Assembly (NCBI GenBank): GCA_016791425.1
Contig: JAEUMQ010000017.1
Location: forward strand, 62,001 to 126,000
Length of the DNA: 64,000 bases
From: Hyphomonadaceae bacterium
Lineage (GTDB): Bacteria > Pseudomonadota > Alphaproteobacteria > Caulobacterales > Aquidulcibacteraceae
Direction of reading: 5' to 3'
In this document: in pieces, positions 1 through 64,000 of the stretch
Position numbering within the stretch: the first letter of the stretch is position 1
Layout of the letters: every line of letters starts with the position of its first letter
Made by a program: the position numbers and the translations under genes
Notes under the pieces: model-generated
Databases searched by the model: none
The model's input: the letters and a program-made list of their open reading frames with translations, nothing else
What the model was told of the DNA's origin: nothing

Positions 1-254
1 CCGACGCGTCGTGATGTGCGTGCCGCACTCGGCGCAGAACTCCCGCGTCACCGCGTTCTCGATGTCCGAGCGCCGATACGCCTTCGGCGCGCCGGCCGTG
101 TACTTGAAGCCGTCCGGCGGCATGAGCAGGAACATGTTCGGCGCGCCGCCTGAGATGTACTGGCATTCGCGGCAATGACATTGCGCGCGCAGGATCGGCT
201 CGCCCTCGGCGGAAAACCTGAGCTTGCCGCAATAGCATCCGCCTTCGAGCCTCA
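1..254 (-). CDS. GFA family (CENP-V/GFA domain) zinc protein, 3' end outside window
   Basis: The first 84 codons are visible, from an ATG at 252-254 reading towards base 1; the 3' end lies beyond the window. Cysteines C7, C9, C26, C28, C31, C74 and C77 form the CxC, CxCxxC and CxxC pattern of the glutathione-dependent formaldehyde-activating (GFA) fold, which binds two zinc ions. Many family members have no proven activity, so formaldehyde chemistry should not be assumed. The CoA-ester lyase gene that precedes it on the same strand ends 5 bp away, so the two are probably cotranscribed. Family assignment is firm; substrate is unknown. Confidence 0.85.
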
Positions 255-259
255 TGATC

Positions 260-1147
260 CTAACCCATCGCCGCGACGGCGTCGAAGATGGCCAGCGTCC
301 GGCGCGCCTGGTCGAGGTGCAGCAGCTCGGTCATCTTGCCGTTGACCTTGAGCACGCCCTTGCCGGCATTCTCCGGCGCCTCGAACGCCGCCACGATCGC
401 GCGCGCTTCCTCAGCTTCCTCCGCCGAGGGTGCGAACACCGTGTTGCACGCCTCGATCTGCGTGGGGTGGATGAGCGTCTTGCCGTCGAACCCGAACGCC
501 AGCCCCTGCCGGCAGGCCTCGATGAAGCCGTCCGTGTTCGGAATGTCGTTGTACACCCCGTCGATCGCCGTCAGCCCATAGGCCCGCGCGGCGGTGACCG
601 CCGCGGCGAGCGCATAGAGGAACGGCGTGCGCGCGGCGGTCTGCTTGGCGCGCATGTCCTTGGCGAGGTCGTTGATGCCCATCACGAAGCCAGCGAGCCG
701 CGTGCGCTTGGAGGCGGCCGCGATCTCCTTGATGTTGAGGATGGAGAGCGGCGTCTCGATCATCACCCAGAGCGCGGTCGTCTTGAGGAGCCCGGCGTCG
801 CTCATCGCCTCATCGACGGCCATCACGTCGTCGGCGGAATTCACCTTGGGCGCCAGCACCGCGTTGGGCTTGGCGCCGCCGACCGCCTCGATGTCGTTCG
901 CGCCCCATGGCGTAGAGAGCGCGTTCACCCGCACCACGATCTCGCGTGCGCCATAACCGCCCTCCGCGATCGCCGCGAGCACGTTGGTGCGCGCCTCGGC
1001 CTTCGCGTCCGGCGCCACGGCGTCCTCCAGGTCGAAGATGAGCGCGTCGGCCTTGAGGTCGCGCGCCTTGGCGAGCGCCTTGGCGTTGGCGCCGGGGGTG
1101 TAAAGGCAGGAGCGGCGGGGCCGCACGGCCAAAACGGACGCTGACAT
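260..1147 (-). CDS. HpcH/HpaI aldolase / citrate lyase-like CoA ester lyase
   Basis: This 295-residue protein has the TIM-barrel fold of the CitE-like lyases. It shows the N-terminal RSCLYTPG motif (about residues 12-19), DLEDAV (39-44), the VRVN strand (about 72-75), APKV, the metal-binding IETP segment, GINDLAKD and a C-terminal GFDGKTLIHPTQIE. The family cleaves or forms malyl-, beta-methylmalyl- or citramalyl-CoA type thioesters; the substrate cannot be told from sequence. The ATG at 1147 has AGGAGG at 1152-1157, so longer upstream readings in the same frame are rejected. It is divergent from pdxY across about 55 bp. Confidence 0.88.
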   Translation of the reverse strand: MSASVLAVRPRRSCLYTPGANAKALAKARDLKADALIFDLEDAVAPDAKAEARTNVLAAIAEGGYGAREIVVRVNALSTPWGANDIEAVGGAKPNAVLAPKVNSADDVMAVDEAMSDAGLLKTTALWVMIETPLSILNIKEIAAASKRTRLAGFVMGINDLAKDMRAKQTAARTPFLYALAAAVTAARAYGLTAIDGVYNDIPNTDGFIEACRQGLAFGFDGKTLIHPTQIEACNTVFAPSAEEAEEARAIVAAFEAPENAGKGVLKVNGKMTELLHLDQARRTLAIFDAVAAMG

Positions 1148-1202
1148 TTGGGCCTCCTGTTGATGTTGTGGACACGCGCGGACATTGTGCCTGCGATTCG
1201 CG

Positions 1203-2054
1203 ATGAAAACCGTGCTCTCGATCTCTTCGCAAGTGGCCGGGGCCATGGTTGGCGCCTCCGTCGGCGTTTTCGCCATGCAGCGCCTGGGGGTGCGCGTCCT
1301 CTCGCTGCCGACGGTGCTTTTCGCCCGGCGCCCGGACCGCGGGCCCCCGCACGGGACGAAGATCCAGGCCTCGCTGCTCGCTGATCTGGTCGAAGGCCTC
1401 CGGGCCGACGGCAAGCTCGACGGCGTCGATGGCGTGCTCTCCGGCTACATGGCCTCCGAGGAGCAGATCGAGGTGGTGCTGCAGGCGGTCGATCTGGTGA
1501 AGACCGCCAATCCGGACGCGATCTATCTCTGCGATCCGATCATGGGCGATGATGGCGCGCTCTATGTGCCGGACCCGGTCGCGCGCGGCGTCGTCGAGGG
1601 GCTCGTGCGCCAGGCCGATTGGATCGCGCCGAATGCCTGGGAGCTGTCGCTGATCGCCGGCCGCCCATGCGCGAGCGCCGAAGATGCGCAGAGCGCCGCG
1701 CGCCGGCTGGGCAAGCCCGCGCTCATATCCTCCATTCCGTCCGGGAACGGCATCGGCGCACTTTATGTCGGGCCTGGCTCGCATGGCGGCGCCAATTCGG
1801 GCGATTGGCTGTGTGTGACGCCGCGCCTGCCTTCTGCGCCGAAGGGCGCCGGCGATCTCTTGACTGCGCTCTGGTTCGCGCGCCGCCTGCTGGGCGCGCC
1901 GGTCGCGTTGGCGCTGGAAGGCGCCGTCGGCGCCGTGCACGATGTGATCCTGCGCTCGCTCGCCGCCGGCGGCGACGATCTCGCGCTCCCCGACGCGCAC
2001 GATCTCCTCGCCGAGCCGCGCACCTGGCCCACCGCGCTTCCGCTTGGAGGTTAG
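1203..2054 (+). CDS. pdxY: Pyridoxal kinase (PfkB/ribokinase fold)
   Basis: The 283-residue product would phosphorylate pyridoxal to pyridoxal 5'-phosphate in the vitamin B6 salvage pathway. It has the N-terminal SSQVAGAMVGASVG segment typical of PdxY/PdxK, the CDPIMGD motif in the middle, and a C-terminal APKGAGDLLTALW containing the GxGD anion-hole and catalytic aspartate of the ribokinase superfamily. The ATG at 1203 fits the family N-terminus better than an in-frame upstream TTG-type start. The stop codon abuts palindromic repeat copy A, which may help end transcription. PdxK is an alternative name for the same function. Confidence 0.88.
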   Translation: MKTVLSISSQVAGAMVGASVGVFAMQRLGVRVLSLPTVLFARRPDRGPPHGTKIQASLLADLVEGLRADGKLDGVDGVLSGYMASEEQIEVVLQAVDLVKTANPDAIYLCDPIMGDDGALYVPDPVARGVVEGLVRQADWIAPNAWELSLIAGRPCASAEDAQSAARRLGKPALISSIPSGNGIGALYVGPGSHGGANSGDWLCVTPRLPSAPKGAGDLLTALWFARRLLGAPVALALEGAVGAVHDVILRSLAAGGDDLALPDAHDLLAEPRTWPTALPLGG

Positions 2055-2100
2055 CGCCCCCTCTCCCCTTGGGGAGAGGGGTAGGGGTGAGGGGTTGCCA
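2055..2100 (+). repeat. Palindromic repeat copy A (GGGGAGAGGG family)
   Basis: A perfect 11-bp inverted repeat, CCCCTCTCCCC-TT-GGGGAGAGGGG at 2058-2081, is followed by the tail TAGGGGTGAGGGG. The same unit appears inverted at 2463-2510 (copy B), inside rsmB at 39741-39782 (copy C) and partly at 53998-54030 (copy D). Copies A and B bracket the DUF559 gene. It sits directly after the pdxY stop and could act as a bidirectional terminator. Confidence 0.8.
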
Positions 2101-2112
2101 CAGCCGCGGCGG

Positions 2113-2466
2113 TCAGTCTTTGAGCGCGGCGCGAACGGCGTCGAGCAGATGATCCGGCGAGAATGCGATTTCCGCTGGAAGGCGAACAACACGCCAACCG
2201 AGTTCGCCGAGCCGCTCGTCGCGTTCCTGGTCCAATTCAGCGCGTCCCTCGATATTGTGCGCAGCGCCGTCCAGTTCGATCACGAGGTTCAGCGATGGGA
2301 TCGCGAAATCAGCGACGTAGGGGCCAATCGGATGCTGCCGCCGAACAGGAAAGCCTTCATCGCGCATCTGCCGCAATGTCTTCCACGCGAACGCTTCCGA
2401 CGTCGTGCCTTCGCGGCGCATGCCGCGTGCACGCTTCACAGCGGATGGGTCTCTGCTTGTCGCCAC
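2113..2466 (-). CDS. DUF559 (Vsr/restriction endonuclease-like) protein
   Basis: The 117-residue product has the compact PD-(D/E)XK-like fold of DUF559: a basic N-terminal helix (RARGMRREGT), then RRQHPIGPYVADFAIPSL, the core VIELDGAAHN, and RRVVRLP-like strand near the end. DUF559 resembles very-short-patch-repair (Vsr) nucleases, but its function is generally unproven. The GTG at 2466 is used because residues before the later ATG at 2421 belong to the conserved domain; the GTG lies within repeat copy B. The gene is bracketed by inverted copies of one palindromic repeat, suggesting that gene and repeats form a unit. Confidence 0.8.
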   Translation of the reverse strand: MATSRDPSAVKRARGMRREGTTSEAFAWKTLRQMRDEGFPVRRQHPIGPYVADFAIPSLNLVIELDGAAHNIEGRAELDQERDERLGELGWRVVRLPAEIAFSPDHLLDAVRAALKD

Positions 2467-2510
2467 CCCTCACCCCTGCCCCTCGCCCCTGAAGGGGAGA
2501 GGGGGGCGCC
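2463..2510 (-). repeat. Palindromic repeat copy B, inverted relative to copy A
   Basis: Read on the minus strand this is GCGCC, CCCCTCTCCCC, a 4-base centre, GGGGCGAGGGG (one mismatch in the stem), then the tail CAGGGGTGAGGGG. It matches copy A in stem and tail but points the other way. It lies between the DUF885 gene and the DUF559 gene and overlaps the DUF559 GTG start. Confidence 0.8.
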
Positions 2511-2513
2511 TAA

Positions 2514-4310
2514 TCACGGACGTGGAGCGGCCTGCTGCGCCGCGATCCAGGCCCGCGTGCGCGCTTCGAGCACGTCGAGGGGAAGCGCGCCGCTCAGCAG
2601 GATCTGGTCGTGGAACGTGCGCACATTGAAGCGCGGCCCGAGCGCGCGCTCCGCCTCCGCGCGCAGCGCCTTGATGCGCAGCTCGCCCACCTTGTACGCC
2701 AGCGCCTGCCCCGGCCATGAGATGTAGCGCTCAAGCTCGGTCTGGATGTTGTGCGGCGCCAGCGCGGAATTCTCCGCAAAGCAGCGCCGCGCGCGCTCGA
2801 TGTCCCAGCCCATCCAGTGAATGCCGGTGTCCGCCACCAGCCGGCACGCGCGCCACATCTCGTAGGAGAGCCGCCCGAAGAGCTCATAGGGATCGCGATA
2901 GATCCCCATCTCTTCGCCGAGATGCTCCGAATAGAGCCCCCAGCCCTCCACATACGCCGTGAAGAATGAGTTGCGCCGGAAATAGGGGAGGTCGGTCAGC
3001 TCCTGCTGCAGCGCGATCTGCAGATGATGCCCCGGCACGGCCTCGTGCACGGTCAGCGCCGGCAGCTCATAGAGTCCGCGCTGATCGAGATGGCTGGTGT
3101 TGACCATGTAGCCGCCGGCGACGCCCTGCGCCTGCGAGCCCTCCCAATAGCGTCCGGTCGTGTAGCCTTCGGCCATCTCCGCGGGGACGGCGCGAACCCC
3201 ATAGGGAAGCCGCGGCAGCGTGCCGAACAGGCGCGGCAATTGATCGTCGGAGCGCTTGGCGATCTCCGCCGCCTTCTCCAGCAATTGTTGCGGGCTCGTG
3301 GCGTAGAAGCGCGGATCGCTGCGCAGGAAGGCCAGGAATTCCGGGAACGTGCCGCTGAAGCCGGCCGCGCGCATCGTCTCTTCCATGCGTCCGCGGATGC
3401 GCGCCACTTCCGAGAGCCCAAGCTGATGCACCTGTTCCGGCGTCATGTTCGTCGTCGTCTCGCGCCGCACCAGGAAGCGATAGCTCTCCGCCCCGCGCGA
3501 CACGCTGCGCCACCCGATCCGCGGCCGCGCCGCCGGCAGGTAATCGTGCTCCAGGAACGTCACGAACGCGTGCTGCGCCGGCAGGATGCGGTCACGCACG
3601 ATGGCGAGCGCCTGCGTGCGGTAGCGCGCCTGCGCGTCGGCCGGGATCGTCGTGGGCATGCTCGCGAACGGCATCATGAACGATGTCGCTTCCGGCGCCG
3701 TCTCTGCCTGCCGACGCGCCACGTCGAGCACGCGGTCCACCACGATCCGCGGCTGCGTGAAGCGCGTGGCGATGCCGCGACGAAGATTGGCGATGTTCTG
3801 CTCGTAGAACGTCGGCGTTGCCGAGAGCCGCGCGATCCATGCCTCCGCGTCGTCGGCCGTCGCGATGTTCGTCGTGCGCGCGTAATAGTCGATCTCGGTG
3901 TGGAAGCCGCTGTCGTTCTGGAACGCGATGCGGTCAAAATCGAACTGCGCTTCCTCCACGCTCGTCGCGATGAGCCGGCTCAGCAGCGCATGGTTCAAGG
4001 CCGCATCGGCCGGCAGGCCCGCCGCGTCGATGCGCGCCAGACGCTGCCCGAGCGCCGCGAGCGCCGCGGTCCGCGCCTGCGTGGTCTCCGGCCGCACGTC
4101 CCGTAGCCGCCTGAGCGCCGCCCGGTCGCCCTCGCGGCCGGCCGAGCCCGGATTGGCCTCCCGGTCGATCCGCTCGTACGCGGCGATGATCTCGTCCAAG
4201 GCCGTCCCCTGATTGTTCTGCGCGTGCGCCGGCGTCGCGGCGATGAGCGCGCCGATGACGAGGGCGCCCGAAAGCGCCTTGCCCAGGCGCGCCGTGAGTG
4301 TGCGGAACAT
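2514..4310 (-). CDS. DUF885 family secreted metallopeptidase-like protein
   Basis: The 598-residue protein begins with a Sec signal peptide (about residues 1-30, ending AHA). Its C-terminal half carries HEAVPGHHLQ starting at H422, the zinc-binding-like HExxxGHH motif of DUF885, followed by an aromatic-rich segment (AYVEGWGLYSEHLGEEMG) that supplies a further acidic ligand. DUF885 proteins are predicted gluzincin-like metallopeptidases; the substrate is unknown. Full family length, no damage seen. It is divergent from sdhC. Its 3' end faces repeat copy B. Confidence 0.85.
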   Translation of the reverse strand: MFRTLTARLGKALSGALVIGALIAATPAHAQNNQGTALDEIIAAYERIDREANPGSAGREGDRAALRRLRDVRPETTQARTAALAALGQRLARIDAAGLPADAALNHALLSRLIATSVEEAQFDFDRIAFQNDSGFHTEIDYYARTTNIATADDAEAWIARLSATPTFYEQNIANLRRGIATRFTQPRIVVDRVLDVARRQAETAPEATSFMMPFASMPTTIPADAQARYRTQALAIVRDRILPAQHAFVTFLEHDYLPAARPRIGWRSVSRGAESYRFLVRRETTTNMTPEQVHQLGLSEVARIRGRMEETMRAAGFSGTFPEFLAFLRSDPRFYATSPQQLLEKAAEIAKRSDDQLPRLFGTLPRLPYGVRAVPAEMAEGYTTGRYWEGSQAQGVAGGYMVNTSHLDQRGLYELPALTVHEAVPGHHLQIALQQELTDLPYFRRNSFFTAYVEGWGLYSEHLGEEMGIYRDPYELFGRLSYEMWRACRLVADTGIHWMGWDIERARRCFAENSALAPHNIQTELERYISWPGQALAYKVGELRIKALRAEAERALGPRFNVRTFHDQILLSGALPLDVLEARTRAWIAAQQAAPRP

Positions 4311-4403
4311 CGATGTCCCCCTGAAGCAACGGGCGTCTCCCCACCGAGACGCTGCTTGCCCCTAGCCTTAGACGCCCGTCCCACAGCGCGGCAAGGCCGC
4401 GCG

Positions 4404-4431
4404 TTGACAGGCCGGACTCCCCGCCTAATGT
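4404..4431 (+). promoter_or_regulatory. Predicted sigma-70 type promoter of the sdhCDA operon
   Basis: TTGACA at 4404-4409 and TAATGT at 4426-4431 are separated by 16 bp. The expected transcription start falls at about 4438-4440, on or next to the sdhC ATG at 4440, so the mRNA may be leaderless. No Shine-Dalgarno sequence is visible before that ATG. This is a prediction from spacing only. Confidence 0.45.
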
Positions 4432-4439
4432 CCGCCGCC

Positions 4440-4868
4440 ATGACCGACACGGCCCGCGACTCGCGGCCAGATGTGCGTCCCCCAGAAATGCGGCCGCTCT
4501 CCCCGCATCTGCAGATCTGGCGCTGGCACGCGACGATGGCTGCTTCCATTCTCCACCGCGCGACCGGCGTCGCCCTTTATGGCGCGGCGGCCCTGCTGGT
4601 GGTCTGGCTCGTCTTGGTTGCGTCTGGCCCGTCCGCCTATGCGCTCGCCGACGCCATCTTCGATCACTGGTTCGGCCAGCTGTGCCTCTACGGCGTGGTT
4701 GCCGCCATCGCGTATCACGCGGCCAACGGCGTGCGGCATCTGCTCTGGGATGTGGGCGCGCACCTCAATCCGAAGCACGCGGAAGTCTCCGCATGGTTCG
4801 CTTTCCTCATCGCGATCGCGGCGCCGACGGCGCTGTTCGCTTACTTCTTCTTCGCCGAGCGCCTATGA
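4440..4868 (+). CDS. sdhC: Succinate dehydrogenase cytochrome b556 subunit
   Basis: The 142-residue membrane subunit helps anchor succinate dehydrogenase (complex II) and bind haem b and ubiquinone. It starts with the family segment RPLSPHLQIWRW, followed by SILHRATGV, which carries the Ser/Arg residues of the quinone site, and has three predicted transmembrane helices. YHAANGVRHLLWD contains candidate haem-ligand histidines. ATG 4440 is preferred over the in-frame ATG at 4428 because the latter lies within the predicted -10 box. The stop overlaps the sdhD ATG (ATGA). Confidence 0.9.
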   Translation: MTDTARDSRPDVRPPEMRPLSPHLQIWRWHATMAASILHRATGVALYGAAALLVVWLVLVASGPSAYALADAIFDHWFGQLCLYGVVAAIAYHAANGVRHLLWDVGAHLNPKHAEVSAWFAFLIAIAAPTALFAYFFFAERL

Positions 4869-5257
4869 AGCCTTCTCAAGCCTCGATGCGCTCTTCGCTT
4901 GGGCGCGTGCGCGGGGCGGGCGCGGCGCGCGCCGGCTCGCACCATTTCATCGCGACGCGCGTCACCTCGGTTGCGTTGCTTGTGCTGGCGCCCTGGTTCG
5001 CGATCGCCGCGGCGCTCCAGGTCCGCTCCTATTCCGACGCGTTCGAGTTCCTCCGCCAGCCTCTCAACGCGGTCGCCGTGACGCTCCTCGCGCTCGTCGG
5101 GCTCTACCACATGATGCTCGGCATGCAGGAAGTCATCGTCGATTACATCGCCAAGCCGGTGATGCGCGCCGTGCTGCTTATGCTCAATCTCTTCTTCTGC
5201 GTGCTCCTGGCCGCCGCCGCTTTGTGGGCCGTGCTGCAGATCAATTTCGGATGGTGA
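4865..5257 (+). CDS. sdhD: Succinate dehydrogenase hydrophobic membrane anchor subunit
   Basis: This 130-residue protein is the second membrane anchor of complex II. It contains the GSHHFIATRVTSVAL segment, three hydrophobic helices, and HMMLGMQEVIVDY, the usual site of the haem-ligand histidine and quinone-site Asp-Tyr pair. It starts at an ATG that overlaps the sdhC stop, indicating translational coupling, and ends 6 bp before sdhA. Confidence 0.9.
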   Translation: MKPSQASMRSSLGRVRGAGAARAGSHHFIATRVTSVALLVLAPWFAIAAALQVRSYSDAFEFLRQPLNAVAVTLLALVGLYHMMLGMQEVIVDYIAKPVMRAVLLMLNLFFCVLLAAAALWAVLQINFGW

Positions 5258-5263
5258 GCGGAT

Positions 5264-7054
5264 ATGGCCGCTTATAGCTGGATCGACCACACCTACGACG
5301 TCGTCGTCATCGGCGCCGGCGGCTCGGGGCTGCGCGCCGCGCTCGGTTGCGCGCAGGCCGGTCTCAAGACCGCCTGCGTCACCAAAGTGTTTCCCACCCG
5401 CTCGCACACGGTGGCTGCGCAGGGCGGCATCTCCGCCGCGCTCGGCAACATGAGCGAGGACGATTGGCGCTGGCACATGTACGACACCGTCAAGGGGTCG
5501 GACTGGCTCGGCGACCAGGACGCGATTGAGTATCTTTGCCGCCAGGCGCCAGCCGCCGTCTACGAGCTGGAACATTGGGGCGTGCCCTTCACGCGCACGC
5601 AGGAGGGCCGAATCTATCAGCGCGCCTTCGGGGGCATGACCAAGGAATACGGCAAGGCGCCGATCCAGCGCACCTGCGCCGCCGCCGACCGCACCGGCCA
5701 CGCGATCCTGCACACGCTCTACGGCCAGTCGCTGAAGCACGACGTGGAATTCTTCATCGAGTATTTCGCGCTCGACCTCATCATGGACAAGGACGGCGCC
5801 TGCCGCGGCGTCACCGCCTGGCAACTCGACAACGGCGCCCTGCATCGCTTCCGCGCGCAGATGGTGATCCTCGCCACCGGCGGCTATGGCCGTGTCTATC
5901 TCACCTGCACGGGCGCCCACACCCAGACCGGCGACGGCAACGCCATGGCGCTGCGCGCGGGCCTGCCCCTGCAGGACATGGAATTCGTCCAATTCCATCC
6001 CACCGGCATCTACGGCTCCGGCTGCCTCATCACCGAAGGCGCGCGCGGCGAGGGCGGCTATCTCACCAATTCCGAAGGCGAGCGCTTCATGGAGCGCTAC
6101 GCGCCGACCGTGAAGGATCTCGCGCCTCGCGACATGGTCTCCCGCGCGATGACCATCGAGATCCGCGAGGGCCGCGGCGTCGGTCCGCGCAAGGACCACA
6201 TTTTCCTTCACCTCGATCACCTCGACCGGAAGATCCTCGCCGAGCGCCTTCCCGGCATCACCGAGAGCGCGCGCATCTTCGCCGGCGTCGATCTGCACAA
6301 GGCGCCGATCCCGGTGCTGCCGACCGTGCATTACAACATGGGCGGCGTGCCGACGAATTATCACGGCGAAGTGCTCACCAAGCTCAATGGCGATCCCGAC
6401 CATGTCGCGCCGGGCCTCATGGCGGTCGGCGAGAACGCCTGCGTCTCCGTGCACGGCGCCAATCGCCTCGGCTCCAACTCGTTGACCGACCTTGTCGTCT
6501 TCGGCCGCGCCGCGGGCCTCCGCTGCGGCGAGCTTCTGGCCGCGAACGCAACCCAGCCCGAGCTGCCGAAGAACGCAGGCGACGATCACCTCGCGCGCCT
6601 CGACAAGCTCCGCAACGCCAGCGGCGGCACCCCGACCGCACGCCTGCGCGACGATATGCAGCGCGCCATGCAGGACCATTGCGCCGTCTATCGCACCGGC
6701 GACCTCCTGAGCACGGGCGCGCGCAAGGTGGGCGCACTTTGGCGCGCCAAGGGCGACCTCCGCACCGCCGATCGCTCGATGATCTGGAATTCCGACCTCG
6801 CTGAGACGCTGGAGTTCGAGAACCTGCTCGCCCAGGCGATCGTCACGATCGAATCCGCGGTGAACCGCACCGAAAGCCGCGGCGCCCACGCGCGCGAGGA
6901 TTTCCCCGAGCGCGACGACACGAACTGGATGAAGCACACGCTGTCCTGGCTGGACGTGGCGACGGGCGCGACGCGCATCGACTACCGCCCCGTCCACGCC
7001 AACACGCTCACCAACGACGTCGAGCCCATCCCGCCGAAGAAGCGCGTGTACTGA
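5264..7054 (+). CDS. sdhA: Succinate dehydrogenase flavoprotein subunit
   Basis: The 596-residue catalytic subunit oxidises succinate to fumarate and passes electrons to the iron-sulfur subunit. It shows the FAD dinucleotide motif [15 protein letters not shown] near the N-terminus, the [11 protein letters not shown] segment whose histidine carries covalent FAD, the substrate-binding HPTGI and RGEGG motifs, and the C-terminal RMDYRPV-like tail. Length matches proteobacterial SdhA. Unusually, sdhB does not follow directly: it lies 5.4 kb downstream behind five unrelated genes. Confidence 0.95.
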
Positions 7055-7060
7055 CAGCTA

Positions 7061-8848
7061 TCAGACGTCAGCCTCCCAGGTCTGAGCCAGCAACCGCACA
7101 GCCTCAGGCGAACCGCTTAGGGCGGAGTGAACGACCGCATCGAGAAAGTCTTTGAGGATCAGCCGACCGTCATCGGTGGTAATCGAAAGGGCGACGGAAG
7201 CCAGGGTCGCAAACTCGGCACTTTCATGAGACGTTGCGAGCGCCCGGCGGAACAGGCCGTTGTCGAATCCACGCAGCCGCGCCCCTGCGATATCCTCAAC
7301 CCGGCCGGCGACGCGCTCGTCCGCCGGACCGCTCGCCAGGACGAGCCGCGCGGCCAAGAGCGCGCCAGCATCGGCCCGAAAGCGCGTTTGCGCGGTCGCG
7401 TCCAGAGAAGGGCCTGTTGCCGCGAGGCGCCGGTGTTCCACTAAGGTCAGCGCGCTCTCGTGACGGTCTGCATCGTCGATGAGAGCGATCGCGGATGTTC
7501 CCTCGCTCGGCATCTCAATCCGAAGGTCCGACGCCGCAAGGCCGAGCGCCTGAAGGCGTTCTGCAATCGGCGGGTGAGTGTCGATGGGATGGTGCGTCGT
7601 GGCCTCCCCCATAGCGCCCACAATCGCGGCGACGCGCGCCGCGTCCAGCTCACGCTTTGCCAGATCCGCAAATCGCCGGCTCAGGTTTGCATCGAGCCGC
7701 AGTCCGCGATGTTCGTCGAACACAATCTCTCCAAGTCGCGACCACGCCTCTTCGGCGTACACGGTCTTTGCGAGCGCGCTTCCCAACGCGTCCGCAGGCG
7801 CGCACTCCGCGCCTGCCTTGTCCGCTTCGAGCTCCCGCGCGCGGCTCACGACCGCCGTGCTGCGCGAGAACACGTCGTGCAGGGCGCCAAGGCTGAAAAA
7901 GGCTGGAAGCGCCACAATGTGAGTGTTGCGAGCGATCATCCCGACAAGCGCCTGCTGGAGGCCGACATACACGGGCGCGAAGCGGCGGCTGTAGTAGGTG
8001 TCGTGTCCGCGAAAATGCCCGAGCTCGTGACCGATCACCGCGGCGAACTCCTCCTTGCTGAAGAACCGCGCGAGGGGCAGTGAAACGAAGAGCGTTTCAC
8101 CCGTCAATGGCTTGTTCGCGTCGATCACGTGTACGCATGCGCTTGTCACGAAAAATGTCGGCTCCAGGCCCAATACAATTGTGGAGGGCGCAGGCGCCCC
8201 GACGCGCTGCGCCAGACTTGCGACAAAAGCCGTGAGCGTGGGTGCGTCCGCCGCGACGACCGTCTTGCCGAGAACGGGGAGCACCATCGGTCGCGTCATG
8301 CTCAAGATCGCGCGAACGAGAAAGAACGCCGCGAGAGCCGCGCCGATAGCTACGCCAATGGCGATGCGCACTGCGACGCCGACGCCGACCAGATGCGGAC
8401 CGGAAGTGAGGCACGCGGCGATGAGTAAGGCGGCCTGGGTAAGGCAAATCGCTGCGAGCGCGAACCCGGAGAAGAGTGTAAGCGGCGGAAATATCGCCGC
8501 GAGAAGCACTCTGTTGGAGCCCGCGAGCTTGGCGAAGGCGAGCATAAGCAGGGGCAACGCCACCGAACCGACGGCGATGAGGCCGGCGGCTCGCTCCGTC
8601 AGCTGGATGTTCCGGCGCTCCGCGCAGATCTGCAGGATCGCCGGAAAGATCTCAGCATACACATGTGCGACCGCTCCCTCGCAAGCGCGTTCCAGACTTG
8701 AAATTCCCCTTGCGGCTAGCGACGCGGCGAGATCGGCTGCAGCCCAATGGGCCAAGCCAAAAGCGATGGCCGGGATGACGATCGGCAGCACGATCGCCCA
8801 AGCGATATTTGGAATTCTCACCCGTGCCCCCGGTTGGGTGCGAACCAT
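7061..8848 (-). CDS. Large membrane M48-family metallopeptidase
   Basis: The 595-residue protein has several hydrophobic helices over its first 200 residues and then an M48 peptidase domain with HELGHFRGHD beginning at H274 (HExxH). The third ligand is probably in SRARELEADKAG. A late THHPIDTHPPIAERL segment is the C-terminal M48 signature. It differs from HtpX (also present at 41431-42366) by its much longer N-terminal membrane region and C-terminal extension of about 150 residues. Its base composition looks less GC-biased than its neighbours. It lies convergent with sdhA, inside the split sdh locus. Substrate unknown. Confidence 0.82.
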   Translation of the reverse strand: MVRTQPGARVRIPNIAWAIVLPIVIPAIAFGLAHWAAADLAASLAARGISSLERACEGAVAHVYAEIFPAILQICAERRNIQLTERAAGLIAVGSVALPLLMLAFAKLAGSNRVLLAAIFPPLTLFSGFALAAICLTQAALLIAACLTSGPHLVGVGVAVRIAIGVAIGAALAAFFLVRAILSMTRPMVLPVLGKTVVAADAPTLTAFVASLAQRVGAPAPSTIVLGLEPTFFVTSACVHVIDANKPLTGETLFVSLPLARFFSKEEFAAVIGHELGHFRGHDTYYSRRFAPVYVGLQQALVGMIARNTHIVALPAFFSLGALHDVFSRSTAVVSRARELEADKAGAECAPADALGSALAKTVYAEEAWSRLGEIVFDEHRGLRLDANLSRRFADLAKRELDAARVAAIVGAMGEATTHHPIDTHPPIAERLQALGLAASDLRIEMPSEGTSAIALIDDADRHESALTLVEHRRLAATGPSLDATAQTRFRADAGALLAARLVLASGPADERVAGRVEDIAGARLRGFDNGLFRRALATSHESAEFATLASVALSITTDDGRLILKDFLDAVVHSALSGSPEAVRLLAQTWEADV

Positions 8849-8861
8849 TGCGGCGCCGCAC

Positions 8862-8881
8862 TTCCGCTACCTTAGCGGGAA
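8862..8881. promoter_or_regulatory. Inverted repeat upstream of the M48 gene
   Basis: TTCCGCTA (8862-8869) and TAGCGGGAA (8873-8881) pair with a single bulge around a 3-base centre. It lies 14 bp upstream of the M48 start, between that gene and the SDR gene. It could be an operator or a weak terminator for the SDR gene; there is no T-run to decide. Confidence 0.3.
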
Positions 8882-8939
8882 TTAGCTCCTTCGCGGCGTG
8901 GAAGTCGATAGCTGGGCGGCCTTTGACGTGAAACGGCGA

Positions 8940-9848
8940 CTAAGTCGTCCGCTGCGTGCGGTCCTTCGCGTTCGCGCCCTGGATCGCGGCGCGCGCGGCC
9001 TCCCATTCCGCATCGCCCCAGTCTCCGCAGCGCGCGAAGAAATGCCCGCCGCCGGCGAGTTGCTGGCCGCCGTCGATCGCGATCGTCTGGCCGTTGAGAT
9101 AGTCCGCGCCCGGCGCCATCAAGAGCACGGCCAGATTGCAGAGCTCATGCATCTCGCCGACGCGCGCCATGAGCGAAGGATTGTCGCCGCCGCCTCTGGG
9201 CGCAGCGTCCATCTTTCGCTCCGGCACGAGCCGCTCCCAGGCGCCCTTGGTTGGAAACGATCCGGGCGCGATCGCATTGAAGCGGATGCCGTAGCGGCCC
9301 CATTCCACGGCGAGCGATTGCGTCATGGCGTGCAGGCCGGCCTTCGACATTGCCGACGGTACGGTGAAAGGCCCGCCGTTCCACACCCATGTCGTCAGGA
9401 TCGAGCAGACGCTGCCCTTCTTCTTCTCGGCGATCCATCGCTTGCCGATGTCGAGCGTGACGAAGAACGAGCCGCGGAAGACGATGTTCGAGATCGCCTC
9501 GAACCCGCGCGGCGAGAGATCTTCGGTGCGCGAGATGAAATTGCCGGCCGCGTTGTTCATGAGCCCGGTGAGTGCGCCGCTCGCCCAGATCTGATCGACC
9601 ATGTCGTGCACGGCTTCCGCGTTGCGGATGTCGCAGGCGATCGGGCGAACGATGCCGCCGTGCTTGCCCATGATCTCGTTCGCGGTCTGGTCGAGCACGT
9701 CGCCGCGCCGACCGCAGATGAAGACCTCCGCGCCGAGCTTCACGAACGCCTCGGCCATTTCCTTGCCGAGACCGGTGCCGCCGCCTGTGACGAGGATCCG
9801 CTCGCCCGCCATCAGGCCGTCCTTGAACATGAGCTTTGCTGCGTCCAT
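8940..9848 (-). CDS. SDR oxidoreductase, 2,4-dienoyl-CoA reductase-like
   Basis: A 302-residue short-chain dehydrogenase with the nucleotide-binding TGGGTGLG at residues 21-28, the NNAAGNF motif, and a catalytic region containing VPSAMSKAG. The order SxxTTW...VPSAxSKAG...AVEWGRYGIRFNAIAPG...FPTKGAWERL follows mitochondrial/peroxisomal dienoyl-CoA reductases, suggesting a role in beta-oxidation of unsaturated fatty acids. By my alignment, the position of the DECR1 active-site tyrosine is a tryptophan here. The ATG at 9848 has AGGAGG just upstream. Exact substrate is inference. Confidence 0.8.
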   Translation of the reverse strand: MDAAKLMFKDGLMAGERILVTGGGTGLGKEMAEAFVKLGAEVFICGRRGDVLDQTANEIMGKHGGIVRPIACDIRNAEAVHDMVDQIWASGALTGLMNNAAGNFISRTEDLSPRGFEAISNIVFRGSFFVTLDIGKRWIAEKKKGSVCSILTTWVWNGGPFTVPSAMSKAGLHAMTQSLAVEWGRYGIRFNAIAPGSFPTKGAWERLVPERKMDAAPRGGGDNPSLMARVGEMHELCNLAVLLMAPGADYLNGQTIAIDGGQQLAGGGHFFARCGDWGDAEWEAARAAIQGANAKDRTQRTT

Positions 9849-9962
9849 CGCGCGCCTCCTTGCGATGGCTGTCCTTTCGCCCAAATCTTCGCGCGACGCA
9901 AAAAGCTCCGGCGCGACGGCGCCCGCCGCCCGTCGTACAGTCTAGCAGCGCTGAGCCCGCCG

Positions 9963-10307
9963 CTAGCGCGGGAAGCGCTCGTCGCGTGCGGTGAACATCC
10001 AGAACCCAACCGCGTAGATCGCCGGCAGGAAGAACAGAAGCACGTTGAGCATCGGCATCAGCGCGGGGTTCATGAACCGCAGCACCGATTCCTCGTCTCC
10101 CGCCGCCACGATCAGCGAGCGGCGCAGCGTCGCCCACAGGCCCGCGATCGCGCCGAGGCAGATCCAGAACGCGAGCGCGAACGCGACAATGGGGCTGGTG
10201 CGCTCGACATAATCGTCGGCCGGATGTTCCTCCAGGTGCGTGAGGCTCGCCCAGATCGTGAACGGCCAGAACGCCGCGTTGAGGAATCGTGCAGGAGCGT
10301 TTCGCAT
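9963..10307 (-). CDS. Small membrane protein of unknown function
   Basis: This 114-residue protein has three or four predicted transmembrane helices (around FLNAAFWPFTIWAS, IVAFALAFWICLGAIAGLWA and MLNVLLFFLPAIYAVGFWMF). The ATG at 10307 follows GGGGAGGAT, a good ribosome binding site, so longer upstream readings are rejected. No family was recognised. It lies between the SDR gene and a divergent small membrane gene. Confidence 0.7.
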   Translation of the reverse strand: MRNAPARFLNAAFWPFTIWASLTHLEEHPADDYVERTSPIVAFALAFWICLGAIAGLWATLRRSLIVAAGDEESVLRFMNPALMPMLNVLLFFLPAIYAVGFWMFTARDERFPR

Positions 10308-10461
10308 GGGATCCTCCCCAAGCCTGTCCCAGGATCCTCCCCAGTTTGGTTGCATTCTAGCGCAAATGGTCCGCGGTGCGAAGCAAAGCCGCGCGTCCTC
10401 CGCTGAATACTTGGTCATCCGCCGGCTTCTCCGGGCCGCCCAGGATCGCTAAGTCTCCGCC

Positions 10462-10893
10462 ATGACAGGCTACCTACCGAGTCTCCTTGAAGAGCTCGCT
10501 GCCCGCAGGAAGCGCCTGCGCGACCGGCTGGGCGATCGCGGGCAGGGGCTCTTCGAGATGCTGATCCTGGGCGGCCTCGTCGCGGGCTCCCTCGGCCTGC
10601 TGCTTTCTCCGCGCCTCGCCGCCGCCGCGCCTTGGGGCTTCGCGATGCCGCTGTTCTTCCTGGCCGGTTACGCGCTCCTCGACGCCCGACGCCAGGGCGC
10701 GCTGGCGCGCGGCGCGCCGCCGGAGCGCGTCCAGAAGCTGCACGATTGGCTGGCGTTGGCGCTCGTGCTCGGAACCGCCGCGGCCGGCGCCGCCGCGTTC
10801 GCCATCGCCTTCTCCGAGCCGCCGCCGCCCCCGCCGCCCGACTGGCAGCCGCCGGCCGACGCCGTCTCGGCCGATATCGCTCCCGTCCCCTGA
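10462..10893 (+). CDS. Small membrane protein with proline-rich tail
   Basis: The 143-residue product has an amphipathic, arginine-rich N-terminus, then three predicted helices (about residues 32-52, 58-72 and 92-117), and ends with SEPPPPPPPDWQPP. No family was recognised. It precedes creD by 62 bp on the same strand and may be cotranscribed with it. Confidence 0.6.
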   Translation: MTGYLPSLLEELAARRKRLRDRLGDRGQGLFEMLILGGLVAGSLGLLLSPRLAAAAPWGFAMPLFFLAGYALLDARRQGALARGAPPERVQKLHDWLALALVLGTAAAGAAAFAIAFSEPPPPPPPDWQPPADAVSADIAPVP

Positions 10894-10955
10894 CGCGCCC
10901 GGGTCGATATTCGGTCGCATTCGCCCTATAGCGCTGAGCCAAAGGGAGGCGGTGC

Positions 10956-12431
10956 ATGAACGGTGCGCGTCTGCCGAGCCGGTCGCTCGGCCTGAAATTC
11001 CTGCTCGTGTGCGCGCTCGCCGTGCTGATGAGCCTCCCGGCCTTCGCCGTATTCGCCATCATCTATGAGCGCACCAGCCGCGCCCAGACCGTCATCCAGG
11101 AGGTCGGCCAGACCTATGGCGGCGAGCAGACCTTCATCGGCCCCGTCGTGGTCGCGCCGTACCGCGTGGTGCGCGCCGCACCGCCTCCGCCCCCCGGCAC
11201 CCCTGCACAGCCCCCCACCGTCGAGACCGGCCTCTACATGGTCTTCGCCGATACCGGCCAGGCCAACGCGGTGGTCGATACGGACGTGCGCTCGCGCGGC
11301 GGCGGCGATCTCTTCAAGGTGCGCACCTACACCGCCGATCTCGACTTCCGCGCCCATTTCGATCTGACCGGCGAGCCCTCCGAGGCGCCCGAGGGCGCGA
11401 CTGTCGATTGGAGCCGCGCCGCGATCCTCATCGGCGTCGCCGATCCGCGCGGCGCCCAGGGCAGGGCGGAGATCGAAATCACCGGACGCGGAACAATCCA
11501 GCTCGCGCCGGGCTCCGCCTATGGGCAGATCATGGGCAATTACGTGATGGGCTCGTACGCCGGCGGGCCGACTTATGGCGGCGGCCGTTCGATCCAATGG
11601 CTAGTCGCCGAAGCGGGCGATCTGGTGCGCCCCGGCGCGATCTTCGATGCGACCTCGCGCCTGCGCTTCACCGGCGTTGAATCGCTCGGCATTGCGGCCT
11701 TCGCGCAGAACACCGACATCGCCATCCGCGGCGACTGGCCGGACATCGGCTATGTCGGCGCCTTCCCACGTCCCCCGGAAGAGGGCGAACAGGGCTCGCT
11801 CGCCAAGGCCAAGAACGCGAACGGTTTCGAGGAGAGCTGGTCCATTCCGCTCATCGCCCGCAATCTCTCCGCCGCGGGCCTCGCAACGAACCTCTCCAAC
11901 CTTGCGAGCGCCGATGTGCGCGTGCGCTTCGTCGATCCCTCGAACCCCTACCAGTCCGTGACGCGCGCGCTCAAATACGCGCTGCTCTTCCTGGGCGTCG
12001 TCTTCCTCGCGTATTTCCTGTTCGAATCCACCAGCGAGCGGCGCGTTCACCCCGCGCAATACATCCTCGTCGGCCTGGCGCAGATCATCTTCTATCTGCT
12101 GCTGCTGGCGATCGCCGAGCGCATGGGCTTCGACTGGGCCTTCCTGATCGCCGCCGGCGCGACCGTGACGCTGATCGGCGCCTATCTCGGCGCCATCTTC
12201 AAGAGCCGCCAGCGCGGCTTTGTCGGCATGGGCTGCTTTGCGGCGCTCTACGCGCTCATCTACCTGCTCATGCGCCTGGAGGATTATGCGCTGCTGGCCG
12301 GCTCGGTTGCCGCCTTCCTCGCGATCGCAGCGGTCATGTGGTTCACCCGCAATCTCGACTGGTACGGGCTTGCCGGCGAGCTGCGCGGAAGCGACCCGCA
12401 GCGACCATCCGCGCCGCCCTCCAACGCTTGA
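10956..12431 (+). CDS. creD: CreD family inner-membrane protein
   Basis: A 491-residue protein with the CreD architecture: one N-terminal transmembrane helix (about residues 13-35), a large periplasmic domain beginning YERTSRAQTVIQEVG and containing the conserved QTFIGPVVVAPY segment, then a cluster of about five C-terminal helices starting near residue 335. In Escherichia coli CreD belongs to the CreBC regulon and is linked to envelope integrity and colicin resistance; no creBC genes are seen here. GGGAGG lies 6 bp before the ATG. Confidence 0.85.
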   Translation: MNGARLPSRSLGLKFLLVCALAVLMSLPAFAVFAIIYERTSRAQTVIQEVGQTYGGEQTFIGPVVVAPYRVVRAAPPPPPGTPAQPPTVETGLYMVFADTGQANAVVDTDVRSRGGGDLFKVRTYTADLDFRAHFDLTGEPSEAPEGATVDWSRAAILIGVADPRGAQGRAEIEITGRGTIQLAPGSAYGQIMGNYVMGSYAGGPTYGGGRSIQWLVAEAGDLVRPGAIFDATSRLRFTGVESLGIAAFAQNTDIAIRGDWPDIGYVGAFPRPPEEGEQGSLAKAKNANGFEESWSIPLIARNLSAAGLATNLSNLASADVRVRFVDPSNPYQSVTRALKYALLFLGVVFLAYFLFESTSERRVHPAQYILVGLAQIIFYLLLLAIAERMGFDWAFLIAAGATVTLIGAYLGAIFKSRQRGFVGMGCFAALYALIYLLMRLEDYALLAGSVAAFLAIAAVMWFTRNLDWYGLAGELRGSDPQRPSAPPSNA

Positions 12432-12485
12432 CGGGCCCGGCGGCGCTCGCCACGGTCCGCGCCCGGGAACAGTAGGGAATCGTCG

Positions 12486-13268
12486 ATGGTCGAGCTGGCG
12501 CTGCCGCGCGGATCCGAGGTCAAGGCTGGAAAACGCTATCCTGCGTCCAAAGAGGCAAAGCGCGTCCGCCGCTTCAAGGTCTATCGCTGGGACCCGGACG
12601 TCGGCGGCAATCCGCGCTGGGACATCTACGATCTCGATCTGGACACGTGCGGCCCGATGGTCCTCGACGCCATCATCGCCATCAAGAACACGATGGATTC
12701 CACGCTCGCCTTCCGCCGTTCGTGCCGCGAAGGCGTGTGCGGCTCCTGCGCGATGAACGTCTCAGGCCGGAACACGCTCGCCTGCACCATGGGCATGGAC
12801 GAGCTGCCGGGCGGAACGATCACCGTCGCGCCGCTGCCGCATCAGCCGGTTTTGAAGGACCTCGTGCCGGACCTGACGAATTTCTACGCGCAATACGCCG
12901 CCATCGAGCCCTGGCTGAAGGCCGACACGCCCGAGCCGCAGAAGGAGCGCCTGCAGAGCGAAGCGGAGCGCAGCAAGCTCGATGGTCTCTACGAGTGCAT
13001 TCTCTGCGCCTGCTGTTCCACCGCTTGCCCCTCGTACTGGTGGAACGGCGACCGCTTCATGGGCCCCGCCGCGCTGCTGCAGGCGCGTCGCTGGATCGAC
13101 GACAGCCGCGACGAAGCCAAGGGCGAGCGCCTCGACGAGCTGGAGGATCCCTACCGGCTCTATCGCTGCCACACGATCATGAATTGCGCCCAGGTCTGCC
13201 CGAAGGGCTTGAACCCTGCCAAAGCCATCGCCGAGACCAAGAAGGACCTCGTCGAGCGCATCGTCTAG
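12486..13268 (+). CDS. sdhB: Succinate dehydrogenase iron-sulfur subunit
   Basis: The 260-residue electron-transfer subunit of complex II. The 2Fe-2S ferredoxin domain has CREGVCGSC starting at C80, followed by CTM further on. The 4Fe-4S and 3Fe-4S ligands are in [12 protein letters not shown] and [14 protein letters not shown] near the C-terminus. All expected cysteines are present. It is separated from sdhCDA by five genes, with creD immediately upstream (54 bp), so its expression may rest on its own promoter or on the creD transcript. Confidence 0.95.
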
Positions 13269-13322
13269 GCGCGCAGTAGCGCCATCGAAAGTGTGAGGCG
13301 CGCTCCCTCTCGATGCTATGGA

Positions 13323-13955
13323 TTAGCTCCAGGGGCGCGTGTCGGAATAGGATTCGCGCGGCTCCCGCCGGCGCCTGGTCCTTTTCCCTGGCGCGAAGCT
13401 GCGGCCGGTCAGCACCCGCAGCCCATAAAGGACAAGCCCGGTAAATGTGGCTAGGATCGCCAATCCCTGCGCCGCGATGCCGGTTGCGAACTTGGCCGTG
13501 GTGATCAAGGCCATGCCGGCGAGCATGTAGCGAAGCTGCGCCGGCTTATGCATCACCGCATAGGCGAGGCAGGCGTTCTCCGCGATGTCAGCCGCGGAGC
13601 TGAGGAAGGGCGTGAGGATCAGCCATTTGAGCGGTGTGTCCTCCCAATGCAGGCGCCGCAGGCCGAAAGCGATCATCGCCGCCATCGCCGAGCCGTAAAG
13701 CAGCGCGTTCGGCACATCGAGCGCGTAGAATATGAGCGCGTCCCTGGGCGCCTCTGCCTTCAAGGCGTAGAGCGCACTGCGCGCCGCGGTGTGGGTGTAG
13801 CTGAAGCGCGTCTGCAGTTCGACGCCGCCCTGCGCCTCTACCATACGCCCCCAGAACGGCAGGACCATTAGGATGAGCACGCCGTAGGCGATGGAGACCG
13901 CCGCCAACGCGACGACGCGCCATCCGCGCACGTGTTTGATGAAGAACGACGGCAT
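13323..13955 (-). CDS. Multi-pass membrane protein of unknown function
   Basis: A 210-residue protein with an N-terminal helix (about residues 13-34), a periplasmic-looking loop, three or four further helices (for example DVPNALLYGSAMAAMIAFGL, ILTPFLSSAADIAENACLAY and LAILATFTGLVLYGL), and a basic cytoplasmic tail RTRRRREPRESYS. No domain was recognised. It is convergent with sdhB. Confidence 0.65.
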   Translation of the reverse strand: MPSFFIKHVRGWRVVALAAVSIAYGVLILMVLPFWGRMVEAQGGVELQTRFSYTHTAARSALYALKAEAPRDALIFYALDVPNALLYGSAMAAMIAFGLRRLHWEDTPLKWLILTPFLSSAADIAENACLAYAVMHKPAQLRYMLAGMALITTAKFATGIAAQGLAILATFTGLVLYGLRVLTGRSFAPGKRTRRRREPRESYSDTRPWS

Positions 13956-14046
13956 GACCCAGTGATCGCGCCAGAAGCGCTCGGAATATTACCTGACCTG
14001 AAGCCTATCCCCACCCGCCGCGCGAAGCAAATCGGATGGTTCAAGC

Positions 14047-15315
14047 CTAGCGCAACAATTTGCTCAGCGCCGGCGCCGAGGCGACGCGCACCGCCTCGGC
14101 AACCCCCGGCGTCCAATCATGCAGCGGCCGCGTGCGCCCGTCAGCGAAGCGCACGCCCCCGGGCGCGCTGATCAGGTCGGGCCGCACCGAGGCGCCTCGT
14201 GTGCTCAACGCGACGATTCCGTGCGCGCGCAGCGGCCGCACTTCGCCGGGGTCGCTGATCCCGTTCCGGTTCGCATCGCGCCAGAGCGCGAGCCCTCCGA
14301 GCTCTTCGCCGGCGACCTCCCCCGAGCGGTCGTCGTCGAGCGAGGCGAGCGCCTCGAAGCCGTCGCGCCAGAACACCGCCCAGGTCCGCGCGCCGATGAG
14401 GTCGAACCCCGAGCGCACCTCGCCGCGCCCTTGCGGATCCCACACGAGCCAGGCCGCATGGCGCGTGAGCCACCCTTGCGCCCGCTTGTCGCCGGTGCCG
14501 GCGAAATCGAACGCGACGCGCGCCCCCCGATCGACCAGCGCTTCGAAGGGTTCGTCCGTGAGCGGAACGACGATCGGCGTCACGTACATCATCGGCCGGC
14601 TCGCTTGCAGCCGCGCGCGCAATTGCTCGAGCTTGCGCCGGTCGGCCTTGTTGCGCGCCAGGTGCGCCAGATGCGCGGCCGCCTCGGTGAGCACGACATG
14701 CGTCTCCCAATTCGATTGCGGCCCCGAAAGTTGCGGCAGTCCCAATTGCAGGATCCGTCGCAATTCGCTGCGCGCTTCGTTCAGGCGCCCCAGCCGGTCG
14801 AGCGTGTAGGCATGCCCCAGCCGCGCGCGCAGGTTCTCGCCTTCCAGCGCGATGGCGCGTGCATAATGCCCCTCCGCCGCGACGAGCCGCGCCCGTCCTG
14901 CTTCGCCCTGCGTGCGCGAGGCGCTCTCCGGGACCTCCAATTGCGGCGCGAGATTGAAATCGAGCCGCGCGCAGCGGGCGCCGGGCGGGAACGTCTGGGG
15001 CTTCCCTCCGGGGCCGCCCCGCACCATTGGCGGCGGCGCTTCCGAGCAGGGGATGGCGCCCGCCTCGTTGAGCTCGTTGGTGTCGCTGAGATACGCGAAA
15101 TTGCCGTTGTCGCGCGCATAGGCGAGCAGGTTGAGCCGCCCCAGCAGCCGCTCGCGCTGCGCTTCCTCGATGCCCTCGGTCGCCGCGACATTGGCGAGCG
15201 CGCGGTCGATCGGCGCTTCGTATACCGGCTGCGGCGGCGGGATGTACGGGATCGCTTGCGCCTGCGCCGTGAGCGCCGCGCACGCAAGCGCGATCACACC
15301 TGAAATGAACCGCAT
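14047..15315 (-). CDS. Secreted protein with TPR-like region and paired EF-hands
   Basis: The 422-residue protein starts with a Sec signal peptide (residues 1-20, ending AQAQ). A helical region at about residues 140-215 looks like tetratricopeptide repeats. Two EF-hand calcium loops follow: D327-x-D329-x-S331-G...E338 and D347-x-N349-x-N351-G...E358, both with full ligand patterns. The ATG at 15315 gives the signal peptide directly. It lies 11 bp downstream of the dehalogenase-like gene on the same strand. Likely a periplasmic calcium-binding protein; function unknown. Confidence 0.72.
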   Translation of the reverse strand: MRFISGVIALACAALTAQAQAIPYIPPPQPVYEAPIDRALANVAATEGIEEAQRERLLGRLNLLAYARDNGNFAYLSDTNELNEAGAIPCSEAPPPMVRGGPGGKPQTFPPGARCARLDFNLAPQLEVPESASRTQGEAGRARLVAAEGHYARAIALEGENLRARLGHAYTLDRLGRLNEARSELRRILQLGLPQLSGPQSNWETHVVLTEAAAHLAHLARNKADRRKLEQLRARLQASRPMMYVTPIVVPLTDEPFEALVDRGARVAFDFAGTGDKRAQGWLTRHAAWLVWDPQGRGEVRSGFDLIGARTWAVFWRDGFEALASLDDDRSGEVAGEELGGLALWRDANRNGISDPGEVRPLRAHGIVALSTRGASVRPDLISAPGGVRFADGRTRPLHDWTPGVAEAVRVASAPALSKLLR

Positions 15316-15325
15316 CGCAGCCCCC

Positions 15326-16180
15326 CTACATGAACGCCAGCAGCGCATCGAGCGTCTCGCGCGGCTTCTCTTCCGGCACGAAGTGTCCGCATTCGATCGA
15401 CTCGAAGCGCACGTCGGCCGCCTCCTTGCGCCACAGTGAGGGCACGTCGAAGAGCTGTCCCGTCGTGCCCGATTGCGCGCCCCAGATCACCAGGGTGGGG
15501 CAGGCGATGAGCGTGCCGGCGTCGGCCTCGTCATGCGCGATGTCGATGCCCGCGCCGGCGCGATAATCTTCGCACATGGCGTGGAAAGCTTCCGCATTGC
15601 CGTTCGTCTCCGCGTACGCGCGCCCTGCGGCCGCGCCGTCCTCGCCGACCGCGCGTCCCATCGCCATCGCGGCCGCCTGCGGCCCCATCAGCATCTCGGG
15701 AATGGGCGCGGGCTGGATGAAGAAGAACCAGTGCCAGAGATTGGTCGCCACGCGGCGGTCGGTGTTGGAATAGATGTGCGCGGTCGGCACGATGTCGATG
15801 ATCGCGAGCTTTTCCACCGCCTGCGGATGATCTTTCGCCAGCCGCCGCGCCACGCGCGCGCCGCGATCGTGGCCAGCAAGCCGGAAGCGCTCGTGCCCAA
15901 GCGCGCGCATAAGCCCGACCTGATCCCCCGCCATCCGCCGCTTGGAATAATCGCCTGCCTCCGGCTTCGAGCTTCGCCCATAGCCGCGCAGATCCGCCGC
16001 CACGACGGTGAAGCGCTCCGCCAGTCCCGGCGCAACATGCCGCCACATCACGTGCGATTGCGGCGCCCCATGCAGCAGCAGCAGCGGCGGTCCCTTGCCG
16101 CCGCGCACCGCATGGATCGTGACGTCGTCCACCGCGACGTCCATCGCCTCGAACCCCGGAAAGAACGGTGCGTCAGCCAT
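15326..16180 (-). CDS. Alpha/beta hydrolase, fluoroacetate dehalogenase-like
   Basis: A 284-residue alpha/beta hydrolase. The nucleophile is D105 in GHDRGARV, the acid is probably D129 (IDIVPT), and the histidine is H266 (CGHFVPEE). The carboxylate-binding arginines R106 and R109 and the halide-pocket residues H150-W151 (NLWHWFFF) and Y206 (DYRAG) match the positions used by fluoroacetate dehalogenases. This combination separates it from epoxide hydrolases and plain haloalkane dehalogenases. The start overlaps the stop of the acyltransferase gene (TGATG). Activity on haloacids is inference from residues. Confidence 0.8.
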   Translation of the reverse strand: MADAPFFPGFEAMDVAVDDVTIHAVRGGKGPPLLLLHGAPQSHVMWRHVAPGLAERFTVVAADLRGYGRSSKPEAGDYSKRRMAGDQVGLMRALGHERFRLAGHDRGARVARRLAKDHPQAVEKLAIIDIVPTAHIYSNTDRRVATNLWHWFFFIQPAPIPEMLMGPQAAAMAMGRAVGEDGAAAGRAYAETNGNAEAFHAMCEDYRAGAGIDIAHDEADAGTLIACPTLVIWGAQSGTTGQLFDVPSLWRKEAADVRFESIECGHFVPEEKPRETLDALLAFM

Positions 16181-17124
16181 CAGCCCTGCGTGAAGCCCGG
16201 AACCGGATCGCGCCACGCGCATTCCGGCCCGTCCGGATCGAACGCAGCGTCGCCGTCGTGCGCCAGCACGCTCTCCACGTAGTGTTTCACCTTGCGCGTC
16301 GCGACGCCCGCGTCCGCATGCAGCGCCTCGGCCGGAATGAGCGGCCCGAACTTCAGCCGGTACGTGCGCCCCTGCTTGTTCAGGAGCTCGTGGAACAGCG
16401 TCATGTCTCGCAGCTCTTTCGAAAACTTGTCGAAGAGGTGGAACCAGAACGCCCACGGTCCCGTCACATGGCAGGGCAGCAGCGGGATGTTGTACTTCCG
16501 CGCGAGGCTCGCGGCCGTCGCCATCCATTCGCCGTCGAGCAGCCGCCCTCTTTCGCCGTTCCGCCCGGGGCGCACCCGTGCGAGCCGCCCGGCTGGAAAC
16601 ACCACGATCGGCCGTCCCGCCTCCACCGCCGCGCCCGTCATCTTCAGCGTCAGGCGCGTGCGCTCGCGCGTGCGTTTGGCCAGCACCCATTCCACCGGAA
16701 TGAGCACGTCGTCGAAGCGCGCGCACACCCGGTGCGCATCGGAATTGGCGTAGAACATGTGGTCCGGGCGCGGCCCCCGCATCGCGTCGTGGAGCGCGAT
16801 GCCGTCCGTGATCCCGGTCGGATGATTGGCCACCACCAGGAACGCGCCGTCGCGCGGCGCCCGCTCCAGCCCGGTCGCCTCCACATTGAGCCGCAGCAGG
16901 CTGCTGATGTGCTCCAGCGCCGCCGCGCCGGCGAGCGGCGCGACCGTGTCGGCCATCCGCACGGCCTTGGAATAGTTGAGGATGCCGTAGAGCGCCGGCC
17001 GCATCAGCGGCCAGGCCGGCGTCCGCGACAGGCGCGGCGCGCGCTCTTCGATCAGCACATCCACGATGTGCTTGGCGACCCTGGCCCGGACCCCGGCGCC
17101 TCCGACGAGAACGGACTCGCTCAT
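16180..17124 (-). CDS. PlsC-like lysophospholipid/glycerolipid acyltransferase
   Basis: A 314-residue acyltransferase with the catalytic block ANHPTGITDG (N100, H101, D107), a variant of the HX4D motif seen in one LPLAT subgroup, and VVFPAGR at about 174-180 in place of FPEGTR. Such enzymes transfer acyl chains to lysophospholipids or glycerol phosphates at the inner membrane. The ATG at 17124 gives a usual-length protein. It is translationally coupled to the following dehalogenase-like gene. Acyl acceptor unknown. Confidence 0.8.
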   Translation of the reverse strand: MSESVLVGGAGVRARVAKHIVDVLIEERAPRLSRTPAWPLMRPALYGILNYSKAVRMADTVAPLAGAAALEHISSLLRLNVEATGLERAPRDGAFLVVANHPTGITDGIALHDAMRGPRPDHMFYANSDAHRVCARFDDVLIPVEWVLAKRTRERTRLTLKMTGAAVEAGRPIVVFPAGRLARVRPGRNGERGRLLDGEWMATAASLARKYNIPLLPCHVTGPWAFWFHLFDKFSKELRDMTLFHELLNKQGRTYRLKFGPLIPAEALHADAGVATRKVKHYVESVLAHDGDAAFDPDGPECAWRDPVPGFTQG

Positions 17125-17235
17125 CGCCCGGAGAATCCCACGCTGCGCGCCAAAGGGGAAGGCGCGATCTCCTAAGCCCCCAACCATGGCGCCCAAAGCA
17201 TTGCGCCTCCCGGCCGGACGCGCTTTGTCTTGCCG

Positions 17236-17880
17236 ATGCAGATCCTGGGACCCTCCGCCGAGGTGCGTCGCCCCTGGCTGGTCGCCCTGATGGGGGCGGC
17301 GGCGCTCGCCGCCGCGGGTCTGGCCATGGCCGGCCTGGTCGGGCTCGCCATGAGCCTCCGCGCCGAGCCGGTCACGGTGGTCATCGCCGACGAGGAGCTT
17401 GGGCCGGCTTTGGCCGAGGCCCCCTGGGCGGAATCGGGCGGCGAGGGGCCTGTGGTCTGGGTGGTCGCCTCCGGCCAATGCGACGGCTGCGCCGACCTGC
17501 TAGGCCGCGACCTCGCCCAGCTGGAGGCCGAGGGCCTGCGCGTCCGCCTCATCCTCGTCTCGCCCCGCGAGGGCCGCCATCCCAGGCTCGACGCGTGGAC
17601 CGCCGCCTTCGCCGAGACCCGCGATCCTTCGCTGCTCGCCCCGCTGCGCGCGCACCGCCCGGTACCGGAGGTGCCGAGGGACGATCCCGCCATCATCGAG
17701 GGCTATCTCGAATGGGGCAGGGCTTCTTACGACCGCATCGCGGCCATCGTCGCCCGCAACGGCGCGACCTTGCGCGCGCCGTCGCTGTTCTGGCGGCGCG
17801 GCGCCGAATGGCGACTCGCCGTGGGCACGGACGGCGCCGCCGCCGATCGGGCGCTGCGCGAATTGGCGCCCGGCGCCTGA
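17236..17880 (+). CDS. Membrane-anchored thioredoxin-like protein with CDGC motif
   Basis: The 214-residue protein has one N-terminal transmembrane helix (about residues 14-40) and a domain containing VVASGQCDGCADLL, with a CxxC pair at C82 and C85 after a beta strand, as in thioredoxin-fold disulfide oxidoreductases. Orientation of the anchor suggests the domain is periplasmic. Homology to DsbG/DsbA is not close enough to name it. Its stop codon overlaps the zapE start (TGATG), so the two are coupled. Confidence 0.68.
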   Translation: MQILGPSAEVRRPWLVALMGAAALAAAGLAMAGLVGLAMSLRAEPVTVVIADEELGPALAEAPWAESGGEGPVVWVVASGQCDGCADLLGRDLAQLEAEGLRVRLILVSPREGRHPRLDAWTAAFAETRDPSLLAPLRAHRPVPEVPRDDPAIIEGYLEWGRASYDRIAAIVARNGATLRAPSLFWRRGAEWRLAVGTDGAAADRALRELAPGA

Positions 17881-18989
17881 TGCGCCTTCCAATGACCGAG
17901 GCAGTCTATCGAGCGCGCGTTGCGTCCGGCGCGCTCCAGCGCGACGCTGCCCAGGAGGGCGTCGCCCGTCGCCTCGAAGGGCTGCAGGACGAGATCGCGC
18001 ATTGGAAGCCCGGCGCCTGGTTCGGCGCCCGCCCCGCGCCGCGCGGCCTTTACATCTGGGGCGCCGTGGGCCGCGGCAAGTCGATGCTGATGGACCTCTT
18101 CTTCGAAGGCGCGCCGATCGCCAAGAAGAAGCGCGTGCACTTCCACGAATTCATGCTCGCGCGCCACGCCTTCCTCCGCCAGGCGCGCGAGCGCGACACG
18201 CGTGAGGATCTGATCGCCGGCGCCGCGAAGCAGGTAGCGGAGGAAGCGCGCCTCATCTGCTTCGACGAATTGCAGGTCACCGACATCGCCGACGCCATGC
18301 TCGTTGGACGCCTGTTCGAACGCCTGTGGGCGCTCGACGTCGTCATCGTCGCCACCTCCAATCGTGCGCCGGAGGATCTCTACAAGAACGGTCTCAACCG
18401 CCAGCTCTTCCTGCCCTTCATCGCGCTGCTCAAAGAGAAGGTCGATGTCGTCGAGCTGGCCGCCGCGCGCGACTATCGTCTCGAGGGTTTGCGCGCCGCG
18501 CCGGTTTATTACACGCCGCTCGGTCCCGCCGCCGACGCGTCGATGGACGCCGCCTGGGCGCGCCTCACGCACGGCGCGGCGCCGATGCCGGTGACCCTCG
18601 AAGTGCAGGGCAGGAAGCTCTTCGTCGGCCGCCAGGCCGCCGGCGTCGCGCGGCTCACCTTCGCGGAACTGTGCGAAAAGCCGCTCGGCGCCGCCGACTA
18701 TCTGGAGCTCGCCGAGCGCTTCCACACGATCCTTCTGGAAGGCGTGCCGCGCCTGCGGCCCGACATGCGCGAGGAGGCTGCCCGCTTCCGCACGCTGATC
18801 GACGCCCTCTACGAAGCCAAGGCGAAGCTGGTGATGAGCGCCGATGCGCCGCCCGAGGCGCTCTATGCCACGGGCGACCAGAGCTTCGAGTTTGAGCGCA
18901 CCGCCTCGCGCCTGATGGAGATGCGCTCGGACGCCTATCTCGCGCTGCCGCGCCGCGACGCCGCCTGGAAGCGCGGCGTCGTGGAATAG
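17880..18989 (+). CDS. zapE: Cell division protein ZapE (AFG1-like ATPase)
   Basis: The 369-residue P-loop ATPase has Walker A GAVGRGKS at residues 61-68, Walker B ICFDELQVTD, and the AFG1 family features FHEFMLARH, TSNRAPEDLY and a C-terminal RTASRLMEM. ZapE acts on FtsZ rings during late constriction in Escherichia coli; mitochondrial homologues are involved in protein quality control. The ATG at 17880 overlaps the stop of the CDGC gene. Full length. Confidence 0.88.
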   Translation: MRLPMTEAVYRARVASGALQRDAAQEGVARRLEGLQDEIAHWKPGAWFGARPAPRGLYIWGAVGRGKSMLMDLFFEGAPIAKKKRVHFHEFMLARHAFLRQARERDTREDLIAGAAKQVAEEARLICFDELQVTDIADAMLVGRLFERLWALDVVIVATSNRAPEDLYKNGLNRQLFLPFIALLKEKVDVVELAAARDYRLEGLRAAPVYYTPLGPAADASMDAAWARLTHGAAPMPVTLEVQGRKLFVGRQAAGVARLTFAELCEKPLGAADYLELAERFHTILLEGVPRLRPDMREEAARFRTLIDALYEAKAKLVMSADAPPEALYATGDQSFEFERTASRLMEMRSDAYLALPRRDAAWKRGVVE

Positions 18990-19823
18990 TCAGAGCGTCG
19001 GCAAGTATCTGGGCTTCGGCCCGCGCGGGAACGCCGCGTCGATCCGCGCGATCTCCGCATCAGTGAGCGAGAGTTCGCCGGCCGCCGCATTGTCCGCGGC
19101 ATGCTTCGCGGTCGCCGCCTTCGGGATCACGAACGCGCGCCGCGCCAGCGCCGCGAGCGCCACCTGCCGCGCCGTCGCGCCGTGCGCGGCCGCGATCTCG
19201 CCAAGCACGCGCCCGCCCGCCGATCCCGGCGCTGGAAACGCGTCGTGCCCGAACGGCGAATAGCCCACGAGCGCGACATTGTGCTTCTCGCACCATGGCG
19301 CGACCGCATGTTCGATTGCGCGCTCGTCGAGATGATAGAGCACCTGGTTGCACGCGATCCGGCCCGCGCCTGCGATGCTCAGCGCCTCATCCAGATCTTC
19401 CACGTCGAAATTGCTGACGCCCCACGACGCGATCTTCCCCCCGCGCGCCAGCTCCTCGAACGCCGCGATCGTCTCGCTCAGGGGATGGCGCCCGCGCCAA
19501 TGCAGCAGGTAGCAATCGAGCCGATCCGTCTTCAGCCGCGCCAGCGAGCGCTCGCAGGCCTTGATCACGCCCGGGCGCGACGCGTTCGTCGGCAGCACCT
19601 TCGAGACGAGGAACACCTCCTCGCGCCGGCCGGCGATCGCCTCGGCCACAAGGAGCTCCGCGTCGCCGTACATCTCGGCGGTGTCGATGTGCGTCATGCC
19701 CGCATCGAGCCCCGCGCGCAGCGCCGCGATCGCGGAGGCTCGATCGCTATCGTCGATCAGCCACGTGCCTTGGCCGACGATCGCGACGTGCTTCTGCGTG
19801 CTTCCGAATGTTCGCACTCGCAT
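18990..19823 (-). CDS. Aldo/keto reductase
   Basis: A 277-residue NADPH-dependent oxidoreductase of the AKR superfamily. The catalytic tetrad is complete: D47 (HIDTAEMYG), Y52, K75 (VSKVLP) and H108 (LLHWRG). The NADP-binding end is recognisable as VIPKAAT followed by the ELSLTDAEI helix. The stop abuts the zapE stop, convergent with no gap. Substrate cannot be inferred. Confidence 0.87.
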   Translation of the reverse strand: MRVRTFGSTQKHVAIVGQGTWLIDDSDRASAIAALRAGLDAGMTHIDTAEMYGDAELLVAEAIAGRREEVFLVSKVLPTNASRPGVIKACERSLARLKTDRLDCYLLHWRGRHPLSETIAAFEELARGGKIASWGVSNFDVEDLDEALSIAGAGRIACNQVLYHLDERAIEHAVAPWCEKHNVALVGYSPFGHDAFPAPGSAGGRVLGEIAAAHGATARQVALAALARRAFVIPKAATAKHAADNAAAGELSLTDAEIARIDAAFPRGPKPRYLPTL

Positions 19824-19845
19824 GCGGTCCGCTCCCGCTGCGCCC

Positions 19846-20943
19846 TCAGGACGAAGGCCGCGCCGGCAGTTCCGGCCGCGGCGCGGGGGTGCGCGGAATG
19901 GTTGGACGCCGCGGCGTGCGCAGCGCCGGCCGCACGGCTTCCGCTTCCACGATCTGCGCGATCGGCACGGCCGTGTTGATCACCCGCTCAAACCTGAATC
20001 CCGTCTGTGTGAAGAGCGCGGCGAACTCCGCCTCTGTCCGCTCCCGCCCGCCGACCAGCGCCAGCATCGAGATGTCGAAGATCTTGGAGAGGTGGAAATC
20101 CGGCGTGTCCGGCCGCAGCGCCTCGATGACCAGCAGCTTGGCGCCGGCGCGCATCGCCTTTCGCACGCTCTTCAGGATTTCGATCGCCTTGTCGTCCGGC
20201 CAGTCGTGCAGCACGAACTTGAGGAGGTAGGCGTCCGATCCCTTCGGCACTTCGGTCAGGAAGTCCCCGCCGATCACCTTGAGCCGCGGCGTCTCCTTCA
20301 CCCCTGCGACGACGCCCGGCAGATCGAACAGCACGCCCTTGGTGTCTCGCGTCTTCGCCAGGATCGCCGCCAGCGTCGCGCCCTGTCCGCCGCCGACATC
20401 GGCGATCGAACGGAACTGCGCGAAATCATAGGCGTCCGCCAGCCCCTCATTGGCCATGACGGATTGGTTCGTCATCGCCGCATCGAACGCGCGGCCTTCT
20501 TCGGGATGCTTCTGGAAATAGGCCCACAAGCCTTCCGGCGCGAACTTGGCGAGCGAAGAGCCGCCGGTCTTCAGGCTGATCTCGAAATCCGACATCGCCG
20601 CCTGCAGGAGCGGCATTCCCTGCACCAGCGCGATCGCGCCCGCGCCGATTGGATGCTCCGAGCGGTAGCACCGGGAAATCTCGTTGTGTCGATAGCGGCC
20701 GTCCGCCAGCCGCTCGAACACATCGACCGACGCCAGCAGCCGCATGATGCGCTCCAGCGCGTCGGCGTTGACGTTCGTGCGCGCCGCCAGCGCCGCCGCC
20801 GTCTCTGGCTCGTCCCCCAGCGCATCGTAAACGCCTGCGCCGGCGAGCACGTGGATGCAGCGGCTCGTCCACCCGTAGATGACGCTCAAGGCCGCATAGG
20901 CGAACGGCCGCGCCTGCGGCGGGTGATCGTCCATGGGCAGCAT
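19846..20943 (-). CDS. SAM-dependent O-methyltransferase (plant-type family 2)
   Basis: The roughly 365-residue product has an N-terminal winged-helix dimerisation domain (VYDALGDEPETAAALAARTN onward), the SAM-binding ADVGGGQGATLA at about residue 181, the FDLPGVV acid loop and the catalytic LHDWPDD histidine near 244. This is the layout of acetylserotonin-O-methyltransferase/hydroxyneurosporene methyltransferase-like enzymes. A proline-rich tail of about 25 residues is extra. The start could instead be the GTG at 20952, which has a GGCGGAG upstream, or the ATG at 20934. Substrate unknown. Confidence 0.8.
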   Translation of the reverse strand: MLPMDDHPPQARPFAYAALSVIYGWTSRCIHVLAGAGVYDALGDEPETAAALAARTNVNADALERIMRLLASVDVFERLADGRYRHNEISRCYRSEHPIGAGAIALVQGMPLLQAAMSDFEISLKTGGSSLAKFAPEGLWAYFQKHPEEGRAFDAAMTNQSVMANEGLADAYDFAQFRSIADVGGGQGATLAAILAKTRDTKGVLFDLPGVVAGVKETPRLKVIGGDFLTEVPKGSDAYLLKFVLHDWPDDKAIEILKSVRKAMRAGAKLLVIEALRPDTPDFHLSKIFDISMLALVGGRERTEAEFAALFTQTGFRFERVINTAVPIAQIVEAEAVRPALRTPRRPTIPRTPAPRPELPARPSS

Positions 20944-21064
20944 CTGGGTCACGGAATTAACTCCGCCTTTACCTTTAAGGGCGGGTCCGTGGGCTGCCAA
21001 GCAGCGAACGTCGTTAATCGCAGCCTAAATCGCTTCTGCGCGCGGCGCGGGCCGCGCTGAAAGG

Positions 21065-22876
21065 TTAACGCGGATTGTTGGGCGCAGGATCCCCGAGCGC
21101 TTCGTAGGTCACGAGCGCGAACCGTGTGCGCTCGCTCGCCCGCATGCGTTCGGCGATGACTTCGTGCAGGTCCGGCCGCCATGTCGTCCAGCGCTCCACG
21201 ATCGCGTTCGCCGCGTCGCGGTCTCCGGCGCGCTGCATCGCCAGAACTTCGCGCAGCAGGCCCTCCACCGCCGCCGGATAGCGCGCATAATTGATGTGGA
21301 GCCGCCCGTCGGCGAAGCGCAGCACGCCCTTGTCGAGGAACCAGTTCCACTGGATGAGCTGCATCGTGCCATAGGGCGGGTCGCGCCGCGGACGGTTCTT
21401 CTGCAGCACGCGCCGCACGCCCGAGGCGTAGATCCCGCGCAGCCGTTCCGCGCTGAACACGCCGCGCTGCCGCAGGATGCGCGCCGCCGTCAGCGAAACG
21501 AGGTCCGCCTTCATCTCTTCCATGAGGTCGGCCGTGTCCTGCAGCGCGACGTCGAGGTCCCGCCCGTCCGCCGTCTGATCGACGCCGAGATAATGCCCGA
21601 TCTCGTGCCAAAGGGTGCGGTTGAACATCCCGTCGGGCGTAAGCTCGCCGTGATGCGCGTCAGCGACCGCCGCGTTGAACGCGAGCTCGTTGCCCTCGAA
21701 GAGCTGCGGATTGAGCAAGATGTTGCCGCGCATCAGGATCGTGCGGCCGTATTGCCGCGTGAGATAGGCCTCGTTCGGCAGGATCGTTGCTGTGTTGGTC
21801 CCGCGCGCCTGCCCGAAATCCGCGATGATGTTGTAGACCCCCACGGGAATGTTCGTGCGCACCTCCTTGTGCGCGCCGTAGGGCAGCGCGTTCTCCACCA
21901 CCTGGATGTCGCGGAGCGCGGCCCGCAATTCGTTCGAGCGCGCCACGTCGCGCTGCAGCAGCGAGAACCCGAACGACGCCTTCACGCCATAGATGGAGTC
22001 GTCATACGTCTCGTAGGCGCCGATCTCCGCGTTGAGATTGCCGGTGAAATCGCCTGTCACCCACGCCGCGTCGCCGCCCTCGTAATCGTCCGAGATGAGA
22101 TCGCGCGCGCGCAGGCGCAGGAACCGCGCGAACGCCGCATCGCTCGCCTCCACATGTCCCGCCGCCGCGATCAGGCGGTCATGGATGAAGAAGATGTCTT
22201 CCGCGTATGCGACCGAATAGGGGATGGCGAGCAGCCCGCCTTCCGACGCGACGAGCCGCGCCCGCAGGCCCGGATGCAGCGTATCGAGCGCGGGATGCGC
22301 ATCGAGCGCCGCGATCGCGCGCAAGACGTTCTCCGCGTTCGCCGCCCACACCACGCTGCGATCGTCCATCAGCGCATCGCGTTGCTCCGGATGCGTTGCC
22401 AGGTATGCGTCCAGCGTCTCTTTCGTGGCGCCCGCCGGATAGAAATTCCGCGCCGGCGCCTCGGGCGCCACGTTCATGAACGGCTCGCGCCTGTTGTCGA
22501 GCGTCGTCGCGATCGGGCCGTTGTTCATGCGGAAGAGATCGTGGGCGCCCGTCTCGTCCATCCGCTGGCTGAGCGCTGCGGCCGCCGCCAATCCCTGCGG
22601 ATGCAGTTGGTCGATATAGAGACGCTGCATGCGTCGCCCGGCCTGCAGGAGCTCATCGACGGCCGCGCGCTCGCCTTCGCTTAGGCTTGAGGGATCGAAG
22701 GCGAGATGCAGCCGCTGCGTGCGCTGCAGGACCGCCTGAAACTGATCGACCGTCCAGGTCGGAACGATGCGCGCCTGCGCGGTCGCTTCCGGTTGCGGCA
22801 GAGGCGCTGAGGGCGCCGTGGCGCAGGCGGAAAGGCAAAGCGCCATCAGCGCGGGGAAGATGAGGGAAGGTCGCAT
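21065..22876 (-). CDS. Lipoprotein metallopeptidase resembling the M49 dipeptidyl-peptidase III family
   Basis: The 603-residue protein begins with a lipoprotein signal (LCLSACAT lipobox, cysteine 18). Its body contains TLWHEIGHYLG with H424-E425-H428 and, about 30 residues later, LMEEMKADLVSLTAARIL, which resembles the EECRAE region of M49 peptidases. The zinc motif is HExxH rather than the six-residue HExxGH of typical M49. An ERNxxDxY-type phosphate segment is absent. Likely anchored in the outer or inner membrane facing the periplasm and processing peptides; the M49 link is inference. Confidence 0.75.
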   Translation of the reverse strand: MRPSLIFPALMALCLSACATAPSAPLPQPEATAQARIVPTWTVDQFQAVLQRTQRLHLAFDPSSLSEGERAAVDELLQAGRRMQRLYIDQLHPQGLAAAAALSQRMDETGAHDLFRMNNGPIATTLDNRREPFMNVAPEAPARNFYPAGATKETLDAYLATHPEQRDALMDDRSVVWAANAENVLRAIAALDAHPALDTLHPGLRARLVASEGGLLAIPYSVAYAEDIFFIHDRLIAAAGHVEASDAAFARFLRLRARDLISDDYEGGDAAWVTGDFTGNLNAEIGAYETYDDSIYGVKASFGFSLLQRDVARSNELRAALRDIQVVENALPYGAHKEVRTNIPVGVYNIIADFGQARGTNTATILPNEAYLTRQYGRTILMRGNILLNPQLFEGNELAFNAAVADAHHGELTPDGMFNRTLWHEIGHYLGVDQTADGRDLDVALQDTADLMEEMKADLVSLTAARILRQRGVFSAERLRGIYASGVRRVLQKNRPRRDPPYGTMQLIQWNWFLDKGVLRFADGRLHINYARYPAAVEGLLREVLAMQRAGDRDAANAIVERWTTWRPDLHEVIAERMRASERTRFALVTYEALGDPAPNNPR

Positions 22877-22932
22877 GCGCCGTCCCTAGCATGGCCCTCC
22901 GGCGCCCGCCAAACCGCCTGCGACCAGCGGGT

Positions 22933-24762
22933 TTAAGGCGCGATGAGCCGATCGCCTTCGATCGTATGCCCGTCCGGCGGCCCGTACTTGCGCCAATAAG
23001 GGAAGAAGTTGAGCCGCCGGCAGACGTCCTGAAAGCGTTCGTCGCGCCGGAACTGCCGCATCTCCGGCATCCACAGCGACGGCAGATGCCCCACCACGTT
23101 GAGGATCCCTGTGCGCTCGAACTCACAGAGGATGCCATCGAAGATCGCGTAGGCGTCGTCGAGCGCCCCGAGCATCGCGAACCAGTGCAGGATCATGATC
23201 GACCATGGCCAGGTCGCGAACCGATCGGCGAGCGCGGGATTGCGCTGCAGGCCGCGCAGCGCGTCCACCGCCGCGTCGCGATTGGCCGGATCGGCGAACG
23301 CCGCGTAGGTGAGCGTGATCGCATCATCGACGCCGGCCGCGCGCATGTCGGCCGAAAAGACCTTCCTGATCTCGTCGCGCGCTTCCTCGATGCGTCCGGC
23401 GCGCCGCCATGCCTGCGACCGCATGATCGGCAGCGGCGGAGCGTCGGGCCGGTGGCCGAGCTCGATCGCGATGTCCATGTACCGGAGGGATTCCTCGTCA
23501 TGACCGGCGAATTGCAGGCAGCCGACGACGCTGAGCGAGATGGCCATGGTCGCCGGCGCTAGCGCGAACGCGCGCCGTGCGCTTTCCAGGCCAGCCTGAT
23601 AGCGCCCGACCGCGCACGCCTGTCCGAGCGCGTAGCCCTGGAACGGGATCGGCTCGTCGGGATCGAGCGCGCACGCTGATTGGAAACACTCCTCCGCCTC
23701 GATCCAGCGCGCATGCATGGCGTGCACCGCGCCGGTGATCCCTTTCACCGCCGCGAGTCCCGGATCGAGCTCCAGCGCCCGCTTCGCTGTGGCATTGATC
23801 TCGTCAGCGAGCTGCTGGCGGAAATCGAGCGATTGCCAGAAGAAGAGCACGTTGACCTTCGCCGCATAGGCGCGCGCGAAGTTCGGATCGCGCGCGATCG
23901 CTTCGTCGAGGAGCCTGTTCGCGGTCCAGTCGTTGCGGCTGCCGAGCGCCTGGCCGCGCATGTAGAGCTGATAGGCTTCTAGGTCGCGCGTCGGATGCGC
24001 CTTCGGCGCGAGGTGCACGCGCAGCGCCCCCGCGATGGCGCCCGCAAGCTCGTCCTGCAGCGCGAACAGGTCCTCGAACTTGCGGTCGTAATTCTGCGAC
24101 CAGAGATGAAAGCCGCTGTCCGCGTCGATCAGCTGCGCGGTGACCCGGATGCGTTCGCCCGCGCTCCTGACGCTGCCTTCAAGCACGGCTTCGACGCCGA
24201 GATCGGCCGCGATGCGGCGGATGTCGGCGTCCTTGCCCTTGTACGCGAAGGAGGAGGTGCGCGCTGGCACCTTGAGCCCCGGCGTGCGCGCCAGCGTGCA
24301 GATGAGCTCTTCGGCCATGCCGTCGGAGAAATAGTCCTTCCCCGCATCGCCGGTGAGGTTGGCGAACGGCAGCACCGCCACGGAGGCGCGCTGGGTCGGC
24401 TTAGGCGCGGTGGCCGCCGGCGGCGAGAGCGGCGCTGCGCCAGGCGTGATCACGTCCGCCACGAAGCGATAGCCGCGCCCCGGCGTGGTCACGATGAACC
24501 GGTGCTCGCCCGGCTGCTCGCCGAGCGCGCGCCGGAGCGCTGAGATGCACTGATTGAGGTTGTTCTCCTCCACCGTGAGGCCGGGCCAGAGCGCCGCCAG
24601 AAGCTCGCGCTTCTCCAGGAGCTGCCCCTGCCGCTCCACCAGATAGAGCAGGGCTTCGAACGCCTTCGGCGTGAGGGCGACCGGCTCGCCGGCCGCGGAG
24701 AGGAGCTGGCGGCGCTGTGCGTCCAGCCGAAATCCCCCGAACTCGTAGAGGCCCGCCGCCAT
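22933..24762 (-). CDS. CadC/OmpR-type winged-helix regulator with TPR domain
   Basis: The 609-residue protein has an N-terminal OmpR-type winged-helix DNA-binding domain (about residues 5-105, with VTTPGRGYRFV at its end), a linker rich in proline and alanine, a conserved SVAVLPFANLTGD...FSDGMAEEL domain (about 125-245) common in CadC-like and adenylate-cyclase-like regulators, and TPR-like helices to the end. No transmembrane helix is seen between the DNA-binding domain and the rest, so it is probably cytoplasmic. Its target genes are unknown; it is divergent from a 56-codon gene. Confidence 0.8.
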   Translation of the reverse strand: MAAGLYEFGGFRLDAQRRQLLSAAGEPVALTPKAFEALLYLVERQGQLLEKRELLAALWPGLTVEENNLNQCISALRRALGEQPGEHRFIVTTPGRGYRFVADVITPGAAPLSPPAATAPKPTQRASVAVLPFANLTGDAGKDYFSDGMAEELICTLARTPGLKVPARTSSFAYKGKDADIRRIAADLGVEAVLEGSVRSAGERIRVTAQLIDADSGFHLWSQNYDRKFEDLFALQDELAGAIAGALRVHLAPKAHPTRDLEAYQLYMRGQALGSRNDWTANRLLDEAIARDPNFARAYAAKVNVLFFWQSLDFRQQLADEINATAKRALELDPGLAAVKGITGAVHAMHARWIEAEECFQSACALDPDEPIPFQGYALGQACAVGRYQAGLESARRAFALAPATMAISLSVVGCLQFAGHDEESLRYMDIAIELGHRPDAPPLPIMRSQAWRRAGRIEEARDEIRKVFSADMRAAGVDDAITLTYAAFADPANRDAAVDALRGLQRNPALADRFATWPWSIMILHWFAMLGALDDAYAIFDGILCEFERTGILNVVGHLPSLWMPEMRQFRRDERFQDVCRRLNFFPYWRKYGPPDGHTIEGDRLIAP

Positions 24763-24898
24763 TCAGAAGCTTTCAGGACGATTCAGGGGCTGGGCCAAAG
24801 CGATTTCAGACGCCTCCCGGCAGTCTTCTCATGTGGCCGCAAGGACGCGCAAGCGCCGGGACGGCCAAGAGCGCAAGAGACCAAGCCAGGAGAGTGAC

Positions 24899-25069
24899 AT
24901 GCTTCCCGAAGAATTCGCCGATATGGGCTACGTGGGTTTCCTGCTTTTCCACGAGCACGGGATGCTGGGCTCTCCGGCCGAGGCGCCCGACCTGCAGGAG
25001 GCCGAGCTCATCGCTGCGGCGTGGGCGCGCGAGGCCGAAGAGAAGGCGACCGTGAAGGCCGCGGCCTAA
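24899..25069 (+). CDS. Small acidic protein of 56 residues
   Basis: A short gene with a clear ribosome binding site (CAGGAGAG, 24887-24894) before the ATG. The product has a hydrophobic-aromatic start (MGYVGFLLFHEHGMLG) and an acidic, helical end rich in Ala and Glu. It resembles no family I know. Its last 4 bases overlap the end of the convergent NTF2-like gene. Being short, it is less certain than its neighbours. Confidence 0.5.
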   Translation: MLPEEFADMGYVGFLLFHEHGMLGSPAEAPDLQEAELIAAAWAREAEEKATVKAAA

Positions 25070-25524
25070 ACCGAAACGCCCTGAACGCCGACTCCGGGCC
25101 GCTCGTTGTCCCAGATCATCGAGACGATCCGCCAGCCGCCGCCCGGCCCCTCGTTGTCAGGCGCCTGACGATAGAGATGGATCATGTTGATCCCGCGGCG
25201 CTCCGGCGCCGCATCGTCGGGCGCCCGGCGGGCCTCGTAGACGCTGCGCACCTGCGCCACGTTGCCGAACACATCGATCCGCCGCTCGATCTCCACTTCG
25301 TAGAAATCGTTCGCTTCGAAATACGGCGCGGTGTCGACGCGGTATTCCTCGAGCGACATGATCTTCATCCAGGGCCTGCCCCGATCATCGACGCCCGTCC
25401 GCATCTGTCGCGCCTGCGGATGGAAGCACCTCGCTTGCCGCGACCAGTCGCGCGGCCCCTTCGGACCCGAGATCATCGCGTACATCTCGTCGATGACCGC
25501 GCCGATCGCCTCTTCGTCGGTCAC
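25066..25524 (-). CDS. NTF2-like/SnoaL-like protein
   Basis: The 152-residue product, from a GTG at 25524, has the alpha+beta pattern of small NTF2-fold proteins: a helix with EEAIGAVIDEMYAMI, a CFHPQARQMR segment, and strands such as NVAQVRSVYEAR and GGWRIVSMIWDNERP. The GTG begins 5 bp after the stop of the HerA-like gene on the same strand, so it is probably translated from the same message. No enzymatic function can be assigned; many homologues are annotated as hypothetical nuclear transport factor 2 family. Confidence 0.72.
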   Translation of the reverse strand: MTDEEAIGAVIDEMYAMISGPKGPRDWSRQARCFHPQARQMRTGVDDRGRPWMKIMSLEEYRVDTAPYFEANDFYEVEIERRIDVFGNVAQVRSVYEARRAPDDAAPERRGINMIHLYRQAPDNEGPGGGWRIVSMIWDNERPGVGVQGVSV

Positions 25525-25529
25525 GCGTC

Positions 25530-27029
25530 TCAGCGCCGAGTCCGCCGCCGCGGCGTGCCGAAGATCCCGCGCATGAGCTCGCGCGCGATCGTGTTGAAGA
25601 GCCCCGTCGCCACGCGCCCGCCGACCCGCTCCGCGGCCGTCGTGCGCGACGTGGACTTCCGCGCCCGCGGCGCCGCGCGCGTCGATCCCCCGTTGCGCGC
25701 CGCATCCTTCGCCGCTCGCGCGTCTTCTTTCGCCTGCTCCTTGGCGATCCGCTCCGCGCGTTTGCCCAGGATCTCGTAGGCGCTCTCCCGATCGATCGCC
25801 TTGGCGTACTTCTTTCCGAATGGCGAGGCCGCGATCATCGTCGCGCGCATCTCCGGCGCCACGGGCCCGACCTTGGAGCAGGGCGGCCGCACGAGCGTGC
25901 GCGCCACCGGCGTCGGTGCGCCTTTGGGATCGAGCACCGAAACCAGCGCCTCCCCGACATGCAGCTCCTGGATCTCCTTGGCGACATCCACGCCCGGATT
26001 GGCCCGGAAGGACTTCGCCGCCGCGCGCACCGCCTTTTGGTCCGCCGGCGTGTAGGCGCGCAGCGCATGCTGCACCCGGTTGCCGAGCTGCGAGAGCACG
26101 ATGTCCGGCACGTCCGACGGCGATTGCGTGATGAAATAGATCCCCACGCCCTTCGAGCGGATGAGCCGCGCGCATTGCTCCACCCGGTCGAGCAATTCCT
26201 TTGAGGCGTCGTTGAAGAGGAGGTGCGCCTCGTCGAAGAAGAAGACGAGCTTCGGCTTGTCGAGATCGCCCACTTCCGGCAGCGATTCCCAGAGCTCTGA
26301 GAGCAGCCACAGCAGAAAGGTCGCGTAGAGCCGAGGGCTCTGCACCAGCTTGTCAGCCGCGAGCAGATTGATCACGCCGCGCCCGTCGGCTGCGGGCTTC
26401 AGCAAATCCTCCAGATCGAGCGCCGGCTCGCCGAAAAAGATCTCCGCGCCGTCCATTTCCAGCTGCAGCAGCCGGCGCTGGATCGCCGCGACGGTGGTGG
26501 GCGAGACGAGCCCGTACGTCTTGCCGATCTCCTCGGAATTCTCCGAGATGTAGGTGAGCAGCGCGCGCAAATCCTTGAGGTCCAGGAGCGCGAGGCCCTC
26601 CTGGTCCGCGAGCCGGAACGCGATCGTGATCGCGCCGGCCTGCGCATCGCTGCATTCGAGGATCCGGGCCATCAGCACCGGGCCCATCTCCGTCACGGTA
26701 GTGCGCACCGGATGGCCCGACGTGCCGTAGAGGTCCCAGAACACCACCGATTGCGCCGCCGGCGCATAGCCTTCGAGCTTGATCTCCTCGGCGCGCTTCA
26801 CCGCCCAGTCCGGCGGCGGATCGCCAGGCGACGCGATGCCCGAGAGATCGCCCTTCACGTCGGCGGCGAACACATTGACGCCGTTCGCCGCGAATTGCTC
26901 CGCGAGCACCTGCAGCGTGACGGTCTTGCCCGTTCCAGTGGCGCCGGCGATGAGCCCGTGCCGGTTGGCGCGCTTGAGCGGCAGGTTCTGCGGGCCTTCC
27001 GGCGCCGCGCCGATGAAGATATCTGACAA
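25530..27029 (-). CDS. HerA/FtsK-like ATPase (DUF853, YjgR type)
   Basis: The 499-residue protein has Walker A GATGTGKT at about residues 29-36, KGDLSG near 60, a Walker B FFFDEAHLLF at about 260-270, and an SPSDVPD segment after it; a Lys/Ala/Arg-rich tail follows. This is the housekeeping DUF853 branch of the HerA-FtsK superfamily, whose function is not known. The start is taken as TTG at 27029 because a strong GAGGAG lies 7 bp upstream (27037-27042); the ATG at 27095 has no such site and adds poorly conserved residues. Confidence 0.82.
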   Translation of the reverse strand: MSDIFIGAAPEGPQNLPLKRANRHGLIAGATGTGKTVTLQVLAEQFAANGVNVFAADVKGDLSGIASPGDPPPDWAVKRAEEIKLEGYAPAAQSVVFWDLYGTSGHPVRTTVTEMGPVLMARILECSDAQAGAITIAFRLADQEGLALLDLKDLRALLTYISENSEEIGKTYGLVSPTTVAAIQRRLLQLEMDGAEIFFGEPALDLEDLLKPAADGRGVINLLAADKLVQSPRLYATFLLWLLSELWESLPEVGDLDKPKLVFFFDEAHLLFNDASKELLDRVEQCARLIRSKGVGIYFITQSPSDVPDIVLSQLGNRVQHALRAYTPADQKAVRAAAKSFRANPGVDVAKEIQELHVGEALVSVLDPKGAPTPVARTLVRPPCSKVGPVAPEMRATMIAASPFGKKYAKAIDRESAYEILGKRAERIAKEQAKEDARAAKDAARNGGSTRAAPRARKSTSRTTAAERVGGRVATGLFNTIARELMRGIFGTPRRRTRR

Positions 27030-27036
27030 ATCGCTG

Positions 27037-27042
27037 CTCCTC
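27037..27042 (-). promoter_or_regulatory. Ribosome binding site that sets a TTG start
   Basis: GAGGAG on the minus strand, 7 bases before TTG 27029. It supports the TTG as the initiation codon of the HerA-like gene rather than the ATG at 27095. Confidence 0.6.
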
Positions 27043-27125
27043 GGGCGCGAACATGGCGCCGCCCGCCCTATAGGCCAAGCGCTAACGCTGCCCATTCTGC
27101 GCCGGCCTTGGCCCGATATCGGCGG

Positions 27126-28169
27126 TCAGGCGACGTTCAGTCGCCGGAACTTGTTGAAGATCGCGAACGGCGCGCCGGAAAGATAAAGGTCCACGTACCG
27201 CAAGGACTGATAATCGCCGTTGAGCGCGACGCGCGGCAGCGCGTGGACATGCGCGCGGTGCGCGTTGAAGAGCAGCCCCTTGCGCGTCGTCACCGCGCTT
27301 GCGAACCCGAGCTCCTTGGCGATCTCGAACTCCCGCGGTCCCGCCGCGCGCGGATCGCCGTAAGGATAGGCCAGATGCTCCGGCCGCGCGCCGAGCGCCG
27401 CTTCGAGCGCCTTCGCGCCGTCTTCGATCTCGGCCCGCGCGCGCGCCGCGTCGAGCTTCGCCAGCGCATAATGCCCGACTGTGTGCGCGCCGATCGTGAC
27501 GATCGGATCGGCCGCAAGCTCCCGCACTTCCTCCCAGCTCATCGCCTGTCGCTCGCAGAGCGCCTTGAGCGACACCCCGTAGCGTTGCGCCAGGTCGCGC
27601 ACGAAGGCGCGCTGGCGGTCCTCGTCCGCCCACCACAGCCATTCATGCAGCGTCTGGAACGCCGCGGCCTTCTCCGCGATCGTGCGGCAGGGCAGGCGCT
27701 CCGCGCCGCCGTCGCGTGCAAAGGCGATATCGTCCTGGGTCGCGATCACGTCCTCGATCGCGTGCCACCACAATTCCGCACTCCCGTCCGGCAGCGCCGT
27801 CGCGACATAGACCGTGAACGGACAATCGAGCGCCTTCAGCGTCGGATAGGCGAGCTTGAGATTGTCGCGGTAGCCGTCGTCGAAGGTGAGGACCGCGAAC
27901 GGCGCGGCATCTTCGCTGGCGAGCCGGACGAGCGCCTCGTCCATGCTCACGATCTCGAACCCGCGCGCCCGGATCCGCTTCACTGCGGCGCCCAGGAATT
28001 CGGGGCTGAGGTGGAGGCCGTAGTTCGGGGAAAAGTCCGGCGGCGCCCCGCGCGACACCTGGTGCATCATGAAGATGATCCCGCGCCCGCGCGCGATCGG
28101 CGCCAGCGCCCGATAGGCGCCGGTGTAATAGAGCGTCTCCAGGCCCGCCTTCATCACGGCCGGATTCAT
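27126..28169 (-). CDS. Polysaccharide deacetylase family protein (NodB homology)
   Basis: The 347-residue protein has the NodB motif TFDDGYRDN at about residues 93-101 and a second metal-binding segment GAHTVGHYAL near 233, the positions of the Asp and His ligands in carbohydrate esterase family 4. There is no signal peptide, suggesting a cytoplasmic enzyme or one acting on a lipid-linked glycan. It resembles deacetylases in capsule or exopolysaccharide pathways, but no glycan cluster is near. Divergent from the NAD-GDH gene by 169 bp. Confidence 0.82.
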   Translation of the reverse strand: MNPAVMKAGLETLYYTGAYRALAPIARGRGIIFMMHQVSRGAPPDFSPNYGLHLSPEFLGAAVKRIRARGFEIVSMDEALVRLASEDAAPFAVLTFDDGYRDNLKLAYPTLKALDCPFTVYVATALPDGSAELWWHAIEDVIATQDDIAFARDGGAERLPCRTIAEKAAAFQTLHEWLWWADEDRQRAFVRDLAQRYGVSLKALCERQAMSWEEVRELAADPIVTIGAHTVGHYALAKLDAARARAEIEDGAKALEAALGARPEHLAYPYGDPRAAGPREFEIAKELGFASAVTTRKGLLFNAHRAHVHALPRVALNGDYQSLRYVDLYLSGAPFAIFNKFRRLNVA

Positions 28170-28338
28170 TAACTATCCCGTCTCTTCCGCACTCTGAGAA
28201 ATATCCTGCCGGAAATTGACCATTCAATGAAGGCGCCAGGTTGGTTTTGACCCCGCCGCCGCGAGCCCATTGCGCGGCTCTGGAAGAGGTTTAGGGTCCG
28301 CCCAAATCCCCTTTTCGACTTTCCCCAAGGCAAATCTC

Positions 28339-31300
28339 ATGGATACCGGCGCGCGCGGCGATCTGGCTGTGAACGTTGAGGATTTTCTATCGCGCGCTGG
28401 GATGGCCGGGCGTTGGCCCGCATTCAAGGCGGGCGCCCGCCTCGCGCCCGCCGCGGCGCAATTCCTGGCCGGCTTCCACGACGACGCCTCGATCGACGAA
28501 CTGGGCGATCTTGGCATCGACGATCTCATTTCGCTCGCGCACGAATTCTGGGCCTGGCGCGTCGAGCGCAAAGCCGGCGAGCAGAGCGTGCGCATCCGTC
28601 CCGCCAACGGCGTCGATGGGCGTGTTCTGAAACGCGACATCCTCGAGATCGTCGGGCCGGACATGCCGTTCCTGGTCGATTCCGTCATGGGCGAATTGAC
28701 CGACCATGGGGTCTCCGCGCTCGCGCTCTTCCATCCCATCGTCCGGGAAAACGGCGCCGCGGAATCCCTCATCCAGGTGCACATGCCGACGCTCTCGCCG
28801 GCTCGCGCCGCTGCGATCGCCGATGGCGTCGCCGCGACGCTCAAGGACGTGCGCGCCGCGGTCGGCGCCTTTGCGCAGATGAAGGAACGCATGCTCGACC
28901 GCGCGCAGGAATTGTCGCGCGCCTCGACGGACGCGCCCCGCGAGGCGGTGGACGAATCCGTCGCGTTCCTGCGCTGGCTCGCCGCCGATCGCTTCACGTT
29001 CCTTGGCGCGCGCGACTACGCCTATGTCCGCGGGCCCGATGGGCGCCTGCAGCCGGGCGAGCCGATTATCCTGGAGGAGACCGGCATCGGCCTTCTGGCC
29101 GACCCCGAGCGCTACGTCCTGCGCACCTCCAACGAGCCGCTCGTCATCACGCCCGAGATCCGCACCATCCTGGAGGATCCCACCCCGCTCATCGTCGCTA
29201 AATCCACGCTGCGCTCGCGCGTGCACCGCCGCGCGCCGGCCGACTATATCGGCGTCAAGCGCTATAACGCGGCCGGCGATGTCGTGGGCGAGACCCGCTT
29301 CGTCGGCCTCTTCGCCTCCGACGCCTACACCGAATCCACCCGCGAGGTTCCGCTCATCCGCCGCAAGGTCGCCTGGGTGCTCGAAGCCGCCGGCTTTCCT
29401 CCCGGCGGCCACAAGCACAAGACCATGCGCAACGTGCTGGAAACATATCCGCGCGACGAGCTGTGGCAGGTCGCCAAGGAGGAATTGCTCCGCATCGCCA
29501 AGGGTGTGATGCACCTGCTCGATCGCCCGCGCGCCCGCGCGTTCAATCGCCGCGATCCCTTCAACCGCTTCGTCACTGCGATCGCATACCTTCCGAAGGA
29601 TCGCTTCAACTCCACGCTGCGCGAAGCCGTCGGCGGCCGGCTCGAAGCCGCCTATGGCGGCCGTGTCGAGGCCTATCACACGCTGCTTTCGGACGGCCCG
29701 CTCGCGCGCGTCTTCTACGTCATCGGCGAAATCGACCGCGCACGCGCCGAGCCCGATCAGCAGATCCTGGACGACGAGATCGCCGCGCTCACCCACACCT
29801 GGGAGGACGGCTTCGAGGACGCGCTTGTCGCTTCCCCGTTCGACGAAGCGGCGCGCGAAGAGATCCGCCATCGTTATGCCGGCGCGTTCTCCGCCGGCTA
29901 TCGCGATCGCTACGACGCGGAAGAATCGCTCGTCGATATCGCCGCCATCGCCAATGCGCGCGAGGACGCGCCCGTCCATGTCCGCGCCTACCGCATCGCC
30001 AAGGACACGCCCGAGATCGTCCGTTGCAAGATCTACTCGCGCGGCGAGGTGCTGCCGCTCTCCGCCATGGTCCCGATCCTGGAGAACATGGGCCTCTTCG
30101 TCACCGCGGAAGTGAACTTCGCCGTCCGCCTCGCGTCCGTCGCCGGCAAGCCCGAGCTCGAAGTGCACATCCACGAGCTCAAGATGCGCTCGGGGGAGAG
30201 CGCGGCCATCGATCTGAAAAAAGTCGGCCTGTGCTTCGAGGACGCCTTCGCCGCGGTCTGGACCGGCCAGGCCGAGAATGACGGCTTCAACCGCCTCATC
30301 CTGAAGCTCCCCGCGCAATGGCGCGACGCTGCGCTCCTGCGCGCGCTCGCGCGCTTCCGCCAGCAGACGGGCCTCGATCCCTCCCAGCCCGTGCAGGAGG
30401 AGGCGCTCGCCGCCAATCCGCACATCGCCGCGCTCATTCTCGAGCTTTTCGCGGTGCGCTTCGATCCCGCGAATGGCCTTGGGCAGGATGCGCGCGCCGC
30501 ACAGGTTGCCGAGATCGAGGCGAAGATCGACGATGCGCTGAACGCCGTCGCCAGCCTCGATTCCGATCGCGTGCTCCGCCGCATCGCCAAGCTCGTCGGC
30601 GCCATCACCCGCACCAATTTCTACGCCCGCAAGTCCTGCATGAGCTTCAAGATCGCCAGCCGCACGCTAGACGATCTGCCGCTCCCGAAGCCCTATCGCG
30701 AGATTTGGGTGTCGTCCCCGCAGGTGGAGGGCGTGCACCTGCGCTTCGGCCCCGTCGCGCGCGGCGGCCTGCGCTGGACCGACCGCCGCGACGACTTCCG
30801 CACCGAAGTGCTCGACCTGGTGAAGGCCCAGCAGGTGAAGAACTCGATCATCGTACCGGTCGGCGCCAAGGGCGGCTTCTTTCCGAAGCAATTGCCCGCG
30901 CGCGGCGCGCCGGGCTTCCTCGAAGCGGGGCAGGCGGCCTACCGCACCTTCCTGCGCGGGCTCCTCGACATCACCGACAACATCGCCGGCGCCGAGATCG
31001 TTCCGCCGAAGAATGTCGTTCGATGGGACGCCGACGATCCCTATCTCGTCGTCGCCGCCGACAAGGGCACCGCGACTTTCTCCGACATCGCCAATTCCAT
31101 ATCCGCCGAGTACGGCCATTGGCTCGGCGACGCCTTCGCTTCCGGCGGCTCCGCCGGCTACGATCACAAGGCGATGGGCATCACCGCCAAGGGCGCCTGG
31201 GAAGCCGTGAAGCGCCACTTCCGCGAGATCGGCAAGAACATCCAGGAAGAGCCGTTCACGATGATCGGCGTCGGCGACATGTCCGGCGACGTGTTCGGCA

Positions 31301-33195
31301 ACGGCGTGCTCCTCTCGCGCCAGATCAGGCTCGTCGCCGCCTTCGATCACCGCGACATCTTCATCGATCCAGCCCCCGATCCCGAAGCGAGCTGGATCGA
31401 GCGCAAGCGCATGTTCGATCTGCCGCGCTCGAGCTGGCAGGACTATACCAAGTCTCTCATCTCGCAGGGCGGCGGCGTCTTCTCCCGCAGCCTGAAAGCC
31501 GTGCCGCTGTCGCCCGAGATGCAGGCCCTGGCCGGCCTCTCCGCCAAGACCGCGACGCCGGCCGAGCTCATCTCCGCGCTCCTGAAGGCGCCGGCCGAGC
31601 TCTTGTGGTTCGGCGGCATCGGCACCTTCGTCAAAGCCAAGGCCGAAAGCCATGCCGAGGTCGGCGACAAGGCCAATGACGGCGTGCGCGTGGACGCAGA
31701 GGATGTGGCCGCGCAAATCATCGCCGAGGGCGCCAATCTCGGCATCACCCAGGCCGGCCGCATCGCCTTCGCGAGAAAAGGCGGTCGCATCAATTCCGAC
31801 GCGGTCGATAATTCCGCCGGCGTCGATACCTCCGACCACGAGGTGAACATCAAGATCCTGCTCGCCGATGCGATCGGCGCCGGCGCGCTGAAGTCCAGCG
31901 AGCGCGACGCATTGCTCGCCGACATGACCGACGAGGTCGCCCGCCTCGTGCTCATCGACAATTACGATCAGACCAAGGCGCTCTCCCTCGCCCAGGCCAC
32001 CGCGTCCGCCGATCTCGACGCCGGCGAGCGCATGATCGAGCGCCTGGAGCGCTCCGGTAAGCTCATTCGCCGCGTCGAGGGCCTTCCGAGCGCGGAGGAA
32101 TTCCGCGCCCGCCGCGCCGCGGGGCAAGGCCTCGCGCGCCCCGAGCTCTCCAAGCTCCTCGCCTACGGCAAGATCGATCTCTTCGACGCACTCGTCGCCA
32201 GCCCCGCGCCCGACGATCCCCACTTCGAAGGCCCGCTCGTCCACTACTTCCCGACCCCGCTCAAGCGGTTCGAGCCGCAGATGCGTCGCCATCGCCTGCG
32301 TCGCGAGATCATCGCCACCTACCTCGCCGACGATCTCATCAATATGGGCGGCCCCACCTTCGTCGATCGCATGCACGAAGCCGTGCATGCCGATCCCGTC
32401 TCCATCGCCTGCGCGTTCGAGGCGAGCCGCCACATCCTGCGTCTCGACGATTTCTTCGCCCGCGTCGATGCGCTCGACAATCTGGCGCCGGCCAAGGTGC
32501 AGACCGACCTCTGCCTGGAATCCACCCGCGCGCTCCGCCGCGCCACGACCTATCTCGTGCGCCATGGCGGTCTCGCCCAAGGGGCGTCGCCAGGCCGCAC
32601 CATCGAGGACCTGATCGCCTTTTACCGCCCGCAGGTGGACGCTCAGCGCGATCTCATCTGGGCGAGCCTCACCACAGTGGAGCGCCGCCGCGCCGAGGCC
32701 CGCCGCGGCGCCTTCCAGTCCGCCGGCGCCCCCGCGGATGTGGCGCTGCACGGCGCCGCGCTTTCCCCTCTCGCCGCCGCCCTCGACGTCGCCGACATCG
32801 CCGCGCGCCGCAACTGGCCGGCGCCTGCCGCAGCCTTCCTTTATCGCGCGCTCGGCGCCGAGTTCGGCATCGACCGCCTGGTCGCCGCCGCCATGGGCCT
32901 TTCGCTCGATCAGCACTGGGATCGCCTCGCCGCGCGCCGTGCGACCGAGGATTTGTTCGACCGTCAGCGCGCGCTCGCCGAAGCCGCGCTCGCCGCAATC
33001 GGCGCCCCGCCGGATCGTCCGGACGCGGAATGGGGGACGCGCGCCGCCGCCGAATGGGCCGCAAGCCTAGGAGCCCCCGCCGAATCCGCCCGCCGCACGC
33101 TGGCCGAGCTCGAAGGGCAGGGCGGCTGGACCTTCGCCAAGCTCGTCATCGCCGCCGCCGAGATGCACGCGCTCGCCGGCGCGGTGGAACAATAG
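28339..33195 (+). CDS. gdhB: NAD-specific glutamate dehydrogenase, large (180-kDa class)
   Basis: The 1618-residue protein converts glutamate to 2-oxoglutarate and ammonia using NAD, supplying carbon from amino acids. Long N-terminal ACT-like regulatory regions precede the catalytic core. The core shows GGLRWTDRRDDFRTEV and VPVGAKGGFFPK at about residues 808-850, followed by GVGDMSGDVFGNG, VSGGIGTF-like WFGGIGTF and EGANLGITQ in the dinucleotide-binding region. Length and motifs match the L_180 class typical of alphaproteobacteria. The ATG at 28339 follows AAGG. The symbol gdhB is one used for this class. Confidence 0.93.
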   Translation: MDTGARGDLAVNVEDFLSRAGMAGRWPAFKAGARLAPAAAQFLAGFHDDASIDELGDLGIDDLISLAHEFWAWRVERKAGEQSVRIRPANGVDGRVLKRDILEIVGPDMPFLVDSVMGELTDHGVSALALFHPIVRENGAAESLIQVHMPTLSPARAAAIADGVAATLKDVRAAVGAFAQMKERMLDRAQELSRASTDAPREAVDESVAFLRWLAADRFTFLGARDYAYVRGPDGRLQPGEPIILEETGIGLLADPERYVLRTSNEPLVITPEIRTILEDPTPLIVAKSTLRSRVHRRAPADYIGVKRYNAAGDVVGETRFVGLFASDAYTESTREVPLIRRKVAWVLEAAGFPPGGHKHKTMRNVLETYPRDELWQVAKEELLRIAKGVMHLLDRPRARAFNRRDPFNRFVTAIAYLPKDRFNSTLREAVGGRLEAAYGGRVEAYHTLLSDGPLARVFYVIGEIDRARAEPDQQILDDEIAALTHTWEDGFEDALVASPFDEAAREEIRHRYAGAFSAGYRDRYDAEESLVDIAAIANAREDAPVHVRAYRIAKDTPEIVRCKIYSRGEVLPLSAMVPILENMGLFVTAEVNFAVRLASVAGKPELEVHIHELKMRSGESAAIDLKKVGLCFEDAFAAVWTGQAENDGFNRLILKLPAQWRDAALLRALARFRQQTGLDPSQPVQEEALAANPHIAALILELFAVRFDPANGLGQDARAAQVAEIEAKIDDALNAVASLDSDRVLRRIAKLVGAITRTNFYARKSCMSFKIASRTLDDLPLPKPYREIWVSSPQVEGVHLRFGPVARGGLRWTDRRDDFRTEVLDLVKAQQVKNSIIVPVGAKGGFFPKQLPARGAPGFLEAGQAAYRTFLRGLLDITDNIAGAEIVPPKNVVRWDADDPYLVVAADKGTATFSDIANSISAEYGHWLGDAFASGGSAGYDHKAMGITAKGAWEAVKRHFREIGKNIQEEPFTMIGVGDMSGDVFGNGVLLSRQIRLVAAFDHRDIFIDPAPDPEASWIERKRMFDLPRSSWQDYTKSLISQGGGVFSRSLKAVPLSPEMQALAGLSAKTATPAELISALLKAPAELLWFGGIGTFVKAKAESHAEVGDKANDGVRVDAEDVAAQIIAEGANLGITQAGRIAFARKGGRINSDAVDNSAGVDTSDHEVNIKILLADAIGAGALKSSERDALLADMTDEVARLVLIDNYDQTKALSLAQATASADLDAGERMIERLERSGKLIRRVEGLPSAEEFRARRAAGQGLARPELSKLLAYGKIDLFDALVASPAPDDPHFEGPLVHYFPTPLKRFEPQMRRHRLRREIIATYLADDLINMGGPTFVDRMHEAVHADPVSIACAFEASRHILRLDDFFARVDALDNLAPAKVQTDLCLESTRALRRATTYLVRHGGLAQGASPGRTIEDLIAFYRPQVDAQRDLIWASLTTVERRRAEARRGAFQSAGAPADVALHGAALSPLAAALDVADIAARRNWPAPAAAFLYRALGAEFGIDRLVAAAMGLSLDQHWDRLAARRATEDLFDRQRALAEAALAAIGAPPDRPDAEWGTRAAAEWAASLGAPAESARRTLAELEGQGGWTFAKLVIAAAEMHALAGAVEQ

Positions 33196-33750
33196 ATGGA
33201 TCGGCTTGCCGGCTTCAGCCTCGAGACATGGCTCGCCATCGGCTCCGGCGTGCTCGCCGTGCTCTCCTTCCTGTTCAATTGGGTCGTCGTCTCGCGCCAG
33301 AGCGCGCGTGAAGCCGAGACTCTCCGCGCCGCGCGCGACGCCGATCTCATCGCCTGGGCCGACGACGCCATCGCCGCCCTGGGCGACGCCCAGGAATTGC
33401 TCCGCGAGCGCGGCCGAACGTTGAGCGCCGACGCCTTCAAGGTCGGCCATTCGAAGTGCCGCACGCGCTTCACCGTGCTGCTCGACCGCGGCCGTCTCTT
33501 CTTTCCCGGCGCGCTTGCGGACGGCGAGGATGACAATCGGGAGAGCGCCTATCGCGGCCGCTCGCACCCCGCATTGCAGGCGCTCTTCGACGCCTACCAG
33601 GTCGTCACCAAGACCAATCGCGACAATGTCGAGTACACCCGCGAGGACGTCATGGCGCTGGTCGCCGCGCGCCGTCGCTTCGTCTCCGAAGTCTTCGACG
33701 CCGTCGATCCGCGCCGCCGCGTCGCCGCCATCGCGCGCCTGACGCGATAG
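33196..33750 (+). CDS. Single-pass membrane protein of unknown function
   Basis: The ATG follows the NAD-GDH stop with no gap, so the gene is in the same transcript. The 184-residue product has one N-terminal helix (about residues 11-32) and a helical cytoplasmic domain rich in Arg, Asp and Glu, including GRSHPALQALFDAYQ and a C-terminal helix. No family was recognised. Confidence 0.65.
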   Translation: MDRLAGFSLETWLAIGSGVLAVLSFLFNWVVVSRQSAREAETLRAARDADLIAWADDAIAALGDAQELLRERGRTLSADAFKVGHSKCRTRFTVLLDRGRLFFPGALADGEDDNRESAYRGRSHPALQALFDAYQVVTKTNRDNVEYTREDVMALVAARRRFVSEVFDAVDPRRRVAAIARLTR

Positions 33751-33753
33751 GCG

Positions 33754-34575
33754 TTACGCCGCGCCGCGCAGCAGCGCCTGATAATGCCCGATCGCGCGCG
33801 CTGTGAGCTCCGGATCGTACCGCACGCGCATATCGTTCGCGCCTTCCTCGTCGAAGGCGTGCGTCGCCGCCGCGAAGAACTCGGACGTGATCGGCACATC
33901 GTCCATCTCCAGTCGCCGCACCAGCTTGAGCGGCCCGGCTTTCCCGACGACATAATCCTTCCCGCCGACGATCACGCATGTTTTCGGGCTGATCCGCCAG
34001 CCCTTCGCGCCGGCCACGCTGCCGATGCCCGCATAGGGATACACCAGGAACGCCGCCACGACGCCCGCCAGCACATCCTCCGGCAACGGAGCGATCTTCG
34101 TCGCGCGTTCTGCAGCCGCGCGCGGCATCGAGAGCGCGTCCGCCGCGGTCCACCCCCCATGACTCCAGCCCGCGAGCGCGATGCGCCGCGGATCGGCCCA
34201 ATCCTGTCGCCGCGCCCATTCCAGCGCCGCGTAGAGATCGCCCGCGCGCTCGGGCCCCTGCAAGCGCAGGCCCGAACACACGGTTGCGTACGCCTGCGTC
34301 TTCGAAATGTTCCGGTGCGCATAGGAATCCACGATGCACGCCGCCCAGCCCGCTTCGCGCGCGGCCTCGGCATAGACGCCCTGCAACGGCTTCACCCCGC
34401 CGCAGCCGTGAAACTGCAGCACGACCGGAAACGGCCCCTCGCCATGCGGCTTCACGATCCGGATGTGCGGCGCGAGCGCCGCGATCCGCGTCTCGAACGA
34501 GCTCATGCTGAGCGGCCCAGATTGCGCGCCTTCCCGGTTGTCGGGATGGGACGGGAAGGGGAGTGCATCTGCCAT
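33754..34575 (-). CDS. Dienelactone hydrolase-like alpha/beta hydrolase
   Basis: The 273-residue protein has the alpha/beta hydrolase core with FHGCGG (oxyanion region), the nucleophile elbow AGWSHGGW with serine near residue 140, and the C-terminal ATHAFDEEG, where the histidine fits the dienelactone hydrolase family. The ATG at 34575 is preferred; the upstream codons towards 34602 overlap the promoter region of the divergent lipoprotein gene. A start at the MSS residues near 34506 is also possible. Substrate unknown. Confidence 0.78.
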   Translation of the reverse strand: MADALPFPSHPDNREGAQSGPLSMSSFETRIAALAPHIRIVKPHGEGPFPVVLQFHGCGGVKPLQGVYAEAAREAGWAACIVDSYAHRNISKTQAYATVCSGLRLQGPERAGDLYAALEWARRQDWADPRRIALAGWSHGGWTAADALSMPRAAAERATKIAPLPEDVLAGVVAAFLVYPYAGIGSVAGAKGWRISPKTCVIVGGKDYVVGKAGPLKLVRRLEMDDVPITSEFFAAATHAFDEEGANDMRVRYDPELTARAIGHYQALLRGAA

Positions 34576-34616
34576 GTTTGGAATATAGTCACGACGCGAC
34601 ACAAGGGAGGCGTGAG

Positions 34617-35078
34617 GTGCTGAGACGAACTTTCCTTCTGGGCGCCGCCGCGCTCAGCGCTTGCGGCCCCTCATTGCCGGCGGTTCCGCCCGAGCGCGTC
34701 GTGGATCGCATCTACGATCCCTATCGCGGCCGCGGCGAAGGCGGCCGCATGCGCCTGCAGAACGCCGCGCCCTGGACCGACGATCTGAAGAACATGATCG
34801 CCGCCGCCGACCGCCGCGCCGTGCAGACGGGCAAGACCTGGATCGAGGTCGATCCCTTCCTGAATGCGCGCGACGTCGAGGTCGGCCAGATCTCCGCCAC
34901 GGCCGATGCCCCGCCGGCCGACGGCAAGGCGACCGTGACCGCGCGCTTCACGCTCTCGGGCCAGCCGGGCCAGGTCACGTACGACCTGGTCGTCGTCGGC
35001 AAGGAATGGCGCGTCGCCAACATCCGCGGCGAGAACTACAATCTCGAAGCCATCGCCGCCCGCGGCGTGGTGAATTGA
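34617..35078 (+). CDS. Lipoprotein, DUF3828/NTF2-like
   Basis: The GTG at 34617 has GGGAGG at 34605-34610. The 153-residue product begins with a short lipoprotein signal ([18 protein letters not shown], lipobox LSAC). The mature domain reads [11 protein letters not shown], then WTDDLKNMI..., [14 protein letters not shown] and [12 protein letters not shown], the pattern of small periplasmic DUF3828-like domains. Function unknown. It is divergent from the esterase gene across about 41 bp. Confidence 0.72.
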
Positions 35079-35082
35079 GCGC

Positions 35083-36675
35083 TCAGTGCTTGAAGTGCCG
35101 CATGCCGGTGAACGCCATGGCGAGGCCCGCCGCGTCGGCCGCCGCGATCACCTCGTCGTCCTTCACCGAGCCGCCCGGCTGGATGATGCATGTCGCGCCA
35201 GCCTCCGCCGCTTGCAGCAATCCGTCCGGGAACGGAAAGAACGCGTCCGACGCGCAGGCTGAGCCCTTGGTCAGCGGCTCCGCCCATCCCGCGGCTTCCG
35301 CCGCCTCGCGCGCGCGGATCGCCGCGATGCGCGCGCTGTCGCGCCGGTTCATCTGCCCCGCGCCGATCCCGGCCGTGCGCCCGTCCTTGGCGTAGACGAT
35401 CGCGTTCGACGCCACGTGCTTGCACACCGTGAACGCGAAGAGCATGTCGCGAATCTGCGCGGGCGTCGGCTTTGCCTTCGTCACGATCTTGAGGTCCGCC
35501 ACCGAGATGCGCCCATTGTCGCGCGATTGCGCGAGGAAGCCGCCCGCGATGGATTTCACCTTCACGCCCGGCGCCCACGGATCGGGAAGCCCGCCGGTCA
35601 GCAGCAGGCGCAAATTCTTCTTCGCCGCGAACACCGCAATCGCGTCTTCGTCCGCATCCGGCGCGATCACCACTTCAGTGAAGATTCGCGTGATCGCCTC
35701 CGCGGCGCGCGCATCGAGCTTGCGGTTGAGCGCAACCACGCCGCCGAACGCCGACACCGGATCGCATGCGAACGCGTGCTCATAGGCTTCCTCCGGGCTC
35801 GCGCCGAGCGCCACGCCGCACGGATTGGCGTGCTTGATGATCGCTACAGCGGCGCTCTGCGCCGGATCGAATTCCGCGACGAGCTCGACCGCCGCGTCCG
35901 CGTCGTTGAGATTGTTGTACGAGAGCTCCTTGCCCTGCAGCTGCCGCGCAGTCGCGACGCCCGGCCGCTGCTCCGCGGTGCGATAGAGCGCCGCCTTCTG
36001 GTGTGGGTTCTCCCCGTACCGCAGCGTCTGCGCGAGCCTGCCGCCCAAGCCCCGCCAGGGCAGGGCGAACTCGCCGATCTCGCCGGCGAACCAGCTCGAG
36101 ATCGCGGAATCATAGGCCGCCGTGCGCGCATACGTCTTCGCCGCGAGATATTTCCGCAGCGCCAAAGTCGTCGCGCCGCCATGCGCCCGCATCTCGGCCA
36201 GGATCGCGTCGAGATCCTCGCCGTCCGTGGCGAGCGTGACGAACGTATGGTTCTTCGCCGCAGCGCGCAGCATCGCGGGTCCGCCGATATCGATGTTCTC
36301 GATGCAATCGTCGAAGTCCGCGCCGCGCGCGATGGTTTCCTCGAACGGGTAGAGGTTCACGTAGAGGAGATCGATCGGCTGGATATGGTGCGCCTTCATC
36401 GCCTCCACGTGCGCGTGCGAGTCGCGAACCGCGAGCAGGCCTCCGTGTACGCCCGGATGCAGCGTCTTCACGCGTCCATCCATCATCTCGGGAAAATGCG
36501 TCAGCGCCGACACGTCCGTCACCGGAATGCCCGCGCTCGCGATCGCGCTCTTCGTGCCGCCGGTCGAGACGAGTGCCACGCCAAGCTCGTGTAGCGCGCG
36601 CGCCGCGTGCTCAAGGCCCGTCTTGTCGGAAACTGAAATGAGCGCCCGTTTGATGGGCGCAAGATTGGCTGTCAT
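35083..36675 (-). CDS. purH: Bifunctional AICAR transformylase / IMP cyclohydrolase
   Basis: The 530-residue enzyme carries out the last two steps of purine biosynthesis. The N-terminal MGS-like cyclohydrolase domain shows [25 protein letters not shown] and DGRVKTLHP; the C-terminal transformylase domain contains [10 protein letters not shown] and [10 protein letters not shown]. It is complete and of usual length. It starts 9 bp after the heparinase-like gene on the same strand, and belongs to the rpe-heparinase-purH string. Confidence 0.95.
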
Positions 36676-36684
36676 GTGTCCATC

Positions 36685-38382
36685 TCAATCGATGCGCTGC
36701 AGCGCCCAGCGCAGGCGGTTCGGCGGCCCTTCGCCCGAGCCGTTCGGATCGGCCGCGCCCGAAAGCACGATCTGGCTCGTCTCCTGCCGCGGCTTGTCGG
36801 CGTAATCCTGCCGCCCCGCGAGATAGATCGAGTCCTCGATCGCCACGCGCGTCGCGTCCGTGCGCAGCCGCCAGATCGCGCCGCCGGGCGTGATCAGCCG
36901 CGGCTCCCGCGGCGCGGCCCATTCGGCCCGCACGCTCGGATGCAGGTGGAACCGCACCGCGAACGGGATCGCCTGCAGGTTCGGGCTCTTGCCGTCATTG
37001 AGCGGCCGCCCGAGCTCGTCCGCGCCGCGCACATTGCGCCCTTCCTTGTCCATGAACAGGAAACGCCGGTGCACGAACCCGAACTCTTCGCGATAGCCCT
37101 CGTGGCGCGCCTCGATATGCACGCCATCCTCTTCCTCCATGCGCTTGGAGGAGAACGCGAACTCGAGCGGATAGGCCGCGCCGCGCCCGCGCTTGGGCTT
37201 GGAGAATTCCGCCGACAATGAATCATCGAGCGCGAGCGTCGAATGCCCGTTGGTCGCGCGCGCCGCTGCGCGCCAGTCCGGCGCCAGCTCCCGCGCTGCC
37301 CCGACATTGACGATGAGCCGGTCGCGCCCGGTGGAAAGCTCGAACGCGAGCGCGCTCGCATGCGCGCGCTCTCCATGCGCCGGCGGCGGCGCCCCGCCCA
37401 CGTCCATGACCACGACCGAATCTCCGGCCGAGAGGTGCTGGTAGCCCGATTGCGTCGCGAACCGGAAAGCCGGCATGCCCGCGCCCGCCTCCTTCAGGAT
37501 GCTCTCCAGCGACGCAGCCGATCCTTCCGAGCCGCCATGGAAGCAAGCGAGCCCGCCGTCGCCGAGCCGCAGCAGGCGCAAGAGCTGCGCCGCGCGCGGG
37601 ATCGTCTCCCGGATGAGGCGCGGCGTCTCGAACCCGCCGCGCGCCAGCGCATCGTCGATCGAGATGAGATCGGCGAGCGCTTCGGCCAGCGCCTCCGGCG
37701 ATCGCGACAAATGCCCGCCGTCGGGATGGAATTGCGTCGAGCAAGCCTCTTCCAGGAGCTCCACGCCTTGTTCGGCGATCCGCTCGCCCTCGTCCCCGAT
37801 CGCCAGCCCCGCGAGCGTCAGCGCCGCGCCGGTCTTGATGCGCAGATGAGGCGCGCGCAAATCCTTCCACGCCGCCATCAGATGATGCGCCTGCCAGCCG
37901 AAGCTCTGCAGCAGCTGCGTGCGGGCCTGCCCCTTCGTCTCGAACGCCGGGCGCGCATGGCAGAGCCAAGCATAGAGCCGCTCGGCGGTCAGCTCCGGCG
38001 CCCATGCCGCCTCGTGCCATTGCCCGAATCCCGATTGCCAGCGCTCGAGCAATTGCGCGATGCGCGGATGCGCTTCGGCGCCAAGCGCCGCCAGATCGAT
38101 GAGCCACGAGAAAGAATGCAGCCGCGAGGTGAAGTGCGAGGAGGGATGCGCCGCGCCCCACGGGATGAGGTGCTGTCCCGAAAGCCGCTCCGTCGCGATC
38201 CGCCAATGCCCGGTGGCGATCTCCCGTCCGCGCCGCGCGTCCCCAACGCGCACGTCGTGTCCGAAGAGCGCGATCCGCGAGGGCGGGCTGCTCGCGCGGC
38301 TCGCCCGGTAGAACGGCGTGGAGCGCCATTCGTCCACCGCCGCGTTGAGGAGCGGCCGCCACGGGGAGGCGCCGCGCGCCAC
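36685..38382 (-). CDS. Heparinase II/III family protein
   Basis: The 565-residue product, from a GTG at 38382, has an N-terminal alpha/alpha toroid (LHSFSWLIDLAALG..., YAWLCHARPAFE) and a C-terminal beta-sandwich, the heparinase II/III fold with GGHLSRSPEA and the C-terminal NGHSTLALDD segment. In alphaproteobacteria a homologue commonly stands next to purH, where its substrate is not known; a role in exopolysaccharide or cell-envelope glycan turnover is inference. It begins 4 bp after the rpe stop, so is translationally linked. Confidence 0.85.
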   Translation of the reverse strand: MARGASPWRPLLNAAVDEWRSTPFYRASRASSPPSRIALFGHDVRVGDARRGREIATGHWRIATERLSGQHLIPWGAAHPSSHFTSRLHSFSWLIDLAALGAEAHPRIAQLLERWQSGFGQWHEAAWAPELTAERLYAWLCHARPAFETKGQARTQLLQSFGWQAHHLMAAWKDLRAPHLRIKTGAALTLAGLAIGDEGERIAEQGVELLEEACSTQFHPDGGHLSRSPEALAEALADLISIDDALARGGFETPRLIRETIPRAAQLLRLLRLGDGGLACFHGGSEGSAASLESILKEAGAGMPAFRFATQSGYQHLSAGDSVVVMDVGGAPPPAHGERAHASALAFELSTGRDRLIVNVGAARELAPDWRAAARATNGHSTLALDDSLSAEFSKPKRGRGAAYPLEFAFSSKRMEEEDGVHIEARHEGYREEFGFVHRRFLFMDKEGRNVRGADELGRPLNDGKSPNLQAIPFAVRFHLHPSVRAEWAAPREPRLITPGGAIWRLRTDATRVAIEDSIYLAGRQDYADKPRQETSQIVLSGAADPNGSGEGPPNRLRWALQRID

Positions 38383-38386
38383 CTCG

Positions 38387-39043
38387 CTACTGCCCCTTCA
38401 GGCGCGCGATGTTGCGCGCATAGGACGCCTCGCCCTTGCCGTCGAACACCGCGCTTCCCGCCACGAGCACCGTCGCGCCCGCATCCACCGCGCGTTTCGC
38501 GGTCTCCGGATTGATGCCGCCGTCCACTTCAAGCCACGCCTTCGATCCGATCTTGTCGAGCCGCGCGCGGATGTCGCTGATCTTGCGCAATTGGCTTTCG
38601 ATGAACGCCTGCCCGCCGAAGCCGGGATTGACGCTCATGACGAGCACGAGATCGACCTCTTCAAGGACGTACTCGATCGCCTCCACCGGCGTCTGCGGCG
38701 TCAGCGTCACGCCCGGCTTCACGCCGGCTTTCCTGATCCGCTGCAGCGTGCGGTGGGTGTGCGGCCCCGCCTCCACGTGGACGGTGATGATGTCGGCGCC
38801 CGCCTCGACGAACGCGTCGAGATGCGGGTCCACCGGCGCGATCATCAGGTGCACGTCGAGCGGGATCGTCGCGTGCGGCTTCAAGGCCTTCACCACCGCG
38901 GGACCGATCGTGATGTTGGGCACGAAATGCCCGTCCATGACATCGACATGGACGAAGTCCGCGCCCGCGCGCTGGATCGCTTGGACCTCTTCGCCCAGCC
39001 GGGCGAAATCCGCCGACAGGATCGATGGCGCTATGAGGGGCAT
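38387..39043 (-). CDS. rpe: Ribulose-phosphate 3-epimerase
   Basis: The 218-residue TIM-barrel enzyme interconverts ribulose 5-phosphate and xylulose 5-phosphate in the pentose phosphate pathway. It has [13 protein letters not shown] at the N-terminus, the metal-binding [12 protein letters not shown], the DVHLMI strand, [12 protein letters not shown] and the phosphate-binding VDGGI near the end. Full length, with the start at ATG 39043. Confidence 0.95.
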
Positions 39044-39083
39044 GCGGTCGCGGTAACAGGCCCCGGGGGAGGGCGCAAGGCGA

Positions 39084-40409
39084 TCAGGCGGCGCCGACGA
39101 GCCGCGCGGCGTAGAACCCGTCCATGCCGCCGCGATCCGGCAGGTGCGAGGGGAGCGTCCGCAGGTCCCCCTCGGCGCTGACCAGCGGCTCGCCGACCTC
39201 GTCCATGCCAATCTCCGAGCGCCGCCAGCCGCCCGCCTTGAGCGCCGCCGCCACGATCTCCGGCCCTTCCTCCGGCTCCAGCGAGCACACCGCGTAGACG
39301 AGCCGCCCGCCCGGCTTGAGCCACGCGCCCGCCCGCGCCAGCAGCCGCCCCTGCAGGTCGGTCAGCGCCTTGAGGTCGGTGGGGCGCCGCACCCACGCCA
39401 CGTCCGGATGCCGCCTGAGCGTCCCGGTCGCGCTGCACGGCGCATCGAGCAGGATCGCGTCGAACCGCGGCTCAGACCTCCATTCCAGCGCATCCGCGCA
39501 CACGATCTCCGCCTGAAGCCGCGTCCGGCTGAGGTTCGCCCGCACCCGCTCCAGCCGCTCCGCGGAAATATCGAGCGCGGTCACGCGCGCGCCTGCCGCC
39601 GCGAGCTGCATCGTCTTGCCGCCCGGCGCCGCGCAAAGATCGAGCACGTCCTGCCCGCGCACCTCCCCGAGCAGCCGTGCCGGCAGCGCCGCGGCCGCGT
39701 CCTGCACCCACCATTCGCCCTCGCTGAACCCTGGCAAGGTTTCGACCCCGCCCCTTGAGGGGAGGGGGTAGGGGGTGGGGTGATCCTCCGCCTTCCGGGA
39801 ATCCCCCGCCAGTCGAACGGCGCCGGTCGGCAACACGACCCCGCCAAGCCTCTGCGCCCAACCCTCCGCGTCGCTCTTCACGCTGAGATCGAGCGGCGGC
39901 TCCTCCAGCAGCGCCGCCGCAATCTCCGCCGCGACGCCGTCGCCATAAGCCGCCCGCCAGCGCGCATAGAGCCAGCCCGGCAAGTCCGCGCCAGGCGGAA
40001 GCGCCTCCAGGATCGCGCCGCCTTCACTCGCCACCTTCCGCAGCACCGCGTTCATCAGCTTCGCGAACGCCGCCGTGGCGCGCGCGGAATTCGCCAGCGT
40101 AACCGTCTCCGACACCACCGCATGCGGCGGCGTCTTCAGCACCAGCAATTGCGCCGCCGCCGTCCGCAGCAGCGCGCGCGCGAGCTTCGCCCCGTCCGGC
40201 AACGGCCGCTGCACGAACCGCGCGAGCACCGCATCGATCCCGCCGAGCCGTCGCAACGTCGCCGACGCGATCGCCCGCGCGAACGCGCGATCGCGTCCTT
40301 CCAGCGCCTTGAACGAATGCGTCTGCGCCAGCGCCGCCTCCAGCGTGCGCCCCTCATCGAGCACCGCCGACACGATCTCGGCCGCCGCCAGCCTTGGAGA
40401 GACCGACAT
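39084..40409 (-). CDS. rsmB: 16S rRNA (cytosine(967)-C(5))-methyltransferase with in-frame repeat insertion
   Basis: The 441-residue methyltransferase has an N-terminal NusB-like RNA-binding domain and a C-terminal Rossmann domain with [15 protein letters not shown], the [15 protein letters not shown] motif (catalytic PC) and VCSLEPEEG. Between RLAG and [16 protein letters not shown] lies extra sequence; residues 210-221 read [12 protein letters not shown] and are encoded by palindromic repeat copy C. The frame is kept and the catalytic motifs are intact, so the enzyme is probably functional. It lies next to the SIR2-like gene. Confidence 0.9.
39741..39782 (+). repeat. Palindromic repeat copy C inside rsmB
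   Basis: CCCCGCCCC (39746-39754), a TTGA centre and GGGGAGGGG (39759-39767, one mismatch in the stem), then the tail GGTAGGGGGTGGGG. It has the same stem-plus-tail plan as copies A and B but sits in frame in rsmB, where on the minus strand it encodes [12 protein letters not shown]. Confidence 0.75.
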
Positions 40410-40411
40410 TT

Positions 40412-41416
40412 TTACAGACCCGTGCGCTGTTCGAAGAAACCATTTCGCACAAGGTCGGACATCGACCCCGCGTCCGTCTTGAAAATCCCAAGACGGCTCA
40501 GCGTTCGCGCCAGCCTAGCGTCTTGGCCGCCGAAGTTCTGCACGTGGAACTTCTCACCTCCTGCACTGATCCCAAGAAGCTGGAGGTTGGTCTCCGTCCA
40601 CGAGAAGCCGACCGAAAACACTTGATCGGCCTCATCGATTGCAGCGCGCACTTCATCAACCACGGAACTACCGGTTCCGTCCGCAAGGCCCAAATTCTCA
40701 AACTGCTGAAGTATCCAGGTAGACGAGTCGTGCAATTCGGTCGGAAGCTCAGAGAAAGCGCCGTACGGATAGTGAAACTGGAAGCACTGATCGAGGGGCG
40801 GGTAATCCCGCTCCGCAACCGGCCACATCTGCTGCAAGAGTGTTTGCAATAAGCGGTCATAGTTGAAGCTGATGACCTGAACCGGTGTCAGCGTTTGAGC
40901 CTTCAATACTAGTGGACGACAGACTCCGACGAAGAGGCGTATCCAGTTTTCAACGGTGCCCGCGCGCCATGGGCTTTGAAAGGATGGCTCAAAGCAGCCA
41001 CGGCGTAGCTGCCAGCTACGTTCGTGTTGTTCGTACAAGCCCTCGAAGAGAACCGCGGCGATGAGTGTTCTCACAGGATCTCGCAGGGATGGGTTGTCGC
41101 GCAAAAAGTCATCGACACTTGTGTGAAAGTTGGCCCGACGAATGGTCTCGGCGACCGAGGTCGCGGAGGCATGGACGTCGCCCTCCATTCCCTTCAGCGT
41201 GGAAAAATAGGCGAACGCCTTCGGGTTCGGAGTTTTTTGACTCTGAAGGAAGCGTTCCACGCCGCCGACCACCGGCCGATCCCAGAATTGCTCGTAGACG
41301 GCCACCAAGCTGGAGCTGTTCTGGATTACCCGGCGCCACAGCTCCTCGCCCAGGGGAGCTCCAAAATCATAGCTCGCGCCGGCGCCCAGAATGATCGTGG
41401 TATTAGACGAGAACAT
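40412..41416 (-). CDS. SIR2-like domain protein (possible NADase)
   Basis: A 334-residue protein with the SIR2-like Rossmann pattern: IILGAGASYDFG at residues 8-19, SVDDFLRD at 100-107, ISFNYDRLL at 182-190 (N185), FHYPYG with H215, and FSVGFSWTETN at 267-277. These match the SIR2_2 class used as NAD-degrading effectors in several anti-phage systems; N185 and H215 are the candidate catalytic pair. No transmembrane or second domain is seen. Base composition is visibly less GC-rich than the flanking genes. It lies 14 bp from htpX and 2 bp from rsmB. Defence function is inference. Confidence 0.72.
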   Translation of the reverse strand: MFSSNTTIILGAGASYDFGAPLGEELWRRVIQNSSSLVAVYEQFWDRPVVGGVERFLQSQKTPNPKAFAYFSTLKGMEGDVHASATSVAETIRRANFHTSVDDFLRDNPSLRDPVRTLIAAVLFEGLYEQHERSWQLRRGCFEPSFQSPWRAGTVENWIRLFVGVCRPLVLKAQTLTPVQVISFNYDRLLQTLLQQMWPVAERDYPPLDQCFQFHYPYGAFSELPTELHDSSTWILQQFENLGLADGTGSSVVDEVRAAIDEADQVFSVGFSWTETNLQLLGISAGGEKFHVQNFGGQDARLARTLSRLGIFKTDAGSMSDLVRNGFFEQRTGL

Positions 41417-41430
41417 CGAATGGAGTGCCG

Positions 41431-42366
41431 CTAACCCCACGGCCCAGGCTTGCGGCCCCAGGGCCCAGGCCCGCCCGCTGCGCTCGGCGCGGTCTGCGTG
41501 AAAGCCGGCGACGCCGACCCCATCACCGCCGCGATTTCCCGGAGCGCCCGCACGCGGTTCCCCGTGTTCGGGTGCGTGGAGAAGAGGTTGTCCGCCCCGC
41601 GCCCGGTCAGCGGATTGATGATGAACACGTGCGCGGTCGCCGGATTGCGCTCCGCATCCATGTTCGGGATGCGCTTGGCGAAGCCCTCGATCTTCTCCAG
41701 CGCGCGGGCGAGCGCATTCGGATCGCCCGACAGCTCCGCGCCGCCGCGGTCCGCCTCGTATTCCCGCGCCCGCGAGATCGCCATCTGCACCAGCGCCGCC
41801 GCGATCGGCGCCAGGATCATCATCGCGATCGCCGCGATCGGGTTGCCGCCGTTCTCCCGGTTGCCGCCGAAGAAGAAGGCGAAGTTGGCGAGCATGCCGA
41901 TCGCGCCCGCCAGCGTCGCGGTGATCGTCATCGTCAGCGTGTCGCGGTGCCGCACATGCGCCAGCTCGTGCGCCATCACGCCCCGAATCTCTTCGCGCGA
42001 GAGCATGCGGAGCAAGCCCGTGGTCGCAGCCACCGCTGCGTGCTCGGGCGACCGCCCGGTCGCGAACGCGTTCGGCTGTGGATTGTCGATCACGTAGATT
42101 TTGGGCGCCGGCATGCCGGCCCGCTGCGCCATGTCGAGAACGTCGGAGGCGTAGGTCCGCACGGCCGGATCGCTGAACGTCTCCGCCGGCTGCGCGTGAT
42201 AGTGCGAGAGCACCAGCCGGTCGGAATTCCAGTACGCGAACGCGTTCATCGCGATGGCGACGCCGAGCGCGATGACCATGCCGGTCGCGCCGCCGATCAG
42301 ATAGCCCACCCCCATGAAGATCGCGGTCATCGCCGCCAGCAGCATGAAGGTCTTGATCTGGTTCAT
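41431..42366 (-). CDS. htpX: Membrane zinc metalloprotease HtpX
   Basis: The 311-residue M48B protease has two N-terminal helices, the zinc motif [12 protein letters not shown] at H133-E134-H137, a second hydrophobic pair, and [13 protein letters not shown] with the third ligand. HtpX degrades misfolded inner-membrane proteins. The C-terminus carries a Gly/Pro-rich tail. The ATG at 42366 follows AGGG. It is distinct from the larger M48 protein at 7061-8848. Confidence 0.93.
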
Positions 42367-42792
42367 CCCTGCGGCCCCATCGTCGCGGGCGCCGCGACAC
42401 ACAAGCAGGAGATATGAGGGGGCGTTCGCGCAAGGGGAAGAGGCCGCAGCACGCGCTCCCGCTGAGTTGAACGGACTTTACCGCCCGGCCCTTCGCGCCG
42501 AGCCTGGGCCTGCGCGGGAGAGGGGCGGCTTGAAGGAGCGGCTCGTTTCGCCTTCGGGTCGCCTGAGCTAGGCGGCCCGCGGGCCGGAACAATTGTTCCT
42601 CCTGCTCTCGTCGGCGGCGGCGGGCGAACGCGCCCAACTTAGGCCCGCCATCGCCGGCGCCCGCGCCAATTCGCCCCAAACTCGCCTCGGACTCGTCGCT
42701 GGGTTTTCGCCGCATTGCAGCAAATCGCGAAACCGGCTAGAGCCGCGCCGCATTGAGACCGGCGGGGCCGGCCGCTCAGGATCCCACATCAT
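42367..42792. other. Intergenic region between htpX and kup, no gene seen
   Basis: This 426-bp stretch between divergent genes shows no credible reading frame with a ribosome binding site; apparent frames are shadows running into kup. The only clear structure is the 14-bp palindrome at 42586-42599. It must hold the promoters of both genes, but I could not place them. Confidence 0.6.
42586..42599. promoter_or_regulatory. Perfect 14-bp palindrome upstream of kup
   Basis: GGAACAATTGTTCC is an exact palindrome in an otherwise GC-rich intergenic region, about 194 bp before the kup ATG. It could be an operator for a dimeric regulator of kup. No neighbouring regulator is evident. Confidence 0.4.
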
Positions 42793-44796
42793 ATGGTGCA
42801 GTCGGGAGCGGCTAAGGGGGCTGGCGCCGAGGCCGCGCCTGACCCTGCCTCGCACGGCCGCCAGACGCACGGCCCATTCTGGGCGCTGGTGCTGGGCTCG
42901 ATCGGCGTCGTCTACGGCGACATTGGCACGAGCCCCCTCTACGCCTTCAAGGAATCGCTCGCTCACGTGATGCAGGATGGCACGCCCGCCCAAGTGGGCG
43001 AGGTCGTCGGCCTCGTCAGCCTCATCTTCTGGGCGCTGATGATCGTGGTGACGCTGAAATACGTCGTCATCGTCATGCAGATGGACAACAAGGGCGAGGG
43101 CGGCACGCTCTCGCTCATGGCGCTCGCCCAGCGCGCGCTTGGCCGGCGCACGCCGTGGCTGTTCGTCATCGGCGTGGCCGGCGCCGCGATGTTCTATGGC
43201 GACGCCATCATTACCCCGGCCATCTCCGTTCTATCCGCGGTGGAGGGCTTGAAGGCGGTCCCCGCGCTGGAAGGGCGGATCGACCCCTTCATCTTGCCGA
43301 TCGGCATCGGGATCATCGTCGGGCTCTTCGCCGTGCAGAGCCGCGGCACCGGCGCGGTCGGCCGCTTCTTCGGGCCGATCACGACCATCTGGTTCCTCGC
43401 CATGGGTGCGCTCGGGCTGGCGCACCTGATGGCCAATCCGTCGATCCTTCAGGCGCTCTCTCCGGTCCCGGCGCTGACCTTCGCCATCGACCACCATTTC
43501 CTCACCTTCGTAGTGCTGGGCTCGGTCTTCCTCGCCGTCACCGGCGCGGAGGCGCTCTACGCCGATATGGGCCATTTCGGTCGCCGGCCCATCCGCGTCG
43601 CCTGGATCGGTCTCGTCCTGCCGGCGCTCACCTTGAACTATCTGGGGCAGGGCGCCTTCGCGATCGAGAACCTCGACATCATCAACGCCGAATACGTGGC
43701 CGCGCACGCGCGCGCCGCCGCCGCCGGCGCCAGCCACGTGGCGTTCGACTACAGCCCCTTCTTCGAGATGGCGCCGGATATGTTGCGCCTGCCCTTGGTC
43801 GTCCTCGCCACCACCGCCACCGTGATTGCGAGCCAGGCGGTGATCTCCGGCGCCTTCTCGCTCACCCAGCAGGCGATCCAGCTCGGGCTTCTCCCGCGCA
43901 TGGAAATCCGCCGCACCTCCGAGACGCGCGCCGGCCAGATCTACATGCCGCAGGTGAACTGGCTGCTGCTCGCCGGCGTCATCATCCTGATGCTGGCGTT
44001 CGGATCCTCCACGCGGCTCGCAGCCGCCTATGGCATCTCGATCACCGGCGAGATGCTGATGAGCACCTGCATGGTGTTCGTCGTTATCTCGCGGCTCTGG
44101 AAGCGTCCGGCCTTGCTCGCTGCGCTGATCGTCGCGCCGTTCATCGTCATCGAGCTTATCTTCCTCTCCTCCAACCTGCAGCGCGTCTGGCAGGGCGGCT
44201 TCGTGCCGCTGGCGCTCGCCGCCGGCCTGATGACGGTGATGTGGACCTGGACGCGCGGCACCCGCATCCTCTCCGACTCCACTCGCCGCGACGAGCCGCT
44301 CGCCAAGCTCTTCGAGACGCTGTCGCTGCATCCCCCGCACCGCGTCCGCGGCGCGGCCATCTTCCTCACTGCCGATCCCGACATCGCGCCCGCCGCGCTC
44401 ATGCACAACTTGAAGCACAATCAGGTCCTGCACGAGCAGATCATCATCCTCACCGTGAAAACGCTGGAGACGCCGCGCGCCCCCGAGAGCGAGCGCGTCA
44501 GGATCGAGGACTTCCTCCCTGACGTGAAGCGCGTCACGCTCACCTTCGGCTTCATGGAAACCCCGAACGTGGTGAAGGCGCTGACCGCCGCGCGCGCGCA
44601 GGGCCTGAAGTTCGACATCATGAAGACGAGCTTCTTCCTCTCCCGCCGGACCGTGGTGCCGAGCGAGCGCAGCGGCATGCCGCTCTGGCAGGATCATCTG
44701 TTCATCTTCCTCGCCCGCAACGCCACCAACGCCACCGACTTCTTCCACATCCCCTCCGGCCGCGCCGTCGAGCTCGGCAATCAGGTCATGGTGTGA
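42793..44796 (+). CDS. kup: KUP family potassium uptake transporter
   Basis: The 667-residue transporter has about 12 transmembrane helices and the family signature GVVYGDIGTSPLYAFKE near the N-terminus, followed by a cytoplasmic C-terminal domain ending FFHIPSGRAVELGNQVMV. Kup imports potassium with protons. It overlaps the next gene by 4 bases (GTGA) and heads a three-gene run with two membrane genes. Confidence 0.94.
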   Translation: MVQSGAAKGAGAEAAPDPASHGRQTHGPFWALVLGSIGVVYGDIGTSPLYAFKESLAHVMQDGTPAQVGEVVGLVSLIFWALMIVVTLKYVVIVMQMDNKGEGGTLSLMALAQRALGRRTPWLFVIGVAGAAMFYGDAIITPAISVLSAVEGLKAVPALEGRIDPFILPIGIGIIVGLFAVQSRGTGAVGRFFGPITTIWFLAMGALGLAHLMANPSILQALSPVPALTFAIDHHFLTFVVLGSVFLAVTGAEALYADMGHFGRRPIRVAWIGLVLPALTLNYLGQGAFAIENLDIINAEYVAAHARAAAAGASHVAFDYSPFFEMAPDMLRLPLVVLATTATVIASQAVISGAFSLTQQAIQLGLLPRMEIRRTSETRAGQIYMPQVNWLLLAGVIILMLAFGSSTRLAAAYGISITGEMLMSTCMVFVVISRLWKRPALLAALIVAPFIVIELIFLSSNLQRVWQGGFVPLALAAGLMTVMWTWTRGTRILSDSTRRDEPLAKLFETLSLHPPHRVRGAAIFLTADPDIAPAALMHNLKHNQVLHEQIIILTVKTLETPRAPESERVRIEDFLPDVKRVTLTFGFMETPNVVKALTAARAQGLKFDIMKTSFFLSRRTVVPSERSGMPLWQDHLFIFLARNATNATDFFHIPSGRAVELGNQVMV

Positions 44797-45293
44797 GTGC
44801 GGCCGCGGCCCGGACGTCTCGCTCCTTGCGAGTGGGCCGCACACTTCTCGCCTGGCTTTGCGCCGTCGATGCCGCCGCCTGGTCCGCGATGGCGACGCAG
44901 ACGCTGGTGCAATGGTGGCGCTTTCCCGAGGCGCCGCCGTCGCTGGGCGACCCCAAGATGCTCTTCTCCATGACCACGGCGATGGCGGTCGCCGGGGCGA
45001 TCTTCGGCGCGCCCGCCGGCGCCGGCGCAATCGTCGCGATCCGCCATTTCGAATGGTCGCGGCCCTTGGCGGACATCGCCTTCGCCGCACTTGCCGCCGT
45101 CTCCGGCGCCGCGCTCTGCATGGCGCTCAACGTCGCGTTCAACGCGGTCGCGAACGGCGCTCCGTTTGTTAGCCAGGGCGCCTATGCGCTCGGGCTATTG
45201 GGCGGCATGCTTCTGATGCTGGTCGCCGGCGGCGCCGTCGGCGGCTGCGTCTATTGGCTCGTCGCCGGACGCCCCGCGCCGCCCTATTCGTAA
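44793..45293 (+). CDS. Four-helix membrane protein of unknown function
   Basis: Starts at a GTG overlapping the kup stop. The 166-residue product has four predicted helices (about residues 15-38, 58-82, 93-118 and 131-157) and ends GGCVYWLVAGRPAPPYS. The end motif YWLVAGRPA recurs as YWLLAGRPA at the membrane/soluble junction of the next gene, so the two may share an ancestor. No domain was recognised. Confidence 0.65.
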   Translation: MSAAAARTSRSLRVGRTLLAWLCAVDAAAWSAMATQTLVQWWRFPEAPPSLGDPKMLFSMTTAMAVAGAIFGAPAGAGAIVAIRHFEWSRPLADIAFAALAAVSGAALCMALNVAFNAVANGAPFVSQGAYALGLLGGMLLMLVAGGAVGGCVYWLVAGRPAPPYS

Positions 45294-45302
45294 GAGCACG
45301 CG

Positions 45303-46211
45303 ATGGGTATTCTCCTTTACGCCGCGTCCGCGCTCGTGATGGCCGGCGGCTATTATTATTGGCGCCGCATGAACGCGCCGGTGGTGCAGGCGACGCTCGC
45401 CTTCATCGCCGCGATCGCGCTTGGCGCGCTCGTCTGCGCCGCGATCCTGACCAGCCTCTACATGACCAACGCCACGGCGCTGTCGCCGCAGCAGCGCGGA
45501 CTCTACGCGCTCTTCGGGGCCGCGATCGGCTTCGCGTTCGGAACCGCCGCCGGCGCGCTCATCGGCGGCCCGATCTGGATGGCCGGCGTGCTCGCGATCC
45601 GCAAGGGGCAGGCGCCGCGCCCCTATGGCGACATCATCGTCGGCCTCGCCGCCGCCTTCGCCACGCTCGCGATCCTATGGCGCCCGCTTGGCCTCTCGCT
45701 CCTGTCGCGAGGCCACCCGCCCTGGCACTGGCTCGCTGCGGCGGTTGCGGGGGCGCTCGCCGGCTTCGTCTATTGGCTGCTTGCAGGACGCCCCGCCTCT
45801 GATGCGCCGAACACGGAGGAGATCAACAAAGCCGCGGTTCGCGCATACGTCGATGCGTTCAATGCCGGCGATTTCGATCGCCTTCGCGCAGTCCACACGC
45901 CCGACGCCATCGTCCGCGGCGTGCTCGGCTGGGGCGGCATCGACGAGGTGATGCCGATCTGGAAGGACCTGGTGAACTGCCTGGGCATGCAGCTCGAGAT
46001 CGAGGAGATCATCGCCCAGCGTGATTTCGTCTCGGTCCGCTTCAAGGAGACCGGAACCGCGAAGGCCGAGTTCCGCGGCAATCCCGCGACCGGCAAGTCC
46101 TACGAGATCGTCGCGATGGAATTCTACGAGCTGAAAGAGGGCAAGATCCATCGCCGCTGGGGCGCCCGCGACTCCGCCTCTATCGGCCGCCAGCTCGGCT
46201 GGTCGAGCTAA
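45303..46211 (+). CDS. Fusion of a membrane domain and a SnoaL-like domain
   Basis: The 302-residue product has about five transmembrane helices in residues 1-165 ending YWLLAGRPA, then a soluble NTF2/SnoaL-fold domain (about 172-298) with VRAYVDAFNAGDFDRLRAVH, the nuclear-transport-factor-like VMPIWKDLV and EGKIHRRWGARD at the end. SnoaL-like domains are small binding or cyclase folds; a membrane-tethered form is unusual. It follows the preceding gene by 9 bp. Function unknown. Confidence 0.7.
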   Translation: MGILLYAASALVMAGGYYYWRRMNAPVVQATLAFIAAIALGALVCAAILTSLYMTNATALSPQQRGLYALFGAAIGFAFGTAAGALIGGPIWMAGVLAIRKGQAPRPYGDIIVGLAAAFATLAILWRPLGLSLLSRGHPPWHWLAAAVAGALAGFVYWLLAGRPASDAPNTEEINKAAVRAYVDAFNAGDFDRLRAVHTPDAIVRGVLGWGGIDEVMPIWKDLVNCLGMQLEIEEIIAQRDFVSVRFKETGTAKAEFRGNPATGKSYEIVAMEFYELKEGKIHRRWGARDSASIGRQLGWSS

Positions 46212-46515
46212 TCGCCAACGTCCTCTGGCCAACCGCCCGCCGGCCAATCCCGCGCGCCATGGATGACGCGCAGGATATGCAGCTCGTCCTTTCCGATCAG
46301 CTCGAACGCCACGATGTAAAGTAATCCGCGCACCGGCTTCTCGAACGTCCCGCCACGCGTCCCTGCCGCGCCGCCGGCATGAACGCCAGCTTGTCGATCG
46401 TCTCGTAGATGCGTGTTTCAACCCGCAATGCGGCATTCGGATTGTCTTGTGCGATGTAGCCGACGATGCCTCGAATATCGACACGCGCCGGCTGCGTGAC
46501 GACGACATCCCTCAC
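46208..46515 (-). pseudogene. ParE/RelE-type toxin gene with a frameshift
   Basis: The frame starting at ATG 46515 encodes a normal ParE N-terminus (TQPARVDIRGIVGYIAQDNP, then RVETRIYETIDKLAFMPAARQGRV). Near 46355 the reading is lost, but a second frame encodes the rest: TFEKPVRGLLYIVAFELIG, then DELHILRVIHGARDWP, to a TAG at 46208. A one-base deletion explains the break. The annotated single frame would end after 72 residues. The gene overlaps the antitoxin stop (ATGA), the usual toxin position. A sequencing error is possible. Confidence 0.75.
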
Positions 46516-46802
46516 GTGCGGCGGCTCTTCTGCCTGGCCATGGCCTCTGCGATGATGGCTCTTGTTTCGGCCTTCATATCATCCAGCGAAATTCCCTTGC
46601 CTGCCCGTCCATCCGCCTGCGCCTTCACGATGCTCTCCACGATCGGCAATTCGTTCCGGAGATAGATCTCCAGCGCCTCCGCCACATGCCAGGACTTCGA
46701 TCGCCGCGAGAGCTTCGCGATCTTCTCCAGCCTCGCCTTGGTCTTCTCCGAGAGCCGGACGGTGAGCGTGGCTGTCTTGCCGGGAGCTGAGGCCTTGGTC
46801 AT
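46512..46802 (-). CDS. Ribbon-helix-helix (CopG-type) antitoxin
   Basis: The 96-residue protein has an N-terminal ribbon-helix-helix DNA-binding region (TATLTVRLSEKTKARLEKIA) and a helical, acidic C-terminus that would contact the toxin (AQADGRAGKGISLDDMKAE). It is upstream of and overlaps the ParE-like toxin gene, the standard order, and would repress its own promoter. The ATG at 46802 is chosen over an in-frame TTG at 46811. With the toxin frameshifted it may be a relic. Confidence 0.8.
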   Translation of the reverse strand: MTKASAPGKTATLTVRLSEKTKARLEKIAKLSRRSKSWHVAEALEIYLRNELPIVESIVKAQADGRAGKGISLDDMKAETRAIIAEAMARQKSRRT

Positions 46803-46816
46803 GTAAGACAATGTAA
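46801..46816. promoter_or_regulatory. Direct repeat at the antitoxin start, possible operator
   Basis: ATGTAA occurs at 46801-46806 and 46811-46816, exactly 10 bp apart, so both copies would face the same side of the helix. It overlaps the antitoxin start, where a ribbon-helix-helix repressor would be expected to bind. Confidence 0.35.
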
Positions 46817-46823
46817 CACAGGA

Positions 46824-47720
46824 CTACCGGTAGAGATAGTCGCGCCTGAGCCCCATTCGCACGCACGCCTGCGCCGGGGGCGCCGCAAGGATGGGGACGC
46901 GCTCCGCCGCCGCCCCGATCGCGCGCAGGATCTGCGCCCCGCCTGTCGGCAGCCCAAACTTCTTTCCGAGCCCGAGCGCCTCGCGCGCCCAGGCGGGCGT
47001 GATCTCCACCGCGCCGCGCACCATGAGCTTCTGCAGGCTCCGTGACGGCAGGATCGCCGCCGCCCGCACGATGTCTAGAAACTCAAAAACGATCTCCGAT
47101 CGCTGCAGCTTCGGCCCCATCGCGGCGAACAGCGCCTCCATCTCGAGCGTCGATCGCGGCGCGCCCGTCGCGCCATAGAGCGCCGCCGCTGCGGCGCCCT
47201 CCGCATACAGACGATCCGCCTCCGTCCCGCTCAGCGGCGCAACGAACGCCCGGTACGCCTCGCAGAAGCCGTACGTCGCGGTCGCCTGCACCCAGTCGAG
47301 CAATTCCCGGTCATTGGCGCGATAGGGCGCGCCTTCCGCCGTCTCGCCGGTCACCCGGTCGTGCGCGCGCACCACCTGCGCGATCATCGCCCGCGCCGCC
47401 GTCGCCGGCGCATAGACGGTGACCATCGCCGCATAGCCCGTGCGCTTCATCCGCGTGATCGGATCCCGGCGAAAAGTCGTGTGCTCCCAAACGCCCGCCC
47501 GCACGCGCGGCTCGGCCAGCTCCAGGATCACCGCCGCGATCCCGCCGACCATCAGCGCGACCGGGTTCTTCATCACCCGCCAGGAAATCGAATCCGGTGC
47601 AAAGAGCGCCGCCGCCCCCGCCGGCGCCGAGAAATCAACGCGCGCCATCCCCGGCGCCTCGAAGAACGCCGCCGCCAGCGCGTCCACGCGCCTTTGGACA
47701 AGATGAGGCAGGGCGGCCAT
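46824..47720 (-). CDS. MpaB-like / DUF2236 oxygenase family protein
   Basis: The 298-residue protein has the DUF2236 signature: [28 protein letters not shown]-like segment, a conserved [13 protein letters not shown], an H(x)nRV region ([10 protein letters not shown]) and a [15 protein letters not shown] helix. Members of this family, such as rubber oxygenase and MpaB, bind haem. No function is known for most. It is divergent from argG and convergent with nothing nearby. Confidence 0.8.
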
Positions 47721-47786
47721 GCGCGTTCAATATGGCGTTCGCCGCCTGGTCCCGCTATGCCATCGCCTGCTCATGGAGATGCGCGC

Positions 47787-49046
47787 GTGGCGAAAGACAG
47801 CAAGAAGTCCGGCGTGAAGAAAGTGGTGCTCGCCTATTCCGGCGGCCTCGACACCTCGATCATCCTCAAATGGCTGCAAGAGACTTACGGCTGCGAGATC
47901 GTCACCTTCACGGCCGATCTGGGGCAGGGCGAGGAGCTCGAGCCCGCCCGCGCCAAGGCGCTCGCCATGGGGGTGAAGCCGCAGAACATATTCATCGACG
48001 ACCTGCGCGAGGAATTCGTCCGCGACTTCGTCTTCCCGATGTTCCGCGCCAACACGCTCTATGAGGGGCAATACCTGCTCGGCACCTCCATCGCCCGCCC
48101 GCTGATCGCCAAGCGCCAGATCGAGATCGCCGCGCTCGTCGGCGCCGACGCGGTCTGCCATGGCGCCACCGGCAAGGGCAATGATCAGGTCCGCTTCGAA
48201 GTCAGCTATTACGCCCTGAAGCCCGACGTGAAGGTCATAGCCCCATGGCGCGAATGGAGCTTCCAGGGCCGCCCCGATCTCATCGCCTACGCCAAGCAGC
48301 ACAACATCCCGATCGCAGCGGGCAAGGATCAGGAGGCGCCGTTCTCCATCGACGCCAATCTCCTGCACACCTCCTCCGAAGGCCTCGTCCTGGAAGATCC
48401 GGACACGGAGGTTCCCGATGTCGTTTCCAAGCGCGCCGACCGGCGCACGCTGACGCCCGAGGAGGCGCCCGACAAGGCCGAGACGATCTCGCTCGAGTTC
48501 GAGCGCGGCGACCTCGTCGCCCTCGACGGCAAGCGCCTGAAGGCGCACGAGCTCCTCGCCGCCCTGAACGACATTGGCAAGAAGCACGCCATCGGCGGCC
48601 TTGATCTCGTCGAGAACCGCTATGTCGGCATGAAGTCGCGCGGCTATTACGAGACGCCCGGCGGCACGATCCTCTGGCACGGCCACCGCGCGATCGAGTC
48701 GATCACGCTCGACCGCGGCGCCATGCACCTGAAGGACGAGCTCATGCCGCGCTATGCGTCCATCATCTATAACGGCTTCTGGTGGACGCCCGAGCGCAAG
48801 ATGCTGCAGGCCGCGATCGATGCTTCGCAGGAAAGCGTGACGGGCGCGGTCAAGCTGAAGCTCTACAAGGGCGGTGTCCGCGTCGTCGGGCGTTCTTCGC
48901 CGTACTCGCTCTATTCGAAGGCGCTCGTCGGCTTCGACGAAGCCGGCGGCTACAACCAGGCCGACGCCGAAGGCTTCATCAAGCTCAACGCCCTCCGCCT
49001 CCGCATCGCCGCCGAACGCGACCGCCGCCTCGGGAAAAACGAATAG
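47787..49046 (+). CDS. argG: Argininosuccinate synthase
   Basis: The 419-residue enzyme condenses citrulline and aspartate in arginine biosynthesis. It has the ATP pyrophosphatase P-loop [11 protein letters not shown] near the N-terminus, [15 protein letters not shown], the [13 protein letters not shown] motif and the C-terminal [12 protein letters not shown]. The GTG start at 47787 has GGAG 8 bp upstream. Length and motifs are standard. Confidence 0.95.
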
Positions 49047-49075
49047 AAGCCCGCAATCTGTGCTATGGTGTGCGC

Positions 49076-49531
49076 ATGGCCTCAGACCTCTACGAAACGG
49101 ACTACTACCTCTGGACCCAGGCCCAAGCCGAAGCGCTGCGCGCCGCCGGCAAGCGCGCCCGTGGCTCCAACGCCGTCGAATGGGAGCGCGTCGCCGAGGA
49201 GGTCGAGGACATGGGCAAGAGCGAATTCGACGCCGCCTTGAGCCTGACGGTGACCGCGCTGGAGCACCTCTTCAAGCTTGCAGCGCAGGGGCGGGTCGAG
49301 CCGCACGGTCACTGGCGCAAGGAAGTGCGCGCCGCGCGCGGCAATCTCAAGCGAAAGCTTACGCCGACGATCCGCAGGAAAGTTGAGGCGGACTTGGAGG
49401 CGCTGCATGTCGAGGCGGCGGAGCTTGCCGCGGACGCCTTTTTGACGGACGAGCCAGACGCGTCCATTCCCACCGAACGTCGCTGGACGCTGCCGCAAAT
49501 CCTTGGAGAAGCGGAGGACCCGCTGGCCTGA
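49076..49531 (+). CDS. DUF29 family protein
   Basis: The 151-residue product has the DUF29 pattern: LYETDYYLWTQAQAEALRAA, then WERVAEEVEDMGKSE, followed by a long helix bundle in which LEHLFKLA is recognisable. DUF29 proteins are small, helical and of unknown function, often present in several copies. It follows argG by 29 bp and may be read through from it. Its stop lies inside the hairpin at 49519-49551. Confidence 0.8.
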   Translation: MASDLYETDYYLWTQAQAEALRAAGKRARGSNAVEWERVAEEVEDMGKSEFDAALSLTVTALEHLFKLAAQGRVEPHGHWRKEVRAARGNLKRKLTPTIRRKVEADLEALHVEAAELAADAFLTDEPDASIPTERRWTLPQILGEAEDPLA

Positions 49532-49551
49532 CCGCAATCAGCGCCAGCGGG
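49519..49551. terminator. Hairpin terminator between convergent genes
   Basis: CCCGCTGGC (49519-49527) and GCCAGCGGG (49543-49551) pair, extended inwards by CTGA/TCAG with one bulged C, leaving a CCGCAA loop. It lies between the DUF29 stop and the outer-membrane protein stop and would end both transcripts. There is no T-run, so intrinsic termination is uncertain. Confidence 0.5.
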
Positions 49552-49568
49552 CCTTCGCAATCACACAC

Positions 49569-50231
49569 TCAGAACCGGTATCCGGTCGATAGCTGCACGA
49601 TCGGGTACGTCTTGAAGTCGTTGAGGTCGTCGCGCAGCGCGTCGGCTTCGTCCTGCAGGTCCGCCAGGAACGTCGGATCGGCCGCCAAGAGCCCGTCCCG
49701 CGCCCGCATGCTCACCGTCGCGTCGCCATAGAACGCCGCGCCTGCCAGCGCCGAGAAATACATCCCCTGGCTCTTCGAGTTCGCGCTCGTCCAGCCGACG
49801 CCGATGAACGGCGCGGAATCGCCGATGTCGGAATTCACCTCGAGCGTCCCCACGTCCGCCGGCGTGTAGGTCGCGCCGCCGATCTGCACCGAAGCCGCCG
49901 GCGTCGCCGTGAGGTCGATCCCCGGCGCGCCGATCATCGCGCCCCCGGTCACGAAGAAGCCGTTCGCGAACGGATGATAGTCGAGATAGACGCCCGCGGG
50001 CGTGTATTCGAGCTGCCCGTTGTACGACACCCCGTCATAGGTCTCGTCCACGTCCCATTCGAGCGTCGAGACCGAGCCGCGCAGCGCGAACATCTCGTTG
50101 AACGCATAGCGCCCCTCGACGCCAAGCCCGCCCGTGCCTGCCTGCGCGCCGAAGCTGGCGTCCGCGTGCGCCATGCCCGGCGCCATGAAAGCGGCCGCCG
50201 CAGCGAGACCGAAGAGTGCGCGTTTTGCCAT
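49569..50231 (-). CDS. Outer-membrane beta-barrel protein
   Basis: The 220-residue product has a Sec signal peptide (residues 1-24, AHA cleavage), alternating-polarity strands, and a C-terminal phenylalanine (STGYRF), the insertion signal of outer-membrane barrels. Strand pairs such as LGVEGRYAFNEMFALRGSV and SYNGQLEYTPAGVYLDYHP fit an 8-strand OmpA/OprF-type barrel. The ATG at 50231 is divergent from the DUF418 gene. Role unknown. Confidence 0.75.
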   Translation of the reverse strand: MAKRALFGLAAAAAFMAPGMAHADASFGAQAGTGGLGVEGRYAFNEMFALRGSVSTLEWDVDETYDGVSYNGQLEYTPAGVYLDYHPFANGFFVTGGAMIGAPGIDLTATPAASVQIGGATYTPADVGTLEVNSDIGDSAPFIGVGWTSANSKSQGMYFSALAGAAFYGDATVSMRARDGLLAADPTFLADLQDEADALRDDLNDFKTYPIVQLSTGYRF

Positions 50232-50443
50232 GCGTTTCGCCTTTTGCTGATGCGAGGGCGCGTGATGCGCCGTCCCCTGGCGCTAACCTGTCGCAGAGCA
50301 TCATTAATGCCGCGTTGAGATTCGAGTCGCGAAGCAGGCGCAAACGCGGCGCGCAGCGGTCGCGTCGCCTTGTTTGCGCAACCAATGCTGCGATCCGGTG
50401 TCCGGCGCTGGACCGCGGCGCAGACTCTCCCGAGCCTCCCCCC

Positions 50444-51652
50444 ATGGACGCCGCGCCCGCAACCACAGCCGCGCCGGTCGGGCCCAAGCCCGTGGCGGAG
50501 GACGAACGCCTCGCCCTCATCGACAGCCTGCGCGGCTTCGCCCTGATCGGGGTCTACCTGATCAACCTGCCGGGCTTCATGCTCGTGTCCACCCTGACGC
50601 CCGCGGAGGAGGCGGGCCTGCCTTTGGCCGGCCTGTCGCCCCTGGTGCACCGCTTCATCGACTTCTTCATCTCCGGCAAGTCGATCACGCTCTTCTCGCT
50701 GCTGTTCGGCATCGGCTTCGCCATCCAGATGGAGCGCGCCGACAAGCGCGGCGCCGACATCGCCCCGCTCTATGTGCGCCGCCTGGCCATCCTCTTCGCC
50801 ATTGGGCTCGCGCACGGCCTCCTCTGGATGAACGACATCCTGCACGATTACGCGCTGCTCGGGCTGACATTGCTGTTCTTCCGCCGCGCCTCGAACGTGC
50901 TGCTGATCGGCCTTGGCCTCTTCGCCGCGATCATCGCCCAGCCGCTGCTCGACGCCTTCCTCGCCGCCCAGCCCACCGCCGCCCTGGTCGTGCAATCCTA
51001 CGCCTACGCCGAGGAGATCTTCCGCCGCGGCGATCTCCGTCACGCGCTCGCAGCCAATCTCGATCTCTGGATCGTCGCCATCGGAAACTTGCGCGAGCCC
51101 TTGCTGTTCGTCTTCGGGCGCCTGCTGCTCGGCTTCTGGATCGGCCGCAACCGCATCCTCCACGAGCCGACAAAGAACGCCGCGCTCATCCAGCGCCTCT
51201 TCCTCTGGTCCTTCGCGATCGGCTGCGGCGCGCAGATCCTCGCTTCGATCTGGCGCCACGCCTTCGGCCCCGGCCTGCCGGAGATCATGCTCGATCGCAC
51301 CGGCGGCCTCGCCATGGGCTTCTCCTATGCGATGGGCTTTGGCGTGCTCTTCCGCTTCGACTGGTGGAGGAGGGCGCTGGCGATCCTCGCGCCGGCCGGC
51401 CGCATGGCGCTGACCAATTACCTGACGCAGACGCTGATCAGCCTGCCGCTCTTCTACGGGTTCGGCTTAGGTGTCGGCCCGACGCTCGGCTGGCCCGGCT
51501 GGCTCGGCGTGTGCGCAACCGTCTTCGCCGCCCAGCTCGCCTTCAGCCATTGGTGGCTCGCGCGCTACCGCTTCGGGCCCGCCGAATGGGCCTGGCGCAG
51601 CCTGACCTACGGCAAGCGCCAAACGCTCGCTAAAGCACCAGCCCGAACATGA
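50444..51652 (+). CDS. DUF418 membrane protein
   Basis: The 402-residue protein has about ten transmembrane helices and the DUF418 features RLALIDSLRGFALIGVYLIN near the N-terminus and YLTQTLISLPLFYGFGLG near the end, with SGKSITLFSLLFGIGF between them. This family is related to membrane acyltransferases; the substrate is unknown. The start at ATG 50444 gives the typical family N-terminus. Its 3' end overlaps that of hemolysin III by 23 bp, tail to tail. Confidence 0.85.
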   Translation: MDAAPATTAAPVGPKPVAEDERLALIDSLRGFALIGVYLINLPGFMLVSTLTPAEEAGLPLAGLSPLVHRFIDFFISGKSITLFSLLFGIGFAIQMERADKRGADIAPLYVRRLAILFAIGLAHGLLWMNDILHDYALLGLTLLFFRRASNVLLIGLGLFAAIIAQPLLDAFLAAQPTAALVVQSYAYAEEIFRRGDLRHALAANLDLWIVAIGNLREPLLFVFGRLLLGFWIGRNRILHEPTKNAALIQRLFLWSFAIGCGAQILASIWRHAFGPGLPEIMLDRTGGLAMGFSYAMGFGVLFRFDWWRRALAILAPAGRMALTNYLTQTLISLPLFYGFGLGVGPTLGWPGWLGVCATVFAAQLAFSHWWLARYRFGPAEWAWRSLTYGKRQTLAKAPART

Positions 51653-52307
51653 TCGCGCCATAGATGCCGGCCGCGCCCAGAAGCACGCAGCCGTGCCAGA
51701 GCGCCCGTCGGAACGGCAGCGCGTGGTTCAGGTAGAGGAAGACGCCGCCTGAATAGATCGCGCCCGCAGCCACCATGAGCCAGAACGCCACTGGCGGCAG
51801 CGTGATCGCCACCGGCCCGAGGATCGCCACCGCCAGCCACCCGAACGCCAGATAGATCGCGCACCACGCCTTGTCCGAAAGCGCCGGCCAGAAAATCTTC
51901 CCCGCCGCGCCGGCCAGCGCCATCACCCAGACCGCCGCCGTCACCGCCATCGCGAAGTCCGGCGGCAGGAGCTTGATCGTGAACGGCGTGTAGGAGCCCG
52001 CGATCATGAGGAAGATCGCTCCCTCGTCGAGCCGCCGCAGCAGCCGCCGCGCCCGCGACGGCCGCGTGAGATTGTAGACCGCCGACGCCGCCAACATGGC
52101 CATCAAACAAAGCGCATAGATCGCCGCGCCGGTCGCCAGCGGCACGCCGCCGCGCTGCAGCGCCAGCGCCATGAGCGCGCCCCCGCCGACCACCGCCGCG
52201 CCGAGCCCGACTGCGTGCACGATCCCGTCCGCGTGCTTCTCCGCGCGCGTCGGATAATGCTCGGCCAGTTCCTCGGCATTCGGCGAGAGGAGTTCGGCGA
52301 ACGACAT
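51630..52307 (-). CDS. Hemolysin III / PAQR family membrane protein
   Basis: The 225-residue protein has seven predicted helices and the family motifs EKHADGIVHAVGLG near the N-terminus, SAVYNL (Ser before the helix), GSYTPF and LYLNHALPFRRALWHGCV, whose His residues form the zinc site of the PAQR fold. In bacteria the role is unclear despite the hemolysin name. It is divergent from the MHS transporter gene. Confidence 0.87.
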   Translation of the reverse strand: MSFAELLSPNAEELAEHYPTRAEKHADGIVHAVGLGAAVVGGGALMALALQRGGVPLATGAAIYALCLMAMLAASAVYNLTRPSRARRLLRRLDEGAIFLMIAGSYTPFTIKLLPPDFAMAVTAAVWVMALAGAAGKIFWPALSDKAWCAIYLAFGWLAVAILGPVAITLPPVAFWLMVAAGAIYSGGVFLYLNHALPFRRALWHGCVLLGAAGIYGAIMFGLVL

Positions 52308-52533
52308 GACTCTCCCTTAAGGTCCGCGCTCTTCGCCGGGCCTTGCTGCAGATTTCTCCTATGCGACATCGGAATCGCTCCCGCTTCGCGCAAGACGATC
52401 TTCCGCACACGGAGCTGAGTGTGTCCTGAATTTTCCAGTCATTTCCGCACGTCGCGATCTTCTGTTGTACGAACGCCACGCTTTTGGCATGCGCTCTGAC
52501 AGAAACCGCAACACACCGTGAGGGGAGGGCGTG

Positions 52534-53856
52534 ATGAGCGCGACGGAGACCGGCGCCGATTCCCAGGCGCCCGCCATCGGCGGCCCGACATTGACGCCGT
52601 TGCAGCGCCTGCGCGCCATCCTCGGCGGTTCCGCCGGCAACCTCGTCGAATGGTACGATTGGTTCGCCTACGCCAGCTTCACGCTCTATTTCGCGCCTGC
52701 CTTCTTCCCGGAGGGCGACCGCACCGCGCAGCTCCTGCAGGCCGCAGCCGTACTGGCATTGGGGTTTCTCGCGCGTCCGATCGGCGCCTGGCTGCTTGGG
52801 CTCTACGCCGATCGCGCCGGCCGCCGCGCTGCGCTCTCGCTCTCCGTCGGCATGATGTGCTTCGGCTCGCTCATCATCGCGCTGACGCCGGGCCACGCGA
52901 CGATCGGCGCCTGGGCGCCGGCGATCCTGCTCTGCGCGCGCGTCCTGCAGGGCCTGTCGGTCGGCGGCGAGTACGGCGCCTCGGCCACCTACATGAGCGA
53001 GATGGCCGGAAGGAAGCGCCGCGGCCTCTGGTCCAGCTTCCAGTACGTGACGTTGATCCTGGGCCAGCTCTGCGCCCTGGGCGTGCTCATCCTGCTCCAG
53101 CGAACCCTCACCGACGCGCAACTGGACGCCTGGGGCTGGCGCATCCCGTTCTTCATCGGCGCCGCGCTCGCGGTGGTCGTCTTCTGGATCCGGCGCGGCC
53201 TGGAGGAGAGCCAGTCCTGGACCAATCGCACCGGCGAGCGCTCCCGCACGATGCTGCTCTTCCTGCACTACCCGAAGGAGACCGCGATGATCGCCGGCCT
53301 CACCGCCGCCGGCTCGCTCTCCTTCTACGCCTACACGACCTACATGCAGAAATTCCTGGTCAACACCGCGGGCTTCAGCCGCGACGTCGCCAGCGAGATC
53401 AGCGCCGGAGCGCTGGTGGTGTTCATGCTCGCCCAGCCGCTCTTCGGCTGGGTCTCCGACCTGATCGGCCGCAAGCGCATGCTCATCGCCGCCTTCGGGC
53501 TGGGCGCGCTGGCGGCCTATCCGGTCTTCACCGGCATAGCGACGGCGCGCTCCGAATGGACCGCCTTCGCGCTGGTCGTCGGCGCGCTCCTCATCCTGTC
53601 GGCCTACACCTCGATCGGCGCGGTCATCAAAGCCGAGCTCTTCCCCGCCCACGTCCGGGCGTTGGGCGTCGCCCTGCCTTATGCGCTCGCCAACGCCGTC
53701 TTTGGCGGCACGGCCGAATACGTCGCGCTTTGGTTCAAGCAAGCCGGCTTCGAGCAGGGCTTTTACCTGTACGTCGCCGTCGTCGCCGCGGTCGCGCTCG
53801 TCGTCTCGATCTTCATGCGCGACACCCAGAAGCAGAGCCTCATCCTCGAGGACTGA
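52534..53856 (+). CDS. MFS transporter, metabolite:H+ symporter (MHS) family
   Basis: The 440-residue transporter has about 12 helices and the MHS signature GNLVEWYDWFAYASFTLYFAPAFFP near residue 35, followed by the MFS loop LYADRAGRRAALS and a second-half repeat. Relatives include alpha-ketoglutarate (KgtP) and proline/shikimate permeases, so a dicarboxylate or similar organic acid is likely. The GGGGAGG before the ATG at 52534 supports the start. Substrate not identified. Confidence 0.87.
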   Translation: MSATETGADSQAPAIGGPTLTPLQRLRAILGGSAGNLVEWYDWFAYASFTLYFAPAFFPEGDRTAQLLQAAAVLALGFLARPIGAWLLGLYADRAGRRAALSLSVGMMCFGSLIIALTPGHATIGAWAPAILLCARVLQGLSVGGEYGASATYMSEMAGRKRRGLWSSFQYVTLILGQLCALGVLILLQRTLTDAQLDAWGWRIPFFIGAALAVVVFWIRRGLEESQSWTNRTGERSRTMLLFLHYPKETAMIAGLTAAGSLSFYAYTTYMQKFLVNTAGFSRDVASEISAGALVVFMLAQPLFGWVSDLIGRKRMLIAAFGLGALAAYPVFTGIATARSEWTAFALVVGALLILSAYTSIGAVIKAELFPAHVRALGVALPYALANAVFGGTAEYVALWFKQAGFEQGFYLYVAVVAAVALVVSIFMRDTQKQSLILED

Positions 53857-53880
53857 GCGCGCCGCCGGACGATTGGACCT

Positions 53881-53896
53881 CGGGCCTCCAGGCCCG
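53881..53896 (+). terminator. Hairpin after the MHS transporter gene
   Basis: CGGGCCT-CC-AGGCCCG is a perfect inverted repeat 25 bp after the stop codon, followed by CATCTCGTTTCG. It is a candidate factor-independent terminator with a poor T-tract. Confidence 0.4.
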
Positions 53897-53997
53897 CATC
53901 TCGTTTCGACGATGCAGGTCGAGCGTGGTTAGCGTGAGGAGCAGCCTGATCCGGAGCGTTGCGTCTCTTGTCGATGGAGGCAGTCCGCATACTGAGG

Positions 53998-54030
53998 GTG
54001 TGCTCCCGCTCCCCAAGGGGAGAGGGCGCG
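53998..54030 (-). repeat. Palindromic repeat copy D, partial
   Basis: CCCGCTCCCC-AA-GGGGAGAGGG (54005-54026) matches the stem of copies A to C with one mismatch. On the minus strand it begins GCGCGCCCTCTCCCC like copy A, but the G-rich tail found in copies A to C is missing. It lies in the 267-bp gap after the transporter gene, which otherwise shows no gene. Confidence 0.65.
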
Positions 54031-54123
54031 CCTCATCGCGCGGCATCGCTCGCTCACCCTTCGCGTTAGGCTTAACATTTGGCGTCTCGGGCGAGTTCCC
54101 CTCGCGCGCTGCACGATTTTCGC

Positions 54124-54549
54124 ATGCCGTCCCGCACGGAGACGGAAGCCATGCGCGAGATCATCAAGGACGCCGGCATGCTGCGCGACGAGGCGCGCTT
54201 CGCGATGACGTTCGCAGCGCCCTTGCTGTTCGTCGGCCTTTGCCTCGCGCTCTGGCACGCGATCCTGGCCTTTAACGAAGAGCCGGTTTCGAACGCCATC
54301 CGCGGCGCGCTCTTCTCCTTCCCGTTCATCGCCATGGGCTGGGCCGCGTGCCGCTACGCCGCCTGGCGCCTGGAGCAGGCCATCGCGGTCGATGCCCGCC
54401 GTCCGATCGAGCGGCGCGCGCTGCGCGGGATATCAATCCGCCTTGCCGCATTGCTGCGCCGCGCCAAGCAACTCGTGCCGGAATTGGCAGCAAAAGCTGC
54501 GAAGTGCCAGCAGAGCTTCAAGCTTTACTTGGTAGGGGAACCGCATTGA
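54124..54549 (+). CDS. Small membrane protein with unusual tail
   Basis: The 141-residue product has two predicted helices (about residues 29-48 and 63-82) and a basic C-terminal region. The last 30 residues (AKQLVPELAAKAAKCQQ... to the end) are encoded by less GC-rich sequence and look unlike the rest, which could mean a frameshift or a recent extension. Starts at ATG 54124 or ATG 54151 are both possible. No family was recognised. Confidence 0.5.
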   Translation: MPSRTETEAMREIIKDAGMLRDEARFAMTFAAPLLFVGLCLALWHAILAFNEEPVSNAIRGALFSFPFIAMGWAACRYAAWRLEQAIAVDARRPIERRALRGISIRLAALLRRAKQLVPELAAKAAKCQQSFKLYLVGEPH

Positions 54550-54595
54550 TTTCTTAAGAGTTACGGATGAGCCTCAACGTCATCGGAGGGTGAGC

Positions 54596-54880
54596 ATGAG
54601 CCGATACGCCGGTCGCGATCACGACGAACTTGCCAAGCGGCTCGACGGTTGGCGCCTCACGACGGCGGAAGTGCTCTATTACATGCCCGATCATCCCGCT
54701 CTCATTCAAAGCTTCGTCTGGCAGACTCTCGATCTCGCCCCGAAATATCCGCGCATCCATCGTTTCCTCGACTATTGGAAGCGCGAGATCGAGGCGGTGA
54801 TCCATTCGGTCCGCCTCGCCACCGGCGAGACCCTCGCGCCGCCCGCCATGCGCCGGGTCGAGGCGATCTTCCACCACTGA
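54596..54880 (+). CDS. usg: Usg family protein
   Basis: The 94-residue product matches the small alphaproteobacterial Usg family: RLTTAEVLYYMPDHPALIQSFVW, then DLAPKYPRIHRFLDYWKREIE and a closing HSVRLA. The family name comes from a small gene in tryptophan loci of some alphaproteobacteria; the function is not known. CGGAGGG lies 5 bp before ATG 54596. No trp genes are seen here. Confidence 0.85.
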   Translation: MSRYAGRDHDELAKRLDGWRLTTAEVLYYMPDHPALIQSFVWQTLDLAPKYPRIHRFLDYWKREIEAVIHSVRLATGETLAPPAMRRVEAIFHH

Positions 54881-54994
54881 CCCGCATTGGCCCGCCAAGG
54901 GGCCGCGTCAATCAAACCTCCGCGACCCTGTCGCAATCGCGCCGCCGTTCGCCCATATTGTGCCCGCGTGGGGCAGAGCCTGGAGCGGACTGAC

Positions 54995-55543
54995 ATGCGA
55001 CGTTTGAAAGTCCTTCTGGCCGGCGCGGGCCTGCTCGCCCTCGCGGCCTGCGTGACCACCACCGCCTACGCGCCGGCGACCCGTCCGGGCGGCTACGGCT
55101 ACAGCGAGCAGCAGATCGAGGCCAACCGCGCCCGCGTCACCTTCCGCGGCAATGGCTCCACCCCACGCGAGACGGTGGAGAACCTGCTCCTCTATCGCGC
55201 CGCCGAGCTCACCCTCGCCAACGGCTTCGACCATTTCATCGTCGCCGACCGCGACACCGACAAGCGCACGCGCATGCAGGCCTATGGCGGCTCGCGCGCC
55301 TTCTATCCGGCGTTCTATCCGTACTGGTCCTATTACTCGCCGCGGTGGGGCTGGCGTCCGTGGTCCGATCCTTTCTGGGATGATCCGGTCTCCTACCGCG
55401 AAGTCACCCAGTTCGAGGCTAGCGCCGAGATCGCGATGGCCCGCGGCCCCAAGCCGGCCGACAATCCCCGCGCCTACGACGCGCGCGAAGTGCAGGCCAA
55501 CCTCCGCAATCTCGCGACGCCCCCGCCGCCGCCAGCCGGGTAA
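54995..55543 (+). CDS. CC0125/CC1285-type lipoprotein
   Basis: The 182-residue product has a lipoprotein signal (LLALAACVTT, lipobox LAAC) and the core YSEQQIEANRARVTFRGN, TPRETVENLLLYRAAELTL and GFDHFIVADRDTDKRT, as in the Caulobacter CC0125/CC1285 family. A glycine/tyrosine/tryptophan-rich stretch follows (YPYWSYYSPRWGWRPWSDPF). Probably an outer-membrane or periplasmic lipoprotein; function unknown. Confidence 0.8.
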   Translation: MRRLKVLLAGAGLLALAACVTTTAYAPATRPGGYGYSEQQIEANRARVTFRGNGSTPRETVENLLLYRAAELTLANGFDHFIVADRDTDKRTRMQAYGGSRAFYPAFYPYWSYYSPRWGWRPWSDPFWDDPVSYREVTQFEASAEIAMARGPKPADNPRAYDAREVQANLRNLATPPPPPAG

Positions 55544-55565
55544 CATCCTCTCGAGGGGAGGCTCC

Positions 55566-56471
55566 TCAGGGCCCCTCGACCCGCCGCCCCCGCGCGCGCA
55601 GCTGCGCCACGACGCTGTCGGCGCCCACCAGGTGCGCGGCGCCGACCGCGACGAACACCTTTCCGCGCCCATTGAGCATGCCGTCGATTTCGTCCGTCCA
55701 GCGCCGGTTGCGCGAAGCGATAAGCGCCTCGCGCACCTCCGGCCCGGCCTCGTCGATGAGCCCGTTCAGCATGCCGGCGAGCTCTTCGGTCTCGCCGTTC
55801 AGCCACGCTTGGTCCATCGCCTCGACGCTTTCATCCTCCTCCTCGATCTGCCGCAGGCTTGAGGCGAAGAACTGCAATTCCGCCGCGGGCGGCAGATCGG
55901 CGAGAAAGCCGATCTGTTGCGCGCCCGTCTCCAGATAGGCGCGCCGCTTCTTCAGCCGCGTCGCGTCCGCATCGAGCACCTGCTCCACGCCCGAGCTGAG
56001 ATCCTGCCCGCGCGACAGCACGAAGCGCAGCGACAGCTGCAGCGCCGCGAACCACGGCCGCATCGGCGCCAGCTCTGCTTCGCTCACCCCCAGCCTCTGC
56101 GCCACGCGCGTGAGCCGCTCCCGCTCCTCGGGCGGCAGCTTGGAGGCGAGCGTCGCGCCCGAATGATCGAAGCCGCGCTCGCGATAGAGCTGCTGCAGCT
56201 CCGCGCGGCCTCCCTCGCCGATATCGGTCTCGAACACGATCGTGTCGGCGCGCCGGAACGCCGCGTCGATCTTCTGCGTCCGCCACGGCGTGTCCGGCGG
56301 CAGCACGTGCACCGTGCCGAACAGCCAGATCTCGCTGTCCGCATCCGCCACCCGCCAGATCGCCGGCCCTTGGCCGCGCACGGGGGAGGGCGCCGCGCAG
56401 GCGCCTGCCGCGAGGACCAGCGCGGCGGCCAGGGCGCGCGCGCCCCGGGCGAGGAGGGTGAGAGCGATCAT
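55566..56471 (-). CDS. TraB/GumN family lipoprotein
   Basis: The 301-residue protein begins with a lipoprotein-type signal (LAAGACAAP, lipobox AGAC). The TraB/GumN fold is marked by IWLFGTVHVLPP near the N-terminus, VFETDIGE, and VFVAVGAAHLVG close to the end, the conserved histidine segments. GumN is encoded with xanthan genes; TraB family members have been proposed to be proteases. The start at ATG 56471 is preferred over one four codons upstream. It is divergent from the TIR-like amidase gene across 150 bp. Confidence 0.83.
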   Translation of the reverse strand: MIALTLLARGARALAAALVLAAGACAAPSPVRGQGPAIWRVADADSEIWLFGTVHVLPPDTPWRTQKIDAAFRRADTIVFETDIGEGGRAELQQLYRERGFDHSGATLASKLPPEERERLTRVAQRLGVSEAELAPMRPWFAALQLSLRFVLSRGQDLSSGVEQVLDADATRLKKRRAYLETGAQQIGFLADLPPAAELQFFASSLRQIEEEDESVEAMDQAWLNGETEELAGMLNGLIDEAGPEVREALIASRNRRWTDEIDGMLNGRGKVFVAVGAAHLVGADSVVAQLRARGRRVEGP

Positions 56472-56621
56472 GTCGCCGAACATGCAGGCAGGGCGCCCGC
56501 CTTTCAATCGGCCCGCGGCCTTCGTGCGGCCCGCCGCTCGCCTTCTGGGAGAGTCGCCTACCTGCGCGCGCGTCCCTGTTAATAATCGTCCGCATGGGGA
56601 TGATCGGTCGCGGGGGAACCG

Positions 56622-58325
56622 ATGACGAACATTCTGGTCCTGCACCACGCCTTGGACAGCGCATCCGCGGGCGTGCTGGCCCGCGCGCTCGCCGACGCAG
56701 GCTTCCGCTGCCCCATTCTGCGCGAGCCGCACGACCACACCGCGCATCCCGCCGAGCTTGCTGCCGCTCTGAACGAGTGCGCCGTCGCCATCGTGCTTTG
56801 GTCCGAGAGCTCGGCCGCCTGTCCGCGCTTCGCCGCGCTCGCCCGCGCGGCCTGGGCTGCGGGCAAGCAATGCTCCGTCCGCGGTCCTGACGCCGCCCCG
56901 CCGGCGGAATTCGCCCGGCCCGCGCCGCTCGAGATTTCCGACTGGGACGGCGATCTTGAGCATCCTGACTTCAAGCGCCTGGGCGGTCTTCTCCTGGCGC
57001 GCGGCGCCCAGCCCGCGCTCGTGGTGCGCTCGCTCAAGCGAAGCCCCGGCTGGGAGCGCAGCCGCTCGGTGGCGAACGTCGTGGCCGGCGCCATGGTCGG
57101 CTTCGCCGGCGCGCTCTTCGCCAGCCCGCTGGCCGATTCCTCCAATCCCGCCGCGATCGCCCATGCGCCGCTCCCGCGTGTGAGCGCGCCGACGGCCGAT
57201 GTCGCGCTCACCAGCTTCGCGCCCGCCGAGACGGCGTTCATCCCGCCCGCGCTCGCCGACCGGCTCTGGCTCGGCGCCGCCAACGGCGTGACGACGCTGA
57301 CCCTCGCCGCCGCTCCCGGCGCCGCCGCGCCGCGCGCCTTCTTCCTTGATCATCCCGCGCGCTTCGTCATCGACATCCCGCAAACGCAATGGCCGCGTCA
57401 GGGCAGGGGCGAGGGCGTCGGCCTCGCCAGCTTTTATCGCTACGCCAATCAGGCGGACGGCCGCGCGCGCCTCGTGCTCGATCTTGCCGGCCCCGCGCGG
57501 CTTTCCGAGGCGCGCCTCGACGCGGACGGCCGTTACGTGTTCGAGCTTTCCGCCCTTGCCTCGCCGCCCGCGCGCGAAGCGCAAGCGGCGCCGGCGCCCG
57601 GCGCGGACGCGCCCCTCATCGTCATCGACGCCGGCCATGGCGGCCGCGATGTCGGCGTCATCGGCCCCGGCGGCGTTTACGAGAAGGATTTGACGCTCGC
57701 CGCCGCGCTCTCCTTGCGCGGCGCGCTCGCCGCGCGCGGTTACGAGGTCGCGCTCACCCGCGGCGACGACGCCTTCGTCTCGCTCCATGAGCGCGTCGGC
57801 TTCGCGCGCGGCAGGGAAGCGGCGCTGATGATCTCGCTGCACGCCGACGCCGAGCCTTCGGCGCAGGCCCACGGCGCATCCGTCTACACGCTCTCGCCCG
57901 ATTATGCCGTCACGCTCGATGCGCGCGCCGACGATGCGGCCGCCTTCGGCAAGCTCGACGCCATCCTGAAGCACGCGCGCGACGAGACGCCCGTCCGCTC
58001 CGCCGCCTTCGGGCGCCTGGCGCTCGATCGGCTCGGCGCCTCCGGCGCGCCGCTCCTGCAGGAGGCGCCCAAGCACGCCGGCTTCGTCGTGCTGCAGGCG
58101 CCCGACGTGCCGTCCGTTCTGATCGAGATGGGTTTCCTCACCCAGGCCGAGGATGTGGAGCGCCTGGAGAATCCCGTGGCGCAGTCGCGTTTCGTGCATG
58201 CGCTGACCGACGCGGTGGACGCCCACTTCGCCGCCGAGCGCCTCGCCGCCGCGCGCAGGCTCGCCGTCGCCGACGCCTGCGACGCCTCGGCCGTCTGCCT
58301 CGGCGCCGCCCGCTTCACGTTCTGA
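56622..58325 (+). CDS. TIR-like, AMIN and N-acetylmuramoyl-L-alanine amidase fusion
   Basis: The 567-residue protein has four parts. Residues 1-128 look like a TIR domain: NILVLHHALDSAS, ALNECAVAIVLWSESSAACPRF, then the ISDWDGD segment. Residues 150-171 form one transmembrane helix. Residues about 213-311 are an AMIN-like peptidoglycan/envelope-targeting domain. Residues 331-537 are amidase_3 with zinc ligands H339 (DAGHGG), E354, H407 (SLHAD) and catalytic E502 (IEMGF). The helix would place the TIR-like part in the cytoplasm and the amidase in the periplasm. The TIR-like part lacks the usual catalytic glutamate, so NADase activity is doubtful. Confidence 0.8.
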   Translation: MTNILVLHHALDSASAGVLARALADAGFRCPILREPHDHTAHPAELAAALNECAVAIVLWSESSAACPRFAALARAAWAAGKQCSVRGPDAAPPAEFARPAPLEISDWDGDLEHPDFKRLGGLLLARGAQPALVVRSLKRSPGWERSRSVANVVAGAMVGFAGALFASPLADSSNPAAIAHAPLPRVSAPTADVALTSFAPAETAFIPPALADRLWLGAANGVTTLTLAAAPGAAAPRAFFLDHPARFVIDIPQTQWPRQGRGEGVGLASFYRYANQADGRARLVLDLAGPARLSEARLDADGRYVFELSALASPPAREAQAAPAPGADAPLIVIDAGHGGRDVGVIGPGGVYEKDLTLAAALSLRGALAARGYEVALTRGDDAFVSLHERVGFARGREAALMISLHADAEPSAQAHGASVYTLSPDYAVTLDARADDAAAFGKLDAILKHARDETPVRSAAFGRLALDRLGASGAPLLQEAPKHAGFVVLQAPDVPSVLIEMGFLTQAEDVERLENPVAQSRFVHALTDAVDAHFAAERLAAARRLAVADACDASAVCLGAARFTF

Positions 58326-58339
58326 AGCGCCCCGCGCCC

Positions 58340-59521
58340 TCAGCGCATATACCCGACCTCGCGATAATACCGCGCCGCGCCCGGATGCAGCGGCACGTCC
58401 CCGACATGCCACACATTGCGCGGATCGAGCACGAACGGCCTGATGCTCCAGAGATATTCCAGCCGGTTCTCGTCGATCGTCTTGGCGAGGATGTAGGCGT
58501 CCTCTTCCGGCATGTCGGCGCGCGCGATCACCGCCTGTCCCGATTGCTCCACGGTCGGGATCGCTTGCGTCACGCCGCGGAAATAGCCGAGAGGCAGCGT
58601 CACGCGCGAATAGCCCTGTTCGTTGACCAGCCGATCGAGCACGACGGGCGGCAGCGCCAGGAAATTGAGCTCGAGCGCCTGCGTCGCCCATTGCCAGATG
58701 CGCGCCTCTTCGTTGTTCGCCGTCGATGCCGAGCGGTTGATCAGAACGTCCACGCCGTTCGCCATCGCCTGCTGGCGCGACACGAAACGCCCGCCCCAGG
58801 ATTCCAGCTCCGCCCGTGTGATCCCGTAATGCTGCAGGATCGGCAGCACGAGCGAATCGTCCGGATTGCCGATGAAGATGCGCACCGGCATCCGTCGCGC
58901 GCGGATCTGCGCAAGGTCGGTGACGCCGGAGCTCTTCGTCGCCGCGACTACCAGGAACGCCGGATCCTCGAACGCCGCGATCAAGCGCAGCTGCGGTTGC
59001 GGGCCGTCGGCCGCATAGTCCCCGATGCCGTGATAATGCTGCCTGAGCAGCCGCTGGTTGGTGACGCCGAAATCCACCGAGCCCTTCGGCGGCGGCGGAT
59101 CGCCGAGCTCGATCTCGCCCGGCGTCAGATCGTGCGGCACGCGTCCGCTCGCGACATAGCGCGGGCTCTCATGCTGGTTGCAGTTCCAGCAGATCTGAAT
59201 GTCCCAGCCTTCTCGCGCCATGATGGTCTTGGTGACGAGCGCGAACGGCCCCCACACGCAGGTGGGGCACGCCGCCGCCATGATCGGACGCCGCACCGCG
59301 AAGCCGTAGCGCTGTCCCTCGGCGGTGTTTCGCGCCTCCAGCGCCGCCGGCGGCGGCTGCGGCGCCTCCGCGACCGCTTGCGTCTCCGACTGAGCCACAG
59401 TCTGGCCCGCGGTCGCGCACGCGCTGAGCAGCACGAGCGCCGCCGCCCCGACCAGGCCCCGCATCATGCCCCCGACCATGCCAATTGCCATGCCCGGCCC
59501 ACGGCGCCGCGTCCCCGCCAT
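58340..59521 (-). CDS. TAXI family substrate-binding lipoprotein, orphan
   Basis: The 393-residue product has a lipoprotein signal (LVLLSACATAG, lipobox cysteine 35) and a TAXI/NMT1-like binding fold with SVDFGVTNQ, VVAATKSSGVTDL and VGDVPLHPGAARYYREVG at the C-terminus. TAXI proteins normally feed a fused DctQM permease; none is present nearby. Two CxxC pairs, C85-x-x-C88 and C111-x-x-C114, are unusual and could form disulfides or bind metal. The ATG at 59521 has GGAGG upstream. Confidence 0.78.
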   Translation of the reverse strand: MAGTRRRGPGMAIGMVGGMMRGLVGAAALVLLSACATAGQTVAQSETQAVAEAPQPPPAALEARNTAEGQRYGFAVRRPIMAAACPTCVWGPFALVTKTIMAREGWDIQICWNCNQHESPRYVASGRVPHDLTPGEIELGDPPPPKGSVDFGVTNQRLLRQHYHGIGDYAADGPQPQLRLIAAFEDPAFLVVAATKSSGVTDLAQIRARRMPVRIFIGNPDDSLVLPILQHYGITRAELESWGGRFVSRQQAMANGVDVLINRSASTANNEEARIWQWATQALELNFLALPPVVLDRLVNEQGYSRVTLPLGYFRGVTQAIPTVEQSGQAVIARADMPEEDAYILAKTIDENRLEYLWSIRPFVLDPRNVWHVGDVPLHPGAARYYREVGYMR

Positions 59522-59595
59522 CGCTTCCTCCATTGATATATCGTTATGATATTTGTTCCACGCCCCGCGCCGGCCCGTCAAGCGCGCGCGGACGC

Positions 59596-59790
59596 CTGCG
59601 ACGCTCTGCGAGCACGTCCTGATCCCGGACCAAAGATGCGCACGACGATGCTGGCGCTTCCGCCAGTGAGCACTTCCTTGATCCGCTCGCGCCGATAGGT
59701 GAGCACGTCGCGATAGAGGCCGGGGTAGCCGCTGACGACTTCGGTGATGCGCGCGAGCGTGGCGTCGTAGGGCGCCTTCTTGTCGATGCT
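59596..59790 (-). pseudogene. Fragment of a CzcA/CusA-type heavy-metal efflux RND permease
   Basis: On the minus strand, 59790 to 59626 encodes [21 protein letters not shown]..., [33 protein letters not shown], a stretch typical of the large RND permeases of metal efflux systems. After IFGP the frame shifts by one base, since DQDVLAER continues the homology in another frame down to about 59600. About 60 of roughly 1000 residues remain. There is no start codon and no partner gene. Confidence 0.65.
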
Positions 59791-59913
59791 TCAGCCTCGG
59801 CTTCCGTTTGGCGAGGAGCGTTTAAGATCGTTTCGCTTTAGTACTTTATCTCTTGCGTCTTTTACATTGTCGCCGATGGTGGTCGCGACCTCGGATATGT
59901 TCTGCCCGCACAT
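59791..59913 (-). other. 40-residue open frame of unclear status
   Basis: ATG at 59913 to TGA at 59791 encodes a lysine-rich peptide (GDNVKDARDKVLKRNDLKR near its middle). Codon use is unlike the rest of the window. It ends exactly where the RND fragment begins and in the same frame. No ribosome binding site is clear. It may be a fragment of an acquired gene. Confidence 0.25.
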
Positions 59914-60017
59914 GAGCAAGCGCACCGCGCTGGTTCAACCGCATTGGTGCGAACGAGTTCCGCTCCTGCGATCGCCGCAGGCCGGCGGCGGGTCAAACAT
60001 GACCTCTCTCGGCAATC

Positions 60018-60035
60018 GTTAACGATCGATTTAAC
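60018..60035. promoter_or_regulatory. GTTAA-N8-TTAAC inverted repeat before the cupredoxin-like gene
   Basis: GTTAA (60018-60022) and TTAAC (60031-60035) are arranged as an inverted repeat 25 bp before the ATG at 60060. It resembles a CtrA box (TTAA-N7-TTAA) but the spacing is 8, or one mismatch if spaced 7. A regulatory role is a guess. Confidence 0.3.
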
Positions 60036-60059
60036 AGCCGCGCCCACCGTGGCGAGGCT

Positions 60060-60680
60060 ATGATTCTGCGCGCTGTGGCTTTTGTGCTGGCGTTGGCGGT
60101 GGCCGCTCCGGCTTTTGCCGGAGACCTACGCGTTACGGTCACCAGCGGCGGGCGTCCCGTGGCGGACGCCGTGGCTACGGTTCATGTCGCGCGGCCGCCT
60201 GGGCCGCCGCGCTTTGCGTGGCCGATGATGATTGCGCAACGGCACATGCAGTTCGATCCGTTTGTGCTGATCGCGCCCGCCGGCGCATCGGTGGCGTTCC
60301 CGAACTATGACAGCCTGCGACACCAGGTCTATTCGTTCTCGGCGGCGGGGCCGTTCGAACTGCGCTTGTACGGGCGCGATGAATCCCGCTCCGTCTCGTT
60401 CCGCAATGTCGGGGTGATCGCTATCGGCTGCAACATTCACGACCAGATGGCGGCCTTCATCTATGTGACCGACACGCCCTTCGCGATGAAGACCGGGGCA
60501 AATGGGATTGCGGACATCGCTGGCGTGCCGCCCGGACGCGCGACGCTGCGGGTCTGGCATCCCTATTTGCGCGCGCCGGACAGCCAGATCGAGCGCCCGA
60601 TCGTCGTGCCCGCCGGCGCCATGACACAGGCCCTTGAGGTGGGCCTGCGCCCGCCGCCCCACCGGAGGTATTCCTACTAG
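60060..60680 (+). CDS. Periplasmic cupredoxin-like protein ('methylamine utilization protein' type)
   Basis: The 206-residue protein has a Sec signal peptide (residues 1-20, AFA cleavage). The domain matches plastocyanin-like proteins: FPNYDSLRHQVYSFS with H88, then GVIAIGCNIHDQM with C124, H127 and M130, a type-1 copper ligand set. A further carbohydrate-binding-like beta sandwich is suggested by the C-terminal VPPGRATLRVWHPYLRA. Such genes are often annotated as methylamine utilization proteins without any link to methylamine. It is followed 5 bp later by a c-di-GMP signalling gene. Confidence 0.78.
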   Translation: MILRAVAFVLALAVAAPAFAGDLRVTVTSGGRPVADAVATVHVARPPGPPRFAWPMMIAQRHMQFDPFVLIAPAGASVAFPNYDSLRHQVYSFSAAGPFELRLYGRDESRSVSFRNVGVIAIGCNIHDQMAAFIYVTDTPFAMKTGANGIADIAGVPPGRATLRVWHPYLRAPDSQIERPIVVPAGAMTQALEVGLRPPPHRRYSY

Positions 60681-60684
60681 CTCC

Positions 60685-63027
60685 ATGTTCAAGCGCCTGC
60701 GCACCAAGCTAACCGTGCTTTACGCCGGGTTGTTCTGCATCGTGCTGGTGCTGATTTCCGCCGCCGCCTACGCGGTTGCAGCGCGCCAAGCCCAATCGCA
60801 GGTGCGCGATCAGCTGGTCGCCACGGGCGCGGTCTTTGATCGCCTTTGGCAGGTGCGCTTCGCGGGCCTGCAGGAGGGCGCCGAGCTTTCGGTGCGAGAT
60901 TACGGCTTTCGCCAAGCGGTGGCGACGGGCGACGCAGCAACGGTTCGCTCCGCCTTGCAGAACCTGCACCGCAGGTTGGGCGCCGATCTCGTGGTGCTGG
61001 TGCCGCCGGAGGGCGGCGCAATCAATTCCGAGGAGGAGAGCCCGCTCCCGCTGTCGGCTGCGCTGAAGACGGCGCTGGAGAACGACGATGCGCTCACCGG
61101 CGTTCTCGAAGTGGACGGGGTGCTGCACCAGGCAGTCACGGCGCCGGTCCTGGCGCCCAACCTGCTCGGGTGGGTGGTCGTCGGACAGCGCCTGGATCAG
61201 GAGGAAATGCGCAGCCTCGAGCAGCTTTCGCCGATCCCCTTGCACGCCGTCGCGTTGAGCCGGCTGGACGGCGTCTGGAGCGCTCCCGGCGAGCGCCTTT
61301 CCGTGCGCGACCGCGGCGCAGTCTCCACCTTCATCAATCGCGCGATGTCCGACAGATCGGCGAGACCGGAGTCGATCAACGTGCGGGGAGGACGTGCAGT
61401 CGCGCTGGTCAGGCCGCTGCGGACGCTCGACGGATCACGGGCGGTGCTGTTCTTGAGCTATCCCCTCGCACTCGCGCTCGCCAATTACCGTTCGCTGTTC
61501 GAGGCGCTGATCGCGGTCGGCGTTCTTGGCCTCGCGCTTGTGGCGATCGGCACCTGGCTGCTGGCGCGCGGCATTACGCGGCCGATCTCCGAGCTCGAAA
61601 CGGCCGCTCGCGATCTCGAAGCGGGGGAGTACGCGCCCGTGCGCGTGGAGACCAGCGACGAGATCGCGCGACTCGCGCTGAGCTTCAACGCGATGATCGA
61701 CGCGATCAAGCTGCGCGAGCGCAGGATCACGGATCTGGCGCTGACCGATTCCGAGACGCTGTTGCCGAACCGCCTGGCGCTGGAGCGTCGCCTGAAGACT
61801 CAAGATGCGCGCGACCGGCGCGTCTTCGTCGCCGCCATCGGGATCGACCGCTTCGAGCAGGTCCGCAGCGCCATCGGCTACGCCCACGCCAACGCCTTGA
61901 TCGCCCGGATCGGCGAGCGCCTCGTGCACTTGTCGTCCCGCGCGCCGATGGGGCGTTTGGCGACCGACGTCTTGGGCGTGGCGTTCCTCGCCGGCGACGA
62001 AGGCGACGCGCGGCGACGTATTGCGGCATTGCAGGCCAAGCTTGAGCAGCCCCTTTCGCTCGACGGGCAGGTCGTAGATATCGATGTGAGCGTCGGGGTC
62101 GCCGCCGTCGAAGGCGAGGAGGCGCACGTCGATCGAGCGAGCATCGCGCTCGATCAGGCGCGCAAGGCCCGCGTCAAGCTCGCCTTCTTCGATTCCGACT
62201 CGTACGGCGATCCGGCCCGCAACCTCTCGCTCATGGGTGAAATGCGTCGCGCGCTGTCGCGCGGCGAGATCAGGCTCGCGCATCAGCCCAAGCTCGACCT
62301 GCGCGCGCGCCGCATAACCGGCGTGGAGGCCCTGGTGCGCTGGACGCATCCCAGCCGAGGGCCCTTGCCGCCGGACCTCTTCATCTCGATGGCGGAAGAG
62401 ACCGGCAACATTCGCGCTCTCACCGAGTTCGTTCTGCACCAGGCCGTTGAGGATCAGTCAAAACTTGCCGCCGCGGGCTGGCCCTTGGCGATGTCGGTGA
62501 ACATCTCCGGACGCCTTATCGGCGACCGCCACTTCGCCAAGCACGCCATCGAGGCCGTGCGCGGCGCGCGGCATGGGTTCTGTTTCGAGATCACCGAGAC
62601 GGCGGTGATCGACAATCCGAAGCTCGCCCTTGAGAACATCGAGCTCTTCGCCGCGCACAGCGTGCAGATCTCGATCGACGATTACGGGTCGGGGCTTTCC
62701 TCCCTCGCTTATCTCAAGCAATTGCCGGCCCACGAGCTCAAGATCGACAAGCTCTTCATTCAGCATCTCACCGACAGCAAGCGCGACGCGCTGCTCGTCC
62801 GCTCCACCGTGGATCTCGCGCACGGCCTGGGCCTCAAGGTCACCGCCGAGGGCGTCGAGCAGCCGGCCTGCATTGCGCTGCTGGCGGCGATGGGGTGCGA
62901 CATGGCGCAGGGCTATCTTATTTCCCGTCCGGTTCCAGTGCACGAGCTGTTGAGCATTCTGGAAGACACTCACCGCATGGACTTTCTCGGGCACACCGCG
63001 TTGCGCGCGGGCGGCGAGGCGGCATGA
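60685..63027 (+). CDS. Membrane sensor with HAMP, degenerate GGDEF and EAL domains
   Basis: The 780-residue protein has a transmembrane helix (about 9-31), a periplasmic double-Cache-like sensor (35-270), a second helix (273-297), HAMP (about 290-345), a GGDEF-type domain (about 353-510) in which the signature is replaced by GVAFLAGDEG, and an EAL domain (about 520-765) with EALVRW, MSVNISGRL, FEITETA and DDYGSGLSS. The EAL residues look complete, so c-di-GMP hydrolysis is likely and synthesis is not. It starts 5 bp after the cupredoxin-like gene and its stop overlaps the next start (ATGA). Confidence 0.85.
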   Translation: MFKRLRTKLTVLYAGLFCIVLVLISAAAYAVAARQAQSQVRDQLVATGAVFDRLWQVRFAGLQEGAELSVRDYGFRQAVATGDAATVRSALQNLHRRLGADLVVLVPPEGGAINSEEESPLPLSAALKTALENDDALTGVLEVDGVLHQAVTAPVLAPNLLGWVVVGQRLDQEEMRSLEQLSPIPLHAVALSRLDGVWSAPGERLSVRDRGAVSTFINRAMSDRSARPESINVRGGRAVALVRPLRTLDGSRAVLFLSYPLALALANYRSLFEALIAVGVLGLALVAIGTWLLARGITRPISELETAARDLEAGEYAPVRVETSDEIARLALSFNAMIDAIKLRERRITDLALTDSETLLPNRLALERRLKTQDARDRRVFVAAIGIDRFEQVRSAIGYAHANALIARIGERLVHLSSRAPMGRLATDVLGVAFLAGDEGDARRRIAALQAKLEQPLSLDGQVVDIDVSVGVAAVEGEEAHVDRASIALDQARKARVKLAFFDSDSYGDPARNLSLMGEMRRALSRGEIRLAHQPKLDLRARRITGVEALVRWTHPSRGPLPPDLFISMAEETGNIRALTEFVLHQAVEDQSKLAAAGWPLAMSVNISGRLIGDRHFAKHAIEAVRGARHGFCFEITETAVIDNPKLALENIELFAAHSVQISIDDYGSGLSSLAYLKQLPAHELKIDKLFIQHLTDSKRDALLVRSTVDLAHGLGLKVTAEGVEQPACIALLAAMGCDMAQGYLISRPVPVHELLSILEDTHRMDFLGHTALRAGGEAA

Positions 63028-64000
63028 TCCGGCCCTGGGCGGTTGTCCTGGCGGGGCTCTGCGCGCATACGCCGGCCTTCGCCGAGAGCCTGTTCGACGG
63101 CGATCAGCTGCGCGGCTTTCTTGAATTGCGCGCGGTCGCGGCGGACGGCGAACGCTCTTGGATGCGGGACGGATTTGGCAAGACACGGTTCGGCGGCGGT
63201 GGTGAGGAAGTGGTCGGTGCCGGCCTGGCGACGGGCCTTCTCGTCTGGCGCCCCCACCTGAGCTGGAGTCTCGACGGTTACGTCTCGCTCCAGGCTGACA
63301 GCCAGGCCTTGCCCGCGCTCGATGCGGTCGAAGCGTATCTTTCCTATCGCGGTCCGCCCCGCGACGGTTGGCGATGGGGCGCGCGAGCCGGCGTCTTCTA
63401 CCCGCCCGTCTCCCTCGAGCATGGCGGCATAGGCTGGACGCCGACCGAAACGATCACGCCGTCGGCGATCAATTCCTGGATCGGCGAGGAGGTGAAGATC
63501 GGCGGCGTTGAAGTGACCGCGCGCCGCAGCTTCGCAGACCAGGAGGTGGAAGCGACAGGCGCCTTGTTTGGGTTCAACGACACCGCCGGCACGCTCATCG
63601 CCTTCCGCGGTTGGGCGCTGGGCGACGTGATGCCTGGCCTGCGCGGCAAAGCGGCCCTGCCGCCCACGGTCAGGCAATTCGACACCGAGCCCACGACCGA
63701 GCTCGACGGACGCATCGGCTATTTTGGGCGCTTGCTCTATCAGCCGATCGGCTCGCTGACGCTCGACATCTCCCACTACGACAACGCTGGCGATCGCATG
63801 AGCGACAAGCACGGACAGACGAATTGGGAGACGCGCTTCACCAATCTGAGCTTGCGGTTCACGCCCACGCCCGATGTCCGCATCCTGGCGCAGGCGATGA
63901 CCGGCCAGACGGTGTGGGGGAACTTGACGCCGCGGGGCTATTGGTCTGACGTCGATTTCTCTGCGGCCTACGCCTTGCTGGCGCGCGATTTCGGCGCCCA
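63024..64000 (+). CDS. Outer-membrane porin-like protein, 3' end outside window
   Basis: The ATG at 63024 overlaps the stop of the EAL gene. The visible 325 residues start with a signal peptide (residues 1-20, ending AFA) and continue with strands of alternating polarity rich in aromatic residues, such as LSWSLDGYVSLQAD and RGYWSDVDFSAAYALLA, typical of 14-18 strand outer-membrane barrels. It continues beyond the window. The tight overlap makes it part of the cupredoxin/EAL operon. Confidence 0.75.
   Translation, partial: MIRPWAVVLAGLCAHTPAFAESLFDGDQLRGFLELRAVAADGERSWMRDGFGKTRFGGGGEEVVGAGLATGLLVWRPHLSWSLDGYVSLQADSQALPALDAVEAYLSYRGPPRDGWRWGARAGVFYPPVSLEHGGIGWTPTETITPSAINSWIGEEVKIGGVEVTARRSFADQEVEATGALFGFNDTAGTLIAFRGWALGDVMPGLRGKAALPPTVRQFDTEPTTELDGRIGYFGRLLYQPIGSLTLDISHYDNAGDRMSDKHGQTNWETRFTNLSLRFTPTPDVRILAQAMTGQTVWGNLTPRGYWSDVDFSAAYALLARDFGA

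Follow-up and report, generated by a model that had tools for sequence, protein, structure and literature searches.

A TIR-like domain joined through a membrane helix to an AmiC-type amidase: a possible one-chain switch for peptidoglycan hydrolysis

Division amidases must cut at the right place and at the right time, and in the known cases it is a separate LytM protein that ensures this. The regulatory domain of E. coli AmiA illustrates how such control is built. One of its helices blocks the enzyme, with a glutamate that coordinates the zinc, and another, the interaction helix, fits into the LytM groove of EnvC (PMC10268282). Variants of AmiA that have no regulatory domain reduce viability and increase sensitivity to detergent (PMC10268282). 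Caulobacter DipM stimulates AmiC, and in a model a helix of AmiC occupies the LytM groove of DipM (PMC10336132).

Here we describe a gene in which an amidase of this type follows a TIR-like domain and a membrane helix. It lies in a stretch of 64,000 nucleotides from a Hyphomonadaceae bacterium, which we call the window (Table 1). A preliminary description, made from the letters alone, had pointed out the reading frame, and this frame stands: it encodes 567 residues and starts at an ATG with a GGGGGA just 5′ of it. The single internal membrane helix that it had placed at residues 150-171 is also recovered between the TIR and AMIN parts, with slightly narrower limits in our hydropathy scan. The same applies to the AMIN-like region and the complete amidase domain, as both exceed their Pfam cut-offs: the Amidase_3 match has an E-value of 3e-38 and 131.9 bits (cut-off 27), the AMIN match ahead of it has an E-value of 5e-6 and 27 bits (cut-off 20.5), and all zinc ligands and the catalytic glutamate are present. 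The TIR_2 match, to residues 6-79, scores 19-21 bits and is below the 28-bit cut-off.

Table 1. Features of the fusion gene, in positions of the window.
Feature	Positions	Strand	Evidence
TIR-like/TM/AMIN/Amidase_3 fusion gene, 567 aa	56622..58325	+	ATG start; Pfam; fused homologue G003:C8
Shine-Dalgarno-like GGGGGA upstream of ATG	56612..56617	+	sequence
TIR domain, degenerate (residues 1-127), with Leu73 in place of the catalytic Glu and the BB-loop motif gone	56622..57002	+	
Transmembrane helix, residues 153-171, GxxxG (G156-G160)	57078..57134	+	hydropathy scan
AMIN domain, residues 221-300	57282..57521	+	Pfam
Amidase_3 domain, residues 333-533; Zn ligands H339, E354, H407; catalytic E502	57618..58220	+	
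Amidase regulatory segment, shortened remnant, residues 424-456; ILxDLTQ docking motif lost	57891..57989	+	

The fusion has a narrow distribution. Our family search covered 60 genomes, four of them from the genus itself: the genome of the window (G000) and G001, G002 and G003. TIR-amidase fusions were found in two of the 60, which are two of the four in the genus (G000 and G003). The G003 protein, from a second species, is the one further homologue carrying both domains among the 60 genomes; it is encoded in one frame on contig C8 (L035:2510-4534) and has 674 residues. No fusion was found in G001 or G002, the remaining two species. When the TIR part was searched against 299 genomes of the order, no additional amidase fusion was identified, and one of the loci returned (L139) holds no complete reading frame of 400 residues. 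A broader scan of genome contigs returned one distant gammaproteobacterial amidase, a scan of viral sequences gave no match and a scan of plasmids gave none that covers 80% of the fusion protein. Since a second species encodes the same fusion without a break in frame, a wrong start is argued against, and we rejected the alternative that a mis-called start precedes a shorter amidase.

The amidase tree points to where the enzyme came from. The two fused amidases are sisters (support 100/100), nested within the genus's own amiC group (99/97), and the pair adjoins the ordinary amiC of G000 (93/92). That ordinary gene is retained in G000 beside the fused copy, and in G000, G001 and G002 alike it sits between an mrcA-like gene, for a class A penicillin-binding protein, and rne. 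AMIN-amidase homologues without the TIR part, a point raised in the preliminary description, thus do exist in the relatives. Because the fused pair nests in the amiC clade of the genus and the ordinary gene has been kept, we conclude from these sequences that a duplication of amiC took place within the genus and that one copy was fused behind a TIR-TM module.

In G003 we saw one Amidase_3 protein. The assembly of this genome is given as 100% complete, although our searches of it recovered neither RNase E nor a close orthologue of mrcA. With these neighbours of amiC missing too, an assembly gap at the rne-amiC-mrcA stretch is likely, and we do not accept that this species lives on the fused amidase alone.

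To our minds there is about an even chance that the product is a membrane-tethered, duplicated AmiC-type amidase that no longer answers to LytM proteins and is governed instead by a cytoplasmic TIR scaffold. In this mechanism, the second copy of a division amidase of the AmiC type has been joined behind a TIR-TM module that comes from a TIR family with a local expansion. The TIR domain would lie in the cytoplasm, one helix would pass through the inner membrane, and the AMIN and amidase domains would face the peptidoglycan. The enzyme lacks the LytM-docking helix motif, and the segment by which the active site is blocked in AmiA/B/C is only partly there. The degenerate TIR most likely self-associates or binds other TIR proteins, probably with the help of the GxxxG helix, and the assembly state or membrane position would then set where and when the amidase cuts. 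A bolder form of this proposal, which we hold more tentatively and at rather less than an even chance, is that the protein acts as a single-chain switch that works from the inside out on peptidoglycan hydrolysis, in which a cytoplasmic TIR scaffold controls an amidase without the LytM-docking helix, and that it is one case of a wider TIR-TM-X signalling radiation in the family. The preliminary description had likewise suggested that a cytoplasmic signal is carried to wall cutting. The decay of the docking helix in both fusions raises the plausibility of that suggestion, while the control itself is something that we infer.

The topology proposed above would follow from the residues around the helix. 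The hydropathy scan gives a net charge of +3 for the 15 residues preceding it, and such basic residues lead us to expect an N-in/C-out orientation, with the TIR domain predicted to be cytoplasmic and the AMIN and amidase domains outside. The GxxxG pattern in the helix is common to the window protein, the G003 fusion and the closest TIR paralogue, L032 of G000. Signal peptidase could also cut after the helix and free the enzyme.

The TIR-like N-terminus of the preliminary description is borne out, despite the Pfam score, because intermediate sequences from the family give strong profile scores. A profile of TIR_2 paralogues from the bacterial family matches the window protein with 48.8 bits (E 9.5e-14), the divergent group to which the domain belongs aligns with canonical TIRs at an hhalign probability of 99.7%, and the canonical profile in turn matches solved TIR structures (E 1.6e-10). 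Direct searches of the PDB with the window TIR domain gave no match, and those with the profile of the divergent group gave no TIR match. A single-sequence model of the domain, of low confidence (pLDDT 54.5, pTM 0.51), has alternating beta strands and alpha helices, and the PDB entry that it matches best is the plant TIR domain RUN1 (E 9e-4). Taken as a sequence relationship, the N-terminal domain is a true TIR homologue, and a degenerate one. The column of the catalytic glutamate in helix C holds Glu in 74 of the 83 family TIRs in our alignment and Leu in both fused proteins, which agrees with the earlier observation that this residue is absent. The FWDxEIPPG motif of the BB loop is absent from the window TIR as well. 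NADase activity is therefore unlikely on the alignment, and the loss of both features speaks for a non-enzymatic scaffold or sensor, as had been proposed, rather than a domain that degrades NAD.

The same losses favour the main rival to a signalling scaffold, that the TIR-TM part is a membrane anchor or export signal only and passes no TIR signal to what is simply a tethered second amidase. It would also fit this rival that the TIR part is less conserved than the amidase part (47% against 58% identity between the window and G003 fusions) and that the nearest TIR paralogue, L032, is degenerate too. However, the TIR frame has been retained at deep divergence in both fused species, and so have its hydrophobic core and two sequence blocks, SVRGPxAAPPxEF and DWDG. 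Furthermore, codon positions 1 and 2 of the TIR part are more conserved between the two fused genes than position 3 (0.64, 0.62 and 0.42), as purifying selection would give. We regard a purely passive anchor as unlikely, though of the rivals it is the one that survives best.

The change in the amidase part lies in its regulatory segment. The regulatory domain was placed by alignment between the second zinc histidine and the catalytic glutamate. These two residues are separated by 95 residues in the window protein and 88 in G003, the shortest such regions in the comparison, against 100-106 in 29 unfused relatives. An ILxDLTQ-like helix motif, which by sequence would correspond to the interaction helix that docks with LytM proteins, is present in 28 of the 29 unfused relatives and in neither of the two fused proteins. 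The loss of this motif and the shortness of the segment fit a release from LytM control, and would put the fused protein outside the LytM-regulated subset of the amidases; its membership of Amidase_3 is independent of that. Some autoinhibition may remain in the window protein, which retains part of the segment (DAILKHARDET). Both fusion genomes still encode LytM-family proteins (Peptidase_M23), the family to which the activators belong. A single-sequence model of the amidase (pLDDT 38.5) was too poor and was set aside.

An enzyme in this state might instead be a spare copy, deregulated and weakly active or on its way to being lost. The retention of the ordinary amiC in G000, the erosion of the regulatory segment and the absence of the fusion from G001 and G002 are all in line with such decay. 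Against it, the metal ligands and the catalytic glutamate are all retained in both fused species, which argues that the fused amidase probably still cuts, and the identity of the fused amidase parts is close to that among the ordinary AmiC proteins of the genus (57-61%). A decaying copy therefore seems to us improbable, and more so than a passive anchor.

The surroundings of the gene bear on a last alternative. Around it, the annotated genes from 49.6 to 63 kb encode DUF418, HlyIII, MFS, Usg, TraB/GumN, NMT1-like and GGDEF-EAL proteins. A HAMP-GGDEF-EAL protein with an outer sensory domain is encoded at 60634-63027 (+), and the start of its gene overlaps the end of a gene for a small, probably secreted protein (60060-60680). 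We found no conserved genomic site: when contig C8 of G003 was compared with the region of the window, the DNA match was limited to the fusion gene, and a tblastx comparison gave scattered short matches only and was set aside. The TraB orthologue of G003 lies on a different contig from the fusion, and the NMT1-like neighbour had no match in G001, G002, G003 or G010. TIR domains are common in anti-phage systems, and the partial loss of the blocking segment would suit an amidase that is triggered to cut the wall once its TIR domain senses infection, but this role in phage defence or programmed lysis, raised in the preliminary description, is unsupported and in our judgement very improbable: PADLOC matched no defence model to the fusion protein or the tested neighbours, the catalytic TIR glutamate is absent, the neighbours are of housekeeping type and the amidase derives from the amiC of the same genus.

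The proposed TIR-scaffolded amidase has relatives in the genus and the family. TIR_2 matches number 20, 15, 13 and 21 in the four genomes of the genus (G000 to G003), and in 72 of the 90 distinct TIR reading frames in the family collection the TIR domain is followed by one or more hydrophobic helices. Examples of this TIR-TM-X layout, with variable C-terminal parts, are L034, L036, L038-L040, L126, L130, L132 and L137. Beyond the amidase, MORN and Sel1 repeats are among the C-terminal parts of the family's TIR proteins, and others match trypsin-like or peptidoglycan-binding domains weakly. TIRs without the catalytic glutamate and the BB loop form a small divergent subgroup that includes L037 and L032, the nearest TIR relative of the fusion, which also has a membrane helix. 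This TIR-TM-X radiation, of which we found no published description, has the amidase fusion among its products.

Two further loci are of interest here. A TIR_2 protein of G000 (L126:5202-7190, minus strand) has a helix near residue 362 and a weak, sub-threshold PG_binding_1 match, and may be another TIR protein directed at peptidoglycan. In G170, from another family of the order, a single reading frame (L138:1498-3303, plus strand) joins a TIR-like domain to an FGE-sulfatase (SUMF1-like) domain. A hydrophobic stretch separates the two, and the arrangement appears to match that of the amidase fusion.

The component domains of the fusion are already known. Their order, and the coupling of a TIR domain to an amidase that has lost its docking motif, were not found described in the open-licence literature. 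The fusion may also help to explain why each genome of the genus has 13-21 TIR_2 matches, many with a helix and an outer part.

Compared with the TIR defence systems Thoeris, SAVED-TIR and TIR-Ago, neither the fusion protein nor its tested neighbours match a defence model. The TIR_2 (PF13676) TIR-TM-X proteins of the family are closer, with an N-terminal TIR domain, a linker, a helix and a variable outer part, as in the fusion; in the fusion, however, the outer part is a peptidoglycan amidase and the TIR has neither the catalytic glutamate nor the BB loop. The division amidases AmiC and AmiB (e.g. Caulobacter AmiC and E. coli AmiC, 4BIN) share with it an AMIN domain followed by Amidase_3, with complete metal and catalytic residues. 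They carry a signal peptide in front where the fusion has a TIR domain and a membrane helix, and the fusion differs further in its shorter regulatory segment and in the absence of the ILxDLTQ docking motif. A further parallel is the FtsEX-EnvC-AmiA/B relay, which likewise conveys a signal from the cytoplasm to an amidase in the periplasm (PMC12505981, PMC10268282). That relay is built from separate proteins with a LytM activator, whereas the fusion holds TIR domain, helix and enzyme in one chain. The order of its domains, together with the missing docking motif, suggests a rewiring of amidase control through the TIR domain.
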